From: Acidimicrobiaceae bacterium
GTDB lineage: Bacteria; Actinomycetota; Acidimicrobiia; Acidimicrobiales; Aldehydirespiratoraceae
DNA length: 46,426 nt
Assembly: GCA_028819505.1 (NCBI GenBank)
Contig: JAPPLH010000024.1
Span: forward strand, 1 to 46,426
Reading direction: 5' to 3'
Part shown: positions 1 through 46,426 of the stretch, piece by piece
Position numbering within the stretch: position 1 is the first letter of the stretch
How the letters are laid out: each line of letters begins with the position of its first letter
Notes under the pieces: generated by a model
The model's database searches: none
What the model saw: the letters and a program-made list of their open reading frames with translations, nothing else
What the model was told of the DNA's origin: nothing
Made by a program: the position numbers and the translations under genes

Positions 1-89
1 GACCTCGGAGGCGACTGCACGCGACTCGGCTGAGGACGTGAAGCTGGTCACCAGCAGCAGAGCCTTGGCGCTGCCGGGCCGCGCCTTGG

Positions 90-490
90 ACCACATCGGC
101 CGGCCGGTTCTGAACCGGCCCCATGAGGAGCCCTCCCGGCATTGGGACCTGGCGCCGGACAACACGTCCACCGGCGTGGCCGTCGACGGCCGGAGGCCGA
201 GCCAGTCGCTCAGCATCGTGCCGAAGGTCCGCGATCCGCAGCTTCAGATGGACATGGTTCCGCCCGAACAGAACGAACTGGTGAACCGGATCCGGGTGAT
301 GGTGCAGCGGTGGCGGGCCGACGACTATCCGGGCGCAACCGCGGCCACCCGGCAGTTGCTGTTCCACTGGCGCAGCGAGACCAACGAGCCGAATGGGGCT
401 CCTGCCGGCAGGCAGGCGAGGCGTGCTGGGAGCGGTGACGGTGCGGGTGCTGAACTGGCACGCCCTCCAGCCCCGAGACCGGCTTGGCGA
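90..490 (+). pseudogene. Remnant of a type III restriction endonuclease (Res-like) gene
   Basis: Frame 2 from about base 90 carries PVLNRPHEEPSRHW, then ENELVNRIRVMV..WR.DDYPGAT, then LLFHWRSE. As I recall them, these are the successive landmarks of the N-terminal part of large type III-like restriction subunits, which are normally about 900-1000 residues long. Around base 405-440 the similarity moves to frame 3, where VRVLNWHALQPRD resembles a later part of the same family. Several hundred codons are therefore missing and the frame has shifted. The frame 3 ORF runs on to 665 with a tail (ERGRIAVKIVTATG) that I cannot place. No start codon, helicase motifs or nuclease motif survive. I see this as a dead gene left by an internal deletion; the family assignment rests on remembered motifs and was not checked by alignment. 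Confidence 0.62.
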
Positions 491-939
491 GATGGCGTCG
501 AAGCTCCTGAAGGAACTCGGCAAAGGCGCCGACGACGCCGAGCAGGAAGCCCTCACCGCCATGCGCTCAGCCCCCTTCGACCCTCCCGAACGAGGCCGTA
601 TCGCCGTCAAGATCGTCACCGCCACCGGCATGGAGATGACCACCGTCCACAGCACCACTCAGTAGTCGGCGCGGGGCAGACGCTGTGCCGCAACGTACGG
701 TTCCGAGACACTCGGCGTGATGAGAGCGTCCCAGCCGTCATCCCGAAGGCGCCGAATCAGTACCTCGGCAGGCACCTTGCTCCGCTGCGCGCCCCGCGCC
801 CTGCGCCACCCGCCGCGACCTGATTCCTCCACGGGCTCCACGCTGGTGAGGCCAGAGGCCACTGCCGGCTTCGAGTCGGCCGGTCGCCTCCGGTCCGACA
901 TGCACATGGAGTCCTGAAGCCTTCAATTTGTGTCGCGGG
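491..939. other. Gene-free stretch
   Basis: About 450 bases follow the restriction-gene remnant. Frame 3 stays open to 665, with a possible unrelated protein tail. The minus strand at 740-800 has a short HicA-like phrase (KVPAEVLIRRLRDDGW) with no continuation. I see no complete gene, RNA or convincing hairpin. It is best read as decayed accessory DNA. Confidence 0.5.
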
Positions 940-1824
940 TCAGGCTCGAAGTTGCCCTGGCAGTGGGCCGAGGAGCTTGCGGGCCCGCCGCGCGACGTCG
1001 TCCGCTAGGTCGTGGGGGACGGCCCGAACCCCCAGCGTCTCGAAGATGTGCTTGGCGTCCACGAACGCGGGCGCCGCCTGCGGCGGGAGCGCCGGCACGT
1101 AGACCACCTCGATGTCGATGTCGTTGTCGGCATCGAACTCGCCGGTCGCGGTCCGGACACGGCCTCCAGTACTGTGCGCCTCCTGCACGGTCCAGCCCCA
1201 GGCCTTCACCTGCTCGGCCAGCGCCGCCTGGTCCGGCACCTGGAAGGACCAGGCCCGTGCCAGCTGCACAACCCGGCCGTTCGCTACCGCGAAATCGAAC
1301 CTCGTGGTGTGATGCGGAGTCTCCAAGGTGACGCGCTCGCGCAACTCACTGCCTCTTGTGATGTCGAGCCCGCTGTAGGCGCTGCGCAGCGCCGCGAGTG
1401 CCGTGTGCTTGTTCGTGAAGGAGCGCTTGCGGGCAGCAGGATCAAGGACCATCAGGTCGAAGATCTGCTCCAGCGCGCCGTCCGCTGACTCAGCGACCAT
1501 CGGCGCCGGGGCGCTCAACTGAACGATGTTCTGGTGGTCGGCGTGAAGTCGCCACAACCACTCCTCCGTCAGTTCCACGCCGGGCTCGAACAACGAATGC
1601 GTAGCCGCTTCGAAGTCGTCGATCTCAAAACCGACGCGATCGATGAAGGACCACACGGCTCCGAGTGAGCCGTGCTCGTCGATGGCGCGGGCGCGTACCG
1701 GGTTCTGGACCTGCCGCACCTGCCACTCCGAGGACGCCTCGCTTCCGACGATCGCCCCGACGTTCACGAACTCGCCTCGGGCCGGATCCGGAACGAACCG
1801 AATGAGCGAATAGACGTACCTCAC
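940..1824 (-). CDS. DUF3037 family protein
   Basis: The 294-residue protein begins MRYVYSLIRFVPDPARGEFVNVGAIV, where the FVNVG phrase is the hallmark of DUF3037. This family of unknown biochemical function is often encoded next to HipA-like kinases. The GTG start overlaps the stop of the upstream HipA-like gene by 4 bp (1821-1824), so the two are translationally coupled and probably act together. There is no signal peptide or membrane segment, so it should be cytosolic. By association it could be a partner or substrate of the kinase; the sequence does not show which. The open frame is full length, with no sign of decay, unlike its neighbours. Confidence 0.8.
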   Translation of the reverse strand: MRYVYSLIRFVPDPARGEFVNVGAIVGSEASSEWQVRQVQNPVRARAIDEHGSLGAVWSFIDRVGFEIDDFEAATHSLFEPGVELTEEWLWRLHADHQNIVQLSAPAPMVAESADGALEQIFDLMVLDPAARKRSFTNKHTALAALRSAYSGLDITRGSELRERVTLETPHHTTRFDFAVANGRVVQLARAWSFQVPDQAALAEQVKAWGWTVQEAHSTGGRVRTATGEFDADNDIDIEVVYVPALPPQAAPAFVDAKHIFETLGVRAVPHDLADDVARRARKLLGPLPGQLRA

Positions 1825-2612
1825 AGCGATCCTCCTATCGATTCCAGTCTGTCAGCAACTCGCGGGGCCCTGCTCTCAAGAAACCAGCCCACCCTTTCAA
1901 GTTCCAGGTCGCTCACCGGCCACGAATCGGGGATGCCTCCCAAGACCGAGACCAGGTCGTCGCGCGTCAGCGTCCTTAGACGCTCGGAAAATGCGACGAT
2001 GACCTCCGGGTCCAAGCCGGTTGCTGGCCAACTTGCCACATGAGCTTGCTCCACTCGGGAGATCAGAGCATCAACACTCCATGTCGGGCCGGTCTCGGGC
2101 AGGTACCAGCCGTGGTCGTGGCTGTACAGCATGCGGTCCTCGGTCTCGGCATAGAGCCACTGATCGTCGCCGCCCCAGCACCAGTCGTGGATGGCGAACG
2201 CTCCGACGTGTCGGCGCGCATTGTCATCGCGGTCGCGGTACAGCAGCGACCGGTGCTCCACAGCGTTGTCGACACCGCGCGACGCATGCGCGTATCCGCT
2301 CGTGATCCTGCTGCCGCGCCGAAACTCCCAGCCTTCGATCTCCGGCGGCAGGAAGACGATGGCCGAGGCGCAGACTGGGGCACCGACGAGCGCTCCGACG
2401 GCCCCGACCACGGCCTCCGTGACGGTGACTCGCTCGCCCTGGTTGTTGTTGAGAGGCTTGACCCACCACTGCTCGCCATCGCTATCGGCCGCGAGAAAGG
2501 TCCCTGATCCGCCCCGTGGGCTCGGCTTGATCGGGACGGTGATGACCGGCGGATCGACAGGCTCGCCCCGGCGGGCCAGGCTGCCCTCCCATCTGTCGAA
2601 GTCCGCGGTCAC
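1821..2612 (-). CDS. HipA-like kinase, first gene of a HipA/DUF3037 pair
   Basis: The 263-residue protein has a HipA-type kinase layout. A nucleotide-binding segment has WWVKPL (Lys52) followed by GERVTVTEAVVGAVGALVGAP. A catalytic region reads HDWCWGGDDQWLY (142-154), and YSHDHGWYL (163-171) corresponds to the metal-binding aspartate segment. HipA proteins are serine/threonine kinases, best known as toxins that phosphorylate glutamyl-tRNA synthetase; the target here is unknown. The usual HipB repressor is absent and a DUF3037 gene is coupled downstream instead. The start is GTG. Upstream lie a truncated HEPN gene and an MNT gene on the same strand, so the four may once have formed one accessory block. 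Confidence is good for the kinase fold and low for the substrate. Confidence 0.75.
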   Translation of the reverse strand: MTADFDRWEGSLARRGEPVDPPVITVPIKPSPRGGSGTFLAADSDGEQWWVKPLNNNQGERVTVTEAVVGAVGALVGAPVCASAIVFLPPEIEGWEFRRGSRITSGYAHASRGVDNAVEHRSLLYRDRDDNARRHVGAFAIHDWCWGGDDQWLYAETEDRMLYSHDHGWYLPETGPTWSVDALISRVEQAHVASWPATGLDPEVIVAFSERLRTLTRDDLVSVLGGIPDSWPVSDLELERVGWFLESRAPRVADRLESIGGSL

Positions 2613-2674
2613 ACGCCAACGCTAGCGGCGCGGGCCTTGCCGGACCCCGCCTCCGACCGGCAAACATCGTGGGT

Positions 2675-2839
2675 CTACGCATCTCCAGTAGCCCTCGCGG
2701 GCGGCGATTGCTGGAACAAGTAGCAGGCGTGTCGCGGAGCGGGAGGCGACAGGGCGAGAAGCCGCTGCCCGACCCGCAAGTCCTCGTCCGCATAGTGGAG
2801 CCAGCGATACGCTTCGGCAACCCGATCATCGTTGCTCAT
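2675..2839 (-). pseudogene. Truncated HEPN-domain gene (partner of the MNT gene)
   Basis: This short reading frame starts with ATG at 2839, inside the 3' end of the MNT gene (14-bp overlap). It encodes MSNDDRVAEAYRWLHYADEDL, then RHACYLFQQS, the usual start of a HEPN protein. After FQQS the sequence departs from the family and stops at codon 55. Complete HEPN partners have about 110-140 residues, with the catalytic R-x4-6-H motif in the missing half, so the product cannot be an active HEPN RNase. It could be residual or non-functional. The base change responsible looks like a deletion, because no other frame continues the domain. Confidence 0.7.
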
Positions 2840-3140
2840 AGACGGTTGTTCCTGTCTGAAGTGCTTCGTGTAGCACTGTCCCGGAAATGTCGCCGCGGCG
2901 TTCGATCTCGGCGGCTGTAGTCACCACTATGTCCTTGCTCGCGGGCAGGTCCCGAAGTTCGCGCCGGATCGCCACGGCGGCCCGGTGCTTGTCGGCGGCT
3001 TCCGGCATCACGACGAGGAGGTCGATGTCGCTGTCGGTGTCCGCTTCGCCCCGCGCCCTCGATCCGAACAGAACGATTTGCCGAGGCGCGAAACGGCTTA
3101 CGATTCGTTCTACTGCGGCGGCGACGGTCCCGTCGGCCAT
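2826..3140 (-). CDS. MNT-type nucleotidyltransferase (antitoxin of a HEPN/MNT module)
   Basis: The protein has about 104 residues from the ATG at 3140. It carries the minimal nucleotidyltransferase signature GSRARGEADTDSDIDLLV at 26-43, with the paired metal-binding aspartates in DSDID. MNT proteins act as antitoxins by adding AMP or oligo-AMP to a conserved tyrosine of the HEPN toxin. An upstream in-frame GTG at 3170 would add ten residues; I prefer the ATG because MADGTVAAAVERIV resembles the family start. The HEPN gene that should follow is cut to 54 codons, so this antitoxin appears to have outlived its toxin. The reading frame itself looks intact. Confidence 0.78.
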   Translation of the reverse strand: MADGTVAAAVERIVSRFAPRQIVLFGSRARGEADTDSDIDLLVVMPEAADKHRAAVAIRRELRDLPASKDIVVTTAAEIERRGDISGTVLHEALQTGTTVYEQR

Positions 3141-3206
3141 CGCTCCGGACTCAGCGGCCGGGGTTCCCACAGCGGCGGACCTTAGCGGTGCGGGGTCCGG
3201 CGGGGC

Positions 3207-5573
3207 TCAGGGGGCGGGGGCTGTGAAGACGCGCACACGCTCGGGCTGGGCCGCTAGGGCGTCGGCGCTGCCTGGCGCGGGCACGGGCGGGGTGCCGAAG
3301 GGCTGCACGGCGGCCACCACGAAGTCGTGGCCGACCGCGAATTCGAGCCACGCCTCGCCGGCGCCGGCGCCGAAGGCCTCAGTCATCGTCTGCCAACCCC
3401 AGGACACTCCGTCGGCGGACCATCCAACCCATTCGTCCGGCATCGGGGACCCGGGCTCGGATTCCAGCGGCAGGTCGGTGCCGGGCGCCAGGATCCCCTC
3501 GGCCATGAGAGCCTCGAACACCGGCTCGAAGTCCTCGGGCTCGAAGGTGACGAGGTCCTCGCCGGTGCCGGGATCGGTGAAGGTGACCCGCATCCCGGAC
3601 TCGTCGGCGTCCTCCCGCACGCCCTCGACGGGCTCGTCGCCGTCGAGCTCGTCGGCTTCGAAGACCCGGACCGCCTCGCCGGCGCCCAGATCCCACAGCG
3701 TCACGCCGCCGGGCGGCTCGTTGTAGCGCAGCTCGTAGCCGTCGGTTGAGATGCGCACCTCCGGCATGGGCGCGTAGGGGTCGGACCCGTTGGTGGCGCC
3801 GGCTACAGGCAGCGGCGCCGCGGTGGCGAACAAGCCCGCCGGGCCGGCATCGAGCTCCACCACCCGGATGCCCTCGAAGCCGACCACCGTCCGGGGCTCG
3901 GCGCCGAAAGCAGCCCGTCTCAGGCTCGTGCCCGAGGACTCGTCCACGGCGACCCAGACCGAGTCCCGATGCGCTGCCGCGCCGGTGAGCCCGAACGTGT
4001 CGTCGGGTTGCTCGGTCCAGGTCCGGCCGTCGGGGGAGGTCAGGATCGAGCCCTGCGACAGGCTCACGACGTGGATCACGAAACCGTCGCCGGTGGCCGC
4101 GCCGTACGCGCCGAGGGTGTCGCGGTCGCCGGGCGCCTCCACAGCCTCTGTTGCCGTGTCACCGTCGCTCCACACCAGCAGCAGCGAGTCGGGCTCGCCG
4201 AACAGTGCGTCCCGCTCCTCGCCGGTCAGTTCCAACTCCTCGAGCGTGAACTGCAGCGTCTCGCCCGTGGCGTAGGCGGAGGCATAATCCTCCTCCCCGG
4301 ACCAGGCCCCGTCGGCACCGGCTCCCGGGCTGCCCGCACCGCCGTCGGAGGCGCTGTCCGCCAGGTCGGGGGTCGCCGGGGCGGCCCGCTCCGCGACCGG
4401 GTCCAGGAACACCGTGACCTCGCTGTCGTGGGCGTCGCCGCCCGAGGCCCAACCGCCGGAGGCCCAACCGGCCGCCGAGGTGCCTTCCGGCAACAGGCCG
4501 CGGGCCTCGACCAGTCCCTCCACGTCGAGCTGGGCGGAGACGCCGAGAACCAGCACGATGTCCTGCCCCGACACGAGCACCGACGCCACCACGGTGCGGT
4601 GCTCCACCCACGGCGACACCGGCGCCGGGCCCGGGGCCGTGTCGAGCTCCAGCTCCGCCCAGGTGGCCGCGCCGTCCTTCGACACGAACACCCGGCTCTC
4701 CGCGCTGGCGAAGGGGGGCGAAGGCCGGTCGAACCCGGCCACGACCCACAGGTCGCCGGAGACGGCGACATGGTGGGCGGTCACCCCGGCGGGCAACCCG
4801 ACCTCTGACCACTCGACGCCGTCGGAGGTGACCACGGTCACCTCCCGGGCGTCGATCTGAGGCAGCTGCGCCACATTGCGCGAGGCGTAGGCGAGCACCC
4901 GCCCGTCGCCGAGGGACTGCAGCCCCCACAGGTCCCAGAAGCCGGTCTGCACCTCGCTCCAGGCCAGCACCGGGCCGGTCGACAGCTCCTCCGGAGTGAC
5001 CGACAACGGCGACTCATCGACGGAGCCGGCCGCCTCGCCGGAGGCCGCGCCGCCGTCGGGGGCTGCTGCGGTCGGAGCGGACGCCGTCGGCGCTGCCGCG
5101 GTGGGGGCCGCCGCGGTAGGAGCCGCCGCTCCGCCACCGGCAGCATCGGGGCCCGCCTCGGCCGAGGCCGCCGCGTCCTCGGCCGGCGCGCCGCGGTCGG
5201 TGGGCGCGGCCACCACGAACACCTCCGTGCCCGGATCCCCGCCCAGCATCCGCCAGCCCACAACAGCCCCGGCCAGCACGGCCACCGTTGCCGCCGCGGC
5301 GAGCACAACCCGCCTCGCGGCCCGTCTGCGCCTGCGGGCCGCGGCCAGATCGGCGATGGCGGCCACCCCGGGGCCCGGACCGGCCCCGGCGGCGGCCACC
5401 CGGGCCTCGACGGCCCGGCGCAGCTCGTCCGCGAGCCCCCGGTCCGGCCCGGCCGTGGCGTCTCTGCCGGGGCGGTCTGCGGAGGTCGGGCTGTCGTTCG
5501 TCGAGCCGTTTCCGTGCTGTCCAGCGCCCGCCGGGAAGCCGGGGCGGTCTGCGGAGGTCGGGCTGTCGTTCAT
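3207..5573 (-). CDS. Membrane protein downstream of ECF sigma, Asp-box-like repeats (possible anti-sigma factor)
   Basis: The start ATG at 5573 overlaps the sigma-factor stop by 4 bp; the product has about 788 residues. Residues 1-87 are cytosolic and Arg-rich near the membrane, a single membrane helix spans about 88-108, and the rest is an acidic, Ala/Pro/Gly-rich exported part. The exported part has repeated Asp-box-like phrases (SKDGAATW, TSPDGRTW, SADGVSW) typical of BNR/sialidase-like beta-propellers. Position suggests that it restrains the sigma factor and senses something outside, but I see no zinc-binding anti-sigma motif, so that role is inference. The N-terminus carries a duplicated NDSPTSADRPG segment, and about residue 165 onward is a low-complexity APTAAAPT linker. 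Confidence 0.7.
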   Translation of the reverse strand: MNDSPTSADRPGFPAGAGQHGNGSTNDSPTSADRPGRDATAGPDRGLADELRRAVEARVAAAGAGPGPGVAAIADLAAARRRRRAARRVVLAAAATVAVLAGAVVGWRMLGGDPGTEVFVVAAPTDRGAPAEDAAASAEAGPDAAGGGAAAPTAAAPTAAAPTASAPTAAAPDGGAASGEAAGSVDESPLSVTPEELSTGPVLAWSEVQTGFWDLWGLQSLGDGRVLAYASRNVAQLPQIDAREVTVVTSDGVEWSEVGLPAGVTAHHVAVSGDLWVVAGFDRPSPPFASAESRVFVSKDGAATWAELELDTAPGPAPVSPWVEHRTVVASVLVSGQDIVLVLGVSAQLDVEGLVEARGLLPEGTSAAGWASGGWASGGDAHDSEVTVFLDPVAERAAPATPDLADSASDGGAGSPGAGADGAWSGEEDYASAYATGETLQFTLEELELTGEERDALFGEPDSLLLVWSDGDTATEAVEAPGDRDTLGAYGAATGDGFVIHVVSLSQGSILTSPDGRTWTEQPDDTFGLTGAAAHRDSVWVAVDESSGTSLRRAAFGAEPRTVVGFEGIRVVELDAGPAGLFATAAPLPVAGATNGSDPYAPMPEVRISTDGYELRYNEPPGGVTLWDLGAGEAVRVFEADELDGDEPVEGVREDADESGMRVTFTDPGTGEDLVTFEPEDFEPVFEALMAEGILAPGTDLPLESEPGSPMPDEWVGWSADGVSWGWQTMTEAFGAGAGEAWLEFAVGHDFVVAAVQPFGTPPVPAPGSADALAAQPERVRVFTAPAP
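5466..5571. repeat. 34-bp direct repeat, 72-bp period, across the sigma/anti-sigma junction
   Basis: Bases 5466-5499 and 5538-5571 are identical. The copy nearer the sigma gene contains the start region of the membrane protein; the other lies 24 codons inside, so the protein begins with NDSPTSADRPG twice. The insertion is in frame. It matches in size three other repeats in this window (26902, 28777, 36670). Confidence 0.9.
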
Positions 5574-6076
5574 GGCTCCAGAACCCTTCTGAGATCGGCC
5601 AGGCCCCGTGACACCAGGCTCTTGACCGTGCCCGGGCGCACGCCCATGGCCCGCGCGATGTCGCGCTCGGACATGTCGGCCCAGTAGCGCAGCACCAGCG
5701 CGGTACGGCGCCGCTCGACGAGCCGGTCGAGCGCGTCGAGCAGGAACTCGCGCTCGCCGGGCGCGACGGGGCGCGGCAGCCGGCGGCCGACCCGGCGGCG
5801 CACCTCGCGCTTGCGCAGTTCGCTGCGGGCCCCGTTGACGACCGCGGCCCGCAGGTAGCCGCCCGGGCTGTCGATGCGCCCCCAACGCTCGTACACCTTC
5901 ACGAAGGCGTGCTGGACGACCTCCTCGGCGCACTCACCGGTGTCCACCAGCGCCCGGGCCAGCCTCACCATCGGCGCGTACTCGACAGCGTAGAAGCCCT
6001 CGAACCCCGCGCTCACCGGCGCTTCCCGGTCATGCAAGGCGCTCGACCCACGAGCGGGCGACGATACTGCGGCCAT
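5570..6076 (-). CDS. ECF RNA polymerase sigma factor, SigE-like subfamily
   Basis: The product has about 168 residues with sigma region 2 at about 25-90 (FEGFYAVEYAPMVRLARAL, then CAEEVVQHAFVKVYERW). A short linker is followed by region 4 (ALVLRYWADMSERDIARAMGVRPGTVKSLVSRGL), the helix-turn-helix that reads the -35 element. It recruits RNA polymerase to stress-type promoters. The start is uncertain: ATG at 6076 (or TTG 6079) gives the longest form. The GTG at 6016, preceded by GGGAAG five bases upstream, starts nearer the conserved domain and would leave a leader of about 60 bases. The stop overlaps the start of the downstream membrane protein, a typical sigma/anti-sigma operon. A consensus ECF promoter lies just upstream, suggesting self-activation. 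Confidence 0.9.
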   Translation of the reverse strand: MAAVSSPARGSSALHDREAPVSAGFEGFYAVEYAPMVRLARALVDTGECAEEVVQHAFVKVYERWGRIDSPGGYLRAAVVNGARSELRKREVRRRVGRRLPRPVAPGEREFLLDALDRLVERRRTALVLRYWADMSERDIARAMGVRPGTVKSLVSRGLADLRRVLEP

Positions 6077-6086
6077 CAACCCCTAC

Positions 6087-6112
6087 GACGCACCATCTGC
6101 CCTCCCGGTTCC
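6087..6112 (-). promoter_or_regulatory. ECF-type promoter of the sigma-factor operon (probable autoregulation)
   Basis: On the minus strand GGAACC (6112-6107) is followed after 16 bases by CGTC (6090-6087), the -35 and -10 pattern of many actinobacterial ECF sigma factors. Transcription would begin near 6080, just before the possible ATG at 6076 or about 64 bases before the GTG at 6016. The -35 lies within a 14-bp perfect palindrome, GGTTCCCGGGAACC (6107-6120). Placement directly before the sigma gene suggests that it drives its own operon. Confidence 0.65.
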
Positions 6113-6150
6113 CGGGAACCCGGCCGGACATCTCTAGAAATCCAGCAGCG

Positions 6151-6166
6151 ATATGCTTAGGCATAT
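6151..6166. promoter_or_regulatory. Operator-like palindrome at the VapB-like gene start
   Basis: ATATGC-TTAG-GCATAT is a perfect inverted repeat with 6-bp arms. It sits where ribbon-helix-helix antitoxins usually bind their own promoter, and it overlaps the first ATG (6153) of the antitoxin frame. That makes the more downstream starts worth considering. Confidence 0.5.
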
Positions 6167-6401
6167 ACGAACAACCATGAATCTGCCTGAAGGGCTCGGC
6201 GAGGAGGCCAAGCGCAACGCCGCGCAACGCGGATTCACGTTCACGGCGCTGGTCGTCGAGGGCCTGCAACTCGTGGTGGGCGGCGCCCCGGAGGGAGGGC
6301 CGTGCTCGGCGCTCCCGAGCTACGGCGGCGGGCATCTGCTAGTCGACCTCGCCGACAAGGCGGCCGTGGGCGAAGCGCTCGACGCCGACGGCATGAGATG
6401 A
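6153..6401 (+). CDS. Orphan VapB-like ribbon-helix-helix antitoxin
   Basis: The product is up to 82 residues. After a leader it reads IRTTMNLPEGLGEEAKRNAAQRGFTFTALVVEGLQ, then LPSYGGGHLLVDLADKAAV..ALDAD. The first part is the DNA-binding beta-alpha-alpha unit of VapB proteins; the C-terminal part normally wraps the VapC toxin. In relatives the protein starts MRTTMNL; here the corresponding codon is ATA, so translation must begin at 6153 (eight extra residues) or at ATG 6177 (losing the DNA-binding strand). A PIN-domain toxin would be expected from about 6398; an ATG is there, but no PIN residues follow. The toxin appears to have been deleted, leaving the antitoxin alone. Confidence 0.65.
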   Translation: MLRHIRTTMNLPEGLGEEAKRNAAQRGFTFTALVVEGLQLVVGGAPEGGPCSALPSYGGGHLLVDLADKAAVGEALDADGMR

Positions 6402-6445
6402 TCCTGCTTCGGGGGCCTCACCTGGTTCAACCCCGTGCGAGACCG

Positions 6446-6718
6446 GTGAGAATCGCGATGCGGTCGGCCCGGGCTATCGCGGCGAGGCCCCGGCTCTGGC
6501 CGACCGCGCTGGTCGAGCTCGCCCGCTTCGCGCCGGACGGCTGGTGGCGCCGGCCTCCCTTCCTGCCGCTGCCCCGGCCCGGTCTCGTCCGGTTCAGGTC
6601 GGAGACCATGCACGGCGATCCCGGCGCCGCTCCCTCGCCCGCCGACCTCGTCTTGTGGCTGGAGTGGTGCCAGGCCCAGAATCGCAGGCAAAGGCACCTG
6701 CCGCGACGATCCGGCTAG
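6446..6718 (+). CDS. Small basic protein of unknown function
   Basis: This frame encodes about 90 residues from GTG 6446 (ATG 6458 is the alternative). The conserved-looking core is RPRLWPTALVELARFAPDGWW followed by RRPPFLPLPRPGLVRFR, then a C-terminal ADLVLWLEWCQ helix. I recall similar short proteins beside HNH nuclease genes in related actinobacteria but cannot name a domain. There are no signal or membrane segments. It lies 10 bp before the HNH gene on the same strand and may be cotranscribed. The frame upstream to 6302 is an out-of-frame overlap with the antitoxin gene and is not counted. Confidence 0.5.
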   Translation: MRIAMRSARAIAARPRLWPTALVELARFAPDGWWRRPPFLPLPRPGLVRFRSETMHGDPGAAPSPADLVLWLEWCQAQNRRQRHLPRRSG

Positions 6719-6728
6719 CCTGCCCGCG

Positions 6729-7241
6729 ATGTCCGGGGTGCTGGTTCTCAACGCCACCTTCGAGCCGCTGGCCGTGGTGAGCGCTCGACGGGCCGTGTGC
6801 CTGGTCCTGGCCGAGAAGGTGGAGATGCTGCATGCTGCCGGCCTGGCCTTCCGCTCGGAGCGGCGATCGGTGGAAGTTCCCTCGGTGGTCCGGCTGAGCC
6901 ACTATGTGAGCGTGCCCCGCCCCCGGCACCGCTCCCCGAACCGGCGGGCGGTGTTCGCACGGGACCGGGACTCCTGCCAGTACTGCGGCGACCGGGCCGA
7001 GACGATGGATCACGTGGTGCCCCGAAGCCGCGGCGGGAAGCACACCTGGGAGAACGTGGTGGCCGCCTGCCGGCGCTGCAACGCCAAGAAGCGGGACCGC
7101 CTGCCCAGCGAGAGCGGCATGCGGCTCCGGCGGCGTCCCGAGCCGCCGTCGCCGTCGACCTGGGTCGAGATCGCGGCCGGGGGCGTGCCCGATGCCTGGA
7201 CGGCCTACCTGCAGCCGCGAAACGACCTTCGCACCGCGTGA
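6729..7241 (+). CDS. HNH endonuclease family protein
   Basis: The 170-residue protein carries a zinc-stabilised HNH nuclease domain in its middle. It has CQYCG (C83, C86), then MDHVVPRSRGG with catalytic His95, then WENVVAACRRCNAKK (N109, C114, C117). The N-terminal part (VLVLNATFEPLAVVSARRAVCLVL) is the usual start of actinobacterial chromosomal HNH proteins of this size. Such proteins are widespread housekeeping or repair nucleases of unclear role; nothing here links it to a phage or restriction system. Its stop TGA overlaps a possible GTG start (7238) for the next gene, and that junction has been duplicated. Confidence 0.85.
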   Translation: MSGVLVLNATFEPLAVVSARRAVCLVLAEKVEMLHAAGLAFRSERRSVEVPSVVRLSHYVSVPRPRHRSPNRRAVFARDRDSCQYCGDRAETMDHVVPRSRGGKHTWENVVAACRRCNAKKRDRLPSESGMRLRRRPEPPSPSTWVEIAAGGVPDAWTAYLQPRNDLRTA

Positions 7242-7376
7242 GCGCGGGACACCGGAGCCCGCGTCGAGCCGAACCAGGGCGGCCGCCGCGGATCGATCCC
7301 GCTGCTGAGGGCCGGAGTCCGCGTCGAGCCGAACCCGGTCCTGCGGCCACGGGACGGTCTTCGCACCGCGTGAGCG
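7227..7376. repeat. Nested direct repeats at the HNH/ligase junction
   Basis: The 18-bp segment at 7227-7244, which includes the HNH stop and an overlapping GTG, recurs at 7359-7376 (132 bp later, exactly 44 codons). Between them a roughly 24-bp segment with one mismatch occurs at 7252-7275 and 7312-7335 (60-bp period). The result is two possible in-frame GTG starts for the downstream ligase, at 7238 and 7370. Confidence 0.85.
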
Positions 7377-8131
7377 GGCCTTGCGGGCCGGGTTCGGGAA
7401 CGCCGGGCGGCTGCCGCTGGACGGTGGAGCGCTTGCACGGCCCGGCGCCGGAACTGCTCGAAGCGGCCGAGCCCCCGATAGCGGCCGCGAGGGTGGCCAG
7501 GATCCACACGGTCACCGGCGCGGCGCTCGTGCTCGGCAGCACCCAGAGTCCCGAGGCTGCGGATCAGGCCCGGGCCGCGGCCGCAGGCGCGGAGATCCTG
7601 CGGCGCCGCAGCGGTGGGGGAGCGGTGCTGCTGCTTCCCGGAAGCCAGGTGTGGGCGGACTTCTTCGTCCCGGCCTCCGACCCGCTGTGGAGCGACGATG
7701 TGGCCTGCGCCGCTCGCTGGGCGGGCGAGCTCTGGTCCGCTGCGGTCGAGCCCTTCGTAGCCGATCCGATCTCGGTCCATTCAGGCCGCCTTGCAGCCGA
7801 TCGGTGGGGGAGGCTGGTGTGCTTCGCCGGGACCGGCCCCGGGGAGGTCTTCGCCGGCGGGCGCAAGGTCGTGGGAGTCAGCCAGCGCCGCACCCGCTCG
7901 CGGGCCCGGATCCAGACCATGGCCCGCCTCGGCCGCCCTGACACGGCCGCGGGCGTCCGGGCAGACGATCGCCGCATCGACGAGCTCGAACTCCTGGACC
8001 TCACCGCGGCCGACCGCGTGACAGGCCGGGCGGTGTTGGCGAGCCGATGCGGCTCCGTCCCGGCCACCGAGGACGACTTGACCGAGGCCCTGCTCGGCGC
8101 CCTGCGGGCGCAGGACCGAGACGCCCGGTAG
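7370..8131 (+). CDS. LplA/BPL-superfamily ligase (lipoate-protein ligase A family)
   Basis: The product has about 253 residues from GTG 7370. Family landmarks are ALVLGSTQ (52-59), RRRSGGGAV (78-86) forming the nucleotide-binding loop, and GGRKVVGVSQRRTR (163-176), whose Lys166 matches the lysine that contacts the acyl-adenylate. Members attach lipoate or octanoate to carrier lysines of 2-oxoacid dehydrogenases and the glycine cleavage H protein, or transfer octanoyl groups. The exact substrate cannot be told here. Starts at 7238 (overlapping the HNH stop and adding 44 low-complexity residues) or 7424 are also possible; none has a clear ribosome binding site. The stop lies about 60 bp before the division-cluster promoter. 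Confidence 0.75.
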   Translation: MSGPCGPGSGTPGGCRWTVERLHGPAPELLEAAEPPIAAARVARIHTVTGAALVLGSTQSPEAADQARAAAAGAEILRRRSGGGAVLLLPGSQVWADFFVPASDPLWSDDVACAARWAGELWSAAVEPFVADPISVHSGRLAADRWGRLVCFAGTGPGEVFAGGRKVVGVSQRRTRSRARIQTMARLGRPDTAAGVRADDRRIDELELLDLTAADRVTGRAVLASRCGSVPATEDDLTEALLGALRAQDRDAR

Positions 8132-8194
8132 CGGTCCCCCCGACCGTCTCGATGGCGCGCGAGCGGGCCGCGCGCTCTCTCTGCGCGCCCGGAC

Positions 8195-8223
8195 TTGCAT
8201 GGGGGTGCGAAAGGGAGTACAGT
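8195..8223 (+). promoter_or_regulatory. Sigma-70-type promoter of the mraZ division cluster
   Basis: TTGCAT (8195-8200) and TACAGT (8218-8223) are separated by exactly 17 bases, a good housekeeping promoter. It lies about 130 bp before the mraZ start codon and runs directly into the MraZ boxes, so MraZ bound there would cover the transcription start. Confidence 0.65.
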
Positions 8224-8246
8224 GGTTCACTGTGGAGCATTTGGGA
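8222..8246 (+). promoter_or_regulatory. MraZ-binding boxes (three direct repeats, 10-bp period)
   Basis: GTGGT (8222), GTGGA (8232) and TGGGA (8242) are spaced exactly 10 bp apart. This matches the known MraZ operator of TGGGN-like repeats separated by five bases. Their position at and just after the -10 element fits autorepression of the dcw operon by MraZ. Confidence 0.8.
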
Positions 8247-8354
8247 GGAACGGCGGATGCGTCGGAGAGGGCCCCGGCACGATTCAGGTGGGTGGTCCCG
8301 CCGACGTCTCGCCGGCCCGGAACGCGTCCCGGGCCGAGAGCGTGAGCGCCTGCC

Positions 8355-8804
8355 ATGACCGCCCAGCGCACGCTGTTCGTCGGCGTCCACGAGCACACTC
8401 TCGACGGCAAGGGCCGGCTCATCCTTCCATCCGGGTTTCGCAGCCAACTGGCCTCAGGCGCCTACGTCACCGCGCTCGATTCCTGTGTCGGCATCCTGCC
8501 GGTCGACGAGTTCGCCGGCACCGCCGAGCGGCTCCGAGCCCAGGTGGGCACCGAGGAGGTAGACATCAACGCGCTGCGGAGCTTCGCGGCCCAGGCCGAC
8601 TTCGTGGTGCCCGACGGTCAGGGCCGCATGAGGATCCTGCCCCACCTTCGGGCCGCCGCCCGGCTCGAGCGCAAGGTGATCGTCACCGGCATGATCCGCC
8701 GCATCGAGATCTGGAACCCCGGCCGCTGGGCGGAGGTCCAGGCGGTGGGCCCCGAGCGCCTCGCCGACGCCATCACCCACGGAAGGGGGATCGCCAGTGC
8801 CTGA
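8355..8804 (+). CDS. mraZ: Transcriptional regulator MraZ
   Basis: The 149-residue protein has the two tandem AbrB-like half-domains of MraZ. The first has TLDGKGRLILP (15-25) and the second has VVPDGQGRMRILP; each DxKGR-type loop contacts DNA in the ring-shaped oligomer. MraZ represses the dcw cluster by binding repeats upstream of its own gene, and three such repeats are present at 8222-8246. The leader is long, about 130 bases from the predicted transcription start. The 3' end overlaps a GTG (8797) that has a strong ribosome binding site (GGAAGGGGGA) and opens the rsmH reading frame. Confidence 0.95.
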   Translation: MTAQRTLFVGVHEHTLDGKGRLILPSGFRSQLASGAYVTALDSCVGILPVDEFAGTAERLRAQVGTEEVDINALRSFAAQADFVVPDGQGRMRILPHLRAAARLERKVIVTGMIRRIEIWNPGRWAEVQAVGPERLADAITHGRGIASA

Positions 8805-8911
8805 ACGCCGGTCCCCGCTCCCGCAGGCCCACCCCCGCTCCCGACACCGGCCCAGCCGTCCGGGCCCGGCCCGGGACCAGACCACCCACCCGGACCGCGG
8901 CAGTCACCGAA

Positions 8912-9046
8912 GGGCTGTCCGGTCATGTGCAGTTCCCCGATTGGCAGATGGAAGACCCGTACTCCGCCCGCTTGCCATCAGCTCGATCGGGGGAGAAATC
9001 CCGACGTGCGCCGTCGGTCGGGGAACTGCAGATGACCGGGCGGTCC
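8912..9046 (+). repeat. Long inverted repeat between mraZ and rsmH
   Basis: The left arm 8919-8940 and right arm 9018-9039 are inverted copies over 22 bp with one mismatch. Allowing G-U pairs, the RNA stem extends seven pairs outward (8912-8918 with 9040-9046) and five inward, to about 34 pairs. The roughly 65-base loop has its own small hairpin (TCGGG/CCCGA near 8987-9004). There is no T-run, so it is not a classical terminator. The segment stays in frame with rsmH and would be translated if rsmH starts at 8797. Confidence 0.85.
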
Positions 9047-9114
9047 CGCGCCGTCCGGCTGCCCGCGAGCCCGCGGTCCAGCAGCCCGCATCCGATCCAG
9101 GCTGCCCGCCCGAC

Positions 9115-10071
9115 ATGACGGCCGGCGCCGGGGGTGGCGCCGGTGCCTACCACCAGCCGGCAATGCGCCGCGAGGTGGTGGAGATACTGGCCGAGGCGCC
9201 CGGCGGACTCGTCGTCGACGCCACGGTGGGAGGAGGCGGACACGCCGACGCCCTTCTCGCCCGCGCCCCGCACCTGCGGCTGCTCGGGCTCGACCGCGAC
9301 CCCGACGCGCTGAGCGCATCGGCCGCGCGGCTCGCCGCCCACGGCGGCAGGGTCGTCCTGCGCCACGCCAGCTTCGACGCCCTCGGCGACGTGCTGGACG
9401 AGATCGGCGTGGGGGAGATCTCAGCCTGCCTGTTCGACCTCGGCGTCAGCTCGGCCCAGCTGGACCGGCCCGAACGCGGCTTCAGCTACCGCCTCGCCGG
9501 CCCCCTCGACATGCGGATGGACCCCTCCACGGGCGTGACCGCGGCGGACATCGTCAACCACGCCGACGAGCGGGCTCTCGCCTCGATCCTTCGCCGCAAC
9601 GCCGATGAGCGGCACTGCCGCCGCATCGCCGCCGCCATCGTCGCCGGGAGACCCCTCTCCACCACCACCCAACTGGCCCGGGTGGTGGCCGGGGCCGTGC
9701 CCGCCGCCGGCCGCCGCGGAGTCCATCCCGCTCGGCGCACCTTCCAGGCCCTGCGCATCGAGGTGAACCGCGAGCTGGAAATACTCGAGGCCGCCCTGAC
9801 CGGCGCCATCGAGCGGCTCTGCGGTTCGGGGCGCTGCGCGGTGCTCTCCTACCATTCCGGAGAGGACCGGATCGTGAAGTCCGTCTTCCGGCGGTCCGCG
9901 GGCGAGGTCCCGCCGCCGCGGCCCGGCCTCCCGCCCCCGCCGGGCTCGGAGGCCGCCGTGCGGCTGCTGGGACGCCGGGCCCGCACGCCTTCGGAGTCGG
10001 AGAAGGCCCGCAACCGCAGGGCGAGCGCGGCACGACTGCGAGCGGTGGAGCGCCTCTCGCTCCCGGGATGA
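9115..10071 (+). CDS. rsmH: 16S rRNA (cytosine-1402 N4)-methyltransferase RsmH
   Basis: The product has about 318 residues from ATG 9115. It begins with YHQPAMRREVVEIL, has the SAM-binding loop VDATVGGGGHADALL (34-48), then LFDLGVSSAQLDRPERGFSYR and LDMRMDPSTG. Later it has TFQALRIEVNRELE and SYHSGEDRIVK, where the family usually has Leu in place of Gly. It methylates C1402 in the ribosomal decoding centre. The start is uncertain: the same frame is open back to GTG 8797, which has the better ribosome binding site and overlaps the mraZ stop. That would add 106 low-complexity residues, including the inverted-repeat segment. ATG 9115 fits the family length but has no visible ribosome binding site. 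Confidence 0.93.
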   Translation: MTAGAGGGAGAYHQPAMRREVVEILAEAPGGLVVDATVGGGGHADALLARAPHLRLLGLDRDPDALSASAARLAAHGGRVVLRHASFDALGDVLDEIGVGEISACLFDLGVSSAQLDRPERGFSYRLAGPLDMRMDPSTGVTAADIVNHADERALASILRRNADERHCRRIAAAIVAGRPLSTTTQLARVVAGAVPAAGRRGVHPARRTFQALRIEVNRELEILEAALTGAIERLCGSGRCAVLSYHSGEDRIVKSVFRRSAGEVPPPRPGLPPPPGSEAAVRLLGRRARTPSESEKARNRRASAARLRAVERLSLPG

Positions 10072-10074
10072 CTG

Positions 10075-10614
10075 ATGGCGCCGCATTCTCAGCGGAGCGC
10101 CTCCGTGCGAGCCGCCTCCGTGCGGAGCGCCTCTGTGCGGAGCGCCTCCGTGCGAGCCGCCGGCGCCCCCGCTCCGGGAGCCGAGCGACCGTCGCCGGAC
10201 CTCGATGTCGCCCGCGCTCCGGGCCGGACCCGGCGCTCCATCGGCGGCATCGGCATGGTGCTGGCACTGGGTCTGTTCGGGGTGTGCCTGGCTCTCGCCG
10301 CGCTGCACGCGGTCCTCGTCGAGAACCAAGCCGCCCTTGACGATCTGCTGGCGCGCAATCAGCAGCGCTACGAGCGGATCGACGAACTGCAGGCGGAGAT
10401 CGCCCACCTCGACTCCCCGGAGGGCCTAGCCGACCGGGCGCACGCCGCCGGGCTGGTGCCCTCGGCCGATTTGGCCGTCCTCACCCCGATCGGCCCGGAC
10501 CTGCTTCCGCCGCCCGAGGACGATCCTTTCGATCTGGCGTCGTCGGGCCGGCTGCCGGCGCCGCCCGCCGCTCAGCCTCCGGAAGCCCCGGAACTCGGGA
10601 CAGCGGCCGGATGA
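10075..10614 (+). CDS. ftsL: FtsL/FtsB-like divisome protein
   Basis: This 179-residue single-pass membrane protein lies between rsmH and ftsI, the normal position of ftsL. A 55-residue basic cytosolic tail precedes a membrane helix at about 56-80 and a coiled-coil stretch at 82-112 (LLARNQQRYERIDELQAEIAH). Then follow AHAAGLVPS and a Pro-rich extracellular tail. The ALADRAHAAGLVP-like phrase is typical of the septum formation initiator family. Such proteins bridge FtsQ and the FtsW/FtsI synthase. The cytosolic tail contains four 15-bp tandem repeats. The start lies 3 bp after the rsmH stop; a second ATG in another frame (10068) overlaps that stop but gives no family features. Confidence 0.8.
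   Translation: MAPHSQRSASVRAASVRSASVRSASVRAAGAPAPGAERPSPDLDVARAPGRTRRSIGGIGMVLALGLFGVCLALAALHAVLVENQAALDDLLARNQQRYERIDELQAEIAHLDSPEGLADRAHAAGLVPSADLAVLTPIGPDLLPPPEDDPFDLASSGRLPAPPAAQPPEAPELGTAAG
10096..10155 (+). repeat. Four 15-bp tandem repeats in the ftsL-like gene
   Basis: Four units encode SASVR, AASVR, SASVR, SASVR in the cytosolic tail. The DNA units differ at a few positions, so they are not the newest repeats here. The repeat keeps the frame and adds positive charge. Confidence 0.9.
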
Positions 10615-12485
10615 CGCCTCCCGGGCGGCGCTTCGATGCCTCGGCGCGGCATCCGAGCCGCTGGGGCTCGACCGGCTCGGCCCGGCCCACGGCCACCCTG
10701 CCGCTCGTCACCCGCGCCAGGGTGGCAGCCGCCCTGGCAGCGCTGGCGCTCGCCGTGGGAGGGCTCGTCTACCGCATAGTCGACGTGCAGGCCACTCCCG
10801 ATCCGCGGGTCCTGGAGGAAGTGTCGAACCCCCTCGACGAGATCGTCGTGCCCGCGCCCCGGGGGACGGTGTTCGATCGCAACGGACGGGCCATCGCCAT
10901 GTCGCTTCCGGCGGCCACCGTGGTCTCCGACCCCCGCATCGTCTCGGACCCCCAGCAGGCCGCCGCCGACCTGGCCGAGGTGACCGGAATCGAGGCGGGA
11001 GCGCTGCTCGACAGACTGCAGGGCGACGGCGCCTTCCGCTATGTGGCCCGCCAAGTCGATGCAGAGGTCGGCGAACAGGTCGGCGATCTCGGGATCGAGG
11101 GCGTCAGGGTCATCTCCGAGCCCCGGCGCGAGCATCCCAACGGCGGCTGCTCCGCGCTGGCCGCGGTCGGCCGGGTCAACATCGACCACGCGGGCATGAG
11201 CGGCATCGAGGAGACCTACGACGAGCACCTGTCGGGCACCCCGGGCCGGGTGATGAAGGAGGTCGGCGCGGACGGCACCACCATCCCGGGGGGTCTCCAC
11301 GAGGTGACTGCGCCGGCCGAGGGGCGCGACATCACCGTCACCCTCGACCGCAACGTCCAGTACCGGACCGAGTCGATGCTCATCGAGGCCGTCGCCGACG
11401 CCGGGGCGTCGTCAGGAGTGGCCCTGGTCTCGCTGCCGGCCACCGGCGAGATCGTGGCCATGGCCAATGTGGCCAGGGGCGCCGACGGCATCGTCGACTG
11501 CACGCGGCACAACCTGGCCGCCACCTGGAGCTACGAGCCCGGCTCGGTCTTCAAGCCGGTGACCGCGGCCGCGGCGCTGTCGAGCGGGGCGGCAGCCGAG
11601 CATGCGACGATCGAGGTGCCGTCGTACCTGACCGTCTGGGAGCATCGCTTCGAGGACACTCCCACCCATCCCGACGTGGAGTGGACGCCGACAGAGATAG
11701 TCACCCGGTCGTCCAACATCGGCACCATCAAGATGGCGCTGCGGACCGGCGAGGAGCGGATGTACCAGACCATGCGCTCCTTCGGATTCGGGTCCCGCAC
11801 GGCCCTCGACTTCAAGGGTGAGTCCAAGGGGATCCTGCCCCCGCTGAGAGAGTGGAGCGGCCTCAGCCTTCCCAACATGGCCATCGGCCAGGGCCTGGCC
11901 GTGACCCCGCTGCAGATACTCCAAGCCTACAACACCATCGCCAACAACGGAGTGCTGGTGCCGCTGAAGCTGATCGTCGACGACGCCGGAGCAGGCCGGG
12001 CGCCGACGACGGCGCCGGTGCGGGTCCTCAACGGAGGGGTGGCGGCGACCCTGATGAGGATGCTGACCTCGGTCGTCGAAGTGGGTACCGGTCAGCAGGC
12101 CGGGGTGGAAGGCTTCTCCATGGCCGGCAAGACCGGCACGGCCTGGCAGCCCTGCGACATCGGGTACGAGTGCGTCAACGAGAGGAACGAGCTGATCGGC
12201 CGCCATCACACCGCCACCTTCGCGGGGATCGTGAGCAACGATGACGGTCCGGCGCTGGTCGTGCTGGTGGTCATCGACCAGCCGAAGGGCGAACGCATCT
12301 CGGGAGGCAGGCTGGCCGCGCCGGCGGTGAGCCGGATCGCCGGGTACGCCCTGCGCCAGCTGCGGGTCCCCGCTGAGTCGAGCACCGCCGACGGCGAGCG
12401 CCGCCGGGCGGACCCGGCTCCAGTGCCCCCGCCAACGACGACGCTCGCCGACCAGTCGCCGGATTCCGGCGAGTCGCAGACGTGA
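10611..12485 (+). CDS. ftsI: Septal peptidoglycan transpeptidase FtsI (class B PBP)
   Basis: The 624-residue protein has a short cytosolic tail and a membrane anchor at about 36-53. A dimerisation domain begins VPAPRGTVFDRNGRAIA, followed by a C-terminal transpeptidase domain. All three penicillin-binding motifs are present: SxxK in GSVFK (Ser312, Lys315), SSN at 367-369 and KTG at 507-509. It crosslinks septal peptidoglycan with its partner FtsW, encoded downstream. The ATG overlaps the ftsL-like stop by 4 bp. The last 40 residues are a Pro/Thr-rich tail without known function. No PASTA domain follows the transpeptidase domain. Confidence 0.95.
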   Translation: MTPPGRRFDASARHPSRWGSTGSARPTATLPLVTRARVAAALAALALAVGGLVYRIVDVQATPDPRVLEEVSNPLDEIVVPAPRGTVFDRNGRAIAMSLPAATVVSDPRIVSDPQQAAADLAEVTGIEAGALLDRLQGDGAFRYVARQVDAEVGEQVGDLGIEGVRVISEPRREHPNGGCSALAAVGRVNIDHAGMSGIEETYDEHLSGTPGRVMKEVGADGTTIPGGLHEVTAPAEGRDITVTLDRNVQYRTESMLIEAVADAGASSGVALVSLPATGEIVAMANVARGADGIVDCTRHNLAATWSYEPGSVFKPVTAAAALSSGAAAEHATIEVPSYLTVWEHRFEDTPTHPDVEWTPTEIVTRSSNIGTIKMALRTGEERMYQTMRSFGFGSRTALDFKGESKGILPPLREWSGLSLPNMAIGQGLAVTPLQILQAYNTIANNGVLVPLKLIVDDAGAGRAPTTAPVRVLNGGVAATLMRMLTSVVEVGTGQQAGVEGFSMAGKTGTAWQPCDIGYECVNERNELIGRHHTATFAGIVSNDDGPALVVLVVIDQPKGERISGGRLAAPAVSRIAGYALRQLRVPAESSTADGERRRADPAPVPPPTTTLADQSPDSGESQT

Positions 12486-12651
12486 CCGGCGCGGCGGCGG
12501 CATCTGCCGGCGGGGCGTGCGCGTGACCGGCGGGACGGCGGCGTGACCAGCGGGGCGCAGACATGATCGGCGGGCGACGGTGTGACCGGCGCGGCGGCGG
12601 CATCTGCCGGCGGGGCGTGCGCGTGACCGGCGGGACGGCGGCGTGACCAGC
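12482..12651 (+). repeat. Exact 70-bp direct repeat, 100-bp period, at the ftsI/murE junction
   Basis: Bases 12482-12551 and 12582-12651 are identical and separated by 30 bp. The second copy contains the murE start (GTG 12643). The first holds the same GTG at 12543, which now opens only a seven-codon frame ending in TGA, so it is a decoy start. The segment also contains smaller GTGACCGGCGGG-type sub-repeats. Confidence 0.95.
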
Positions 12652-14100
12652 CTCGGCGAGCTGGCGCGGTCTCTGCCGGCCGACCTGCTCCCGCCCGGCG
12701 GCGCCGGGGGCTCGCAGGACGTCGCCGGCGCGGCGTCGGTACGGGTCGGCGACGTGGAGCACGACAGCCGGCGTGTCACCGGAGGCGCCCTGTTCGCGTG
12801 CATCCCGGGCGCGGCCTGCGACGGGCACCGCTTCGCGGCCGGTGCGGTCGCCGCCGGGGCGGCCGCGCTGCTGGTGGAGCGGCCGGTGCCGGCGAAGGTG
12901 CCGTGCCTGCTCGTGGAGTCGGTCCGCCGGGCGGTGGGACCGGCGGCGGCGGCGGTGCACGGGCATCCCTGGAGGCGCCTCGGCCTGGCCGGAGTCACCG
13001 GCACCAACGGCAAGACCACGACGGTCCGGCTGGCCGCAGGACTGCTGCGGGCAGCAGGCCTGGACGCGGTCGAGATCGGCACCCTGACCGGCACGCTGAC
13101 CACTCCCGAGGCCACCGACCTGCAGCGCATCCTGTCCGAGTCGGCGGACCGCGGCGCGAGCGCCGCAGTCGTCGAAGTCTCCTCTCACGGCCTGGCCCAG
13201 CACCGGGTGGACGGATGCCGGTTCGGTGTGGCCGCGTTCACCAACCTCGGCCACGACCACCTCGACTATCACGGCTCCATGGACGGCTACTTCCGGGCCA
13301 AGGCCCGGCTGTTCACCGGTGAACTGGCCGAGAGCGCCGTAGTGGACGTCACCGGCCCGTGGGGGCGCCGGCTGGTCGAGGCGGTCCCACCGGGGATGCC
13401 GCTGGTGACGGTGGACCAGCGCGACATCGACGTCCTCGAGGCCGACGCCCGCTCCAGCGTGTTCCGCTGGCGCGACCAGGTCGTGACCCTGCCCCTGCCG
13501 GGGGCCTTCAACCGGGCCAACGCCGTGCTCGCGGCCGAGATCGCACTGTTGCTCGGGCTCAGCCCGGACGCGGCAGCGGCGGGTCTGGCCGGAGCGGCGC
13601 CGGTCGAGGGGCGGTTCGAGCCGGTAGATGCCGGACAGGACTTCGCGGTAATAGTGGACTACGCCCATACCCCCGACGGTCTCGGTGCGGTGCTGCATGC
13701 GGCCCGGAGCCTCACCGGCGGGCGTCTCACCGTGGTGTTCGGCGCGGGCGGCGACAGGGACCGCGCCAAGCGGCCGGAAATGGGCGCAACCGCCGAGAGA
13801 CTGGCCGACAGGGTGATCGTCACGAGCGACAACCCGCGCTCCGAGGACCCGCAACAGATCATCGACGACATCATCGAAGGCATGGCCCGCGCCCCCGACA
13901 TGAGCGACCCGGACCGCCGCAAGGCCCTGCGCCACGCCGTGGCCACGGCCCGGCGGGGCGATGCGGTGGTCATCGCCGGCAAGGGCCACGAGCGCAGCCA
14001 GATCATCGGGGGCCGCGCACTCGCCTTCCGCGACCGGGACGTTGCGCGCGAGGAGATCGAGCGTCTGGCGGCCCGCCGCCCGGTGGAGGCCGAGCCGTGA
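12643..14100 (+). CDS. murE: UDP-MurNAc-tripeptide synthetase MurE
   Basis: The product has 485 residues from GTG 12643. The Mur ligase ATP loop is GTNGKTTT with Lys124. VEVSSHGLAQHRVDG and FTNLGHDHLDYHG are central-domain markers, and YAHTPDGL begins the third domain. The DNPR motif at 396-399 is the determinant for meso-diaminopimelate, so the peptide should be of the DAP type. It adds DAP to UDP-MurNAc-L-Ala-D-Glu in the cytosol. The start lies in the second copy of a 70-bp duplication. The stop overlaps mraY directly, whereas murF normally comes next. Confidence 0.95.
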   Translation: MTSLGELARSLPADLLPPGGAGGSQDVAGAASVRVGDVEHDSRRVTGGALFACIPGAACDGHRFAAGAVAAGAAALLVERPVPAKVPCLLVESVRRAVGPAAAAVHGHPWRRLGLAGVTGTNGKTTTVRLAAGLLRAAGLDAVEIGTLTGTLTTPEATDLQRILSESADRGASAAVVEVSSHGLAQHRVDGCRFGVAAFTNLGHDHLDYHGSMDGYFRAKARLFTGELAESAVVDVTGPWGRRLVEAVPPGMPLVTVDQRDIDVLEADARSSVFRWRDQVVTLPLPGAFNRANAVLAAEIALLLGLSPDAAAAGLAGAAPVEGRFEPVDAGQDFAVIVDYAHTPDGLGAVLHAARSLTGGRLTVVFGAGGDRDRAKRPEMGATAERLADRVIVTSDNPRSEDPQQIIDDIIEGMARAPDMSDPDRRKALRHAVATARRGDAVVIAGKGHERSQIIGGRALAFRDRDVAREEIERLAARRPVEAEP

Positions 14101-15149
14101 TCCGGCTGCTGATCGCGGGCTGCATCGCCATGGTCGTCTCGCTGGTGGGCTGCTGGATCCTGATTCGCGTGCTGGTCCGTTACGGCATAGGCCAGCCCAT
14201 CCGCGACGACGGCCCCTCCGAGCACCGGCTCAAGTCGGGCACCCCGACGATGGGCGGCATCGCCGTCGTGTTCGCGGCCACAGCCGGGTACGTCATCAGC
14301 GACGTGTTCGGCGGCATCTACACCCGGACCGGCATCATCGTGATGGCCACCATCGTCGCCGGCAGCATCGTCGGCCTGCTCGACGACTGGATCAAGGTCG
14401 TCGCGGCCCGCAACCTCGGGCTCAACAAGAAGACCAAGATCATCGGGCTGCTAGTCGTCGGGATCGGCTTCGCATGGGCCATGACCGAGTTCACGTCGGC
14501 CCACACCACGCTCTCCTTCACCCGCTTCGACAGTCCCGGCCTCGAACTGGGGAGGCTGGGCTGGTCGGTATGGGCCGTCCTCCTGATCATCGCGACCACC
14601 AACGCGGTGAACCTGACCGACGGGCTCGACGGCCTGGCCGCGGGCGCCAGCGGGGTCGGCTACGGGGCGTTCATGTTCATCGGCTTCTGGCAGTTCGACC
14701 ACTACGACGACTACCAGGTGGCCCACGCCTTGGACCTCGCGGTGGTGAGCGCGGCAATGGTGGGCGCCATCATCGGGTTCCTGTGGTGGAACGCCGCGCC
14801 GGCGCGGATCTTCATGGGCGACACCGGCTCGCTGGGGCTGGGCAGCGGCCTGGCCGCCCTGGCCGTGGCCACCAACACCCAGCTGCTGCTCCCCATCATC
14901 GGCGGGCTGTTCGTCATCGAGACCCTGTCGGTGATACTGCAGATCACCTCGTTCAGGTGGTTCGGACGGCGCCTCTTCCGCATGGCGCCGCTGCACCACC
15001 ACTTCGAGTTGCAGGGCTGGCCCGAGCCGACCGTCATCGTGCGCCTGTGGATCCTGTCGGGCCTGTGTACCGGCCTCGGACTCGGGCTGTTCTACGGCGA
15101 CGCCGTCAACACCGGCATAGTCGACTCCATCTCGAGGCTCACACCATGA
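14097..15149 (+). CDS. mraY: Phospho-MurNAc-pentapeptide transferase MraY
   Basis: The product is a 350-residue multi-pass membrane enzyme. Family motifs are all present: HRLKSGTPTMGG (43-54), LDDWIK (95-100), NLTDGLDGL (172-180) with the catalytic aspartate cluster, FMGDTGSLGLG (239-249) and the APLHHHFEL loop with His300-302. It moves phospho-MurNAc-pentapeptide to undecaprenyl phosphate, making lipid I. The start is GTG at 14097, overlapping the murE stop by 4 bp; its own stop overlaps murD by 4 bp. Such tight coupling shows that murF is truly missing here and is not hidden in a gap. Confidence 0.96.
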   Translation: MIRLLIAGCIAMVVSLVGCWILIRVLVRYGIGQPIRDDGPSEHRLKSGTPTMGGIAVVFAATAGYVISDVFGGIYTRTGIIVMATIVAGSIVGLLDDWIKVVAARNLGLNKKTKIIGLLVVGIGFAWAMTEFTSAHTTLSFTRFDSPGLELGRLGWSVWAVLLIIATTNAVNLTDGLDGLAAGASGVGYGAFMFIGFWQFDHYDDYQVAHALDLAVVSAAMVGAIIGFLWWNAAPARIFMGDTGSLGLGSGLAALAVATNTQLLLPIIGGLFVIETLSVILQITSFRWFGRRLFRMAPLHHHFELQGWPEPTVIVRLWILSGLCTGLGLGLFYGDAVNTGIVDSISRLTP

Positions 15150-16531
15150 GGCCGCCCGGAGGCCGGCGGGCCGCGGCCGGCGACCCGTTCGAGGTGCCGG
15201 CGGCGCTGCTGCTGGCCGGGTTCGGCGCGGCCAACCGGGCGGTGGCCCGGGCCCTGGCGGCGCGCGGCCGCGACCTCGCCGTCTTCGACGACCGTGGAGG
15301 CCCCGATGCGATGGCGGCCGCCGCGTCTCTCGGGCTGGACCTCGAGGTGGCCCCCGACCGGCGGCGCCTGGAGGAGATGGTCCGCTCGGTGGGCGCGGTG
15401 ATCCCCACGCCGGGCATGCCCGAGCACCATCCGGTCCTGGCGGCCGCCAGGAGCCGCGGCGTGCCCACCGCCAGCGAGTTGGACCTGGCCGGCGCGTGGG
15501 ACTCCCGGCCCGTCGCGGCGGTCACCGGAACCAGCGGCAAGACCACGGTCACCGAGATGGTCGTGGCCGCGCTGCAGCGTTCGGGCGTGGGCGCGGTGGC
15601 GGCCGGCAACAACGATCTGCCGCTGGTGAGCGCCGTCGAGCGAACCGACGTCGACGTGTTCGTGGTCGAGGCCTCGTCGTTCCGTCTCAGCCACAGCCGC
15701 CGCTTCGAGGCGGACGCCGCCTGCTGGCTCAACTTCGCGCCCGACCATCTCGACGTGCACGCCGGCGTCGCGTCGTACGAGGCGGCCAAGGCCCGGCTGT
15801 GGCAGTGCCTGCCTCCCGGCGGGACCGCGGTCGCCAACCGGCGGGACGCCACCGTCATGAGCCGCCTGCGGGACGACCGGGCCGCATCGACGTTCGCCGG
15901 CGAGGGCCGGGCGGACTGGTGGTGCGACGCCGGTGTGCTGACCGGGCCGGGCGGCCCGATCGTGGGCGTCGGCGAGTTGCGCCGGTCCATGCCCCATGAC
16001 ATCGCCAATGCGCTCGCCGCGGCGGCCACCGCCACGCTGGTGGGCGCCACCGCCGACGGAGTGGCCGAGGCGCTGCGCGCCTACGAGCCGGGCGCCCACC
16101 GCGTGCAGCGGGTCGCCACCATCGACGGCGTGACGTTCTACGACGACTCCAAGGCCACGACTCCCCACGCCACCGTCGCGGCTCTGCGCTCCTTCGAGGC
16201 GGCCGTGCTCATCGCCGGCGGCCGCAACAAGGGCCTCGACCTTCATCCGCTGCGCGACGCGGCCGACCGGGTGAGCTGCGTGGTGGCCTTCGGCGAGGCT
16301 GCCGGCGAGGTGGCCGAGGTCTTCGCGGCCGACCGGCCGGTGTTGATGGCCCGGGACATGACCGAGGCCGTGGCGCTCGCCGCGGCCGCGGCCGGGCCGG
16401 GCGCGGCCGTGCTCCTGTCGCCTGCCTGCGCCTCCTTCGACGGCTACCCCGGCTACGCGGCGCGGGGCGAGGACTTCGCCCGCGCCGTGAACGCCAGGGC
16501 CCGGCCGGCCCGGGAGGGGGCGTCGGAGTGA
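15146..16531 (+). CDS. murD: UDP-MurNAc-L-alanine:D-glutamate ligase MurD
   Basis: The product has 461 residues. An N-terminal Rossmann-like domain has LLLAGFGAANRAVARAL, the ATP loop is GTSGKTTV (128-135), and WLNFAPDHLDVH lies in the central domain. YDDSKATTPHATVAAL and SPACASFDGYPGYAARGEDF are C-terminal markers. The loop has Ser where most Mur ligases have Asn. The enzyme adds D-Glu to UDP-MurNAc-L-Ala. It begins with an ATG overlapping the mraY stop and ends overlapping ftsW, all by 4 bp. A short leader (about 18 residues) precedes the first domain. Confidence 0.95.
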   Translation: MRPPGGRRAAAGDPFEVPAALLLAGFGAANRAVARALAARGRDLAVFDDRGGPDAMAAAASLGLDLEVAPDRRRLEEMVRSVGAVIPTPGMPEHHPVLAAARSRGVPTASELDLAGAWDSRPVAAVTGTSGKTTVTEMVVAALQRSGVGAVAAGNNDLPLVSAVERTDVDVFVVEASSFRLSHSRRFEADAACWLNFAPDHLDVHAGVASYEAAKARLWQCLPPGGTAVANRRDATVMSRLRDDRAASTFAGEGRADWWCDAGVLTGPGGPIVGVGELRRSMPHDIANALAAAATATLVGATADGVAEALRAYEPGAHRVQRVATIDGVTFYDDSKATTPHATVAALRSFEAAVLIAGGRNKGLDLHPLRDAADRVSCVVAFGEAAGEVAEVFAADRPVLMARDMTEAVALAAAAAGPGAAVLLSPACASFDGYPGYAARGEDFARAVNARARPAREGASE

Positions 16532-17730
16532 TCGTGACCGAGCGCACCCGCGCCCGCCGGAGGGACCTCGTCGAGGCCCGGGCCCGTCACGCCAGCGCCC
16601 GGATCCCGCCCGACGGTCGCGGCCCCAAGCCGCCGATCGGCCGCCGCACCGGCCTGTTCCTCGTGCTGTTCCTGGCTTCAGCGTCCCTAGTGCTGCTGGG
16701 ACTCGTGATGGCGCTGTCGGCCACCGCCGCGCCGAGCCTGTCGGGCACCGATTCGGCGTGGTCGCTGTTCAAGAGCCAGGCCACGTGGCTGGGCGTGGGA
16801 GTGCTGGCCCTGCTGGTGCTGCTTCGCATCGACTACCACCATTGGAAGCGGCTCGCGCCCGTGGGCCTCGGCGTGTCCGTCCTGCTGCTGGCGCTCACCG
16901 CCGTTCCCAGCATCGGTCTGAGCGCCAACGGCGCCCGGCGCTGGCTCGGAGCGGGCCCCGTGGTGTTCCAGCCTTCGGAGGTGGCCAAGATCGCCTTCGT
17001 GGTCTTCGTGGCCGACCTGCTGTCCCGGCCCGACCGGCACATGGAGGACACGCGGGCGACGCTGGCGCCCGTCCTGATGCTGACCGGCGGGATGGCCGGG
17101 CTGCTGATGCTGCAGCCCCACCTGGGCACAACCCTGTTGATCGCCGGGGTGGCCCTGACGATGCTGTACTTCGCCGGGGCCCGGCTCATCCACCTGGCGG
17201 CCGCCACCGTGGCGGGGGCGGGGCTGACGGCGATGCTCGTCGCCTACTCGCCCTGGCGCAGGGACCGCCTGCTCGGCTTCCTGGACCCCTGGGCCGACCC
17301 GTACGGCAACGGCTACCAGACGCTGAAGTCGCTGCACGCCATGGCCTCCGGCGGCGTCGACGGGCTGGGGCTCGGCGCGGGCCGAGCCAAGTGGGGCTTC
17401 CTGCCCTACGCCCACACCGACTTCATTTTCGCGGTCATCGGCGAGGAGCTCGGGATGATCGGCGCCCTGTTCGTCGTGACCCTGTTCGCGGCGATCGCCG
17501 CCGCCGGCCTGGGTGTGGCACTGCGAGCCCCGGACCGGTTCGGAATGCTCCTGGCGGTGGGGGTCACGGCCTGGATACTGCTGCAGGCCGCGCTCAACAT
17601 GGGCGCGGTGCTCGCCATATTCCCCGTGGTGGGAATCACGCTGCCCCTGCTCTCCTTCGGCGGGACGTCGCTGGTGGCGACGCTGGCCGCGATGGGGGTG
17701 CTGCTCAACGTGGCGAGACAGATCCGATGA
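16528..17730 (+). CDS. ftsW: Septal peptidoglycan polymerase FtsW (SEDS family)
   Basis: This 400-residue protein with about ten membrane helices belongs to the SEDS glycosyltransferases. Signatures are NGARRWLG (134-141) with FQPSE (147-151), DPWADPYGNGYQ (253-264) and LPYAHTDFIFAVIGEELG (292-309). Asp298 in HTDF aligns with the catalytic aspartate of RodA/FtsW. It polymerises lipid II at the septum and pairs with FtsI. The GTG start overlaps the murD stop. The 40-residue cytosolic N-terminal tail is Arg-rich. RodA is the alternative name for such proteins, but the position inside the mur cluster favours FtsW. Confidence 0.94.
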   Translation: MIVTERTRARRRDLVEARARHASARIPPDGRGPKPPIGRRTGLFLVLFLASASLVLLGLVMALSATAAPSLSGTDSAWSLFKSQATWLGVGVLALLVLLRIDYHHWKRLAPVGLGVSVLLLALTAVPSIGLSANGARRWLGAGPVVFQPSEVAKIAFVVFVADLLSRPDRHMEDTRATLAPVLMLTGGMAGLLMLQPHLGTTLLIAGVALTMLYFAGARLIHLAAATVAGAGLTAMLVAYSPWRRDRLLGFLDPWADPYGNGYQTLKSLHAMASGGVDGLGLGAGRAKWGFLPYAHTDFIFAVIGEELGMIGALFVVTLFAAIAAAGLGVALRAPDRFGMLLAVGVTAWILLQAALNMGAVLAIFPVVGITLPLLSFGGTSLVATLAAMGVLLNVARQIR

Positions 17731-19013
17731 GCCGGACTCGGTCCGGCTCGGGCATCCGGCGCCGCATCGGGACCCGGCCACGTCTGGGAGCGCGGCTGCG
17801 TCCAGGGACCCGGTCCCGCGGGGCCCGAGGCGGCACGCAGCCGCCTGAGGCAGCCTCACCCACTCCTACTTGGGCTCTCATTGCCGGCGGCGGCACGGCG
17901 GGCCACGTTCTGCCGGGCATCTGCATCGCCCGGGAGATCACTGGCCGGGGCGCCCCGAAGCACGCCGTGCACTTCGTGGGCAGCGTCCGCGGCGTGGGGA
18001 CGCGGCTGGTCGCCGAGGCCGGGTTCGCTCTCACCGCGCTGCCCGGACGGGGGCTGCGGCGCGGCATCTCCCCCTCGAGTCTGGCCGCCAACGCGACCGC
18101 CGCCGCCGAACTCGCCCGGGCCTCCGTCCAGGCGATTCTCGTGGTGATGCGCCGCAAGCCCGCCGTCGTGGTGGGGCTGGGCGGCTACGCCTCGGTCGCG
18201 GTCGGCGTGGCGGCCGCCCTGATGCGCGTGCCTCTGGTGATCACCGAGCAGAACGCGGTGCCCGGCCTGGCCAACCGGCTGTTGAGCCGGCTGGCGGCCC
18301 ATGCGGCCACGGCCTTCGAGGACACCGACCTGCCCCGAGCCGCCTGGACGGGCAATCCGGTGCGGGCGGAGGTGCTGGCAGCGGACCGTCCGGCAGGGCG
18401 ACCCGCGGCGCGGGCCGCCCTGGGCGTCGACGAGGAGTGCCCGATGGTGGCGGTCTTCGGAGGCTCGCTCGGGGCACGCACGATCAACGAGGCGGTCGCC
18501 GGGGCGCTCGACCTCTGGCGGGACAGAGGTGATCTCCATATACGCCACATCGCGGGGCGCCGCTACTACGAGGACCTGTCGGGCCGCACGCCTGCGGCGC
18601 CGGCGCGGGCCGTCCACTACGACCTGGTCGCCTACGAGGACGACATGGCGACGGTGTATGCGGCCGCCGACCTGGTCGTGAGCCGGGCGGGAGCCACCAC
18701 TGTCGCCGAACTGGCCGCGGTGGGAATGCCGTCCGTGCTGGTGCCCCTGCCGGGCGCGCCCGGCGACCACCAGACCGCCAACGCGCGGGGGCTCGAGGCC
18801 GCCGGCGGTGCTGTGCTGGTCGGCGACGGCGAACTCGACGCAGCCCGGCTGGTGGCCGAAGTCGACGCCCTGATCGAGGATCCGGGCCGCCTCGACTCGA
18901 TGGCCTGCGCAGCCCGGTCGCTGGCCAGGCCGGGGGCGGCCGGCGCCGTGGTGGACCTGATGGAGAGCTGCGCGAGATTCCGGAGGCCGAGCGACCCGGA
19001 GGCCGCAGGATGA
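17727..19013 (+). CDS. murG: UDP-GlcNAc transferase MurG
   Basis: The product has 428 residues. After a 45-residue Arg/Gly/Ser-rich leader comes GGGTAGHVLPG (54-64), the glycine loop that holds the lipid I diphosphate. TEQNAVPG follows at 173-180, where most homologues read HEQN. FGGSLGART, then SRAGATTVAEL and PLPGAPGDHQTANA bind UDP-GlcNAc. It converts lipid I to lipid II on the inner membrane face. Typical MurG has about 360 residues, so the leader is an addition; an internal start near Trp49 is possible but no good start codon is seen. The ATG overlaps the ftsW stop by 4 bp. Confidence 0.94.
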   Translation: MSRTRSGSGIRRRIGTRPRLGARLRPGTRSRGARGGTQPPEAASPTPTWALIAGGGTAGHVLPGICIAREITGRGAPKHAVHFVGSVRGVGTRLVAEAGFALTALPGRGLRRGISPSSLAANATAAAELARASVQAILVVMRRKPAVVVGLGGYASVAVGVAAALMRVPLVITEQNAVPGLANRLLSRLAAHAATAFEDTDLPRAAWTGNPVRAEVLAADRPAGRPAARAALGVDEECPMVAVFGGSLGARTINEAVAGALDLWRDRGDLHIRHIAGRRYYEDLSGRTPAAPARAVHYDLVAYEDDMATVYAAADLVVSRAGATTVAELAAVGMPSVLVPLPGAPGDHQTANARGLEAAGGAVLVGDGELDAARLVAEVDALIEDPGRLDSMACAARSLARPGAAGAVVDLMESCARFRRPSDPEAAG

Positions 19014-20404
19014 GCATTGTGGACCTCTCGGTTCCCACCTCCATCCACGTGATCGGCGCCGGGGGCGCCGGCATGGGCGCCATCGCGTCGGTTCTGCGGT
19101 CCATGGGCCACCGTGTGACGGGATCGGACCTGCGCGACGGTCCGGTGGTGGCCCGGCTCCGCGCCGAGGGCGTGCCGGTCGCCGTAGGCCACGACCCGGC
19201 CAACCTCGGCGACGCGGCGGTGGTAGCCGTCTCGTCTGCCATCCGCGACAGCAACCCGGAGGTCCGCGCCGCGCTGGAGCGCGGCGTGCCGGTGGTTGGG
19301 CGCCGCGAGATCCTGCCCGCCATCGCCTCCAGCCGCCGGACCGTCGCCGTGGCGGGCACGCACGGCAAGACCACCACCAGTTCGATGCTGGCCCTGGCGC
19401 TGGTGGAGGCCGGTCTCGGCCCGTCGTTCATCATCGGCGGCGACGTCAACGAGATCGGCACCGGCGCCATGTGGGACTCCGGCGAGTGGTTCGTGGTCGA
19501 GGCCGACGAGAGCGACCACACCTTCCTCTCGCTCGACCCCGAAGTGGCCGTGGTGACCAGCGTCGAGTCCGACCACCTCGAGACCTACCAGAACTCGCCG
19601 GCCGCACTGGCCGCGGCCTTCGAGCAGTTCCTGTCCTCGTCCAGCCACCGGATCGTGTGCGCCGACGACGCGGGCGCGGCCCGGCTCGGCGCCGCCGTCG
19701 GCGCGACGACCTACGGCACTCGCCCCGGCGCCGACTTCCGCATGGTGGACGTCTCGCTGAAGATGCCCTCCTGCGAATTCGAGCTCTGGTCCGCAGAGAC
19801 GAGGCTGGGACTCGTGACGCTGCCGATCCCGGGCCTGCACAACGCCCTCAATGCGACCGCGGCGATCGTGGCCGCCCTGGCGGCCGGCTCATCCTTCGCC
19901 GACGCGGCCCGAGCTCTGGCCCGTTTCGGCGGGGTGGCTCGGCGCTTCGAGTTCCGCGGCGACGCCGCCGGCGTGACATTCGTGGACGACTACGCCCATC
20001 TTCCCAGCGAGGTCGCGGCCGCGCTCGCCGCGGCCCGGACCGGCGACTGGCGCAGGGTGGTGTGCGTGTTCCAGCCCCACCGGTACAGCCGCGTCGCATC
20101 GGTCGGCCCGGACTTCGCGGACTCCTTCGTCGGGGCCGACCATCTCGTGCTTACCGGGATCTACCCGTCGGGCGAGGCGCCCCGGCCCGGCGTGACCTCC
20201 AAGACCGTCCTGGACGCAGTGCTCGACGCCCATCCGTGGTCGTCGGTGACCTGGCTTCCGAGGCTCGACGAGGTCGCCGACTGGCTGGAGGCTCGGCTGC
20301 GCCCCGGCGACCTTTGCCTGACGCTCGGCGCCGGCGACCTGACCTCGACACCCGATGTGGTGATCGAGCGCCTGGAGGCTCGGGCGGCGGGGGTCGGAGG
20401 ATGA
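19010..20404 (+). CDS. murC: UDP-MurNAc:L-alanine ligase MurC
   Basis: The product has 464 residues, full length for the family. The N-terminal nucleotide-binding domain has IHVIGAGGAGMGAIA (12-26), the ATP loop is GTHGKTTT (116-123), and VVEADESDHTFL and ESDHLETY lie in the central domain. DDYAHLPSEV opens the last domain, where Leu replaces the usual His. It adds the first L-alanine to UDP-MurNAc. It follows murG and precedes murB with 4-bp overlaps on both sides, the normal actinobacterial order. Confidence 0.95.
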   Translation: MSIVDLSVPTSIHVIGAGGAGMGAIASVLRSMGHRVTGSDLRDGPVVARLRAEGVPVAVGHDPANLGDAAVVAVSSAIRDSNPEVRAALERGVPVVGRREILPAIASSRRTVAVAGTHGKTTTSSMLALALVEAGLGPSFIIGGDVNEIGTGAMWDSGEWFVVEADESDHTFLSLDPEVAVVTSVESDHLETYQNSPAALAAAFEQFLSSSSHRIVCADDAGAARLGAAVGATTYGTRPGADFRMVDVSLKMPSCEFELWSAETRLGLVTLPIPGLHNALNATAAIVAALAAGSSFADAARALARFGGVARRFEFRGDAAGVTFVDDYAHLPSEVAAALAAARTGDWRRVVCVFQPHRYSRVASVGPDFADSFVGADHLVLTGIYPSGEAPRPGVTSKTVLDAVLDAHPWSSVTWLPRLDEVADWLEARLRPGDLCLTLGAGDLTSTPDVVIERLEARAAGVGG

Positions 20405-21360
20405 GCGCACCGGAGCGGCGCGCGCTCGGCGGCCTAGAGCGGCGGCTGGCCTCCTCGGCCCTGGGGCGGTCGCTGCAGAGGGACTACGGCCTGGCCCCCC
20501 ACACCACCTACCGGGTCGGCGGGCCGGCCCGCCTCTTCGTCACGGTGCACGATGTCGCCGAACTGGAGGCACTGGCCGCCATCGTCTCGGACCTCGCGGG
20601 CGCCGCCCCGCCCGTCCCGGTGCTGGTGGTGGGGCGGGGGTCCAACCTGCTGGTGTCCGACCGCGGCTTCGACGGTCTGGCCGTCGCCCTCGGCGCGCGG
20701 CTGACACGGTTCGAGATCGACGGCCCGGTGGTCGGCGCTTGCGGCGGCGCGCTGCTCCCGGTCGTCGCCCGCGCCTCGGTCGAGGCCGGGCTGACCGGCT
20801 TCGAGTGGGCGGTGGGGGTGCCCGGCACCGTCGGTGGAGCGGTGAGGATGAACGCGGGCGGGCACGGCTCGGACATGTCCGAGCCGCTCGTCGACGCGGT
20901 CGTCGTCGACCTTCACCGCGGCGCCACGACCGTCCGCGCCGCGGCCGACCTGCGTCTCGGATACCGCAGCAGCATCGTCGCCGCCCACCAGGTCGTCGCT
21001 TCAGTAAGGCTGAGGTTGAGGTTCGGGGACAGCGGGGACTCGAGAGCCGCGCTGACCGAGATCGTGCATTGGCGCCGGACCAACCAGCCGGGAGGGCGCA
21101 ACGCCGGGTCGGTCTTCGCCAATCCCGAGCACGCGGCCGCCGGCGAGCTCATCGAGTCCGCCGGCGCGAAGGGCCTGCGGATCGGCACGGCCGAGGTGTC
21201 GGCGAAGCACGCCAACTTCATCCAGTCCGACGAGGGGGGGCGTGCCTCCGACATCGTCGAGGTCATGCGCGAGGTGCGCCGCCGCGTCAGGGACGCTCAC
21301 GGCGTCGAGTTGCGGGCGGAGACCCGCCTCGTGGGCTTCGAGCCCTGGGAACTGCCGTGA
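20401..21360 (+). CDS. murB: UDP-N-acetylenolpyruvoylglucosamine reductase MurB
   Basis: The product has 319 residues. The FAD-binding half has VGRGSNLLVSDRGF (77-90) and GVPGTVGGAVRMNAGGHG. LGYRSS (187-192) and GRNAGSVFANP, whose Ser237 is the probable proton donor, mark type I MurB. GAKGLRIGTAEVSAKHANFI is the C-terminal signature. It reduces enolpyruvyl-UDP-GlcNAc to UDP-MurNAc with NADPH. It is coupled by 4-bp overlaps to murC before it and ftsQ after it. Confidence 0.95.
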   Translation: MSAPERRALGGLERRLASSALGRSLQRDYGLAPHTTYRVGGPARLFVTVHDVAELEALAAIVSDLAGAAPPVPVLVVGRGSNLLVSDRGFDGLAVALGARLTRFEIDGPVVGACGGALLPVVARASVEAGLTGFEWAVGVPGTVGGAVRMNAGGHGSDMSEPLVDAVVVDLHRGATTVRAAADLRLGYRSSIVAAHQVVASVRLRLRFGDSGDSRAALTEIVHWRRTNQPGGRNAGSVFANPEHAAAGELIESAGAKGLRIGTAEVSAKHANFIQSDEGGRASDIVEVMREVRRRVRDAHGVELRAETRLVGFEPWELP

Positions 21361-22181
21361 GCACCGTGACCGTCGACCCGCGGATGAAGGCCCGCCGCGT
21401 CGCCGTCCTGCGCGCCGAGGGACGCCGCCGCCTGCGGATCCTCCTAGTGGCGCTGGGCGTCGTCGCCGCCGCCGCGGCCGCCTGGGGCGCCAGCCTCACG
21501 CCGCTGCTGGACGTGGACCGGCTGGCGGTCTCCGGCATCGATCCGCCCAGGCGGGCCGAGATCCTCGAGAGATCGCAGCTGTCGGCCGGGATGCCCATGG
21601 TGTTCCTCGACGTCGACGGCGCGCAGAGGTCCATCGCCGCGCTGCCCTGGGTCAGGTCGGCCCGGGTGTGGAGGGACTGGCCGGCCACGGTGCGCATCGC
21701 GGTGGATCCCCGCGTGCCGGCCGCGGCGGTCCCTGCCGGGGGAGGCCGCACGGCCCTGATCGACGCCCACGGGTACGCGATCGGCTGGGGGCCGGCGCCG
21801 GCCGGGCTGGACGCGCAGGCCGGCCGGTCCGATCCGGCCGCCGCCCGGGCGGCCGCGCTGCCCAACGTGTCGGTGCCGTTCTCCGGGCGACTCGGCGACA
21901 TCCACACGGCCGCCGACGGGCCGCTCGCCGTAGTGGCCGCCATGACCGACGATCTGCGCGCCTGGGTGCGGGCCGTCACTCTCGACGAGGGCCGGGACCG
22001 GATAGGCCTGGACCTGATCGGCGGCGCCGCCGCGGTGCTGGGCCATCCCGTCCTGATCGACGACAAGATCAGTGCGCTGCGAGCCGTGCTCGCTACAGCT
22101 GACCTGGAGTGCATCGCCACCATCGACGTGACCATGCCCGACCTCGCCACCGTGACCCGCCACCATCCCTGCGGGCCCTGA
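21357..22181 (+). CDS. ftsQ: Divisome protein FtsQ (POTRA domain)
   Basis: The product is a 274-residue single-pass membrane protein. A basic cytosolic tail of 26 residues leads to a membrane helix at about 27-46. A POTRA domain follows at about 50-118 (LLDVDRLAVSGID, then LPWVRSARVWRDWPATVRIAV), the usual FtsQ signature, and then the beta domain. It links FtsL/FtsB-type proteins to the ring. The GTG start overlaps the murB stop. It is the last gene in the unbroken chain of overlapping genes; an 87-bp gap separates it from ftsZ. Confidence 0.9.
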   Translation: MSTVTVDPRMKARRVAVLRAEGRRRLRILLVALGVVAAAAAAWGASLTPLLDVDRLAVSGIDPPRRAEILERSQLSAGMPMVFLDVDGAQRSIAALPWVRSARVWRDWPATVRIAVDPRVPAAAVPAGGGRTALIDAHGYAIGWGPAPAGLDAQAGRSDPAAARAAALPNVSVPFSGRLGDIHTAADGPLAVVAAMTDDLRAWVRAVTLDEGRDRIGLDLIGGAAAVLGHPVLIDDKISALRAVLATADLECIATIDVTMPDLATVTRHHPCGP

Positions 22182-22268
22182 CGGGGCATCCAGAGCCCGG
22201 ACCCGCCGTCATCGCAGTCGCCGGCCCTAAGATGAAGTGAAGGTTCAATACAGGAGGCTGACGCAGCG

Positions 22269-23393
22269 ATGGCCGATCCTCACAACTACCTCGCCGTCAT
22301 CAGGGTGATAGGAGTCGGCGGCGGCGGAGTCAATGCCGTCAACCGCATGATCGACGCCGGCCTCCGGGGCGTCGAGTTCATCGCGGCCAACACCGACGCG
22401 CAGGCCCTCGCCATGAGCGACGCCGACATCAGGATCGACCTCGGCAAGAACCTGACGAGAGGTCTGGGTGCGGGCAGCAATCCCGAAGTGGGCAAGCAGG
22501 CCGCCGAAGAGCACATCGACGAGATCCGCGAGGCCCTCAACGGATCGGACATGGTGTTCATCACCGTGGGCAAGGGGGGCGGCACCGGCACCGGCGCGGC
22601 GCCGGTGGTGGCCGAGGTGGCCAAGAGCTCCGGCGCGCTCACCATCGGAGTGGTGACGCGGCCGTTCAGCTTCGAGGGCGCCCGGCGGTCGGTGCAGGCC
22701 GACGAGGGCATCCAGCGCCTCAAGGAGAAGGTCGACACGCTGATCGTCATCCCCAACGACCGACTGATCGCGATCGCCGACGAGAAGACCTCGATGCTCA
22801 ACGCCTTCCGCATGGCCGACGAGGTCCTGATGCAGGGTGTGGGAGGGATCACCAACCTCATCACCATCCCCGGGCTCATCAACACGGACTTCGCCGACGT
22901 TCGGACCGTGCTGACCGAGGCCGGCAGCGCGCTGATGGGCATCGGCGCCGCCAGCGGCGAAGGACGGGCAGTCGCCGCGGCACGCGCCGCCATCTCCAGC
23001 CCGCTGCTCGAGTCTTCGATCGACCGGTCGCAGGGAGTGCTCCTCAACATCTCGGGCGCGTCGAGCCTCGGCCTGATGGAAGTGAACGAAGCGGCCGAAG
23101 TGGTGAGATCGGTGGCGCACCAGGACGCCAACATCATCTTCGGAACGGTGATCGACGACGCTTTCGGGGACGAGGTCAGGGTCACCGTGATCGCCGCGGG
23201 CTTCGAGAGCGACCGGCAGGGCTACGGTGGCGGCGGGGCCCAGCGCCGCCCGCGGCGGGAGGACCGTCCGGGAACGAGAGCCGGCTCGGGGGAGGGGATG
23301 CAGATCGCCGACGTCTTCGCGACCAGCGACTCGCACACCCCGGTCGGCGTCGACCTCAACGACGAGTTCGATGTTCCCGACTTCCTGAGATGA
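22269..23393 (+). CDS. ftsZ: Cell division GTPase FtsZ
   Basis: The product has 374 residues. The GTP-binding tubulin fold has VGVGGGG near 15-20, NTDAQAL (41-47) and the signature GGGTGTG (103-109); the residue before it is Lys rather than the usual Met. PNDRL and [11 protein letters not shown] follow. The C-terminal linker is short (about 40 residues, Gly/Arg-rich) and ends [10 protein letters not shown], the conserved peptide that binds SepF and other partners. AGGAGG lies about 11 bases before the ATG. No ftsA is present, as is usual in Actinomycetota, so SepF, encoded three genes later, is the probable membrane tether. Confidence 0.98.
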
Positions 23394-23592
23394 GCCCGAC
23401 CACGGAGCCGACCATCAAGCGATAGCGCATGATGGATGAGAGTCCGTGGCGTCGTAGCGGTGTTCACTCCGCTCTTGTTCGCTTCGCTCACGGGCCGCTC
23501 GGGCCACGGCCTCGCTCGGCTCTCGCGGAGGTTCTCACAGGTCGCCGCCTATTCGCTCGGCCTCTGGGCGATAGCCGCACAGCGGGCGTGAA

Positions 23593-24303
23593 GTGATCGA
23601 GCGGATGGTCCCGGCCGGTGAGGGCCTGGTCGCCAGGATCCGGTGCTCCCAGAGATCGGACGGCGACTTTCGCTGCGACCTCGACGGAGACTCGAGCCCG
23701 GACCGTCACAGCCTGCTCGAGCGCAGGCGCCAAACCCTCATGGGCGGGCAGTGGACTTGGCTCAGGCAGGTTCACGGCGCCGGGGTCGTGGCCGTGACCG
23801 AGCCGGGCGGCGGTGCGGGTTCCGTGGCCGACGGGGCGGTGACCGGGGTGCCCGCGGCCGTACTCGCTCTGCACACGGCCGACTGCGCGCCCGTGGTGGT
23901 GGTGGGCGGCGGCGCGGCCGGCGTGGCCCACGCAGGCTGGCGTGGCATCGTGGCCGGCGTCCTCGGAGAAGTGGTCCGGGCCGTGCGCGACCTGCCGGCA
24001 CGTCCGGGCCGAACCGGCCTCCGAGCGGTCGTGGGCCCGTCGATCAGGCCCCCGGCGTACGAGTTCGGCCCGGCGGAGTTGGCCGCGGTGGCCGGCGCGG
24101 CCCGCCGCGACGTCGGCAGCGTCACGTCCTGGGGCACGCCCGCCCTCGATCTCGTCGCGGCGGTGCGGGGCGCGCTGGGCACGGCCGGGGTGGACGACGT
24201 GGAGGATCTCGGATTCGACACGGCGAACGAATCCTTCTTCTCCCACCGGGTCCGCGGCGATCTCGGCCGGCAGGCGACCACCGTCCGGCTGGAGCCCGCA
24301 TGA
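23593..24303 (+). CDS. pgeF: Peptidoglycan editing factor PgeF (YfiH/LACC1 family)
   Basis: The product has 236 residues from GTG 23593. The metal site of the family is visible: QVHG with His61, HTADCAP with Cys98, and AHAGWRG with His113. Family members have been described as copper-dependent phenol oxidases, purine nucleoside enzymes, and in E. coli as a factor that removes wrong amino acids from UDP-MurNAc peptides. The ftsZ-adjacent position fits the cell-wall role. The stop overlaps the yggS start by 4 bp. The 199 bases before it hold no gene, only a run of short GCTCG/GCTTCG-like sequence. Confidence 0.88.
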   Translation: MIERMVPAGEGLVARIRCSQRSDGDFRCDLDGDSSPDRHSLLERRRQTLMGGQWTWLRQVHGAGVVAVTEPGGGAGSVADGAVTGVPAAVLALHTADCAPVVVVGGGAAGVAHAGWRGIVAGVLGEVVRAVRDLPARPGRTGLRAVVGPSIRPPAYEFGPAELAAVAGAARRDVGSVTSWGTPALDLVAAVRGALGTAGVDDVEDLGFDTANESFFSHRVRGDLGRQATTVRLEPA

Positions 24304-24983
24304 GCGCCCCGCCACCGGTCGCGGCCGCGATCGGTGAGCGCTACGAGGCTCTCAGAGAGCGCATCGCCGGCGCGGGCAGCCAGGACGTCACCGTGATCGC
24401 GGTCACGAAGGCGCTCGGCGCCTGGGCGATCGACGCCGCGTCCGCGTGCGGGATCGGCGACGTCGGCGAGAACTACGCGCAGGAGTGCGTGGCCAAGCTG
24501 GCCGGGGCGACGGCCGTCCCCAAGCCCCGGGTGCACTTCGTCGGGCGGCTCCAACGCAACAAGGTCAGGATGCTGGCCGGATGCGTCGACGTGTGGCAGA
24601 CGCTCGACCGGCCCGAGCTGGTGCGCGAGGTCGGGCGCCGCGCCCCGGGCGCGGACGCCATGATCCAGGTGAACATCTCCGGAGAGGAGAGCAAGGGGGG
24701 CTGCCCGCTCGCCGGGACCGAGCAGCTGGCCTCGATCGCCGCCGAGGCCGGGCTGAACCTGGTGGGATTGATGGGAATCGGTCCGCTCGGTCCGCCCGAA
24801 GGGGCCCGGAGCGGCTTCAGGGCGCTGCGAAGGATGGTCGACTCCCTGGGCCTCACGCACTGCTCGATGGGCATGACCGCCGATCTCGAGGTCGCGGTGG
24901 CCGAAGGCGCTACCATGGTGCGAATCGGCAGGAGCCTCTTCGGCGAACGTCCCCGCCGCGGCATTCGAGACGTGCCACAATGA
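24300..24983 (+). CDS. yggS: PLP homeostasis protein (YggS/PROSC family)
   Basis: The product has 227 residues and a single alanine-racemase-like barrel. VIAVTKAL with Lys37 is the pyridoxal-phosphate lysine. GDVGENYAQE, HFVGRLQRNK and SMGMTADLEVAV complete the signature, and the final GATMVRIGRSLFG binds the phosphate. It buffers PLP and affects amino-acid pools rather than catalysing a known reaction. It commonly lies between pgeF and sepF in Gram-positive bacteria, as here. The ATG overlaps the pgeF stop. Confidence 0.93.
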   Translation: MSAPPPVAAAIGERYEALRERIAGAGSQDVTVIAVTKALGAWAIDAASACGIGDVGENYAQECVAKLAGATAVPKPRVHFVGRLQRNKVRMLAGCVDVWQTLDRPELVREVGRRAPGADAMIQVNISGEESKGGCPLAGTEQLASIAAEAGLNLVGLMGIGPLGPPEGARSGFRALRRMVDSLGLTHCSMGMTADLEVAVAEGATMVRIGRSLFGERPRRGIRDVPQ

Positions 24984-25044
24984 CACGCACGAACACCGAA
25001 TCGATAACGGGAGCGACGCGCTACAGTCTCCTCAAGGAGCGACG

Positions 25045-25602
25045 ATGTCGATGCTGAAGAAGGCGATGATCTACCTCGGGCTCGGGCCCGACGAGCACTA
25101 CGAGAGCTACGAGGACCCGATTCGCTCGTCCCAGACCTCGGTCGCGGCGCCGGGCCGCTATCCGTCCGGCGCCGAGTCGGTCCCGGGCGCGGGAGTGTCG
25201 GTGGCCTCGGGTCCGGCCCCGGACAGCGCCGTGATGGGCCGGACGGTGCGGCCCATCAACGTGGTGCCGGCCGGCGACGGAGGGCAGATGGACGACCCCG
25301 ACGCCGACAGCTCGGTTCGAGTCGTGCACTCGGTGCCCTCCAAGGCGATGAAGCCCCACGCCGTCTCTCCCGACGCGTTCAACGACGCTCAGGAGATCGG
25401 GGACCGGTTCAAGTCGGGCCAGCCCGTGATCGTGAACCTTCAAACGGTCGACCGGGACCTGCGACGGCGCCTGGTGGACTTCTCCAGCGGACTCTGTTAC
25501 GCCATGGGCGGCAAGATGGACCGCGTCGCCGACCAGGTGTACCTGCTGACCCCCGCCGACGTGGAGGTGTCACGGGGTGTCGCCCGTCGCAAGCGCAGCT
25601 AG
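25045..25602 (+). CDS. sepF: Cell division protein SepF
   Basis: The product has 185 residues. The N-terminal amphipathic helix MSMLKKAMIYLGLG binds the membrane, and an acidic disordered linker follows. The SepF fold at about 95-180 has MKPHAVSPDAFNDAQEIGDRFKSGQPVIVNL, then LVDFSSGLCYAMGGKMDRVADQVYLLTP. It tethers FtsZ to the membrane in bacteria lacking FtsA. AAGGAG lies six bases before the ATG. A 61-bp gap with a TACAGT hexamer (25022) separates it from yggS, so it may have its own promoter. Confidence 0.95.
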   Translation: MSMLKKAMIYLGLGPDEHYESYEDPIRSSQTSVAAPGRYPSGAESVPGAGVSVASGPAPDSAVMGRTVRPINVVPAGDGGQMDDPDADSSVRVVHSVPSKAMKPHAVSPDAFNDAQEIGDRFKSGQPVIVNLQTVDRDLRRRLVDFSSGLCYAMGGKMDRVADQVYLLTPADVEVSRGVARRKRS

Positions 25603-25726
25603 CCGAGCCCCAGGCCCGAGCGCCGGCCCTCACGTCGCGGCGAACGGGAGCGGGGAGCCTGAGGCCGGGTTTGTGGGGCCGGGGCCCGAGCAGGCTGTGA
25701 GCGCGGCGAGCAGGATCGGGGAATAG

Positions 25727-25996
25727 GTGCTCTGGGTTCTCTGCCTGCTTCTGCAGTTCTATGTGCTCGCGATCTTCGGTCGCGTCCTGCTGAGCTGGTT
25801 CCCCCTCAACCCCGACGGCGCCATGGCCACCGTGACCGGGTTCCTCTACGCGGTGACCGACCCGGTCATGAAGCCGGTTCGGCGCATGCTGCCAGCGGCG
25901 CGGTTCGGGGGCATGGCCCTCGACTTCTCACCGGTGATCGTGATCTTCGGGATCTTCTTTCTCCAGCGGATCCTCAGGGCGTTCGGGATCTGCTAG
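25727..25996 (+). CDS. yggT: YggT family membrane protein
   Basis: The product has 89 residues with two membrane helices: the first at about 2-24 (VLCLLLQFYVLAIFGRVLLSWF) and the second at about 65-85 (LDFSPVIVIFGIFFLQRIL). LYAVTDPVMKPVRRMLP between them is the family hallmark. YggT proteins occur next to sepF and divIVA in many Gram-positive bacteria; in other lineages they have been linked to osmotic tolerance, but the mechanism is unknown. The start is GTG. The stop codon lies within the first unit of a three-fold 11-bp repeat. Confidence 0.85.
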   Translation: MLWVLCLLLQFYVLAIFGRVLLSWFPLNPDGAMATVTGFLYAVTDPVMKPVRRMLPAARFGGMALDFSPVIVIFGIFFLQRILRAFGIC

Positions 25997-26019
25997 CGAT
26001 CTGCTAGCGATCTGCTAGC
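25987..26019. repeat. Three exact 11-bp tandem repeats at the yggT stop
   Basis: GATCTGCTAGC occurs three times without a gap. The first unit supplies the last codons and stop TAG of yggT; the other two are non-coding. It is exact, so probably recent. Confidence 0.95.
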
Positions 26020-26193
26020 GGCCGGCGGCGAGCATCCGCCCGAGTGGTCCGTAGCGGGTTCATTGATCCGGACCGTCGACGGGTCCGAGCAGGTGAACGC
26101 GTCCGTCGTGCGGATCACGGTTTCTCCGACCTGCCACCAGCCCTGCCACTAGCATCCACCAACTGCGACGGCGCCCGTGGCATCATCGCCCGC

Positions 26194-27594
26194 ATGAACG
26201 CACTCAGCGACCTCGCCGCCGAGGTCAAGTTCCGGGAGCGGATGCGCGGCTACGACTACGAAGAGGTGGACAGCTACGTCAAGACGGTCAGCCGCGTGGC
26301 CGCTCAGGCCAGAGACCGAATCGCAGAACTCGAGCATCGCCTGGCTCAGTCCGAATCCCAGGACGGCAGCGACGAGGGGGTCGCCGAGATCCGCGAGACG
26401 CTGCTGCGCACGCTCGTCCTGGCGCAGCGCACCGCCGACTCGGCCGTCTCGGAGGCTCGGTCCGAAGCGCGATCGATAACCGACTCCGCCAAGGAGCGAG
26501 CCGCCAAGACCGTCTCCGAAGCCGAGACGGCGGCCAACGAGCGCCTGCGCTCCGCGGAGGAGCGCGCCGCCCGGATGCTGGCGGAGTCCGAGGAGAGCGG
26601 CCGGCTCATCATCTCCGAGGCCAAGCGGACCGCGGCGACCGAGCTGGCCGCCGAACGCGAGCAGGCCCAAGCCGAGTTGCGGGCACTCGAGGCCACCAGG
26701 GGCGAGATGGAGTCGGTCGTGGCGGAGATCGAGGCCAGGCTCGACAGCGAGCGGGACACGCTCCGCAGTCTCGCCGTCTCGTTCCAGTCCTTCGTCGAGA
26801 AGTTCGAGCCGGTCACCGGGATCGGCGTGGCCGCGGACGGGCCCGAGGCAGGTTGGAGCGCAGCCGCACCGGACGTCGACAGTGCGGTCATCGAGAGTGC
26901 CGTCATCGAGGCGGCCGGGGACGCAGGCAGCGCCGGCGAGACGGCCTCGTCGCGGCTCGTGCGCTCCGTGGCGGTCATCGAGGCGGCCGGGGACGCAGGC
27001 AGCGCCGGCGGTCACAGCGTCGCCGAGGACCGGCCCGACCCGCCTGCCGCCGCCGGCGACGGTCGAGCCGAGGAGGCCGGCGCCCCTGCTTGCGCCGCGG
27101 CCGATCCCGGGCCGCCCGGAGGGTCCGCCACCGGGTTCCTCCCGGACGGGGAGAGCGCCGCCCGGGAGCTTGGAGACGCCCCGGAGGATGTCCCGGCCCC
27201 GGAGGATGCCGCGGCCCCGCACGCCGCCGGCGCCGGCAGCGTGCCGGCGGTCGAGCGGGACGAAGCGGCGGGACACGGCCTGCCGGACGAGCGCGGGGTG
27301 CCCGGGAGCGACGGCGCCTCACCGGATGCGGTCCGCTTGCAGTCCGTCTCCGGCGGAAACGGCGCCGCCCGCCGGGAACGGGACGGCGCCCGCAGAGGCG
27401 ACGAGGCCGCTCCGGCCGGACCGGCGACCGTGCCCTTCGGAGTCGACAGCCCGGAACTCTTCGACGTGGACGCCGAGGAGGACGACGAGTTCATCGAACA
27501 ACTCCGGCAGGTCGTCAGCAGCGATGCGGCGCTGCCCGGCAGGGACGCCGCCATGGCCGCCTTCTTCGACCACGACGCCGGCTCCAAGGCCTAG
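26194..27594 (+). CDS. divIVA: DivIVA/Wag31-like polar growth or division scaffold
   Basis: The product has about 466 residues from ATG 26194. The DivIVA membrane-binding start is recognisable (VKFRERMRGYDYEEVDSYV, residues 10-28). A long coiled coil covers about 30-205, rich in Ala/Glu/Arg heptads. The second half is unusual: an acidic Ala/Pro/Gly-rich disordered region of some 220 residues with a duplicated AVIEAAGDAGSAG. It ends in a short acidic segment (LFDVDAEEDDEFIEQLRQVV) that looks structured. DivIVA homologues mark curved membrane and organise polar wall growth in actinobacteria. The frame is open upstream to 26044, but the ATG fits the family start. Confidence 0.85.
   Translation: MNALSDLAAEVKFRERMRGYDYEEVDSYVKTVSRVAAQARDRIAELEHRLAQSESQDGSDEGVAEIRETLLRTLVLAQRTADSAVSEARSEARSITDSAKERAAKTVSEAETAANERLRSAEERAARMLAESEESGRLIISEAKRTAATELAAEREQAQAELRALEATRGEMESVVAEIEARLDSERDTLRSLAVSFQSFVEKFEPVTGIGVAADGPEAGWSAAAPDVDSAVIESAVIEAAGDAGSAGETASSRLVRSVAVIEAAGDAGSAGGHSVAEDRPDPPAAAGDGRAEEAGAPACAAADPGPPGGSATGFLPDGESAARELGDAPEDVPAPEDAAAPHAAGAGSVPAVERDEAAGHGLPDERGVPGSDGASPDAVRLQSVSGGNGAARRERDGARRGDEAAPAGPATVPFGVDSPELFDVDAEEDDEFIEQLRQVVSSDAALPGRDAAMAAFFDHDAGSKA
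26902..27010. repeat. 37-bp direct repeat, 72-bp period, inside divIVA
   Basis: Bases 26902-26938 and 26974-27010 are identical and keep the reading frame, repeating VIEAAGDAGSAG. Unlike the similar-sized repeats, this one lies within a gene, in its disordered region. Confidence 0.92.
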
Positions 27595-27612
27595 AGGCGC
27601 GACCGCAGCGAC

Positions 27613-28047
27613 ATGGCCAAGTCCAAGAGCACGCAATCGGCGGGGTCGGGCGCCAAGAAGGCGGCCAAGCCGCGCTTCAAGCAGACGTTCCTGGACGAGA
27701 TGCGCCGCAAGCTGCTCAAGGAGCGGGCCAAGTACCTGCACTCGGCGGAGGAGTACCAGGCTGAAGCAGAGTCGCTGCTGGCGACGCGCGAGCCCGGCGA
27801 CGTGCAGTTCGACGAAGAGGGGGGCGAGGGCACCACCGTCGCGGTCGAGCGCGAGCGCGACCTCGCACTGTCGAGCCAAGCCCGCCACACCGTGAGCCAG
27901 ATCGACGCCGCCATGGAGCGCATCGAGAACGGCACATACGGCTACTGCATCACCTCGGGTGCGCCGATTCCGGTCGCCCGGCTCCGGGCCATCCCCTGGG
28001 CCGCCGAGCGCGTCGAGGTCAAGGCGGGCGGCCTAGGTCGCCGCTAG
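27613..28047 (+). CDS. DksA/TraR-like protein lacking the zinc cysteines
   Basis: The product has 144 residues. A basic N-terminal tail is followed by a coiled-coil hairpin (about 22-105: FLDEMRRKLLKERAKYLHSAEEYQAE, then SQIDAAMERI). The NGTYGYCITSGAPIPVARLRAIPWA segment is the place of the DksA zinc finger. Only one cysteine (Cys112) remains; the second is Ser115 and the distal CxxC pair is gone. The fold may persist without zinc, as I recall for some actinobacterial relatives. DksA-type proteins bind the RNA polymerase secondary channel, but that role is unproven for this branch. It follows divIVA by 18 bp and is probably cotranscribed with it. Confidence 0.75.
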   Translation: MAKSKSTQSAGSGAKKAAKPRFKQTFLDEMRRKLLKERAKYLHSAEEYQAEAESLLATREPGDVQFDEEGGEGTTVAVERERDLALSSQARHTVSQIDAAMERIENGTYGYCITSGAPIPVARLRAIPWAAERVEVKAGGLGRR

Positions 28048-28239
28048 TGGCATGTCGTGAGTACAGTTGCGGGACCCTGTAGTCCGTGGCGCGAGGTCGG
28101 AGACTTGGCAGGTCGCTCAACCAGACCCGTGACACACCGCTAGAGCGCCCGGACCCGTGACCGCCAGAGGCCGAGCGGATGAGCCGCCGAGATCGCGAGG
28201 CCCGCAGAGCGCTGAGCGAGGCCGTCGCCCGGGCGGCCC

Positions 28240-28788
28240 GTGAGCGCAGCGGGCAGGAGCCGGAAACACAAGGTCTCGCCCCAAGGCGGCAGCGACCCCT
28301 CCGGGCTGTCTGCCGGCACGGGCCCGGCCCACCGGCATGCTGCCAGAGCCGCGGTCCCGGCCGCGTTGGTGGTCGGGGCCGATCAACTCACCAAGTGGTG
28401 GGCGCTCCGGGCCCTGGACGACGGACGTGTCGTCGATCTCGTCTGGACGCTGCGGCTGCGCCTCGTCTTCAACACCGGGGCGGCCTTCAGCAGCTTCCAG
28501 GGACTCGGGCCGCTGCTCGGAATCGCCGCGGCGGCGATCGCGGCAGTGCTGCTGTTCAACCGGAGGCTGGGCGCCGACCGGTGGTCGGCCACGGCAGCCG
28601 GCTGCATCGCCGGGGGAGCGCTGGGCAACCTCGCCGACCGGCTGTTCAGGTCCAGCGACGGCTTCCTGGAGGGCGCGGTGGTCGATTTCATCGACGTCCA
28701 ATGGTGGCCGGTGTGGAACGTGGCCGACATGGGCGTCGTGCTCGGAGGTGTGGCGCTGTTCTGGCGCGCCTGGCGGCGAGCGGGATGA
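28240..28788 (+). CDS. lspA: Lipoprotein signal peptidase LspA
   Basis: The product has 182 residues from GTG 28240, with a 35-residue hydrophilic leader and four membrane helices. Family motifs are ADQLTKWWA (47-55), FNTGAAFS (77-84), and the two catalytic aspartates in GNLADRL (Asp133) and NVADMG (Asp163). It cleaves signal peptides of prolipoproteins in the membrane. The exact start is uncertain because no strong ribosome binding site precedes the GTG. Its stop overlaps an ATG that now opens only a 24-codon mini-ORF, created by duplication of the junction with rluD. Confidence 0.92.
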   Translation: MSAAGRSRKHKVSPQGGSDPSGLSAGTGPAHRHAARAAVPAALVVGADQLTKWWALRALDDGRVVDLVWTLRLRLVFNTGAAFSSFQGLGPLLGIAAAAIAAVLLFNRRLGADRWSATAAGCIAGGALGNLADRLFRSSDGFLEGAVVDFIDVQWWPVWNVADMGVVLGGVALFWRAWRRAG

Positions 28789-28884
28789 CTCCTGCGGGGG
28801 AGACCGTCGGCGCACGTCCAGGCCGCCGGGTTCGCGTCGGCGGCGGCCGAGCGGGATGACTCCTGCGGGGGAGACCGTCGGCGC
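28777..28884. repeat. 37-bp direct repeat, 71-bp period, at the lspA/rluD junction
   Basis: Bases 28777-28813 and 28848-28884 are identical. Each contains an ATG in the same surroundings. The first ATG (28785) overlaps the lspA stop but is now cut off from the synthase gene; the second (28856) starts rluD. Confidence 0.95.
28785..28859 (+). other. Duplication-derived 24-codon mini-ORF between lspA and rluD
   Basis: The ATG at 28785 overlaps the lspA stop by 4 bp. The frame runs 24 codons and its TGA overlaps the rluD ATG by 4 bp, so ribosomes could pass lspA to mini-ORF to rluD by coupled re-initiation. Its first eleven codons copy the rluD start. It probably has no function as a peptide but may preserve coupling. 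Confidence 0.6.
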
Positions 28885-29794
28885 CGCTCTCGACGGCCTC
28901 AGGCTCGACCGGGCGGTGGCGCTGGTGGCCGACGTGAGTCGCTCGGCGGCGGCCCGGCTGGTGGCCGAGGGCGGTGTGCGCCTCGACGGAGCGGTCATCA
29001 CCGCCGGCGCCCGGCGCGTCGCGGCCGGCGAAGCGCTGGCGGTGGACATCCAGCAGCGGGACGATCCGCTCCCGCGCCCTGATCCCGAGGTGGACTTCAC
29101 GACGGTCTTCGAGGATTCCCATGTGATCGTGGTGGACAAGCCCGCCGGCCGGGTCGTGCATCCCGGCGCGGGGCACGACCGAGGCACCCTCGTCAACGGA
29201 CTGCTGGCCCGCTACCCGGAGATCGCGGAGGTCGGCGACCCCTACCGGCCCGGGATCGTGCACCGGCTCGACCGGGCGACCTCCGGGCTCCTGGTGGTGG
29301 CCCGCACCGACCGGGCCCACCGGTCTCTCGTCGAGCAGATGCGACGCCGTCACCCCGAGCGCCTCTACTCCGCTCTGGTCAGGGGTCACCCTCAAGCCGA
29401 TGCGGGGGTTGTCGATGCCCGCGTGGGCCGGTCGAGCCGCAACCCGATGCGCATGACCGTGACCGACCGGGGCCGCCCGGCCCGGACCCATTACGAGGTT
29501 GAGCGGCGCTACGTCGAGCCGGCGCTGGTATGCCTGCTCACCTGCCGGCTGGAGACCGGACGCACCCACCAGATCAGGGTCCACCTCCAGGCCATCGGCC
29601 ACCACGTGGTCGGCGATCCGACCTACGGCGCGGGGCGCGGCGGCGACGCTCTCGGTCTGCGGCGCCCGTTCCTGCACGCCCGTTCCCTGTCGTTCAGCCA
29701 TCCCGTCGGCGGGCACGCAGTTCGGGCCGAGTCGCCCCTTCCCCCTGACCTGGCCGGGCTGCTCGACGCTCTCAGCCCCCTCGGCGACTGTTGA
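28856..29794 (+). CDS. rluD: Large-subunit rRNA pseudouridine synthase, RluD type
   Basis: The product has 312 residues. An S4 RNA-binding domain lies at about 13-62 (LDRAVALVADVSRSAAARLVAEGGV) and the catalytic domain follows. VVDKPAGRVVHPGAGH precedes HRLDRATSGLLVVA (136-149) with catalytic Asp139; LETGRTHQIRVHL and VVGDPTYG complete the signature. RluD-type enzymes modify uridines in helix 69 of 23S rRNA; other RluA-family targets are possible. It follows lspA as in many bacteria. The ATG lies in the second copy of a duplicated junction and overlaps the mini-ORF stop. Confidence 0.92.
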   Translation: MTPAGETVGAALDGLRLDRAVALVADVSRSAAARLVAEGGVRLDGAVITAGARRVAAGEALAVDIQQRDDPLPRPDPEVDFTTVFEDSHVIVVDKPAGRVVHPGAGHDRGTLVNGLLARYPEIAEVGDPYRPGIVHRLDRATSGLLVVARTDRAHRSLVEQMRRRHPERLYSALVRGHPQADAGVVDARVGRSSRNPMRMTVTDRGRPARTHYEVERRYVEPALVCLLTCRLETGRTHQIRVHLQAIGHHVVGDPTYGAGRGGDALGLRRPFLHARSLSFSHPVGGHAVRAESPLPPDLAGLLDALSPLGDC

Positions 29795-29849
29795 GCAAAG
29801 CCGGTTCCGCGCCGCATCCGAGCGTCTGACCTCGGGTTTCGTGATCCTG

Positions 29850-29861
29850 GAATCGCGATTC
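29850..29861. repeat. 12-bp perfect palindrome between convergent genes
   Basis: GAATCGCGATTC lies in the 95-bp gap between the rluD stop and the stop of the convergent channel gene. It has no loop or T-run, so it is a poor terminator; it could be a protein site or chance. Confidence 0.4.
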
Positions 29862-29889
29862 TGCGACTTGCTTCCAGCTCCCCCGGCGG

Positions 29890-31977
29890 CTAGCCGTACG
29901 CACCGAACCAGGCGTCGTGCAGGCGGCCGTAGACGCCGCTCTCCGCAAGGTCGAGCAGCGCGAGGTTGACTCGCTCGCGCAACTCGGCGTCGTGCTCGCT
30001 GAGAATGAGTCCGTACTGGACCCGCTGGAAGTCCGGCCCGACGGCAGACACTTCGCCGGCGCCCTCACGGGCTGCGTGGTACCGGAGAACCGGAGCGTCG
30101 AACACGACCGCTTCGACCCCGCCCTCCGACAGCAGCAGGTAGGCGTCGTCGACGCGGTCGACGACAACCGGCCCCACCCCGATCGAAGGAAGGTACGACT
30201 CGCCGGCGGAGTGGACCACGGTGGCGACCCGGCGACCGGGGAGGTCGTCCGGTCCCGAGATCTCCGATCGCAGCTCGCTGACGGCCAGCGACGAGGCGAT
30301 GGCCGCGGTGAAGCTGGCGAAGACCAGAGTCCCCAGCGCGATCCAGATGAGGGCGAGCACCCGCCCCCTGGTGCCGCGGGCCACCTTGTCGCCGTACCCG
30401 ACGGTGCTCATGGTCACCACCGACCAGTAGAAGGAGTCCCAGATGCCCTCGCGGTAGGGGACCGCGAAGTCGGGATTGTGCCGGCGCTCCAGCCACCAGA
30501 TCATGTGCGCGGCGACCAGCACCGCCAGCCCGAACACCACCAGCAGCCAGGGCAGGTCCGACGACGCGACGGCGCGGAAGAAAGACAGGATCCGGTCGTC
30601 GAGGCCCCGGGAGTCGTCGGAAGTGGTCAGGATGGTCAGGCCGGAGTCGAGGACGGGCACGGAGAAGTCGGCGACCTCCTCGCGCGCGCCGGTGATCGCT
30701 ACCCCGCCCAGCCCGACCTGCGCGGCGCCGCGGGCGATGTCGTCGATCTGTTTGGCGACCGTGTCGACGGCATGGATCTCCACTTCCATGCCGAGCTGCG
30801 CTCCGACCAGGCGCACGAGCTCCACCTCGAAGCCGCTGTAGGCGCGGTCCTCGTAGATCACGAACGGCGGCAGCGGGCGGGCCGCCACCCTGAGCGTTCC
30901 CGACGCGGCGGCGTCGCCGGCCTCGTCGTCGAGGGCTACCGCGTCGGGGTCGGCGGTCTCGATCCAGCGGGTGACCGCGGCCAGGTTGGCCTCGATCCAC
31001 TCCTCGGCGTGTCGCCGGATGTCCTGGGGGTCGCCGCCGAGCTGCACCATGCGGATGTTCTGGGCAGAGATGTCCTCCAGCGGGATCACCACCTGCTCCA
31101 GCAGCCGCCGCACCGATGGGTTGGCGTCCAGGAAATCGGAGTTGGCCACCACCCGTATGTCGTTGGGCGGCCAGCCGGTCTGGCATGGATCGTCCGCGCA
31201 CCCGTCTATCCCGGCGATGGCGGTGCGGTCCAGCGCGGCCGCCTGGTCCGGCGGCAGTGACGGGAACGGGACCTCGAGCCACACGGCGTCGCGCCCGGGG
31301 ACCAGCTCGCCGATCGTCCAGTTGGGGGTCCAAGTGTAGTACAGCACCGGCCGGCCGTCCCGGTAGCGGGCGATGGCCTCGGAGATGAGAGGCGAGTAGT
31401 CTCCCTGGACCTGCTCCACGGTTCCTGTGAGCCCGAAGGCGCTCAGGTGATGGTCGATCGTCGCGGCGCACGACCACCCGACCTCGCACCCGACCAGGTC
31501 GGCCCGGCCGTCGCCGTCATGGTCGAACAGCCCGGCGACGGCCGGGTCGGCGAGATCGCCGAGGTTCGTGATGCCGTGGGACCCGGCCGTGGCCGCGTCT
31601 ACGAAGTAGCCCTGGAGGGCGCCGTCGTCGACCTGCGTGCCCACGACCTCGACCGAGTCGACCCCCTCGAGGTAGGAGTCGTGCAGCGGGAACCACCCGC
31701 TGGCCCAGAGATCGACCTCTCCCGCGGCGACGGCCTCATAGAACTCCGGGTTGCCCATCGTCACCGGGCCGTCCACCCGGTAGCCGAGCCGCTCCAGCAG
31801 GAGCCTGTACACCTCTGCCTGGAACCAGCCGGTGTCCCAGGAGGGGCGGGCCATGCGAACCGCGGGCCTGTCGCCGGACGCGCCCTGCGCCGCCGCGGCG
31901 CCCCCCGGAACGGCCAGAATGAGCGCCGCGAGCACCACGACGGCGATTGAGGCTCGGCGCATGGGCGGCACCCGCAT
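29890..31977 (-). CDS. Betaine-type binding domain fused to a GluR0-like ligand-gated potassium channel
   Basis: The product has 695 residues. A signal peptide (about 1-30) is followed by an OpuAC/ProX-like domain (38-340) with Trp-rich elements WASGWFP (91-97), GCEVGWSC (163-170) and WTPNW (216-220) and a DHDGDGRAD loop. Next comes the first lobe of a second binding domain (361-455) with TLRVAARPLPPF and ITGAREEVADFS, where Arg432 matches the residue that holds an amino-acid carboxylate. A membrane helix (475-496) precedes a pore loop with selectivity filter TVGYG (525-529) and a second helix (538-562). The other lobe (571-692) has AVVFDAP (Asp627). Lobe-channel-lobe order is that of bacterial GluR0. 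No stop or frameshift separates the parts. The ATG at 31977 is the longest start; a second Met follows five codons later. Confidence 0.88.
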   Translation of the reverse strand: MRVPPMRRASIAVVVLAALILAVPGGAAAAQGASGDRPAVRMARPSWDTGWFQAEVYRLLLERLGYRVDGPVTMGNPEFYEAVAAGEVDLWASGWFPLHDSYLEGVDSVEVVGTQVDDGALQGYFVDAATAGSHGITNLGDLADPAVAGLFDHDGDGRADLVGCEVGWSCAATIDHHLSAFGLTGTVEQVQGDYSPLISEAIARYRDGRPVLYYTWTPNWTIGELVPGRDAVWLEVPFPSLPPDQAAALDRTAIAGIDGCADDPCQTGWPPNDIRVVANSDFLDANPSVRRLLEQVVIPLEDISAQNIRMVQLGGDPQDIRRHAEEWIEANLAAVTRWIETADPDAVALDDEAGDAAASGTLRVAARPLPPFVIYEDRAYSGFEVELVRLVGAQLGMEVEIHAVDTVAKQIDDIARGAAQVGLGGVAITGAREEVADFSVPVLDSGLTILTTSDDSRGLDDRILSFFRAVASSDLPWLLVVFGLAVLVAAHMIWWLERRHNPDFAVPYREGIWDSFYWSVVTMSTVGYGDKVARGTRGRVLALIWIALGTLVFASFTAAIASSLAVSELRSEISGPDDLPGRRVATVVHSAGESYLPSIGVGPVVVDRVDDAYLLLSEGGVEAVVFDAPVLRYHAAREGAGEVSAVGPDFQRVQYGLILSEHDAELRERVNLALLDLAESGVYGRLHDAWFGAYG

Positions 31978-32058
31978 AGACGTGGCTCAAGGCTAGCCGA
32001 AGACCGGGTCCCGCCGGAGCGGACTGCATGGAACCCGGCACGGCGCCGGCAGGTGTGC

Positions 32059-32064
32059 TAGGGT
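32059..32064 (+). promoter_or_regulatory. Possible -10 element for the BCCT operon
   Basis: TGTGCTAGGGT contains a TAGGGT hexamer, a common actinobacterial -10 form, 79 bp before the transporter start in the 165-bp divergent gap. I see no good -35. The same gap must also hold the promoter of the channel gene. Confidence 0.3.
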
Positions 32065-32142
32065 CGCGCCGCCTGGTTCCGCGGGGCGCCCGAGTGCGCC
32101 CGGCGTCCAGGTGCCCGACGAAGCGACCAGAAGGGGACCGCG

Positions 32143-33966
32143 ATGGGTGCCGAAGACACGGGGGCGGAGGTGGATCCGCGGATCCACCGCAGCCCTGATG
32201 ACACCGACATCAACCTGACCGAGGCGACGCTCGCCCTGCACGACTGGGAGGAGGAGGAGGAGCGCCGCCGCGAGGAGGCGATCGCCAACCGCAAGTCCTT
32301 CGAGGGCCTGCAGGTCGATCCCGACATCGACTTCTACCCCGAGGTCTCCGACCGGGAGCCCGGGGACCGCAACATCGTGCGGGCCGGGTTCGACATCCAC
32401 CCGCAGGTGACGTTCTGGGCGTCGGGGTTCCTGGTGGTGTTCATCTGCCTGTCGATATTCGTCGACGCCACCCAGGACGTGTTCAGCGAGATTCTCGACT
32501 TCATCAACGAGTCGCTCGGCTGGTTCTACATCCTCGACTTCAACATCTTCGTGCTGGTGGCGATGTACTTCGCCTTCAGCCGCTACGGGAAGATCAAGCT
32601 GGGCGGGCCCTTCGCCCTGCCGGAGTTCTCCACCGTCTCCTGGTATGCGATGCTGCTGTCGGCGGGGTTGGGCATCGGACTGATGTTCTGGGGGGTCGCC
32701 GAGCCGATCTTCCACTTCACGTCTCCTGCGCCGCTGTTCGACGTGGAGCCGGGCTCCATCGACGCGGGCAAGGCCGCGCTGGCCACCACCTACCTGCACT
32801 GGGGCATCCACGGTTGGGCCCTGTACGGGCTGACGGCGCTGGCGCTGGGGTTCTTCGCCTACAACCGGGGCCTGCCGCTGACGTTCCGGTCGATCTTCTA
32901 CCCGATCCTCGGGCCGAGGATCTACGGCACCTGGGGCCACGTCATCGACATCCTGACGGTCATCGCGACGCTGTTCGGGCTGGCCACGTCGCTGGGCTTC
33001 GGCGCCCAGCAGGGGGCTGCCGGCCTCAACAAGCTCTTCGGGCTGCCCGACGAGACATGGTTCCAGATCGTCCTGATCCTGGCCATCACCGGCTTGGCCA
33101 CCATCTCGGTGGTCGCCGGCCTCGATGCGGGGGTCAAGCGGCTCAGCGAGCTGAACATCTGGCTGGCGGGCGCCTTCCTGGTGTTCCTGCTGCTGGTGGG
33201 ACCGACGCTGTTCATCCTGTCGCTGTACACCCAGAGCCTGGGCTACTACGTCCAGGTCCTGCCGGAGTTCGCGTTCTGGAACGCAGCCTTCCAGGAGACC
33301 CAGTGGCAGGCCTGGTGGACGATCTTCTACTGGGGATGGTGGATCTCGTGGTCGCCGTTCGTGGGGATGTTCATCGCCAGGATCTCCAAGGGCCGCTCCG
33401 TGCGCGAGCTGCTCATGGGAGTGATCTTCCTGCCGTCGATCCTGTGCTTCCTGTGGATGTCGGTGTTCGGCGGCTCGGCCATCAACCTGCAGATGACCGG
33501 CGAGCGCGACGTGGCCACCGCGGTCAACGACAACGTGGCCACGGCCCTGTTCGACATGCTGGAGGCCTTCCCGCTCACCGACATCGTCTCCTTCATCGGA
33601 GTGCTGCTGCTGATCTCGTTCTTCGTGACCTCCTCGGACTCCGGCTCGCTGGTGGTCGACCACCTCACCTCAGGCGGCAAGCTCGACTCGCCGAAGCCCC
33701 AGAGGGTGTTCTGGGCCGTGATGGAGGGCGTGGTGGCCATCGCGCTGCTGATCGGCGGCGGACTCAGCGCCCTGCAGACCGCGGCCGTCTCGATCGGACT
33801 GCCGTTCTCGGTGATCCTGCTGATCATGTGCTGGAGCATGAAGAAGGCCTTCGCCGAGGAGCTCGACCTGCTCGAGAGCCACTACGACGAGCAGATCTTC
33901 CGGGCCCAGCACAGCGGCCTGATCGCACAAGTGAAGGACAGGCTCGTCGAAGGGCCGAGGAAGTGA
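32143..33966 (+). CDS. BCCT family betaine/choline/carnitine transporter
   Basis: The product has 607 residues and about twelve membrane helices after an acidic 85-residue cytosolic tail. GLGIGLMFWGVAEP (175-188) is the glycine-rich helix of the family, LHWGIHGWALYGLTALALGFFAY follows, and WGWWISWSPFVGMF (about 396-409) carries the tryptophan box that binds trimethylammonium groups. It should import betaine or a related compatible solute with Na+ or H+; the precise substrate is not fixed by these motifs. AAGGGG lies before the ATG. It is divergent from the channel gene and 31 bp upstream of a binding-protein gene, which points to osmoprotection. Confidence 0.93.
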   Translation: MGAEDTGAEVDPRIHRSPDDTDINLTEATLALHDWEEEEERRREEAIANRKSFEGLQVDPDIDFYPEVSDREPGDRNIVRAGFDIHPQVTFWASGFLVVFICLSIFVDATQDVFSEILDFINESLGWFYILDFNIFVLVAMYFAFSRYGKIKLGGPFALPEFSTVSWYAMLLSAGLGIGLMFWGVAEPIFHFTSPAPLFDVEPGSIDAGKAALATTYLHWGIHGWALYGLTALALGFFAYNRGLPLTFRSIFYPILGPRIYGTWGHVIDILTVIATLFGLATSLGFGAQQGAAGLNKLFGLPDETWFQIVLILAITGLATISVVAGLDAGVKRLSELNIWLAGAFLVFLLLVGPTLFILSLYTQSLGYYVQVLPEFAFWNAAFQETQWQAWWTIFYWGWWISWSPFVGMFIARISKGRSVRELLMGVIFLPSILCFLWMSVFGGSAINLQMTGERDVATAVNDNVATALFDMLEAFPLTDIVSFIGVLLLISFFVTSSDSGSLVVDHLTSGGKLDSPKPQRVFWAVMEGVVAIALLIGGGLSALQTAAVSIGLPFSVILLIMCWSMKKAFAEELDLLESHYDEQIFRAQHSGLIAQVKDRLVEGPRK

Positions 33967-33997
33967 CGGGCCCGCTCGAGAACAAAGGAGGCTCGAA

Positions 33998-35014
33998 ATG
34001 AGAAACCAGAGACGCAACGCCATGGTCCTGGCCGGAGCGTTGGCCGCCCTCGTCGTCGTGGCCCTCGTCGTGATCTTCAGCGGCGAGGAGGAGGACCGGA
34101 CGGTGAGCATGGCCCGGGCCAACTGGTCCAGCGGCTACATGCAGGCCGAGATATACGCGCAGCTCATCGGCGAGCTGGGCTACACGGTCACGGACCCTGC
34201 CGACCACACCCTCAACCCGTACTCCTTCTATCCCGCGCTGGACAGCGGGCAGTACGACCTGTGGGCGAACGGCTGGTTCCCCACCCACGACATCTACCTC
34301 ACGTCGGAGACGGCCGCCGGGCTGGAGTACGACCGCAGCATCGAAGCGGTCGGGCAGCAGGTCGAATCGGGTGCTCTCCAGGGGTACATGATCGACAAGG
34401 CCACCGCTGACAGCATGGGAATCACCTCGATGAGCCAGCTGGCCGACGCGTCGGTGGCCGCGGTGTTCGACCAGGACGGCGACGGCCTCGCCGACCTGAT
34501 CGGATGCAACGAGGGCTGGGGCTGCGCGACGATCATCGACAACCACATCGCAGAGCTCGACTGGGGCGACAATGTGGAGCAGGTGTCGGGCGCCTACGGC
34601 GAGCTGATGCAGGGAGTCCAGGACAGGGTGGCGTCCGGCGACCCGGTGCTGTTCTATGCCTGGACGCCCAACTGGACCTACGAGGCGCTCGCACCGGGCG
34701 TCGACGCGGTCTGGCTGGAGTCGCCCGCCCTCGAGGACGACGAGGGCGCCACCGAGGTCCGCGGCCTCGCCGGCTGCTCCGGCAACCCCTGCAACCTGGG
34801 ATGGCCGGTCAACAGCATCCGTGCGGTGGGCAACAGCGAGTTCCTCGATGACAACCCCGACATCCGGCGGCTGCTCGAGCAGGTGCAGATCCCGCTGGCC
34901 GACATCGCCGCCCAGAACGCTCGGGCGAACCCCGACGCCGAGGCCGACGCAGCCGCCTGGATCGCCGACAACCGGGCCCTGGTGGACATCTGGCTGGCCA
35001 ACGCCCAAAGCTGA
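33998..35014 (+). CDS. Glycine-betaine-type (ProX/OpuAC-like) substrate-binding protein
   Basis: The product has 338 residues. The N-terminal hydrophobic stretch (8-27) has no lipoprotein cysteine and may act as anchor or signal. The domain has MARANWSSGYMQAEIY (38-53), DLWANGWFPTHDIYL (87-101), DQDGDGLADLIGCNEGWGC (158-176) and AWTPNWTYEAL (221-231). These give tryptophans suited to a betaine cage. The same landmarks occur in order in the N-terminal domain of the channel fusion, so the two are paralogous. AAAGGAGG lies seven bases before the ATG. No ABC permease or ATPase gene is adjacent, so it may serve a distant transporter or be a sensor. Confidence 0.88.
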   Translation: MRNQRRNAMVLAGALAALVVVALVVIFSGEEEDRTVSMARANWSSGYMQAEIYAQLIGELGYTVTDPADHTLNPYSFYPALDSGQYDLWANGWFPTHDIYLTSETAAGLEYDRSIEAVGQQVESGALQGYMIDKATADSMGITSMSQLADASVAAVFDQDGDGLADLIGCNEGWGCATIIDNHIAELDWGDNVEQVSGAYGELMQGVQDRVASGDPVLFYAWTPNWTYEALAPGVDAVWLESPALEDDEGATEVRGLAGCSGNPCNLGWPVNSIRAVGNSEFLDDNPDIRRLLEQVQIPLADIAAQNARANPDAEADAAAWIADNRALVDIWLANAQS

Positions 35015-35029
35015 CCGGCGGCCTTCCCG

Positions 35030-35103
35030 GAAGCGAGTCCGTATAGGCCGAAGCGAGTCCGTATAGGCCGGCCCGTACAGGCCGGAGCCCTATACGGACT
35101 CGC
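35030..35103. terminator. Tandem repeat plus inverted repeat between convergent genes (possible bidirectional terminator)
   Basis: A 20-bp unit occurs twice in tandem (35030-35049, 35050-35069). Its core GCGAGTCCGTATAGG (35053-35067) is repeated inverted at 35089-35103, within the last codons and stop of the rrf2 gene. RNA from either strand can form a 15-bp stem with a 21-base loop. There is no T-run, so termination is inferred from position. The tandem copies look like inverted copies of the rrf2 3' end. Confidence 0.55.
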
Positions 35104-35539
35104 CGTCGGCCGGCCAGGGCGCCTCCCCTTGGGCCATGGCGGTGATCTGGGCCAGGGTGAAGGAGTCGAGGAACCGGCGCATGTGCGAGCCCGAGGCCGA
35201 CCAGATCGCCAGCAGCACGCACTGCCCCTCGTGGTCGCAGGCGCCGTCGGTGTGGGGCTCGCCGAAGTCGCCCGCGGCGATGGGGCCGTCGACGGCCCGC
35301 ACGATCTCTGACAGCTTGATGTCGGCCGGGTCGCGGGCCAGCACGTAGCCGCCGCCCACCCCCCGCTTGGAGCGCACCAGGCCGGCGCCCTTCATGGCCA
35401 GGAGTATCTGCTCCAGGTAGGGCTGGGGCAGCCCGGTGCGCTCGGCGATCTCCCGCACCGAGGTGGGCGTGTTCTCCCCGTGGAGCGCGAGGGACAGCAG
35501 GGCCCGGGATGCGTAGTCCCCGCGTGTCGACACCCGCAT
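35090..35539 (-). CDS. Rrf2 family transcriptional regulator
   Basis: The product has 149 residues. A winged helix begins MRVSTRGDYASRALLSLALH, with VREIAERTGLPQPYLEQILLAMKGAGLV as recognition helix region and RGVGGGYVLAR as wing. Two cysteines, Cys101 and Cys107 (CDHEGQC), match the first two ligands of IscR/NsrR-type iron-sulfur clusters; the third cysteine is replaced, with Trp about six residues on. A cluster with a non-cysteine ligand is possible. The gene diverges from a phosphatase gene with only 18 bp between start codons, so it may control that gene and itself. The target process (iron-sulfur supply, redox or nitrosative stress) cannot be told. Confidence 0.9.
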   Translation of the reverse strand: MRVSTRGDYASRALLSLALHGENTPTSVREIAERTGLPQPYLEQILLAMKGAGLVRSKRGVGGGYVLARDPADIKLSEIVRAVDGPIAAGDFGEPHTDGACDHEGQCVLLAIWSASGSHMRRFLDSFTLAQITAMAQGEAPWPADGESV

Positions 35540-35557
35540 GGTGGCATCCTAGGTGCC

Positions 35558-36682
35558 GTGGACCGCCCCGAGCCTGCCGCCTCGCGCCGAGAGCCGGTCC
35601 TGCCCGCGTACGGAGGCGGCTGCGTGGCCGACATCGTTCCCGCGGTCCTCCAGACCGGCCTCCAAGGACCGCCGGGCCCGCTGCCCCCGGAGGTCCTCGA
35701 GGCCCGGGCCGTGGTGCTGCTGATCCTCGACGGGCTGGGCGCCGAGCAGCTAGCAGCACGGCCCCGGACCGCTCCGACGCTCCACGAGATGCACGCGTCC
35801 ACGATCACCACGGTGGCGCCCAGCACCACCGCGTCCGTTCTCACCTCCATAGCCACCGGCGTCGGGGTGGGAGAGCACGGGATCGTGGGATACCGCATCC
35901 GGACCGACGACGGCAACCTCAACGTCCTGAAGTGGAGAACGCCCCAGGGCGACGGCCTGGAACGCCACCCGCCCGAGCGGTTCCAGCCGGTGGCCTCCTT
36001 CGGCGGCCAGCGCCCGCCCGCGCTCCAGAGGGACGCCTACCGCAAGTCGGGCTTCAGCCGCGCCTACCTGCGCGACGCTCGCCGGTTCGGGTACAAGATG
36101 CTGTCGAGCCTGGCGGTCGAGGTTCGGCGGCTGCTGGCCGCTGGGGAGTCCTTCGTCTACGCATACTACGAGGGGCTGGACGTCGTAGCCCACGAGCACG
36201 CCTTCGGCGAGCACTACGAGGCCGAGTTGCGGGCCTGCGACCGGCTGATGGCCGATCTGCTCACCGCCGTTCCCCGCGGCACCGCGGTGGTGGCCACATC
36301 CGACCACGGCCTCGTCGACTGCTCCGGCGGCCTGGTCAAGATCGACCGAGCCGTGCTCGACTGCGCCCGGGCGGAGTCGGGCGAGGCCCGCTTCCGCTGG
36401 CTGCACGCCCGGCCGGGACGGGGCCGCGAGCTCTACCGGGCCGCGGTCGGCGCCCACGGACACCAGGCCTGGGTGCGCACCGCCTCAGAGGTCATCGACG
36501 AGGGCTGGCTCGGCCCTGTCGTGACCGAAGCGGCCCGGTCGCGGCTGGGCGACGTGGCCCTGGTGGCACAGGATCGCTGGGCCTTCGGCCACCCCGACGA
36601 CGGCGGCTCCAAGATCGTCGGCCGCCACGGCTCGCTCACCCCGGCCGAGATGCTGGTGCCGCTCCTCGTCCACGTCTCGTAG
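35558..36682 (+). CDS. Alkaline-phosphatase-fold protein (nucleotide pyrophosphatase/phosphodiesterase type)
   Basis: The product has about 374 residues from GTG 35558. It has the superfamily metal site and nucleophile: LLILDGLGAEQL with Asp58, then TTVAPSTTASVLTSIATG, whose Thr90/Thr91 pair holds the probable nucleophile. GEHGIVGY follows, and later DVVAHEH and ATSDHGLVD supply further metal ligands. Such enzymes hydrolyse phosphodiesters or pyrophosphates; the substrate is unknown. No signal peptide is seen, so it is probably cytosolic. It diverges from the Rrf2 gene by 18 bp. Its last codons and stop were duplicated along with the start of the next gene. Confidence 0.85.
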   Translation: MDRPEPAASRREPVLPAYGGGCVADIVPAVLQTGLQGPPGPLPPEVLEARAVVLLILDGLGAEQLAARPRTAPTLHEMHASTITTVAPSTTASVLTSIATGVGVGEHGIVGYRIRTDDGNLNVLKWRTPQGDGLERHPPERFQPVASFGGQRPPALQRDAYRKSGFSRAYLRDARRFGYKMLSSLAVEVRRLLAAGESFVYAYYEGLDVVAHEHAFGEHYEAELRACDRLMADLLTAVPRGTAVVATSDHGLVDCSGGLVKIDRAVLDCARAESGEARFRWLHARPGRGRELYRAAVGAHGHQAWVRTASEVIDEGWLGPVVTEAARSRLGDVALVAQDRWAFGHPDDGGSKIVGRHGSLTPAEMLVPLLVHVS

Positions 36683-36776
36683 GGTTGGACCGTGACCGAC
36701 TCCGCTGCGACCTCGCCGGCACGCCCACCCGTTCGGCGGGCCCACGTCTCGTAGGGTTGGACCGTGACCGACTCCG
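36670..36776. repeat. 35-bp direct repeat, 72-bp period, at the phosphatase/bpa junction
   Basis: Bases 36670-36704 and 36742-36776 are identical. Each copy contains the phosphatase stop TAG and the GTG start of bpa. The first GTG (36692) opens only a 20-codon frame that ends at the TAG in the second copy (36752-36754), ten bases before the true bpa start (36764). Confidence 0.95.
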
Positions 36777-37267
36777 ACACGCCCGAGCCCGAGGTGCTGG
36801 CCGCGGAGGTGGTCGGGGTCGCCGACGGCGACGAGATCAACGAGACGATCGACCATCCGGCCAAGGTCATGCGCATCGGCACCATGCTCAAGCAACTGCT
36901 GGCCGAGGTTCGCTCCACCGACCTCGACGAGGCCAGCCGGCAGCGGCTGCGCGAGATCTACGAGACTTCGGTCGGGGAGGTCGGCTCGGCCCTGTCGCCG
37001 GACCTGCGCGACGAACTGGCGAGGCTCGCCTCACCCTTCGACGGGGCCGAGACCCCGTCCGCCACGGAGCTCCAGGTCGCCAAGGCCCAGCTGGTGGGGT
37101 GGCTCGAGGGCCTCATCCAAGGCATGAAGGCGATGCTTCTCGCCCAGCAGATGAGCGCCCACCAGCAGCTCCAGTCGATGCGGGGCGAGCTGCCGCCGGG
37201 CGCCGATCCGCACCAGCGACCCCACCCCGCCCCCGACGCCGGCAGCCGCCACGGCACGTACCTCTGA
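36764..37267 (+). CDS. bpa: Bacterial proteasome activator Bpa/PafE (DUF2587)
   Basis: The product has 167 residues. The helical core reads HPAKVMRIGTMLKQLLAEV, then LDEASRQRLREIYETSVGEV, then LARLASPF and LQVAKAQLVGWLEGLIQGMKAML, typical of the ring-forming four-helix family. It ends GTYL, equivalent to the GQYL tail of the mycobacterial protein that docks into the 20S proteasome and opens its gate without ATP. A 20S proteasome is therefore expected elsewhere in the genome; none is in this window. The GTG start lies in the second copy of a duplicated junction. The tail before GTYL is a Pro/His-rich flexible linker. Confidence 0.9.
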   Translation: MTDSDTPEPEVLAAEVVGVADGDEINETIDHPAKVMRIGTMLKQLLAEVRSTDLDEASRQRLREIYETSVGEVGSALSPDLRDELARLASPFDGAETPSATELQVAKAQLVGWLEGLIQGMKAMLLAQQMSAHQQLQSMRGELPPGADPHQRPHPAPDAGSRHGTYL

Positions 37268-37381
37268 CCGTTCGGCAGGGACAAGCCCCGAGGGGCCGCT
37301 CGGCGCGACGGCAATGCCGGGCATGCAACGCACGGGCATGCAAAGCAGTTGCGCGAGCTGTTCGAGAGCGGAGTATGGTGC

Positions 37382-37401
37382 GAATCACAGCTGTGTGATT
37401 C
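37382..37401. promoter_or_regulatory. Dyad upstream of dnaE (possible operator)
   Basis: GAATCACA-GCTG-TGTGATTC is an inverted repeat with perfect 8-bp arms, 50 bp before the dnaE start. A weak TTGCGC/TATGGT pair with a long 19-base spacer lies just upstream, so the dyad would cover the transcription start. I cannot match it to a known regulator. Confidence 0.45.
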
Positions 37402-37441
37402 ATCCACAGATCCCTCAACACCCCGTCCACAGCGGTCCACA
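37400..37441 (+). promoter_or_regulatory. Three DnaA-box-like 9-mers upstream of dnaE
   Basis: TCATCCACA (37400-37408), CCGTCCACA (37423-37431) and CGGTCCACA (37433-37441) share the TCCACA core of actinobacterial DnaA boxes (TTGTCCACA), each with two mismatches. The last two are 10 bp apart, one helical turn. They lie in the probable leader of dnaE, so DnaA could influence its expression. Chance cannot be excluded. Confidence 0.4.
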
Positions 37442-37450
37442 GGAGGCGCA

Positions 37451-40400
37451 GTGGCTGACTCCTTCGTCCACCTCCACACCCACACCGAGTACTCGATACT
37501 CGACGGAGCATCCCGGCTCGACGACCTGATCGCGGCGGCCGCCGCCGACGGCCAGCCGGCCCTGGGCATCACCGACCACGGCAACATGTACGGCGTCCTC
37601 GACTTCTACCGCAAGTGCCACCAGCACGGCATCAAGCCTGTCATCGGCCTCGAGGCCTACATGGCCCACGAGTCGCGCTTCGAGCGTCCCCCGCGGCGGG
37701 GCCGGGTCGACGACTCCGGCGGCGACACCGACGGCGGCGGCAAGCTGTACTACCACCTGACCCTGCTGGCCACCGACAACACCGGCTACCGCAACCTCAT
37801 AAGGGTGGCCAGCCGAGCCTTCCTGGAGGGCTACTACTACAAGCCCCGCTGCGACTGGGAGACGCTGAACGACCACTCCGCCGGCCTCATCGCGACCACC
37901 GGCTGCCTCGGAGGCCAGGTTCCCCAAGCCCTGCTTCGGGGCAACCCCGACGAGGCCCTCGCCAAGGCGGCCCGGTTCCAGGAGATCTTCGGCCGGGACA
38001 ACTACTACGTGGAGATGCAGGACCACGGCATACCGGAGCAGCACCAGATCAACCCGCAGCTCCTCCGGATCGCCCGCAAGCTCAAGGCGCCCCTGCTGGC
38101 CACCAACGACAGCCACTACACCCACCGCCACGACGCCGAGGCCCACGACGCCCTGCTGTGCGTGCAGACCGGATCGCTGCTGTCCGACACCGACCGCCTC
38201 AAGTTCCACGGCGACGACCACTACCTCAAGACGGCTGCGGAGATGCGCCGGCTCTTCGCCGAGATCTCCGACGCGTGCGACAACACGGTCGCCATCGCGG
38301 AGCGCTCCGAGGTCGAGATCGAGTTCGGCACCCCGCGGCTGCCGCACTTCGAGGTGCCCGAAGGCTTCGAGGACGACCGCGCCTACCTCGAGCACCTCAC
38401 CCTGGCGGGGGCTCGCGAGCGCTGGGGAGACCCCCTGCCGGCCGCGGCGGCGGAGCGCCTGGCCTACGAGCTCGAAGTCATCAACAACATGGGGTTCGCC
38501 TCCTACTTCCTGATCACCTGGGACCTGATCGCCTACGCCCGCAGCCGGGGCATCCGGGTGGGCCCGGGCCGGGGCTCGGCCGCTGGGTGCGCGGTGGCCT
38601 ACAGCCTGCGCATCACCGACCTCGACCCGATCCGCTACGACCTGCTGTTCGAGCGGTTCCTGAACCCGTCGAGGGTGTCGATGCCCGACATCGACATGGA
38701 CTTCGACTCGCGTCACCGCGACGAGATCATCCGCTACGCCTCCCAGAAGTACAGCCGCGACGGCAAGGACCACGTGGCCCAGATCATCACCTTCGGCCGG
38801 ATCAAGGCCCGGGCGGCGGTGCGCGACGCGGCCCGCGTCCTCGGCTACCCCCACTCCCTCGGCGACCGCATCGCCAAGGCCATGCCGCCGCTGATCCTGG
38901 GCCGCGACACCCCGCTGCGGTACTGCTTCGAGGACTCCGAGGAGTACCGCGACGGGTACCAGGCCGCGGCCGAGCTGCGCCAGATGTGCGAGGCCGACCC
39001 CGACGCGGCCAAGGTGGTGGATACGGCCCGGGGCCTCGAGGGCATGCGCCGCCAGGACGGCATCCACGCCGCGGCCGTGGTGATCACCCCCGAGCCCCTC
39101 ATGGAGTACATGCCCATCCAGCGCAAGCCGGATTCCGGCGGCGACCCGGGCGCCGCCCCGATCGTCACCCAGTACGAGATGCACGGCGTGGAGGACCTGG
39201 GCCTGCTCAAGATGGACTTCCTGGGCCTGCGCAACCTCGACGTCATCACCGATACGGTCCGGCTGGTCGAGCGCACCAGGGGCGCCGCCATCGACGTCGA
39301 CGCCGTCCCGCTCGACGACGACGCCACCTTCGCGATGCTGCGGGAGGGCGACACCGTCGGCGTGTTCCAGTTGGAGAACCCCCAGGTGCGCTCGCTGGTG
39401 CGCTCGCTGGCGCCCACCGCCTTCGACGACGTCTGCGCGCTGGTGGCGCTGTACCGGCCCGGCCCGATGGCGGCCAACATGCACCACGACTACGCCGACC
39501 GCAAGAACGGCCGCCGGCCGGTCGAGTACTTCCACGACGACGCAGAGGCCATCCTGTCCGACACCTACGGGCTGATGATCTACCAGGAGAGCGTTATGCG
39601 GGTGGCCCAGAAGTTCGCGGGCTACTCCCTGGCGGAGGCCGACTCGCTCCGCAAGGCGATGGGCAAGAAGATCCGCTCCGCCATGGCGGCCGAGGAGGAG
39701 AAGTTCGTGGCCGGCGTGGCCTCCAACGGCTACGAAAAGGGCCTGGGCGCCCAGCTGTTCAGGATCATCGAGCAGTTCGCCGACTACGCCTTCAACAAGA
39801 GCCACAGCTACGGCTACGGGCTGGTCGCCTACCAGACCGCCTTCCTGAAGGCCAACTACCCGGTGGAGTACCTCGCGGCCCTCCTCACCAGCGTCAAGCG
39901 CAAGCTGGAGAACGCGTCGGTCTACCTCAACGAGTGCCGGCTGCGGGGCATCGAGGTGCTGGTCCCCGACGTCAACCGGTCGGCCTCGGACTTCACTCCC
40001 GTGCCCTACCACGGCGAGGAGGCGGCGTCCGGCCCGGGCCGGATCGTCTACGGCCTGTCCGCGGTGCGCAACGTGGGCGAGGGCGTCGTGGAGCGGGTGA
40101 TCGCCGAGCGGGAGGCCGGCGGCCCCTTCGAGTCCTTCACCGACTTCGTGGAGCGGGTCGACATGGACATCCTCAACAAGCGCACCGTCGAGTCTCTGAT
40201 CAAGGCGGGCGCCTTCGACTCGCTCGGCCATCCCCGCAAGGGACTGCTGAACGCCCACGACCGGATCATCGACATGACGCTGAGCATGCGGCGCGAGCAC
40301 GAGGCCGGCGTGATGTCGCTGTTCGGGGAGCCCGACGACGGGCCCGCCTTCGACGACAGGCCCCCGATCTCCGACGTCGAGTTCGAGCGGATGCAGAAGC

Positions 40401-41014
40401 TGGCCCACGAGAAGGAGATGCTCGGCCTGTACATCTCCGACCATCCGCTCAAGGGGATGGAGGCCCGCATCCGCCGCCAGGCCGACTGCACCATCGGCGA
40501 CCTCGCCTCCGGGGAGACCGACAGCGACGACGCCGGCTGGCGGTCGGTCGGCGGGGTGATCACGGGCCTGCAGCGGCGCTGGACCCGCAAGGGCGAGCTG
40601 ATGGCCTCCTTCGCGCTGGAGGACCTCGAGGACAAGATCGAGGTGCTGGTGTTCCCAAAGGCCATGTCCGAGCACGGCCCGAAGCTGGCCGACGACGCGG
40701 TCGTCGTGGTGCGGGGACGGCTCGACACCAAGGAGGACTCGCTCCGGTTCTTCGCCAACGACGTCCACTTGGTGGAACGCGCCGAGGAGGATCTTCCGCT
40801 GCGGGTCAACCTGCCGCCGGAGCACCAGAGCGACCGGCGGCTGCTCCAGCTCAAGTCCGTGCTGTGCGCCCATCCCGGCGACTCTCCGGTGGAGCTCCTG
40901 CTGGGCGGCCGGCGTGTGGCGAGGCTGCCGGAGGACTTCGCCGTGGACACCGCCAACGGCCTGCCGGCCGAGTTGAGGGAACTGCTCGGCGCGGAGGCCA
41001 TCGCCGCCGGCTGA
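37451..41014 (+). CDS. dnaE: DNA polymerase III alpha subunit DnaE
   Basis: The product has 1187 residues from GTG 37451, preceded by AGGAGG at five bases. The N-terminal PHP domain begins [36 protein letters not shown] and NDSHYTHR supply metal ligands. The palm has [15 protein letters not shown] and [16 protein letters not shown] (about 411-426), which holds two catalytic aspartates. [31 protein letters not shown] belongs to the fingers and beta-binding region. An OB fold ([19 protein letters not shown]) lies near 1037 onward. It is the replicative polymerase, DnaE1 type by length. The frame is open upstream to 37349, but the family starts at the GTG. The last residues (LLGAEA) are duplicated in the DNA beyond the stop. 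Confidence 0.97.
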   Translation: [1187 protein letters not shown]

Positions 41015-41087
41015 TCTCTGATGCGCGGCTGATCTCTGATGTGTCTGCCCGAGCGCTCGCGGCGGCGGGACTGCTCGGCGCGGAGGC
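40981..41087. repeat. Direct repeats around the dnaE stop
   Basis: An 18-bp piece of the last dnaE codons (40981-40998) recurs after the gene at 41070-41087 (89-bp period). A 16-bp piece including the stop (41008-41023) recurs at 41026-41041 (18-bp period). The gap to the next gene therefore partly consists of copied dnaE 3' sequence. Confidence 0.9.
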
Positions 41088-41221
41088 TGGTCCGCGGAGG
41101 CGTCTTGTGCCCGGCAGGGCCGCCGCCGGCGCGAAACGGCGCCCGGAAGGTTGCGAAACCGGCCCGCGCCCCTGAGACTTGAAGGCGGACGGTACGGCAA
41201 GCGACAGGGGTGGAAGCCGTC

Positions 41222-41890
41222 ATGGCGATCGCGATCGAGACCAGGGACTGCACAGCGCTGGGGGATTCCGATCTGGCCGAGATGGCCGATCTCTGCACTG
41301 TCTCCTCCAACGCATACGAGGTGGGCTCCCTGTCCAAGCAGGCCGAGGCCTGGGTGCTGGTGACCGAGGCCCGCGACAACGGCAAGCTGCGCGGCTTCTC
41401 GTTCTGCACGCTGGAGCGCATCGGCGGGACGCCCTGTGTTCTCATCGGCGCAGGCCACACCTGCCGCACCACCCGCCGCGCCACAGTCCTGAGAGGCATC
41501 GTCACCGACCAACTCCGCCGGGCCGCCCTGTCGTTCCCCGACGAGGACGTCCTGGTCGGCATGCAGATCAACGATCCGGGCGCCTTCGAGGCCTTCAAGA
41601 ACCTCCACGACGTGGTGCCCCGGTCGGGCCACAAGGCGACCGGCGAGGAGCGGGCATGGGGCCGCCGCCTCGCCAAGCGCTTCGGCATCGGCAGCCTCAG
41701 CTACGAGGACCGCATCTTCACCACCCGCGGCAAGGGCGGCCCGCCGGTGGTGCTCGACCACGCCAGCCTCAAGCCCCAGCAGATCCGAACCGAGACCGCC
41801 GCGCTGCTCGACGGCCTGGTCCGCGATGACGGCGACACGCTGATCGTTCACGGCTGGGTGATGGCCGAGGAGCTCGAGAAGCTCCTGTAG
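41222..41890 (+). CDS. Conserved-looking protein of unknown function
   Basis: The product has about 222 residues from ATG 41222; GTG 41210 would add four. I do not recognise a named domain. The layout (SDLAEMADLCTVSSNAYEVG, then WVLVTEARDNGKLRGFSFCTLERIGGTPCVLIGAG) followed by helices and VLVGMQINDPGAFEAF loosely recalls an acetyltransferase (GNAT) fold, but the acetyl-CoA loop is not clear. A C-terminal part (TLIVHGWVMAEELEKLL) closes the protein. It is soluble, without signal or membrane segments. It lies between dnaE and a nitroreductase gene on the same strand, 37 bp before the latter. Confidence 0.6.
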   Translation: MAIAIETRDCTALGDSDLAEMADLCTVSSNAYEVGSLSKQAEAWVLVTEARDNGKLRGFSFCTLERIGGTPCVLIGAGHTCRTTRRATVLRGIVTDQLRRAALSFPDEDVLVGMQINDPGAFEAFKNLHDVVPRSGHKATGEERAWGRRLAKRFGIGSLSYEDRIFTTRGKGGPPVVLDHASLKPQQIRTETAALLDGLVRDDGDTLIVHGWVMAEELEKLL

Positions 41891-41927
41891 CCACAGGCCG
41901 AGCGCCCGCAGCCGGCGCGGCGGGGCC

Positions 41928-42527
41928 ATGGAGTTCGAGCGGGCGGTCCGGCGGCGCCGGATGGTGCGCTCGTTCTCGCGCGAGCCGGTGGCGCCGGGCG
42001 TGGTCGACGAAGTCTGCGACCTGGCCCGCCGGGCGCCGACCGCAGGCAACACCGCGGGGGTGGAGTTCCTGGTGCTGGAGGGGCGCCACACCGTGGCCTA
42101 CTGGGACGTGACCCTGCCTCCGGCGCGGCGGGACGGCTTCGCCTGGCCCGGGCTGCTGGCCGCGCCGGTGCTGATTGTGGCGTGGGTCGATCCGGGCGCG
42201 TACGTGAGCCGGTACCGCGAGCCCGACAAGGCCCGCACCGGCCTGGGCGCCGGCGAGGAGGCCTGGCCTGTGCCGTACTGGTTCGTGGACGGCGGGGCCG
42301 CGGTCATGACCATGCTGCTGGCCGCGCGGGACCGGGGGCTGGGCGCGGCCTTCTTCGGCATGTTCGACCACGAGGACGCGGTGCGGCGTCGCTTCGGTGT
42401 GCCGCCCGGGCGGCGAGGCGTGGGCACGGTGGCCATCGGCCGCCCGTCCGGCGACGACCGGCCCAGCCAGTCAGCCCGCCGGGGCCGCCCCCCACTCGAC
42501 GAGGTGCTCCACCGGTCCGGTTGGTAG
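41928..42527 (+). CDS. Nitroreductase family flavoprotein
   Basis: The product has 199 residues. The FMN-binding N-terminus reads FERAVRRRRMVRSFSREPV, with the basic RRRR..R.F motif that grips the FMN phosphate. DLARRAPTAGNTAGVEFLVL follows, then GAAVMTMLLAARDRGLGAAFFGMFDHEDAV and VGTVAIGRP, all family markers. Members are NAD(P)H-dependent FMN enzymes acting on nitro compounds, quinones or flavin-like substrates, or deaza-coenzyme dehalogenases; the substrate here is unknown. It is probably cotranscribed with the preceding unknown gene. Confidence 0.85.
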   Translation: MEFERAVRRRRMVRSFSREPVAPGVVDEVCDLARRAPTAGNTAGVEFLVLEGRHTVAYWDVTLPPARRDGFAWPGLLAAPVLIVAWVDPGAYVSRYREPDKARTGLGAGEEAWPVPYWFVDGGAAVMTMLLAARDRGLGAAFFGMFDHEDAVRRRFGVPPGRRGVGTVAIGRPSGDDRPSQSARRGRPPLDEVLHRSGW

Positions 42528-42564
42528 CGGCCCGCGCTGGTGGTGGCGGTACACGCCGGCACGG

Positions 42565-42591
42565 TATGATCTGGTCTGACTAGACTATATT
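42565..42591 (+). promoter_or_regulatory. Promoter and operator of the Phd/VapC pair
   Basis: TATGAT (42565-42570) is a strong -10 hexamer. It is followed by GTCT-GACT-AGAC (42574-42585), a small inverted repeat overlapping a GACTA tandem and an AT-rich TATATT. This fits an autoregulated toxin-antitoxin promoter, where the antitoxin binds just after the -10. The -35 is not clear. Confidence 0.45.
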
Positions 42592-42600
42592 CTGGAATGC

Positions 42601-42626
42601 GGCAAAGAGCGAGGGCAAAGAGCGAG
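42601..42626. repeat. 13-bp tandem duplication in the antitoxin leader
   Basis: GGCAAAGAGCGAG occurs twice without a gap, immediately before the AGGAGG of the antitoxin gene. The frame through it is open, but it is probably untranslated. Confidence 0.9.
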
Positions 42627-42638
42627 GAGGAGCAGCAG

Positions 42639-42881
42639 ATGAGCGAAGCCGTGATCAATGTGTACGAGGCCAAGACCAACCTCTCGAGGTTGCTCGACCG
42701 CGTGGAGCGCGGCGAGGAGATCGTTCTCGGGCGCGCCGGGCGTCCGGTCGCCCGGCTCACCGCCTACCGGCCCCGCCGCACGCCTAGGGTGCCCGGACGG
42801 CTCGAGGGCCAGATCGAGATGGCCCCCGACTTCGCCGACACTCCCGAATGGCTGATCGAGGCCTTCGAGGAGGGCTGGTGA
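42639..42881 (+). CDS. Phd/YefM-type antitoxin
   Basis: The product has 80 residues from ATG 42639, which has AGGAGG eight bases upstream; an in-frame start at 42597 would add 14 residues of repeat-coded leader. VINVYEAKTNLSRLLDRVERGEEIVLGRAGRPVARL is the Phd DNA-binding fold. The C-terminal tail (GRLEGQIEMAPDFADTPEWLIEAFEEGW) is the toxin-wrapping part, ending in the amphipathic helix seen in antitoxins of PIN toxins. It neutralises the toxin and represses its own promoter. Its stop overlaps the toxin start by 4 bp. Confidence 0.92.
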   Translation: MSEAVINVYEAKTNLSRLLDRVERGEEIVLGRAGRPVARLTAYRPRRTPRVPGRLEGQIEMAPDFADTPEWLIEAFEEGW

Positions 42882-43249
42882 ACCTGCTCATCGACACCTG
42901 CACGCTGCTCTGGTGGGCAAACAAGGATCGACTGTCGCCGGCGGTGTCGCAGGCCGTAGCGGACCCCGACAACCGCGTGTGGGTCAGCGCCGCGAGCGTG
43001 TGGGAGATCGGCATCAAGCAGTCGCTCGGAAGGCTCACGGTTCGCGGCGACCTCGACGCCGTCCTCGAAGAGGACTTCGAGCACCTGCCGATCACCTTCG
43101 CCCATGCCCGCCGCGCCGCCCAGTTGCCCCTCCATCACCGCGATCCGTTCGGTCGGATGCTCATCGCCCAGGCGCAGGCGCAGGATCTCACTCTCGCCAG
43201 CCGCGACCGCCGCATCAGCAGCTACGACGTCGCGCTGCTGGTGTCTTGA
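42878..43249 (+). CDS. vapC: VapC-type PIN-domain toxin
   Basis: The product has 123 residues from GTG 42878. All four acidic positions of the PIN nuclease are present: Asp6 in LLIDTCTLLWW, Glu43 in ASVWEIGIK, Asp89 in HHRDPFGRMLIAQA, and Asp110 in ASRDRRI. VapC toxins are Mg2+-dependent RNases, often cutting tRNA or rRNA; the target is unknown. Unlike the VapB-like gene at 6153, this pair is complete and probably active. Relatives of this type are usually paired with Phd-family antitoxins, as here. The stop is followed by a 16-bp tandem duplication. Confidence 0.93.
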   Translation: MNLLIDTCTLLWWANKDRLSPAVSQAVADPDNRVWVSAASVWEIGIKQSLGRLTVRGDLDAVLEEDFEHLPITFAHARRAAQLPLHHRDPFGRMLIAQAQAQDLTLASRDRRISSYDVALLVS

Positions 43250-43255
43250 GTTCAC

Positions 43256-43287
43256 CGCTACGGGCCAAGAGCGCTACGGGCCAAGAG
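43256..43287. repeat. 16-bp exact tandem duplication after the toxin gene
   Basis: CGCTACGGGCCAAGAG occurs twice without a gap six bases after the toxin stop. The 285-bp gap that follows (to 43534) holds no gene I can support; one minus-strand frame across it looks like chance. Confidence 0.9.
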
Positions 43288-43534
43288 AGTGTCCAGGTCC
43301 GGCTTCACGCCACTGTCCCCCGGGTTCGGGCTGTGGAAACCCTCGAGCCCGGACGTCCTCACCCTGGAATGGCGGACCACCACCCCCATGGAAATGCCCG
43401 GCCGCCTGTCGGCACCGTCGAACTGCTGACGTCCGACGATCCTCCGGCCGGGATTGTCGAGTGACTCCGGGGACTGGCCGCGTCCTGGCCGCAGAGGGCC
43501 GGACAGCACGGCTGCGCCGTTAGCCTGCATTGCG

Positions 43535-43933
43535 ATGGCACCGGCACGGGTCCCGCTCGTCGACTACCTGCGTCTTGAGCCGGAACCGCACCTGGTGGCC
43601 CAGGAGTGCATTAGCTGCGGGGCGCGGTTCTTCGACCGGCGCAACGCCTGCGCCCGATGCGGCAGGACCGAGTTCGCGCCGGCTTCGGTCGACGGCTCCG
43701 GGGAGTTGAGGGCGTTCACCATCGTGCACCGGGCCGCGCCGGGCATCCCGGTGCCGTTCGTGTCGGCCATCGTCCGCACCGACGACGGCACCTGGGTGCG
43801 CTCCAACGTGGTGAACTGCGACCCGACGCCCGATGCGGTCAAGCTCGGCATGAGAGTCCAGCTCATTACGCACACGATCGGCGCCGACGACGACGGCACC
43901 GAAGCCGTCGCCTTCGGCTACGAGCCGGTCTGA
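43535..43933 (+). CDS. Zinc-ribbon/OB-fold protein (DUF35), partner of the thiolase
   Basis: The product has 132 residues. A rubredoxin-like zinc ribbon has Cys25, Cys28, Cys39 and Cys42 (CISCG..FFDRRNACARCG). An OB fold follows, with ELRAFTIVHRAAPGIPVPFVSAIV. DUF35 proteins form complexes with non-decarboxylating thiolases or SCP-x-like acyl-CoA enzymes in steroid, fatty-acid or isoprenoid metabolism. The thiolase gene 45 bp downstream supports this. The frame is open upstream to 43454, but ATG 43535 fits the family start. Confidence 0.88.
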   Translation: MAPARVPLVDYLRLEPEPHLVAQECISCGARFFDRRNACARCGRTEFAPASVDGSGELRAFTIVHRAAPGIPVPFVSAIVRTDDGTWVRSNVVNCDPTPDAVKLGMRVQLITHTIGADDDGTEAVAFGYEPV

Positions 43934-43978
43934 GCCACACCCGACACCGTCGCACCGATATCAGGGAGGAACCACGAC

Positions 43979-45193
43979 ATGGCAGCCCAGATCTCTCCGG
44001 ACAGCGTGTGGGTGCTGGGCGCCCACATGACCCGCTTCGCCCGCTACCCGGACCGCGACCTGATCGACCTGGCCTCCGAGAGCGCCATGGCCGCGCTGGC
44101 CGACGGCGAGGTCACGGTGGGCGACATCGACGTGCTGGCCTGCGGATCGCTGTTCCAGGCGTCGGGCGCGGTGGGCCAGCGCATCCAGAAGCAGATCGGC
44201 CAGACCGGCGTGCCCGTCTACAACGTGGCCAACGCCTGCGCCACCGGCGCCACCGCCATCCGCACGGTGATGATGGCCATCAAGGCGGGCGAGGCCCGGA
44301 TCGGGCTGGCCGTGGGCGCCGAGCAGATGGGCAAGATGGGCCTGCTGGGCGGCGCCACCAAGAAGGAGAAGAAGGTCTTCGAGCCGTCCGGGCGCTACGG
44401 CGCGGTGACCGGGGTGGACGGCCATCTCGGCACCGAGACCATGCCCGGGGTGTTCGCCCAGGCCGGCACGGCCTACGCCCACGACCACGGCGGGGTGGGC
44501 TTCGAGCAGTTCGCCAGGGTCGCCTACAAGAACCACCTGCACTCGACGCTGAACCCGCTGGCGCAGTACCAGAAGGAGTTCTCCATGGCGGAGATCATGG
44601 AGTCCCCGATGATGAGCTACCCCAACACGCTGCTGATGTGCTGCCCGACCGGCGACGGCGCCGCCGCGGTGGTGCTGGTGTCGGGGGAGCGGCTGGCGTC
44701 GATGCCGGCCCATGTCCGCAAGCGGGCGGTGAAGGTGTCGGCGTCGGTGTTGACCTCGGACCCCTTCACCGAGGACTGCCAGGTGCAGCCCGACGTCAAC
44801 ACGCTCACCCGCAACGCCGCCGACCAGGCCTACGAGGCTGCCGGGGTCGGGCCGGAGGACCTCGACCTGGTGGAGCTGCACGACTGCTTCGCCACCGCCG
44901 AGTTGATCCACTACGACAACCTCCGGCTGTGCGAGCCGGGCGGCGCCGGGGACTTCATCGACTCGGGCGGACCGTTCCGCGACGGCGCCACGCCGGTGAA
45001 CGTCTCCGGCGGGCTGATCTCCAAGGGCCATCCCATCGGCGCCACCGGCGTGGCCAACGTCTACGAGGTCACTGCCCACCTCCGGGGCGAGGCCGGCGAC
45101 CGCCAGATCGAAGGAGCCACAGTCGGCCTGGCCCACGTAATCGGCCTGGCATCGGCCTGCGGAGTCCACATCCTCGAGAAGGCCGCCGCCTGA
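43979..45193 (+). CDS. Thiolase family protein (acyl-CoA acetyltransferase / SCP-x-like)
   Basis: The product has 404 residues. The nucleophilic cysteine is Cys87 in NVANACATGAT; the second active-site region is ELHDCFATAE (His301, Asp302, Cys303), and the C-terminal histidine is His351 in SKGHPIGATG. Replacement of the NEAFA motif of ordinary thiolases by HDCFA marks the SCP-x/lipid-transfer branch, which works with DUF35 partners on steroid side chains or similar acyl-CoAs. A strong AGGGAGGAA ribosome binding site precedes the ATG. It forms a two-gene unit with the zinc-ribbon protein. Confidence 0.92.
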   Translation: MAAQISPDSVWVLGAHMTRFARYPDRDLIDLASESAMAALADGEVTVGDIDVLACGSLFQASGAVGQRIQKQIGQTGVPVYNVANACATGATAIRTVMMAIKAGEARIGLAVGAEQMGKMGLLGGATKKEKKVFEPSGRYGAVTGVDGHLGTETMPGVFAQAGTAYAHDHGGVGFEQFARVAYKNHLHSTLNPLAQYQKEFSMAEIMESPMMSYPNTLLMCCPTGDGAAAVVLVSGERLASMPAHVRKRAVKVSASVLTSDPFTEDCQVQPDVNTLTRNAADQAYEAAGVGPEDLDLVELHDCFATAELIHYDNLRLCEPGGAGDFIDSGGPFRDGATPVNVSGGLISKGHPIGATGVANVYEVTAHLRGEAGDRQIEGATVGLAHVIGLASACGVHILEKAAA

Positions 45194-45246
45194 CCCATCC
45201 GGCCTGCCCGCAGCCCTGTATCCACTCTTGGCGCAGCCCTGTTTGC

Positions 45247-45293
45247 ATTATCCTAGAAAATCTATCATTCAGAGACAGATATTCAAGGATAAT
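45247..45293. promoter_or_regulatory. AT-rich 47-bp imperfect palindrome before the DUF4143 gene
   Basis: ATTATCCT at 45247 is mirrored by AGGATAAT ending at 45293. About 17 of the outer 20 positions in each arm pair. The base composition is strikingly AT-rich against the rest of the window, and it ends 66 bp before the ATPase start. It may be an operator or promoter carried with the gene. An 11-bp repeat (CGCAGCCCTGT) lies just upstream. Confidence 0.65.
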
Positions 45294-45359
45294 ATGGCGG
45301 AATGGTTGACGACGAGCCGAGCCGCGCCATGATCGGTGGGCCAATATGAGCGGGCCACG

Positions 45360-46426
45360 GTGAACGCATCGACGGTCGCCGGCGACTCCTTCGTGGCGCG
45401 TCCCTCTGAGACTGAAGTACTGCGAACCGCCATTGCACGATCGCCGGTGACCCTCCTGACCGGCCCGCGGCAGGCAGGCAAGTCCACGCTGGCGCGGCGG
45501 GTGGTTGCACCGTCTCCGGCAGCGATGTTCGACCTCGAGGACTACCGAGATTTGGCGCGGCTGGCCGACCCGATGCTCGCGCTGAGCGATCGGGGCGAGA
45601 CGATCGTGATCGACGAGGCGCAGCGGATGCCGGAGTTGTTCCCGTCGCTCAGAGTGCTCGTCGACGAGAACCGCCGTCCGGGTCGCTTCGTGGTGCTGGG
45701 CAGCGCCTCGCCCGAACTGACGGGTCTGGGCGCCGAGTCCCTGGCTGGGCGGGTCGCGAAGATCGAGTTGTCGGGCTTCCGGCTCTCCGATGTGGGTGTC
45801 GAACGCTTCGATGACCTGTGGCAGCGCGGCGGCCTGCCGGAGTCGTTCCTCGCCGCCAGTGAGCAGGCGTCGAACGCATGGCGAGACGACTACATCGCGA
45901 CGTTCCTGGAACGGGACTTGGCCAGTTTCGGGTTCCGCTTCCCGGCCACGACGATGCGGCGATTCTGGACGATGCTCGCCCACTGTCACGGCCAGACTTG
46001 GAACGCGGCCGCGATCGCCCGGTCCATCGACGTCTCAGCGACGACGGTGCGCCGGCTCGTCGATGCGCTCACCGACGCTCTGGTCGTGCGCCAGCTGCCG
46101 CCCTGGTTCGCGAACGTCGCGAAGCGGCAGGTCAAGGCGGCTCGGGTGTACGTCCGCGACTGCGGCTTGCTGCACCGCCTTCTCGGTATCGGCAGCCGGC
46201 TGGACCTTGAGCGTCACCCCAAGCTGGGCGCGAGCTGGGAGGGCATGGTTGTTGAGCAGTTGCTGGCCCGCTTCGGGGAGGCGACGGCGGCGTTCTGGGC
46301 GACTCACAGCGGGGCCGAGATCGACTTGCGCCTCGAGATCGAAGGACGGGTGATCGGGTTCGAGATCAAGCGCACCGACCGGCCCTCGACCACCAAGTCG
46401 ATGCACAGCGCCCTGGCCGACCTCGA
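45360..46426 (+). CDS. AAA ATPase with DUF4143 domain (cut by window end)
   Basis: The open frame starts with GTG 45360 and runs off the window after 355 codons. Walker A is GPRQAGKST with Lys41 and Walker B is [13 protein letters not shown] (Asp85, Glu86). [29 protein letters not shown] follows, the usual end of the ATPase half. [14 protein letters not shown] begins a helical linker (with an Ala in place of Arg at the first position) and the DUF4143 half follows. [22 protein letters not shown] near the end has the acidic and lysine spacing of a restriction-endonuclease-like fold. Function is unknown; such genes are often mobile and occur singly. The AT-rich palindrome upstream fits acquisition. 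Confidence 0.9.

Follow-up and report, generated by a model that had tools for sequence, protein, structure and literature searches.

The window, the whole stretch of 46,426 nucleotides analyzed here, carries a gene in which a ProX/OpuAC domain of the betaine-binding type is fused to a GluR0-type potassium channel. The architecture of the protein, its kept binding and filter residues, its membership in one family found in several phyla, and its physical and co-inheritance link to BCCT and OpuAC genes are established at the level of sequence. We consider it somewhat probable (roughly 55%) that the protein is a K+ channel which is gated or tuned by betaine outside the cell and which is partnered with BCCT uptake.

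Analysis of the open reading frames of the window showed a single unbroken ATG frame of 695 amino acids plus stop at 29890-31977, as the sequence-only reading of this DNA had reported; the frame lies on the minus strand, which that reading had left unstated, and the plus-strand reading of the same interval contains internal stops. Translation may in fact start at the second methionine (residue 6, base 31962), since in the homologue at locus L015 only one codon of the open frame precedes the corresponding Met. The protein consists, in this order, of a hydrophobic signal, a ProX/OpuAC domain, an S1 lobe, a helix, a TVGYGD loop, a helix and an S2 lobe. Four Pfam families were matched, each above its curated cut-off: OpuAC (residues 40-329, E 8e-48, 163.7 bits), a split SBP_bac_3 (362-692, E 2e-22) and, placed between the two SBP_bac_3 pieces, Ion_trans_2 (486-564, E 2e-14) and Lig_chan (477-580, E 6e-12). 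The first half also scored 343.5 bits with the NCBIfam ProX equivalog PRK11119 (cut-off 215). Hydropathy showed three hydrophobic stretches (3-33, signal-like; 469-497; 538-569); besides the signal there are only two, and a third membrane helix after S2 is therefore absent. The closest solved relatives in sequence comparisons are E. coli ProX (1r9l, E 7e-64, residues 52-341) for the first half and 2pyy, a bacterial glutamate-receptor ligand-binding domain, for the channel half (E 3e-36). Pfam, NCBIfam and hydropathy thus reproduce the domain order proposed from the letters alone, and Pfam, 2pyy and matches to AMPA-receptor structures agree with its assignment of the second part to the GluR0 design.

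An AlphaFold2 model of the fusion reached a mean pLDDT of 87.3 and a pTM of 0.58; it was built from an alignment of 95 sequences comprising 43 fusions, 27 stand-alone GluR0-like proteins, 24 stand-alone ProX proteins and the second ProX of the window. The top Foldseek match was 1r9l, which is ProX with glycine betaine (TM 0.90 of target, 37% identity), followed by AMPA-receptor chains covering the ligand-binding and membrane domains. The structure prediction that the earlier reading had called for consequently recovered both the ProX and the glutamate-receptor fold; at a pTM of 0.58 the predicted mutual placement of the two halves is not certain. A first model, made with 13 near relatives only, was poor (pLDDT 41) and was discarded.

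Table 1. Features of the fusion gene and its neighbors; positions are those of the window, residues those of the encoded protein.
Feature	Position	Strand	Evidence and remarks
OpuAC-GluR0 fusion channel gene	29890..31977	-	695 codons + stop; start possibly 31962
N-terminal hydrophobic segment, residues ~6-30, taken as signal peptide	31888..31962	-	Hydropathy
OpuAC/ProX betaine-binding-type domain, residues 40-329; W95, H99, W168, C170, W216	30991..31860	-	Pfam, 1r9l match
S1 lobe of ligand-binding domain, residues 362-456; R432	30610..30894	-	Pfam, structure relatives, residue tally
First transmembrane helix, residues 469-497	30487..30573	-	Pfam, hydropathy, model
K+ selectivity filter TVGYGD, residues 525-530	30388..30405	-	Sequence, alignment
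Second transmembrane helix, residues 538-565	30283..30366	-	Pfam, hydropathy, model
S2 lobe of ligand-binding domain, residues 572-692; D627	29902..30264	-	Pfam, structure relatives, residue tally
Gap between divergent channel and BCCT genes, 165 bases; putative shared regulatory region	31978..32142		Gene coordinates
BCCT betaine/choline/carnitine transporter, 607 aa, acidic N-terminal extension	32143..33966	+	Pfam BCCT 624 bits
Stand-alone ProX/OpuAC protein, 338 aa, N-terminal hydrophobic segment	33998..35014	+	OpuAC 146.7 bits; NCBIfam ProX 265.8 bits

The same OpuAC-GluR0 fusion was found at 47 other loci, which are mostly actinobacterial and include desulfobacterial, Chloroflexi and Kiritimatiellae members. 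A scan by sequence pattern, with each species represented by one genome, yielded 44 frames of more than 600 aa with both halves, and three more loci came from another class of the phylum. Because the scan relied on two exact peptide patterns (IWDSFYW and WTPNWT[VI]G) and 80 of 226 candidates were kept, 47 is a lower bound. Two of the loci counted (L060, L068) are each cut at one end by the contig, and fragments at five further loci (L052, L069, L070, L072 and L076, with L069 and L072 belonging to one genome) stand outside the count. Identity is 47-89% in the 44 other loci compared. By taxon label, the 44 loci of the pattern scan divide into 24 Acidimicrobiaceae/Acidimicrobiia, 12 labeled only 'bacterium', two Jiangellaceae (Haloactinopolyspora alba and Phytoactinopolyspora halophila), two Desulfosarcina/Desulfosarcinaceae, two delta-proteobacterial including an Olavius symbiont, one Chloroflexi and one Kiritimatiellae.

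Among 61 near genomes the full fusion is present in 12, including that of the window, and a thirteenth has it split over two contigs. Class-wide, 28 of 395 genomes match the channel half at 64% identity or more, 27 of them in frames of at least 692 aa, and 11 further genomes have only distant channel-half matches (29-40%) in shorter frames. In the phylum of the L071 genome (297 genomes) the fusion occurs only in that genome, 15 others having distant matches in frames of 252-503 aa; in the phylum of the L066 genome (301 genomes) it is again confined to that genome, and two others match in frames of 404 and 424 aa. The fusion looks rare in both phyla. In the Jiangellaceae set three of 22 genomes match, the third of them in pieces (genome G730, contig C2, 558278-560375): there are three pieces with a frame change after the first, for which decay or a sequence error is possible.

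Trees were calculated for each half (61 ProX rows and 38 channel rows). In both of them a branch sets the 27 fusion representatives apart from all other rows, with a support of 83 for the ProX half and 99 for the channel half, in short searches with limited comparison sets. This would fit a single fusion followed by wide spread. In the ProX tree the 27 fused rows and 13 stand-alone ProX rows that adjoin BCCT genes form separate groups (support 83 and 86, respectively), and the fused rows group with 20 other stand-alone ProX rows. The idea that the fused domain is a recent duplicate of the neighboring ProX was not supported by this tree, a short search on a limited sample. One scan of viral_contigs gave eight pattern-matched stretches, none of which encodes a relative.

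Residues were tallied in 43 aligned fusions, namely the window fusion and 42 of the 47 loci (L027, L028, L029, L032 and L051 were left out). In E. coli ProX two cis-prolines align Trp65 and Trp188 into the betaine box, as described in the sections of PMC8601584 consulted. In the sequence alignment to 1r9l these two tryptophans align with W95 and W216 of the fusion. W168 is presumably the counterpart of the third box tryptophan of ProX. W95, W168, C170, P97 and P218 are each present in 43 of 43 fusions. W216 is kept in 38 and replaced by F in five, and H99 is likewise kept in 38, with Q in four and F in one; we count the five replacements at each of these two positions against the betaine-gated reading. 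Since the second search pattern contains both W216 and P218, their conservation among the 24 stand-alone ProX rows reflects how these sequences were selected, and among the fusions it does so in part; W95, W168, H99 and C170 lie outside the search patterns.

In the lobe pair, the S1 arginine (R432) and the S2 aspartate (D627) are each found in 42 of 43 fusions; these two residues are named as amino-acid-holding features of prokaryotic glutamate receptors in the portion of PMC2950845 consulted. Y375 is invariant in the 43 fusions and variable among 27 stand-alone GluR0-like forms, five of which are gapped at this position. Position 591 is Thr in only 5 of 43 fusions versus 16 of 27 stand-alone forms, and Ala in 30 of 43 fusions. 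The tally suggests a lobe pair capable of binding an amino acid, which need not be, and perhaps is not, glutamate. A glycine-like ligand, guessed from the loss of Thr at 591, was dropped as too weak, Ala being present also in three of the 27 stand-alone forms.

The channel gene of the window and the BCCT gene point away from each other, and the BCCT gene is followed by the second ProX gene. The encoded transporter shares the family scores of BCCT proteins: it exceeds the Pfam BCCT cut-off of 27 with 624 bits and also the cut-off of TIGR00842. It differs from them by a long N-terminal extension and by its score with the best NCBIfam model, betaine_BCCT (glycine-betaine uptake), which is 545 with a cut-off of 650; because it stays below this equivalog cut-off, glycine betaine is only a candidate substrate, and we count this score against the betaine-gated reading. 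A promoter motif search in the 165-base gap showed little conservation across ten aligned upstream stretches.

A BCCT gene adjoins the fusion in 41 of the 47 loci (tblastn, E 1e-10). The gene orders vary: 28 loci are divergent like the window, five are convergent with ProX between, three have a tandem BCCT-ProX-channel order, two BCCT-channel and two BCCT-OpuAC-channel, and one (L060) is convergent with another small gene between. Four of the six misses (L029, L033, L062, L063) are cut by a nearby contig end on at least one side; at L061 and L067 no BCCT gene was found beside the fusion despite full 6-kb flanks, which speaks against the betaine-gated reading. In the controls, searched at E 1e-8, BCCT matched at none of 11 stand-alone GluR0 loci (Actinomycetota only, flanks from below 1 kb to about 9 kb) and at none of 26 stand-alone ProX loci, which were scanned for BCCT, ProX and channel matches and for which a role in ABC transport was assumed. 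The recurrent neighbors of the fusion are BCCT and OpuAC, and a Pfam scan of 19 distinct window frames gave no permease or ABC ATPase family match that could be an ABC partner of the fused ProX. Elsewhere in the genome of the window, on contig C35, another ProX relative has a BPD_transp_1 permease gene upstream.

Two observations concern the neighbors themselves. The stand-alone ProX gene at 33998-35014 adjoins the BCCT gene, and no ABC genes were found among the window frames scanned; to our knowledge, binding proteins are not usually paired with BCCT transporters. The N-terminal extension, with the pattern GLQ(V/I)-x-P ... EPG(D/E)-x-N ... DIHPQVT, occurs in the window BCCT (32143-32400) and in L151, L152, L153 and L156; it is common to module BCCTs of Actinobacteria, Chloroflexi and Kiritimatiellae and to the only BCCT detected in the genome of L062, and the BCCT partners from L071 and L073 are without it.

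Fusion and transporter are also inherited together. In a set of 20 near genomes (16 of the genus and four of the sister genus), 12 have both the fusion and a BCCT gene, six have neither and two have one alone (Fisher p 0.0012, relatedness ignored). The gene found alone is the fusion in genome G006, where it lies 147 bases from a contig end, and the BCCT in genome G004, where it runs to the contig end. None of the 20 genomes has a second full BCCT gene, and the only one found in the genome of the window is the neighbor of the fusion. Four genomes with stand-alone GluR0 genes have no BCCT. Of 12 further carriers from other lineages or outgroups, one of them a carrier by the fragment L070, 11 have a BCCT gene; in the L070 genome (G711) none was found in a genome search, a further point against the betaine-gated reading. 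Exactly one BCCT is present in seven of these 12, and in six of the seven it is the neighbor of the fusion; the BCCT of the remaining genome (L062) is on another contig, close to its end. The tie to compatible-solute supply that had been suspected from the window gains strength from the adjacency in 41 of 47 loci, its absence from the controls and the co-inheritance, and the gene context suggests that the cell may couple K+ flow to the uptake of a protective solute.

Given a GluR0 pore, a betaine-receptor domain and a link to a betaine-family transporter, betaine-controlled K+ release with charge balance is the simplest reading. The fusion gene would encode a single subunit of a GluR0-type K+ channel that is located in the plasma membrane and is probably a tetramer. 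Its extracellular part would have two storeys: far from the membrane a ProX clamshell that takes glycine betaine or a similar compound, and close to the membrane a second clamshell, the amino-acid-type domain that is split by the pore. Betaine outside the cell would make the ProX domain close on it, and closure would raise or permit pore opening, either by a direct effect or through a bias imposed on the lower domain. K+ would then leave the cell down its gradient, so that this emergency osmolyte would be carried out as betaine replaces it, and its exit would compensate for the positive charge that enters with a presumed Na+-coupled betaine uptake through BCCT, thereby holding the membrane potential. 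According to the Discussion of PMC13099474, osmotically stressed bacteria take up K+ first and later neutral solutes while releasing K+ glutamate. A stronger version, to which we give slightly less than even odds, is that betaine on the ProX domain directly opens the K+ pore, so that the channel, together with BCCT and the binding protein, makes up a hard-wired module for exchanging potassium against betaine, present in several phyla.

Against betaine gating stands that the ProX domain could bind its ligand without gating the pore. The fused domain might be a tethered scavenger that gathers betaine beside BCCT, as the stand-alone OpuAC protein may do, with an amino-acid-gated channel that merely balances charge. 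Of the 41 loci with BCCT, 38 also carry a separate OpuAC gene (tblastn; Pfam for L060, L071 and L073), and no such gene was found at L030, where the contig ends, L066 and L068; this second protein makes solute capture near BCCT seem a general theme, and the kept S1 arginine and S2 aspartate agree with a channel gated by an amino acid. However, a scavenger could do its work without being covalently joined to a pore, whereas the trees fit a single fusion event after which the two halves remained together, and we know of no BCCT transporter that accepts solute from a binding protein. We regard the scavenger as unlikely.

The direction of K+ flow is a second point on which the betaine-gated reading can be challenged. 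The one physiological study of GluR0 consulted, from Synechocystis, describes K+ entry, which as we analyze it speaks against outward flow: in the sections of PMC13099474 consulted, GluR0 has K+ uptake activity, termini facing outside and soluble domains that are needed, and it alters the volume change after KCl shock. The fusion might accordingly serve as an inward pathway through which K+ enters after osmotic or KCl shock, as proposed for Synechocystis GluR0, and which betaine binding closes when this better osmolyte becomes available. The same sections report that an E. coli strain deficient in K+ uptake can grow at low K+ when it has GluR0, and that after a KCl upshock the mutant loses volume more quickly. 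Passive K+ entry, on the other hand, requires high K+ outside or a strong membrane potential, and betaine as a closing signal is without direct support, which leaves the inward pathway with a small probability.

It is improbable that the protein is a non-conducting or non-selective sensor, with a pore that is vestigial in some members and a role as membrane anchor or general cation channel. Two Jiangellaceae fusions (L063, 5809-7944, and L067, 5980-8118) have lost the K+ filter and carry TPFGAGN in place of TVGYGD, and L067 is also without the S1 arginine. The pore of these two may no longer be K+ selective, and K+ selectivity is thus not universal in the family. The filter TVGYGD is nevertheless intact in 41 of 43 aligned fusions. 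In comparisons of the fusion with five relatives, dN/dS was 0.06-0.31 across four segments, showing purifying selection on all four, and the pore was the lowest segment in all five comparisons (0.06-0.13).

Chance origin of the gene is excluded by the Pfam E-values, the low dN/dS and the same architecture at 47 other loci. The sequence-only reading had named as refutations a frameshift or assembly join between the halves, which is absent, and an OpuAC part that is always a separate gene, whereas OpuAC is fused throughout the 47-locus family. An assembly or gene-fusion artefact can practically be discounted, as the fusion recurs in other genomes, at 47 loci, and two of these genomes belong to named strains that have a deposit number or strain code; we found no point in its favor.

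The channel half resembles the prokaryotic glutamate receptors of Group 1, to which GluR0 belongs, in the succession of S1, helix, K+ pore loop, helix and S2, in the GYG filter, in the S1 arginine and S2 aspartate, and in that its best solved relative, 2pyy, is a bacterial iGluR homologue (Group 1 as presented in the sections of Ger et al., 2010, PMC2950845, consulted). The fusion adds the N-terminal ProX domain, the BCCT linkage, the invariant Tyr 375 and the mostly Ala 591. In the sections consulted, Ger et al. (2010) describe a survey of 100 prokaryotic sequences of the glutamate-receptor motif; OpuAC, betaine and actinobacter have no occurrence in the text of PMC2950845, and no betaine domain is among those listed in the legend of its Fig. 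6. With E. coli ProX/OpuAC (1r9l) the fusion has in common the fold, the box residues and a score above the ProX equivalog cut-off; unlike ProX/OpuAC proteins it is fused to a channel, and no ABC partner genes were found among the window frames scanned.

With eukaryotic glutamate receptors (AMPA, NMDA) the fusion shares a clamshell N-terminal to the ligand-binding domain, and its model matches AMPA chains. Eukaryotic receptors have three membrane helices, the third after S2; the fusion has two and a K+ filter. Its upper domain belongs to the OpuAC family, which we take to be different from the family of the animal amino-terminal domain. The betaine-gated channels of nematodes are animal neuronal channels of the Cys-loop kind and have no ProX or GluR0 part. 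That nematode ligand-gated channels which respond to betaine exist (PMC9860315) means that betaine gating itself is not new; only its occurrence in bacteria and in a ProX-GluR0 kind of protein would be.

Channel, BCCT and OpuAC together look like a new gene module. Among the matches listed in open-licence PMC literature, searched by titles and abstract starts, we found no description of a channel with a betaine-binding domain, in line with the earlier statement that no characterized example was known, and none of a bacterial channel that senses an incoming solute and acts directly on K+. A betaine-domain GluR0 channel may already be listed as an architecture in InterPro-type domain databases. 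If betaine does open the pore directly, the N-terminal regulatory clamshell of glutamate receptors would have been invented a second time and independently, from a different binding-protein family than in animals. The family is a bacterial counterpart to brain glutamate receptors with their extracellular part of two storeys, and its candidate ligand is obvious; it makes the swap of K+ for compatible solute that bacteria perform in osmotic stress testable in one protein. Two named actinobacterial strains carry members, with an altered filter.

Further observations were made alongside. At L143, L200, L201, L202, L205, L207, L208, L210 and L211 there are stand-alone GluR0-like proteins whose pore loops are not of the GYG type (examples are TGGEAVK, AAGSSSHK and TQAEA); these are possible non-K+ relatives among the bacterial glutamate receptors. 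In the window, neither Pfam nor NCBIfam gave a match for a 1558-codon open frame on the minus strand (37415-42091), which overlaps a 1221-codon frame on the plus strand (37349-41014) and is for this reason probably an antisense frame. At L084 (2487-9236), from Marinimicrococcus flavescens, six ProX matches lie in tandem.
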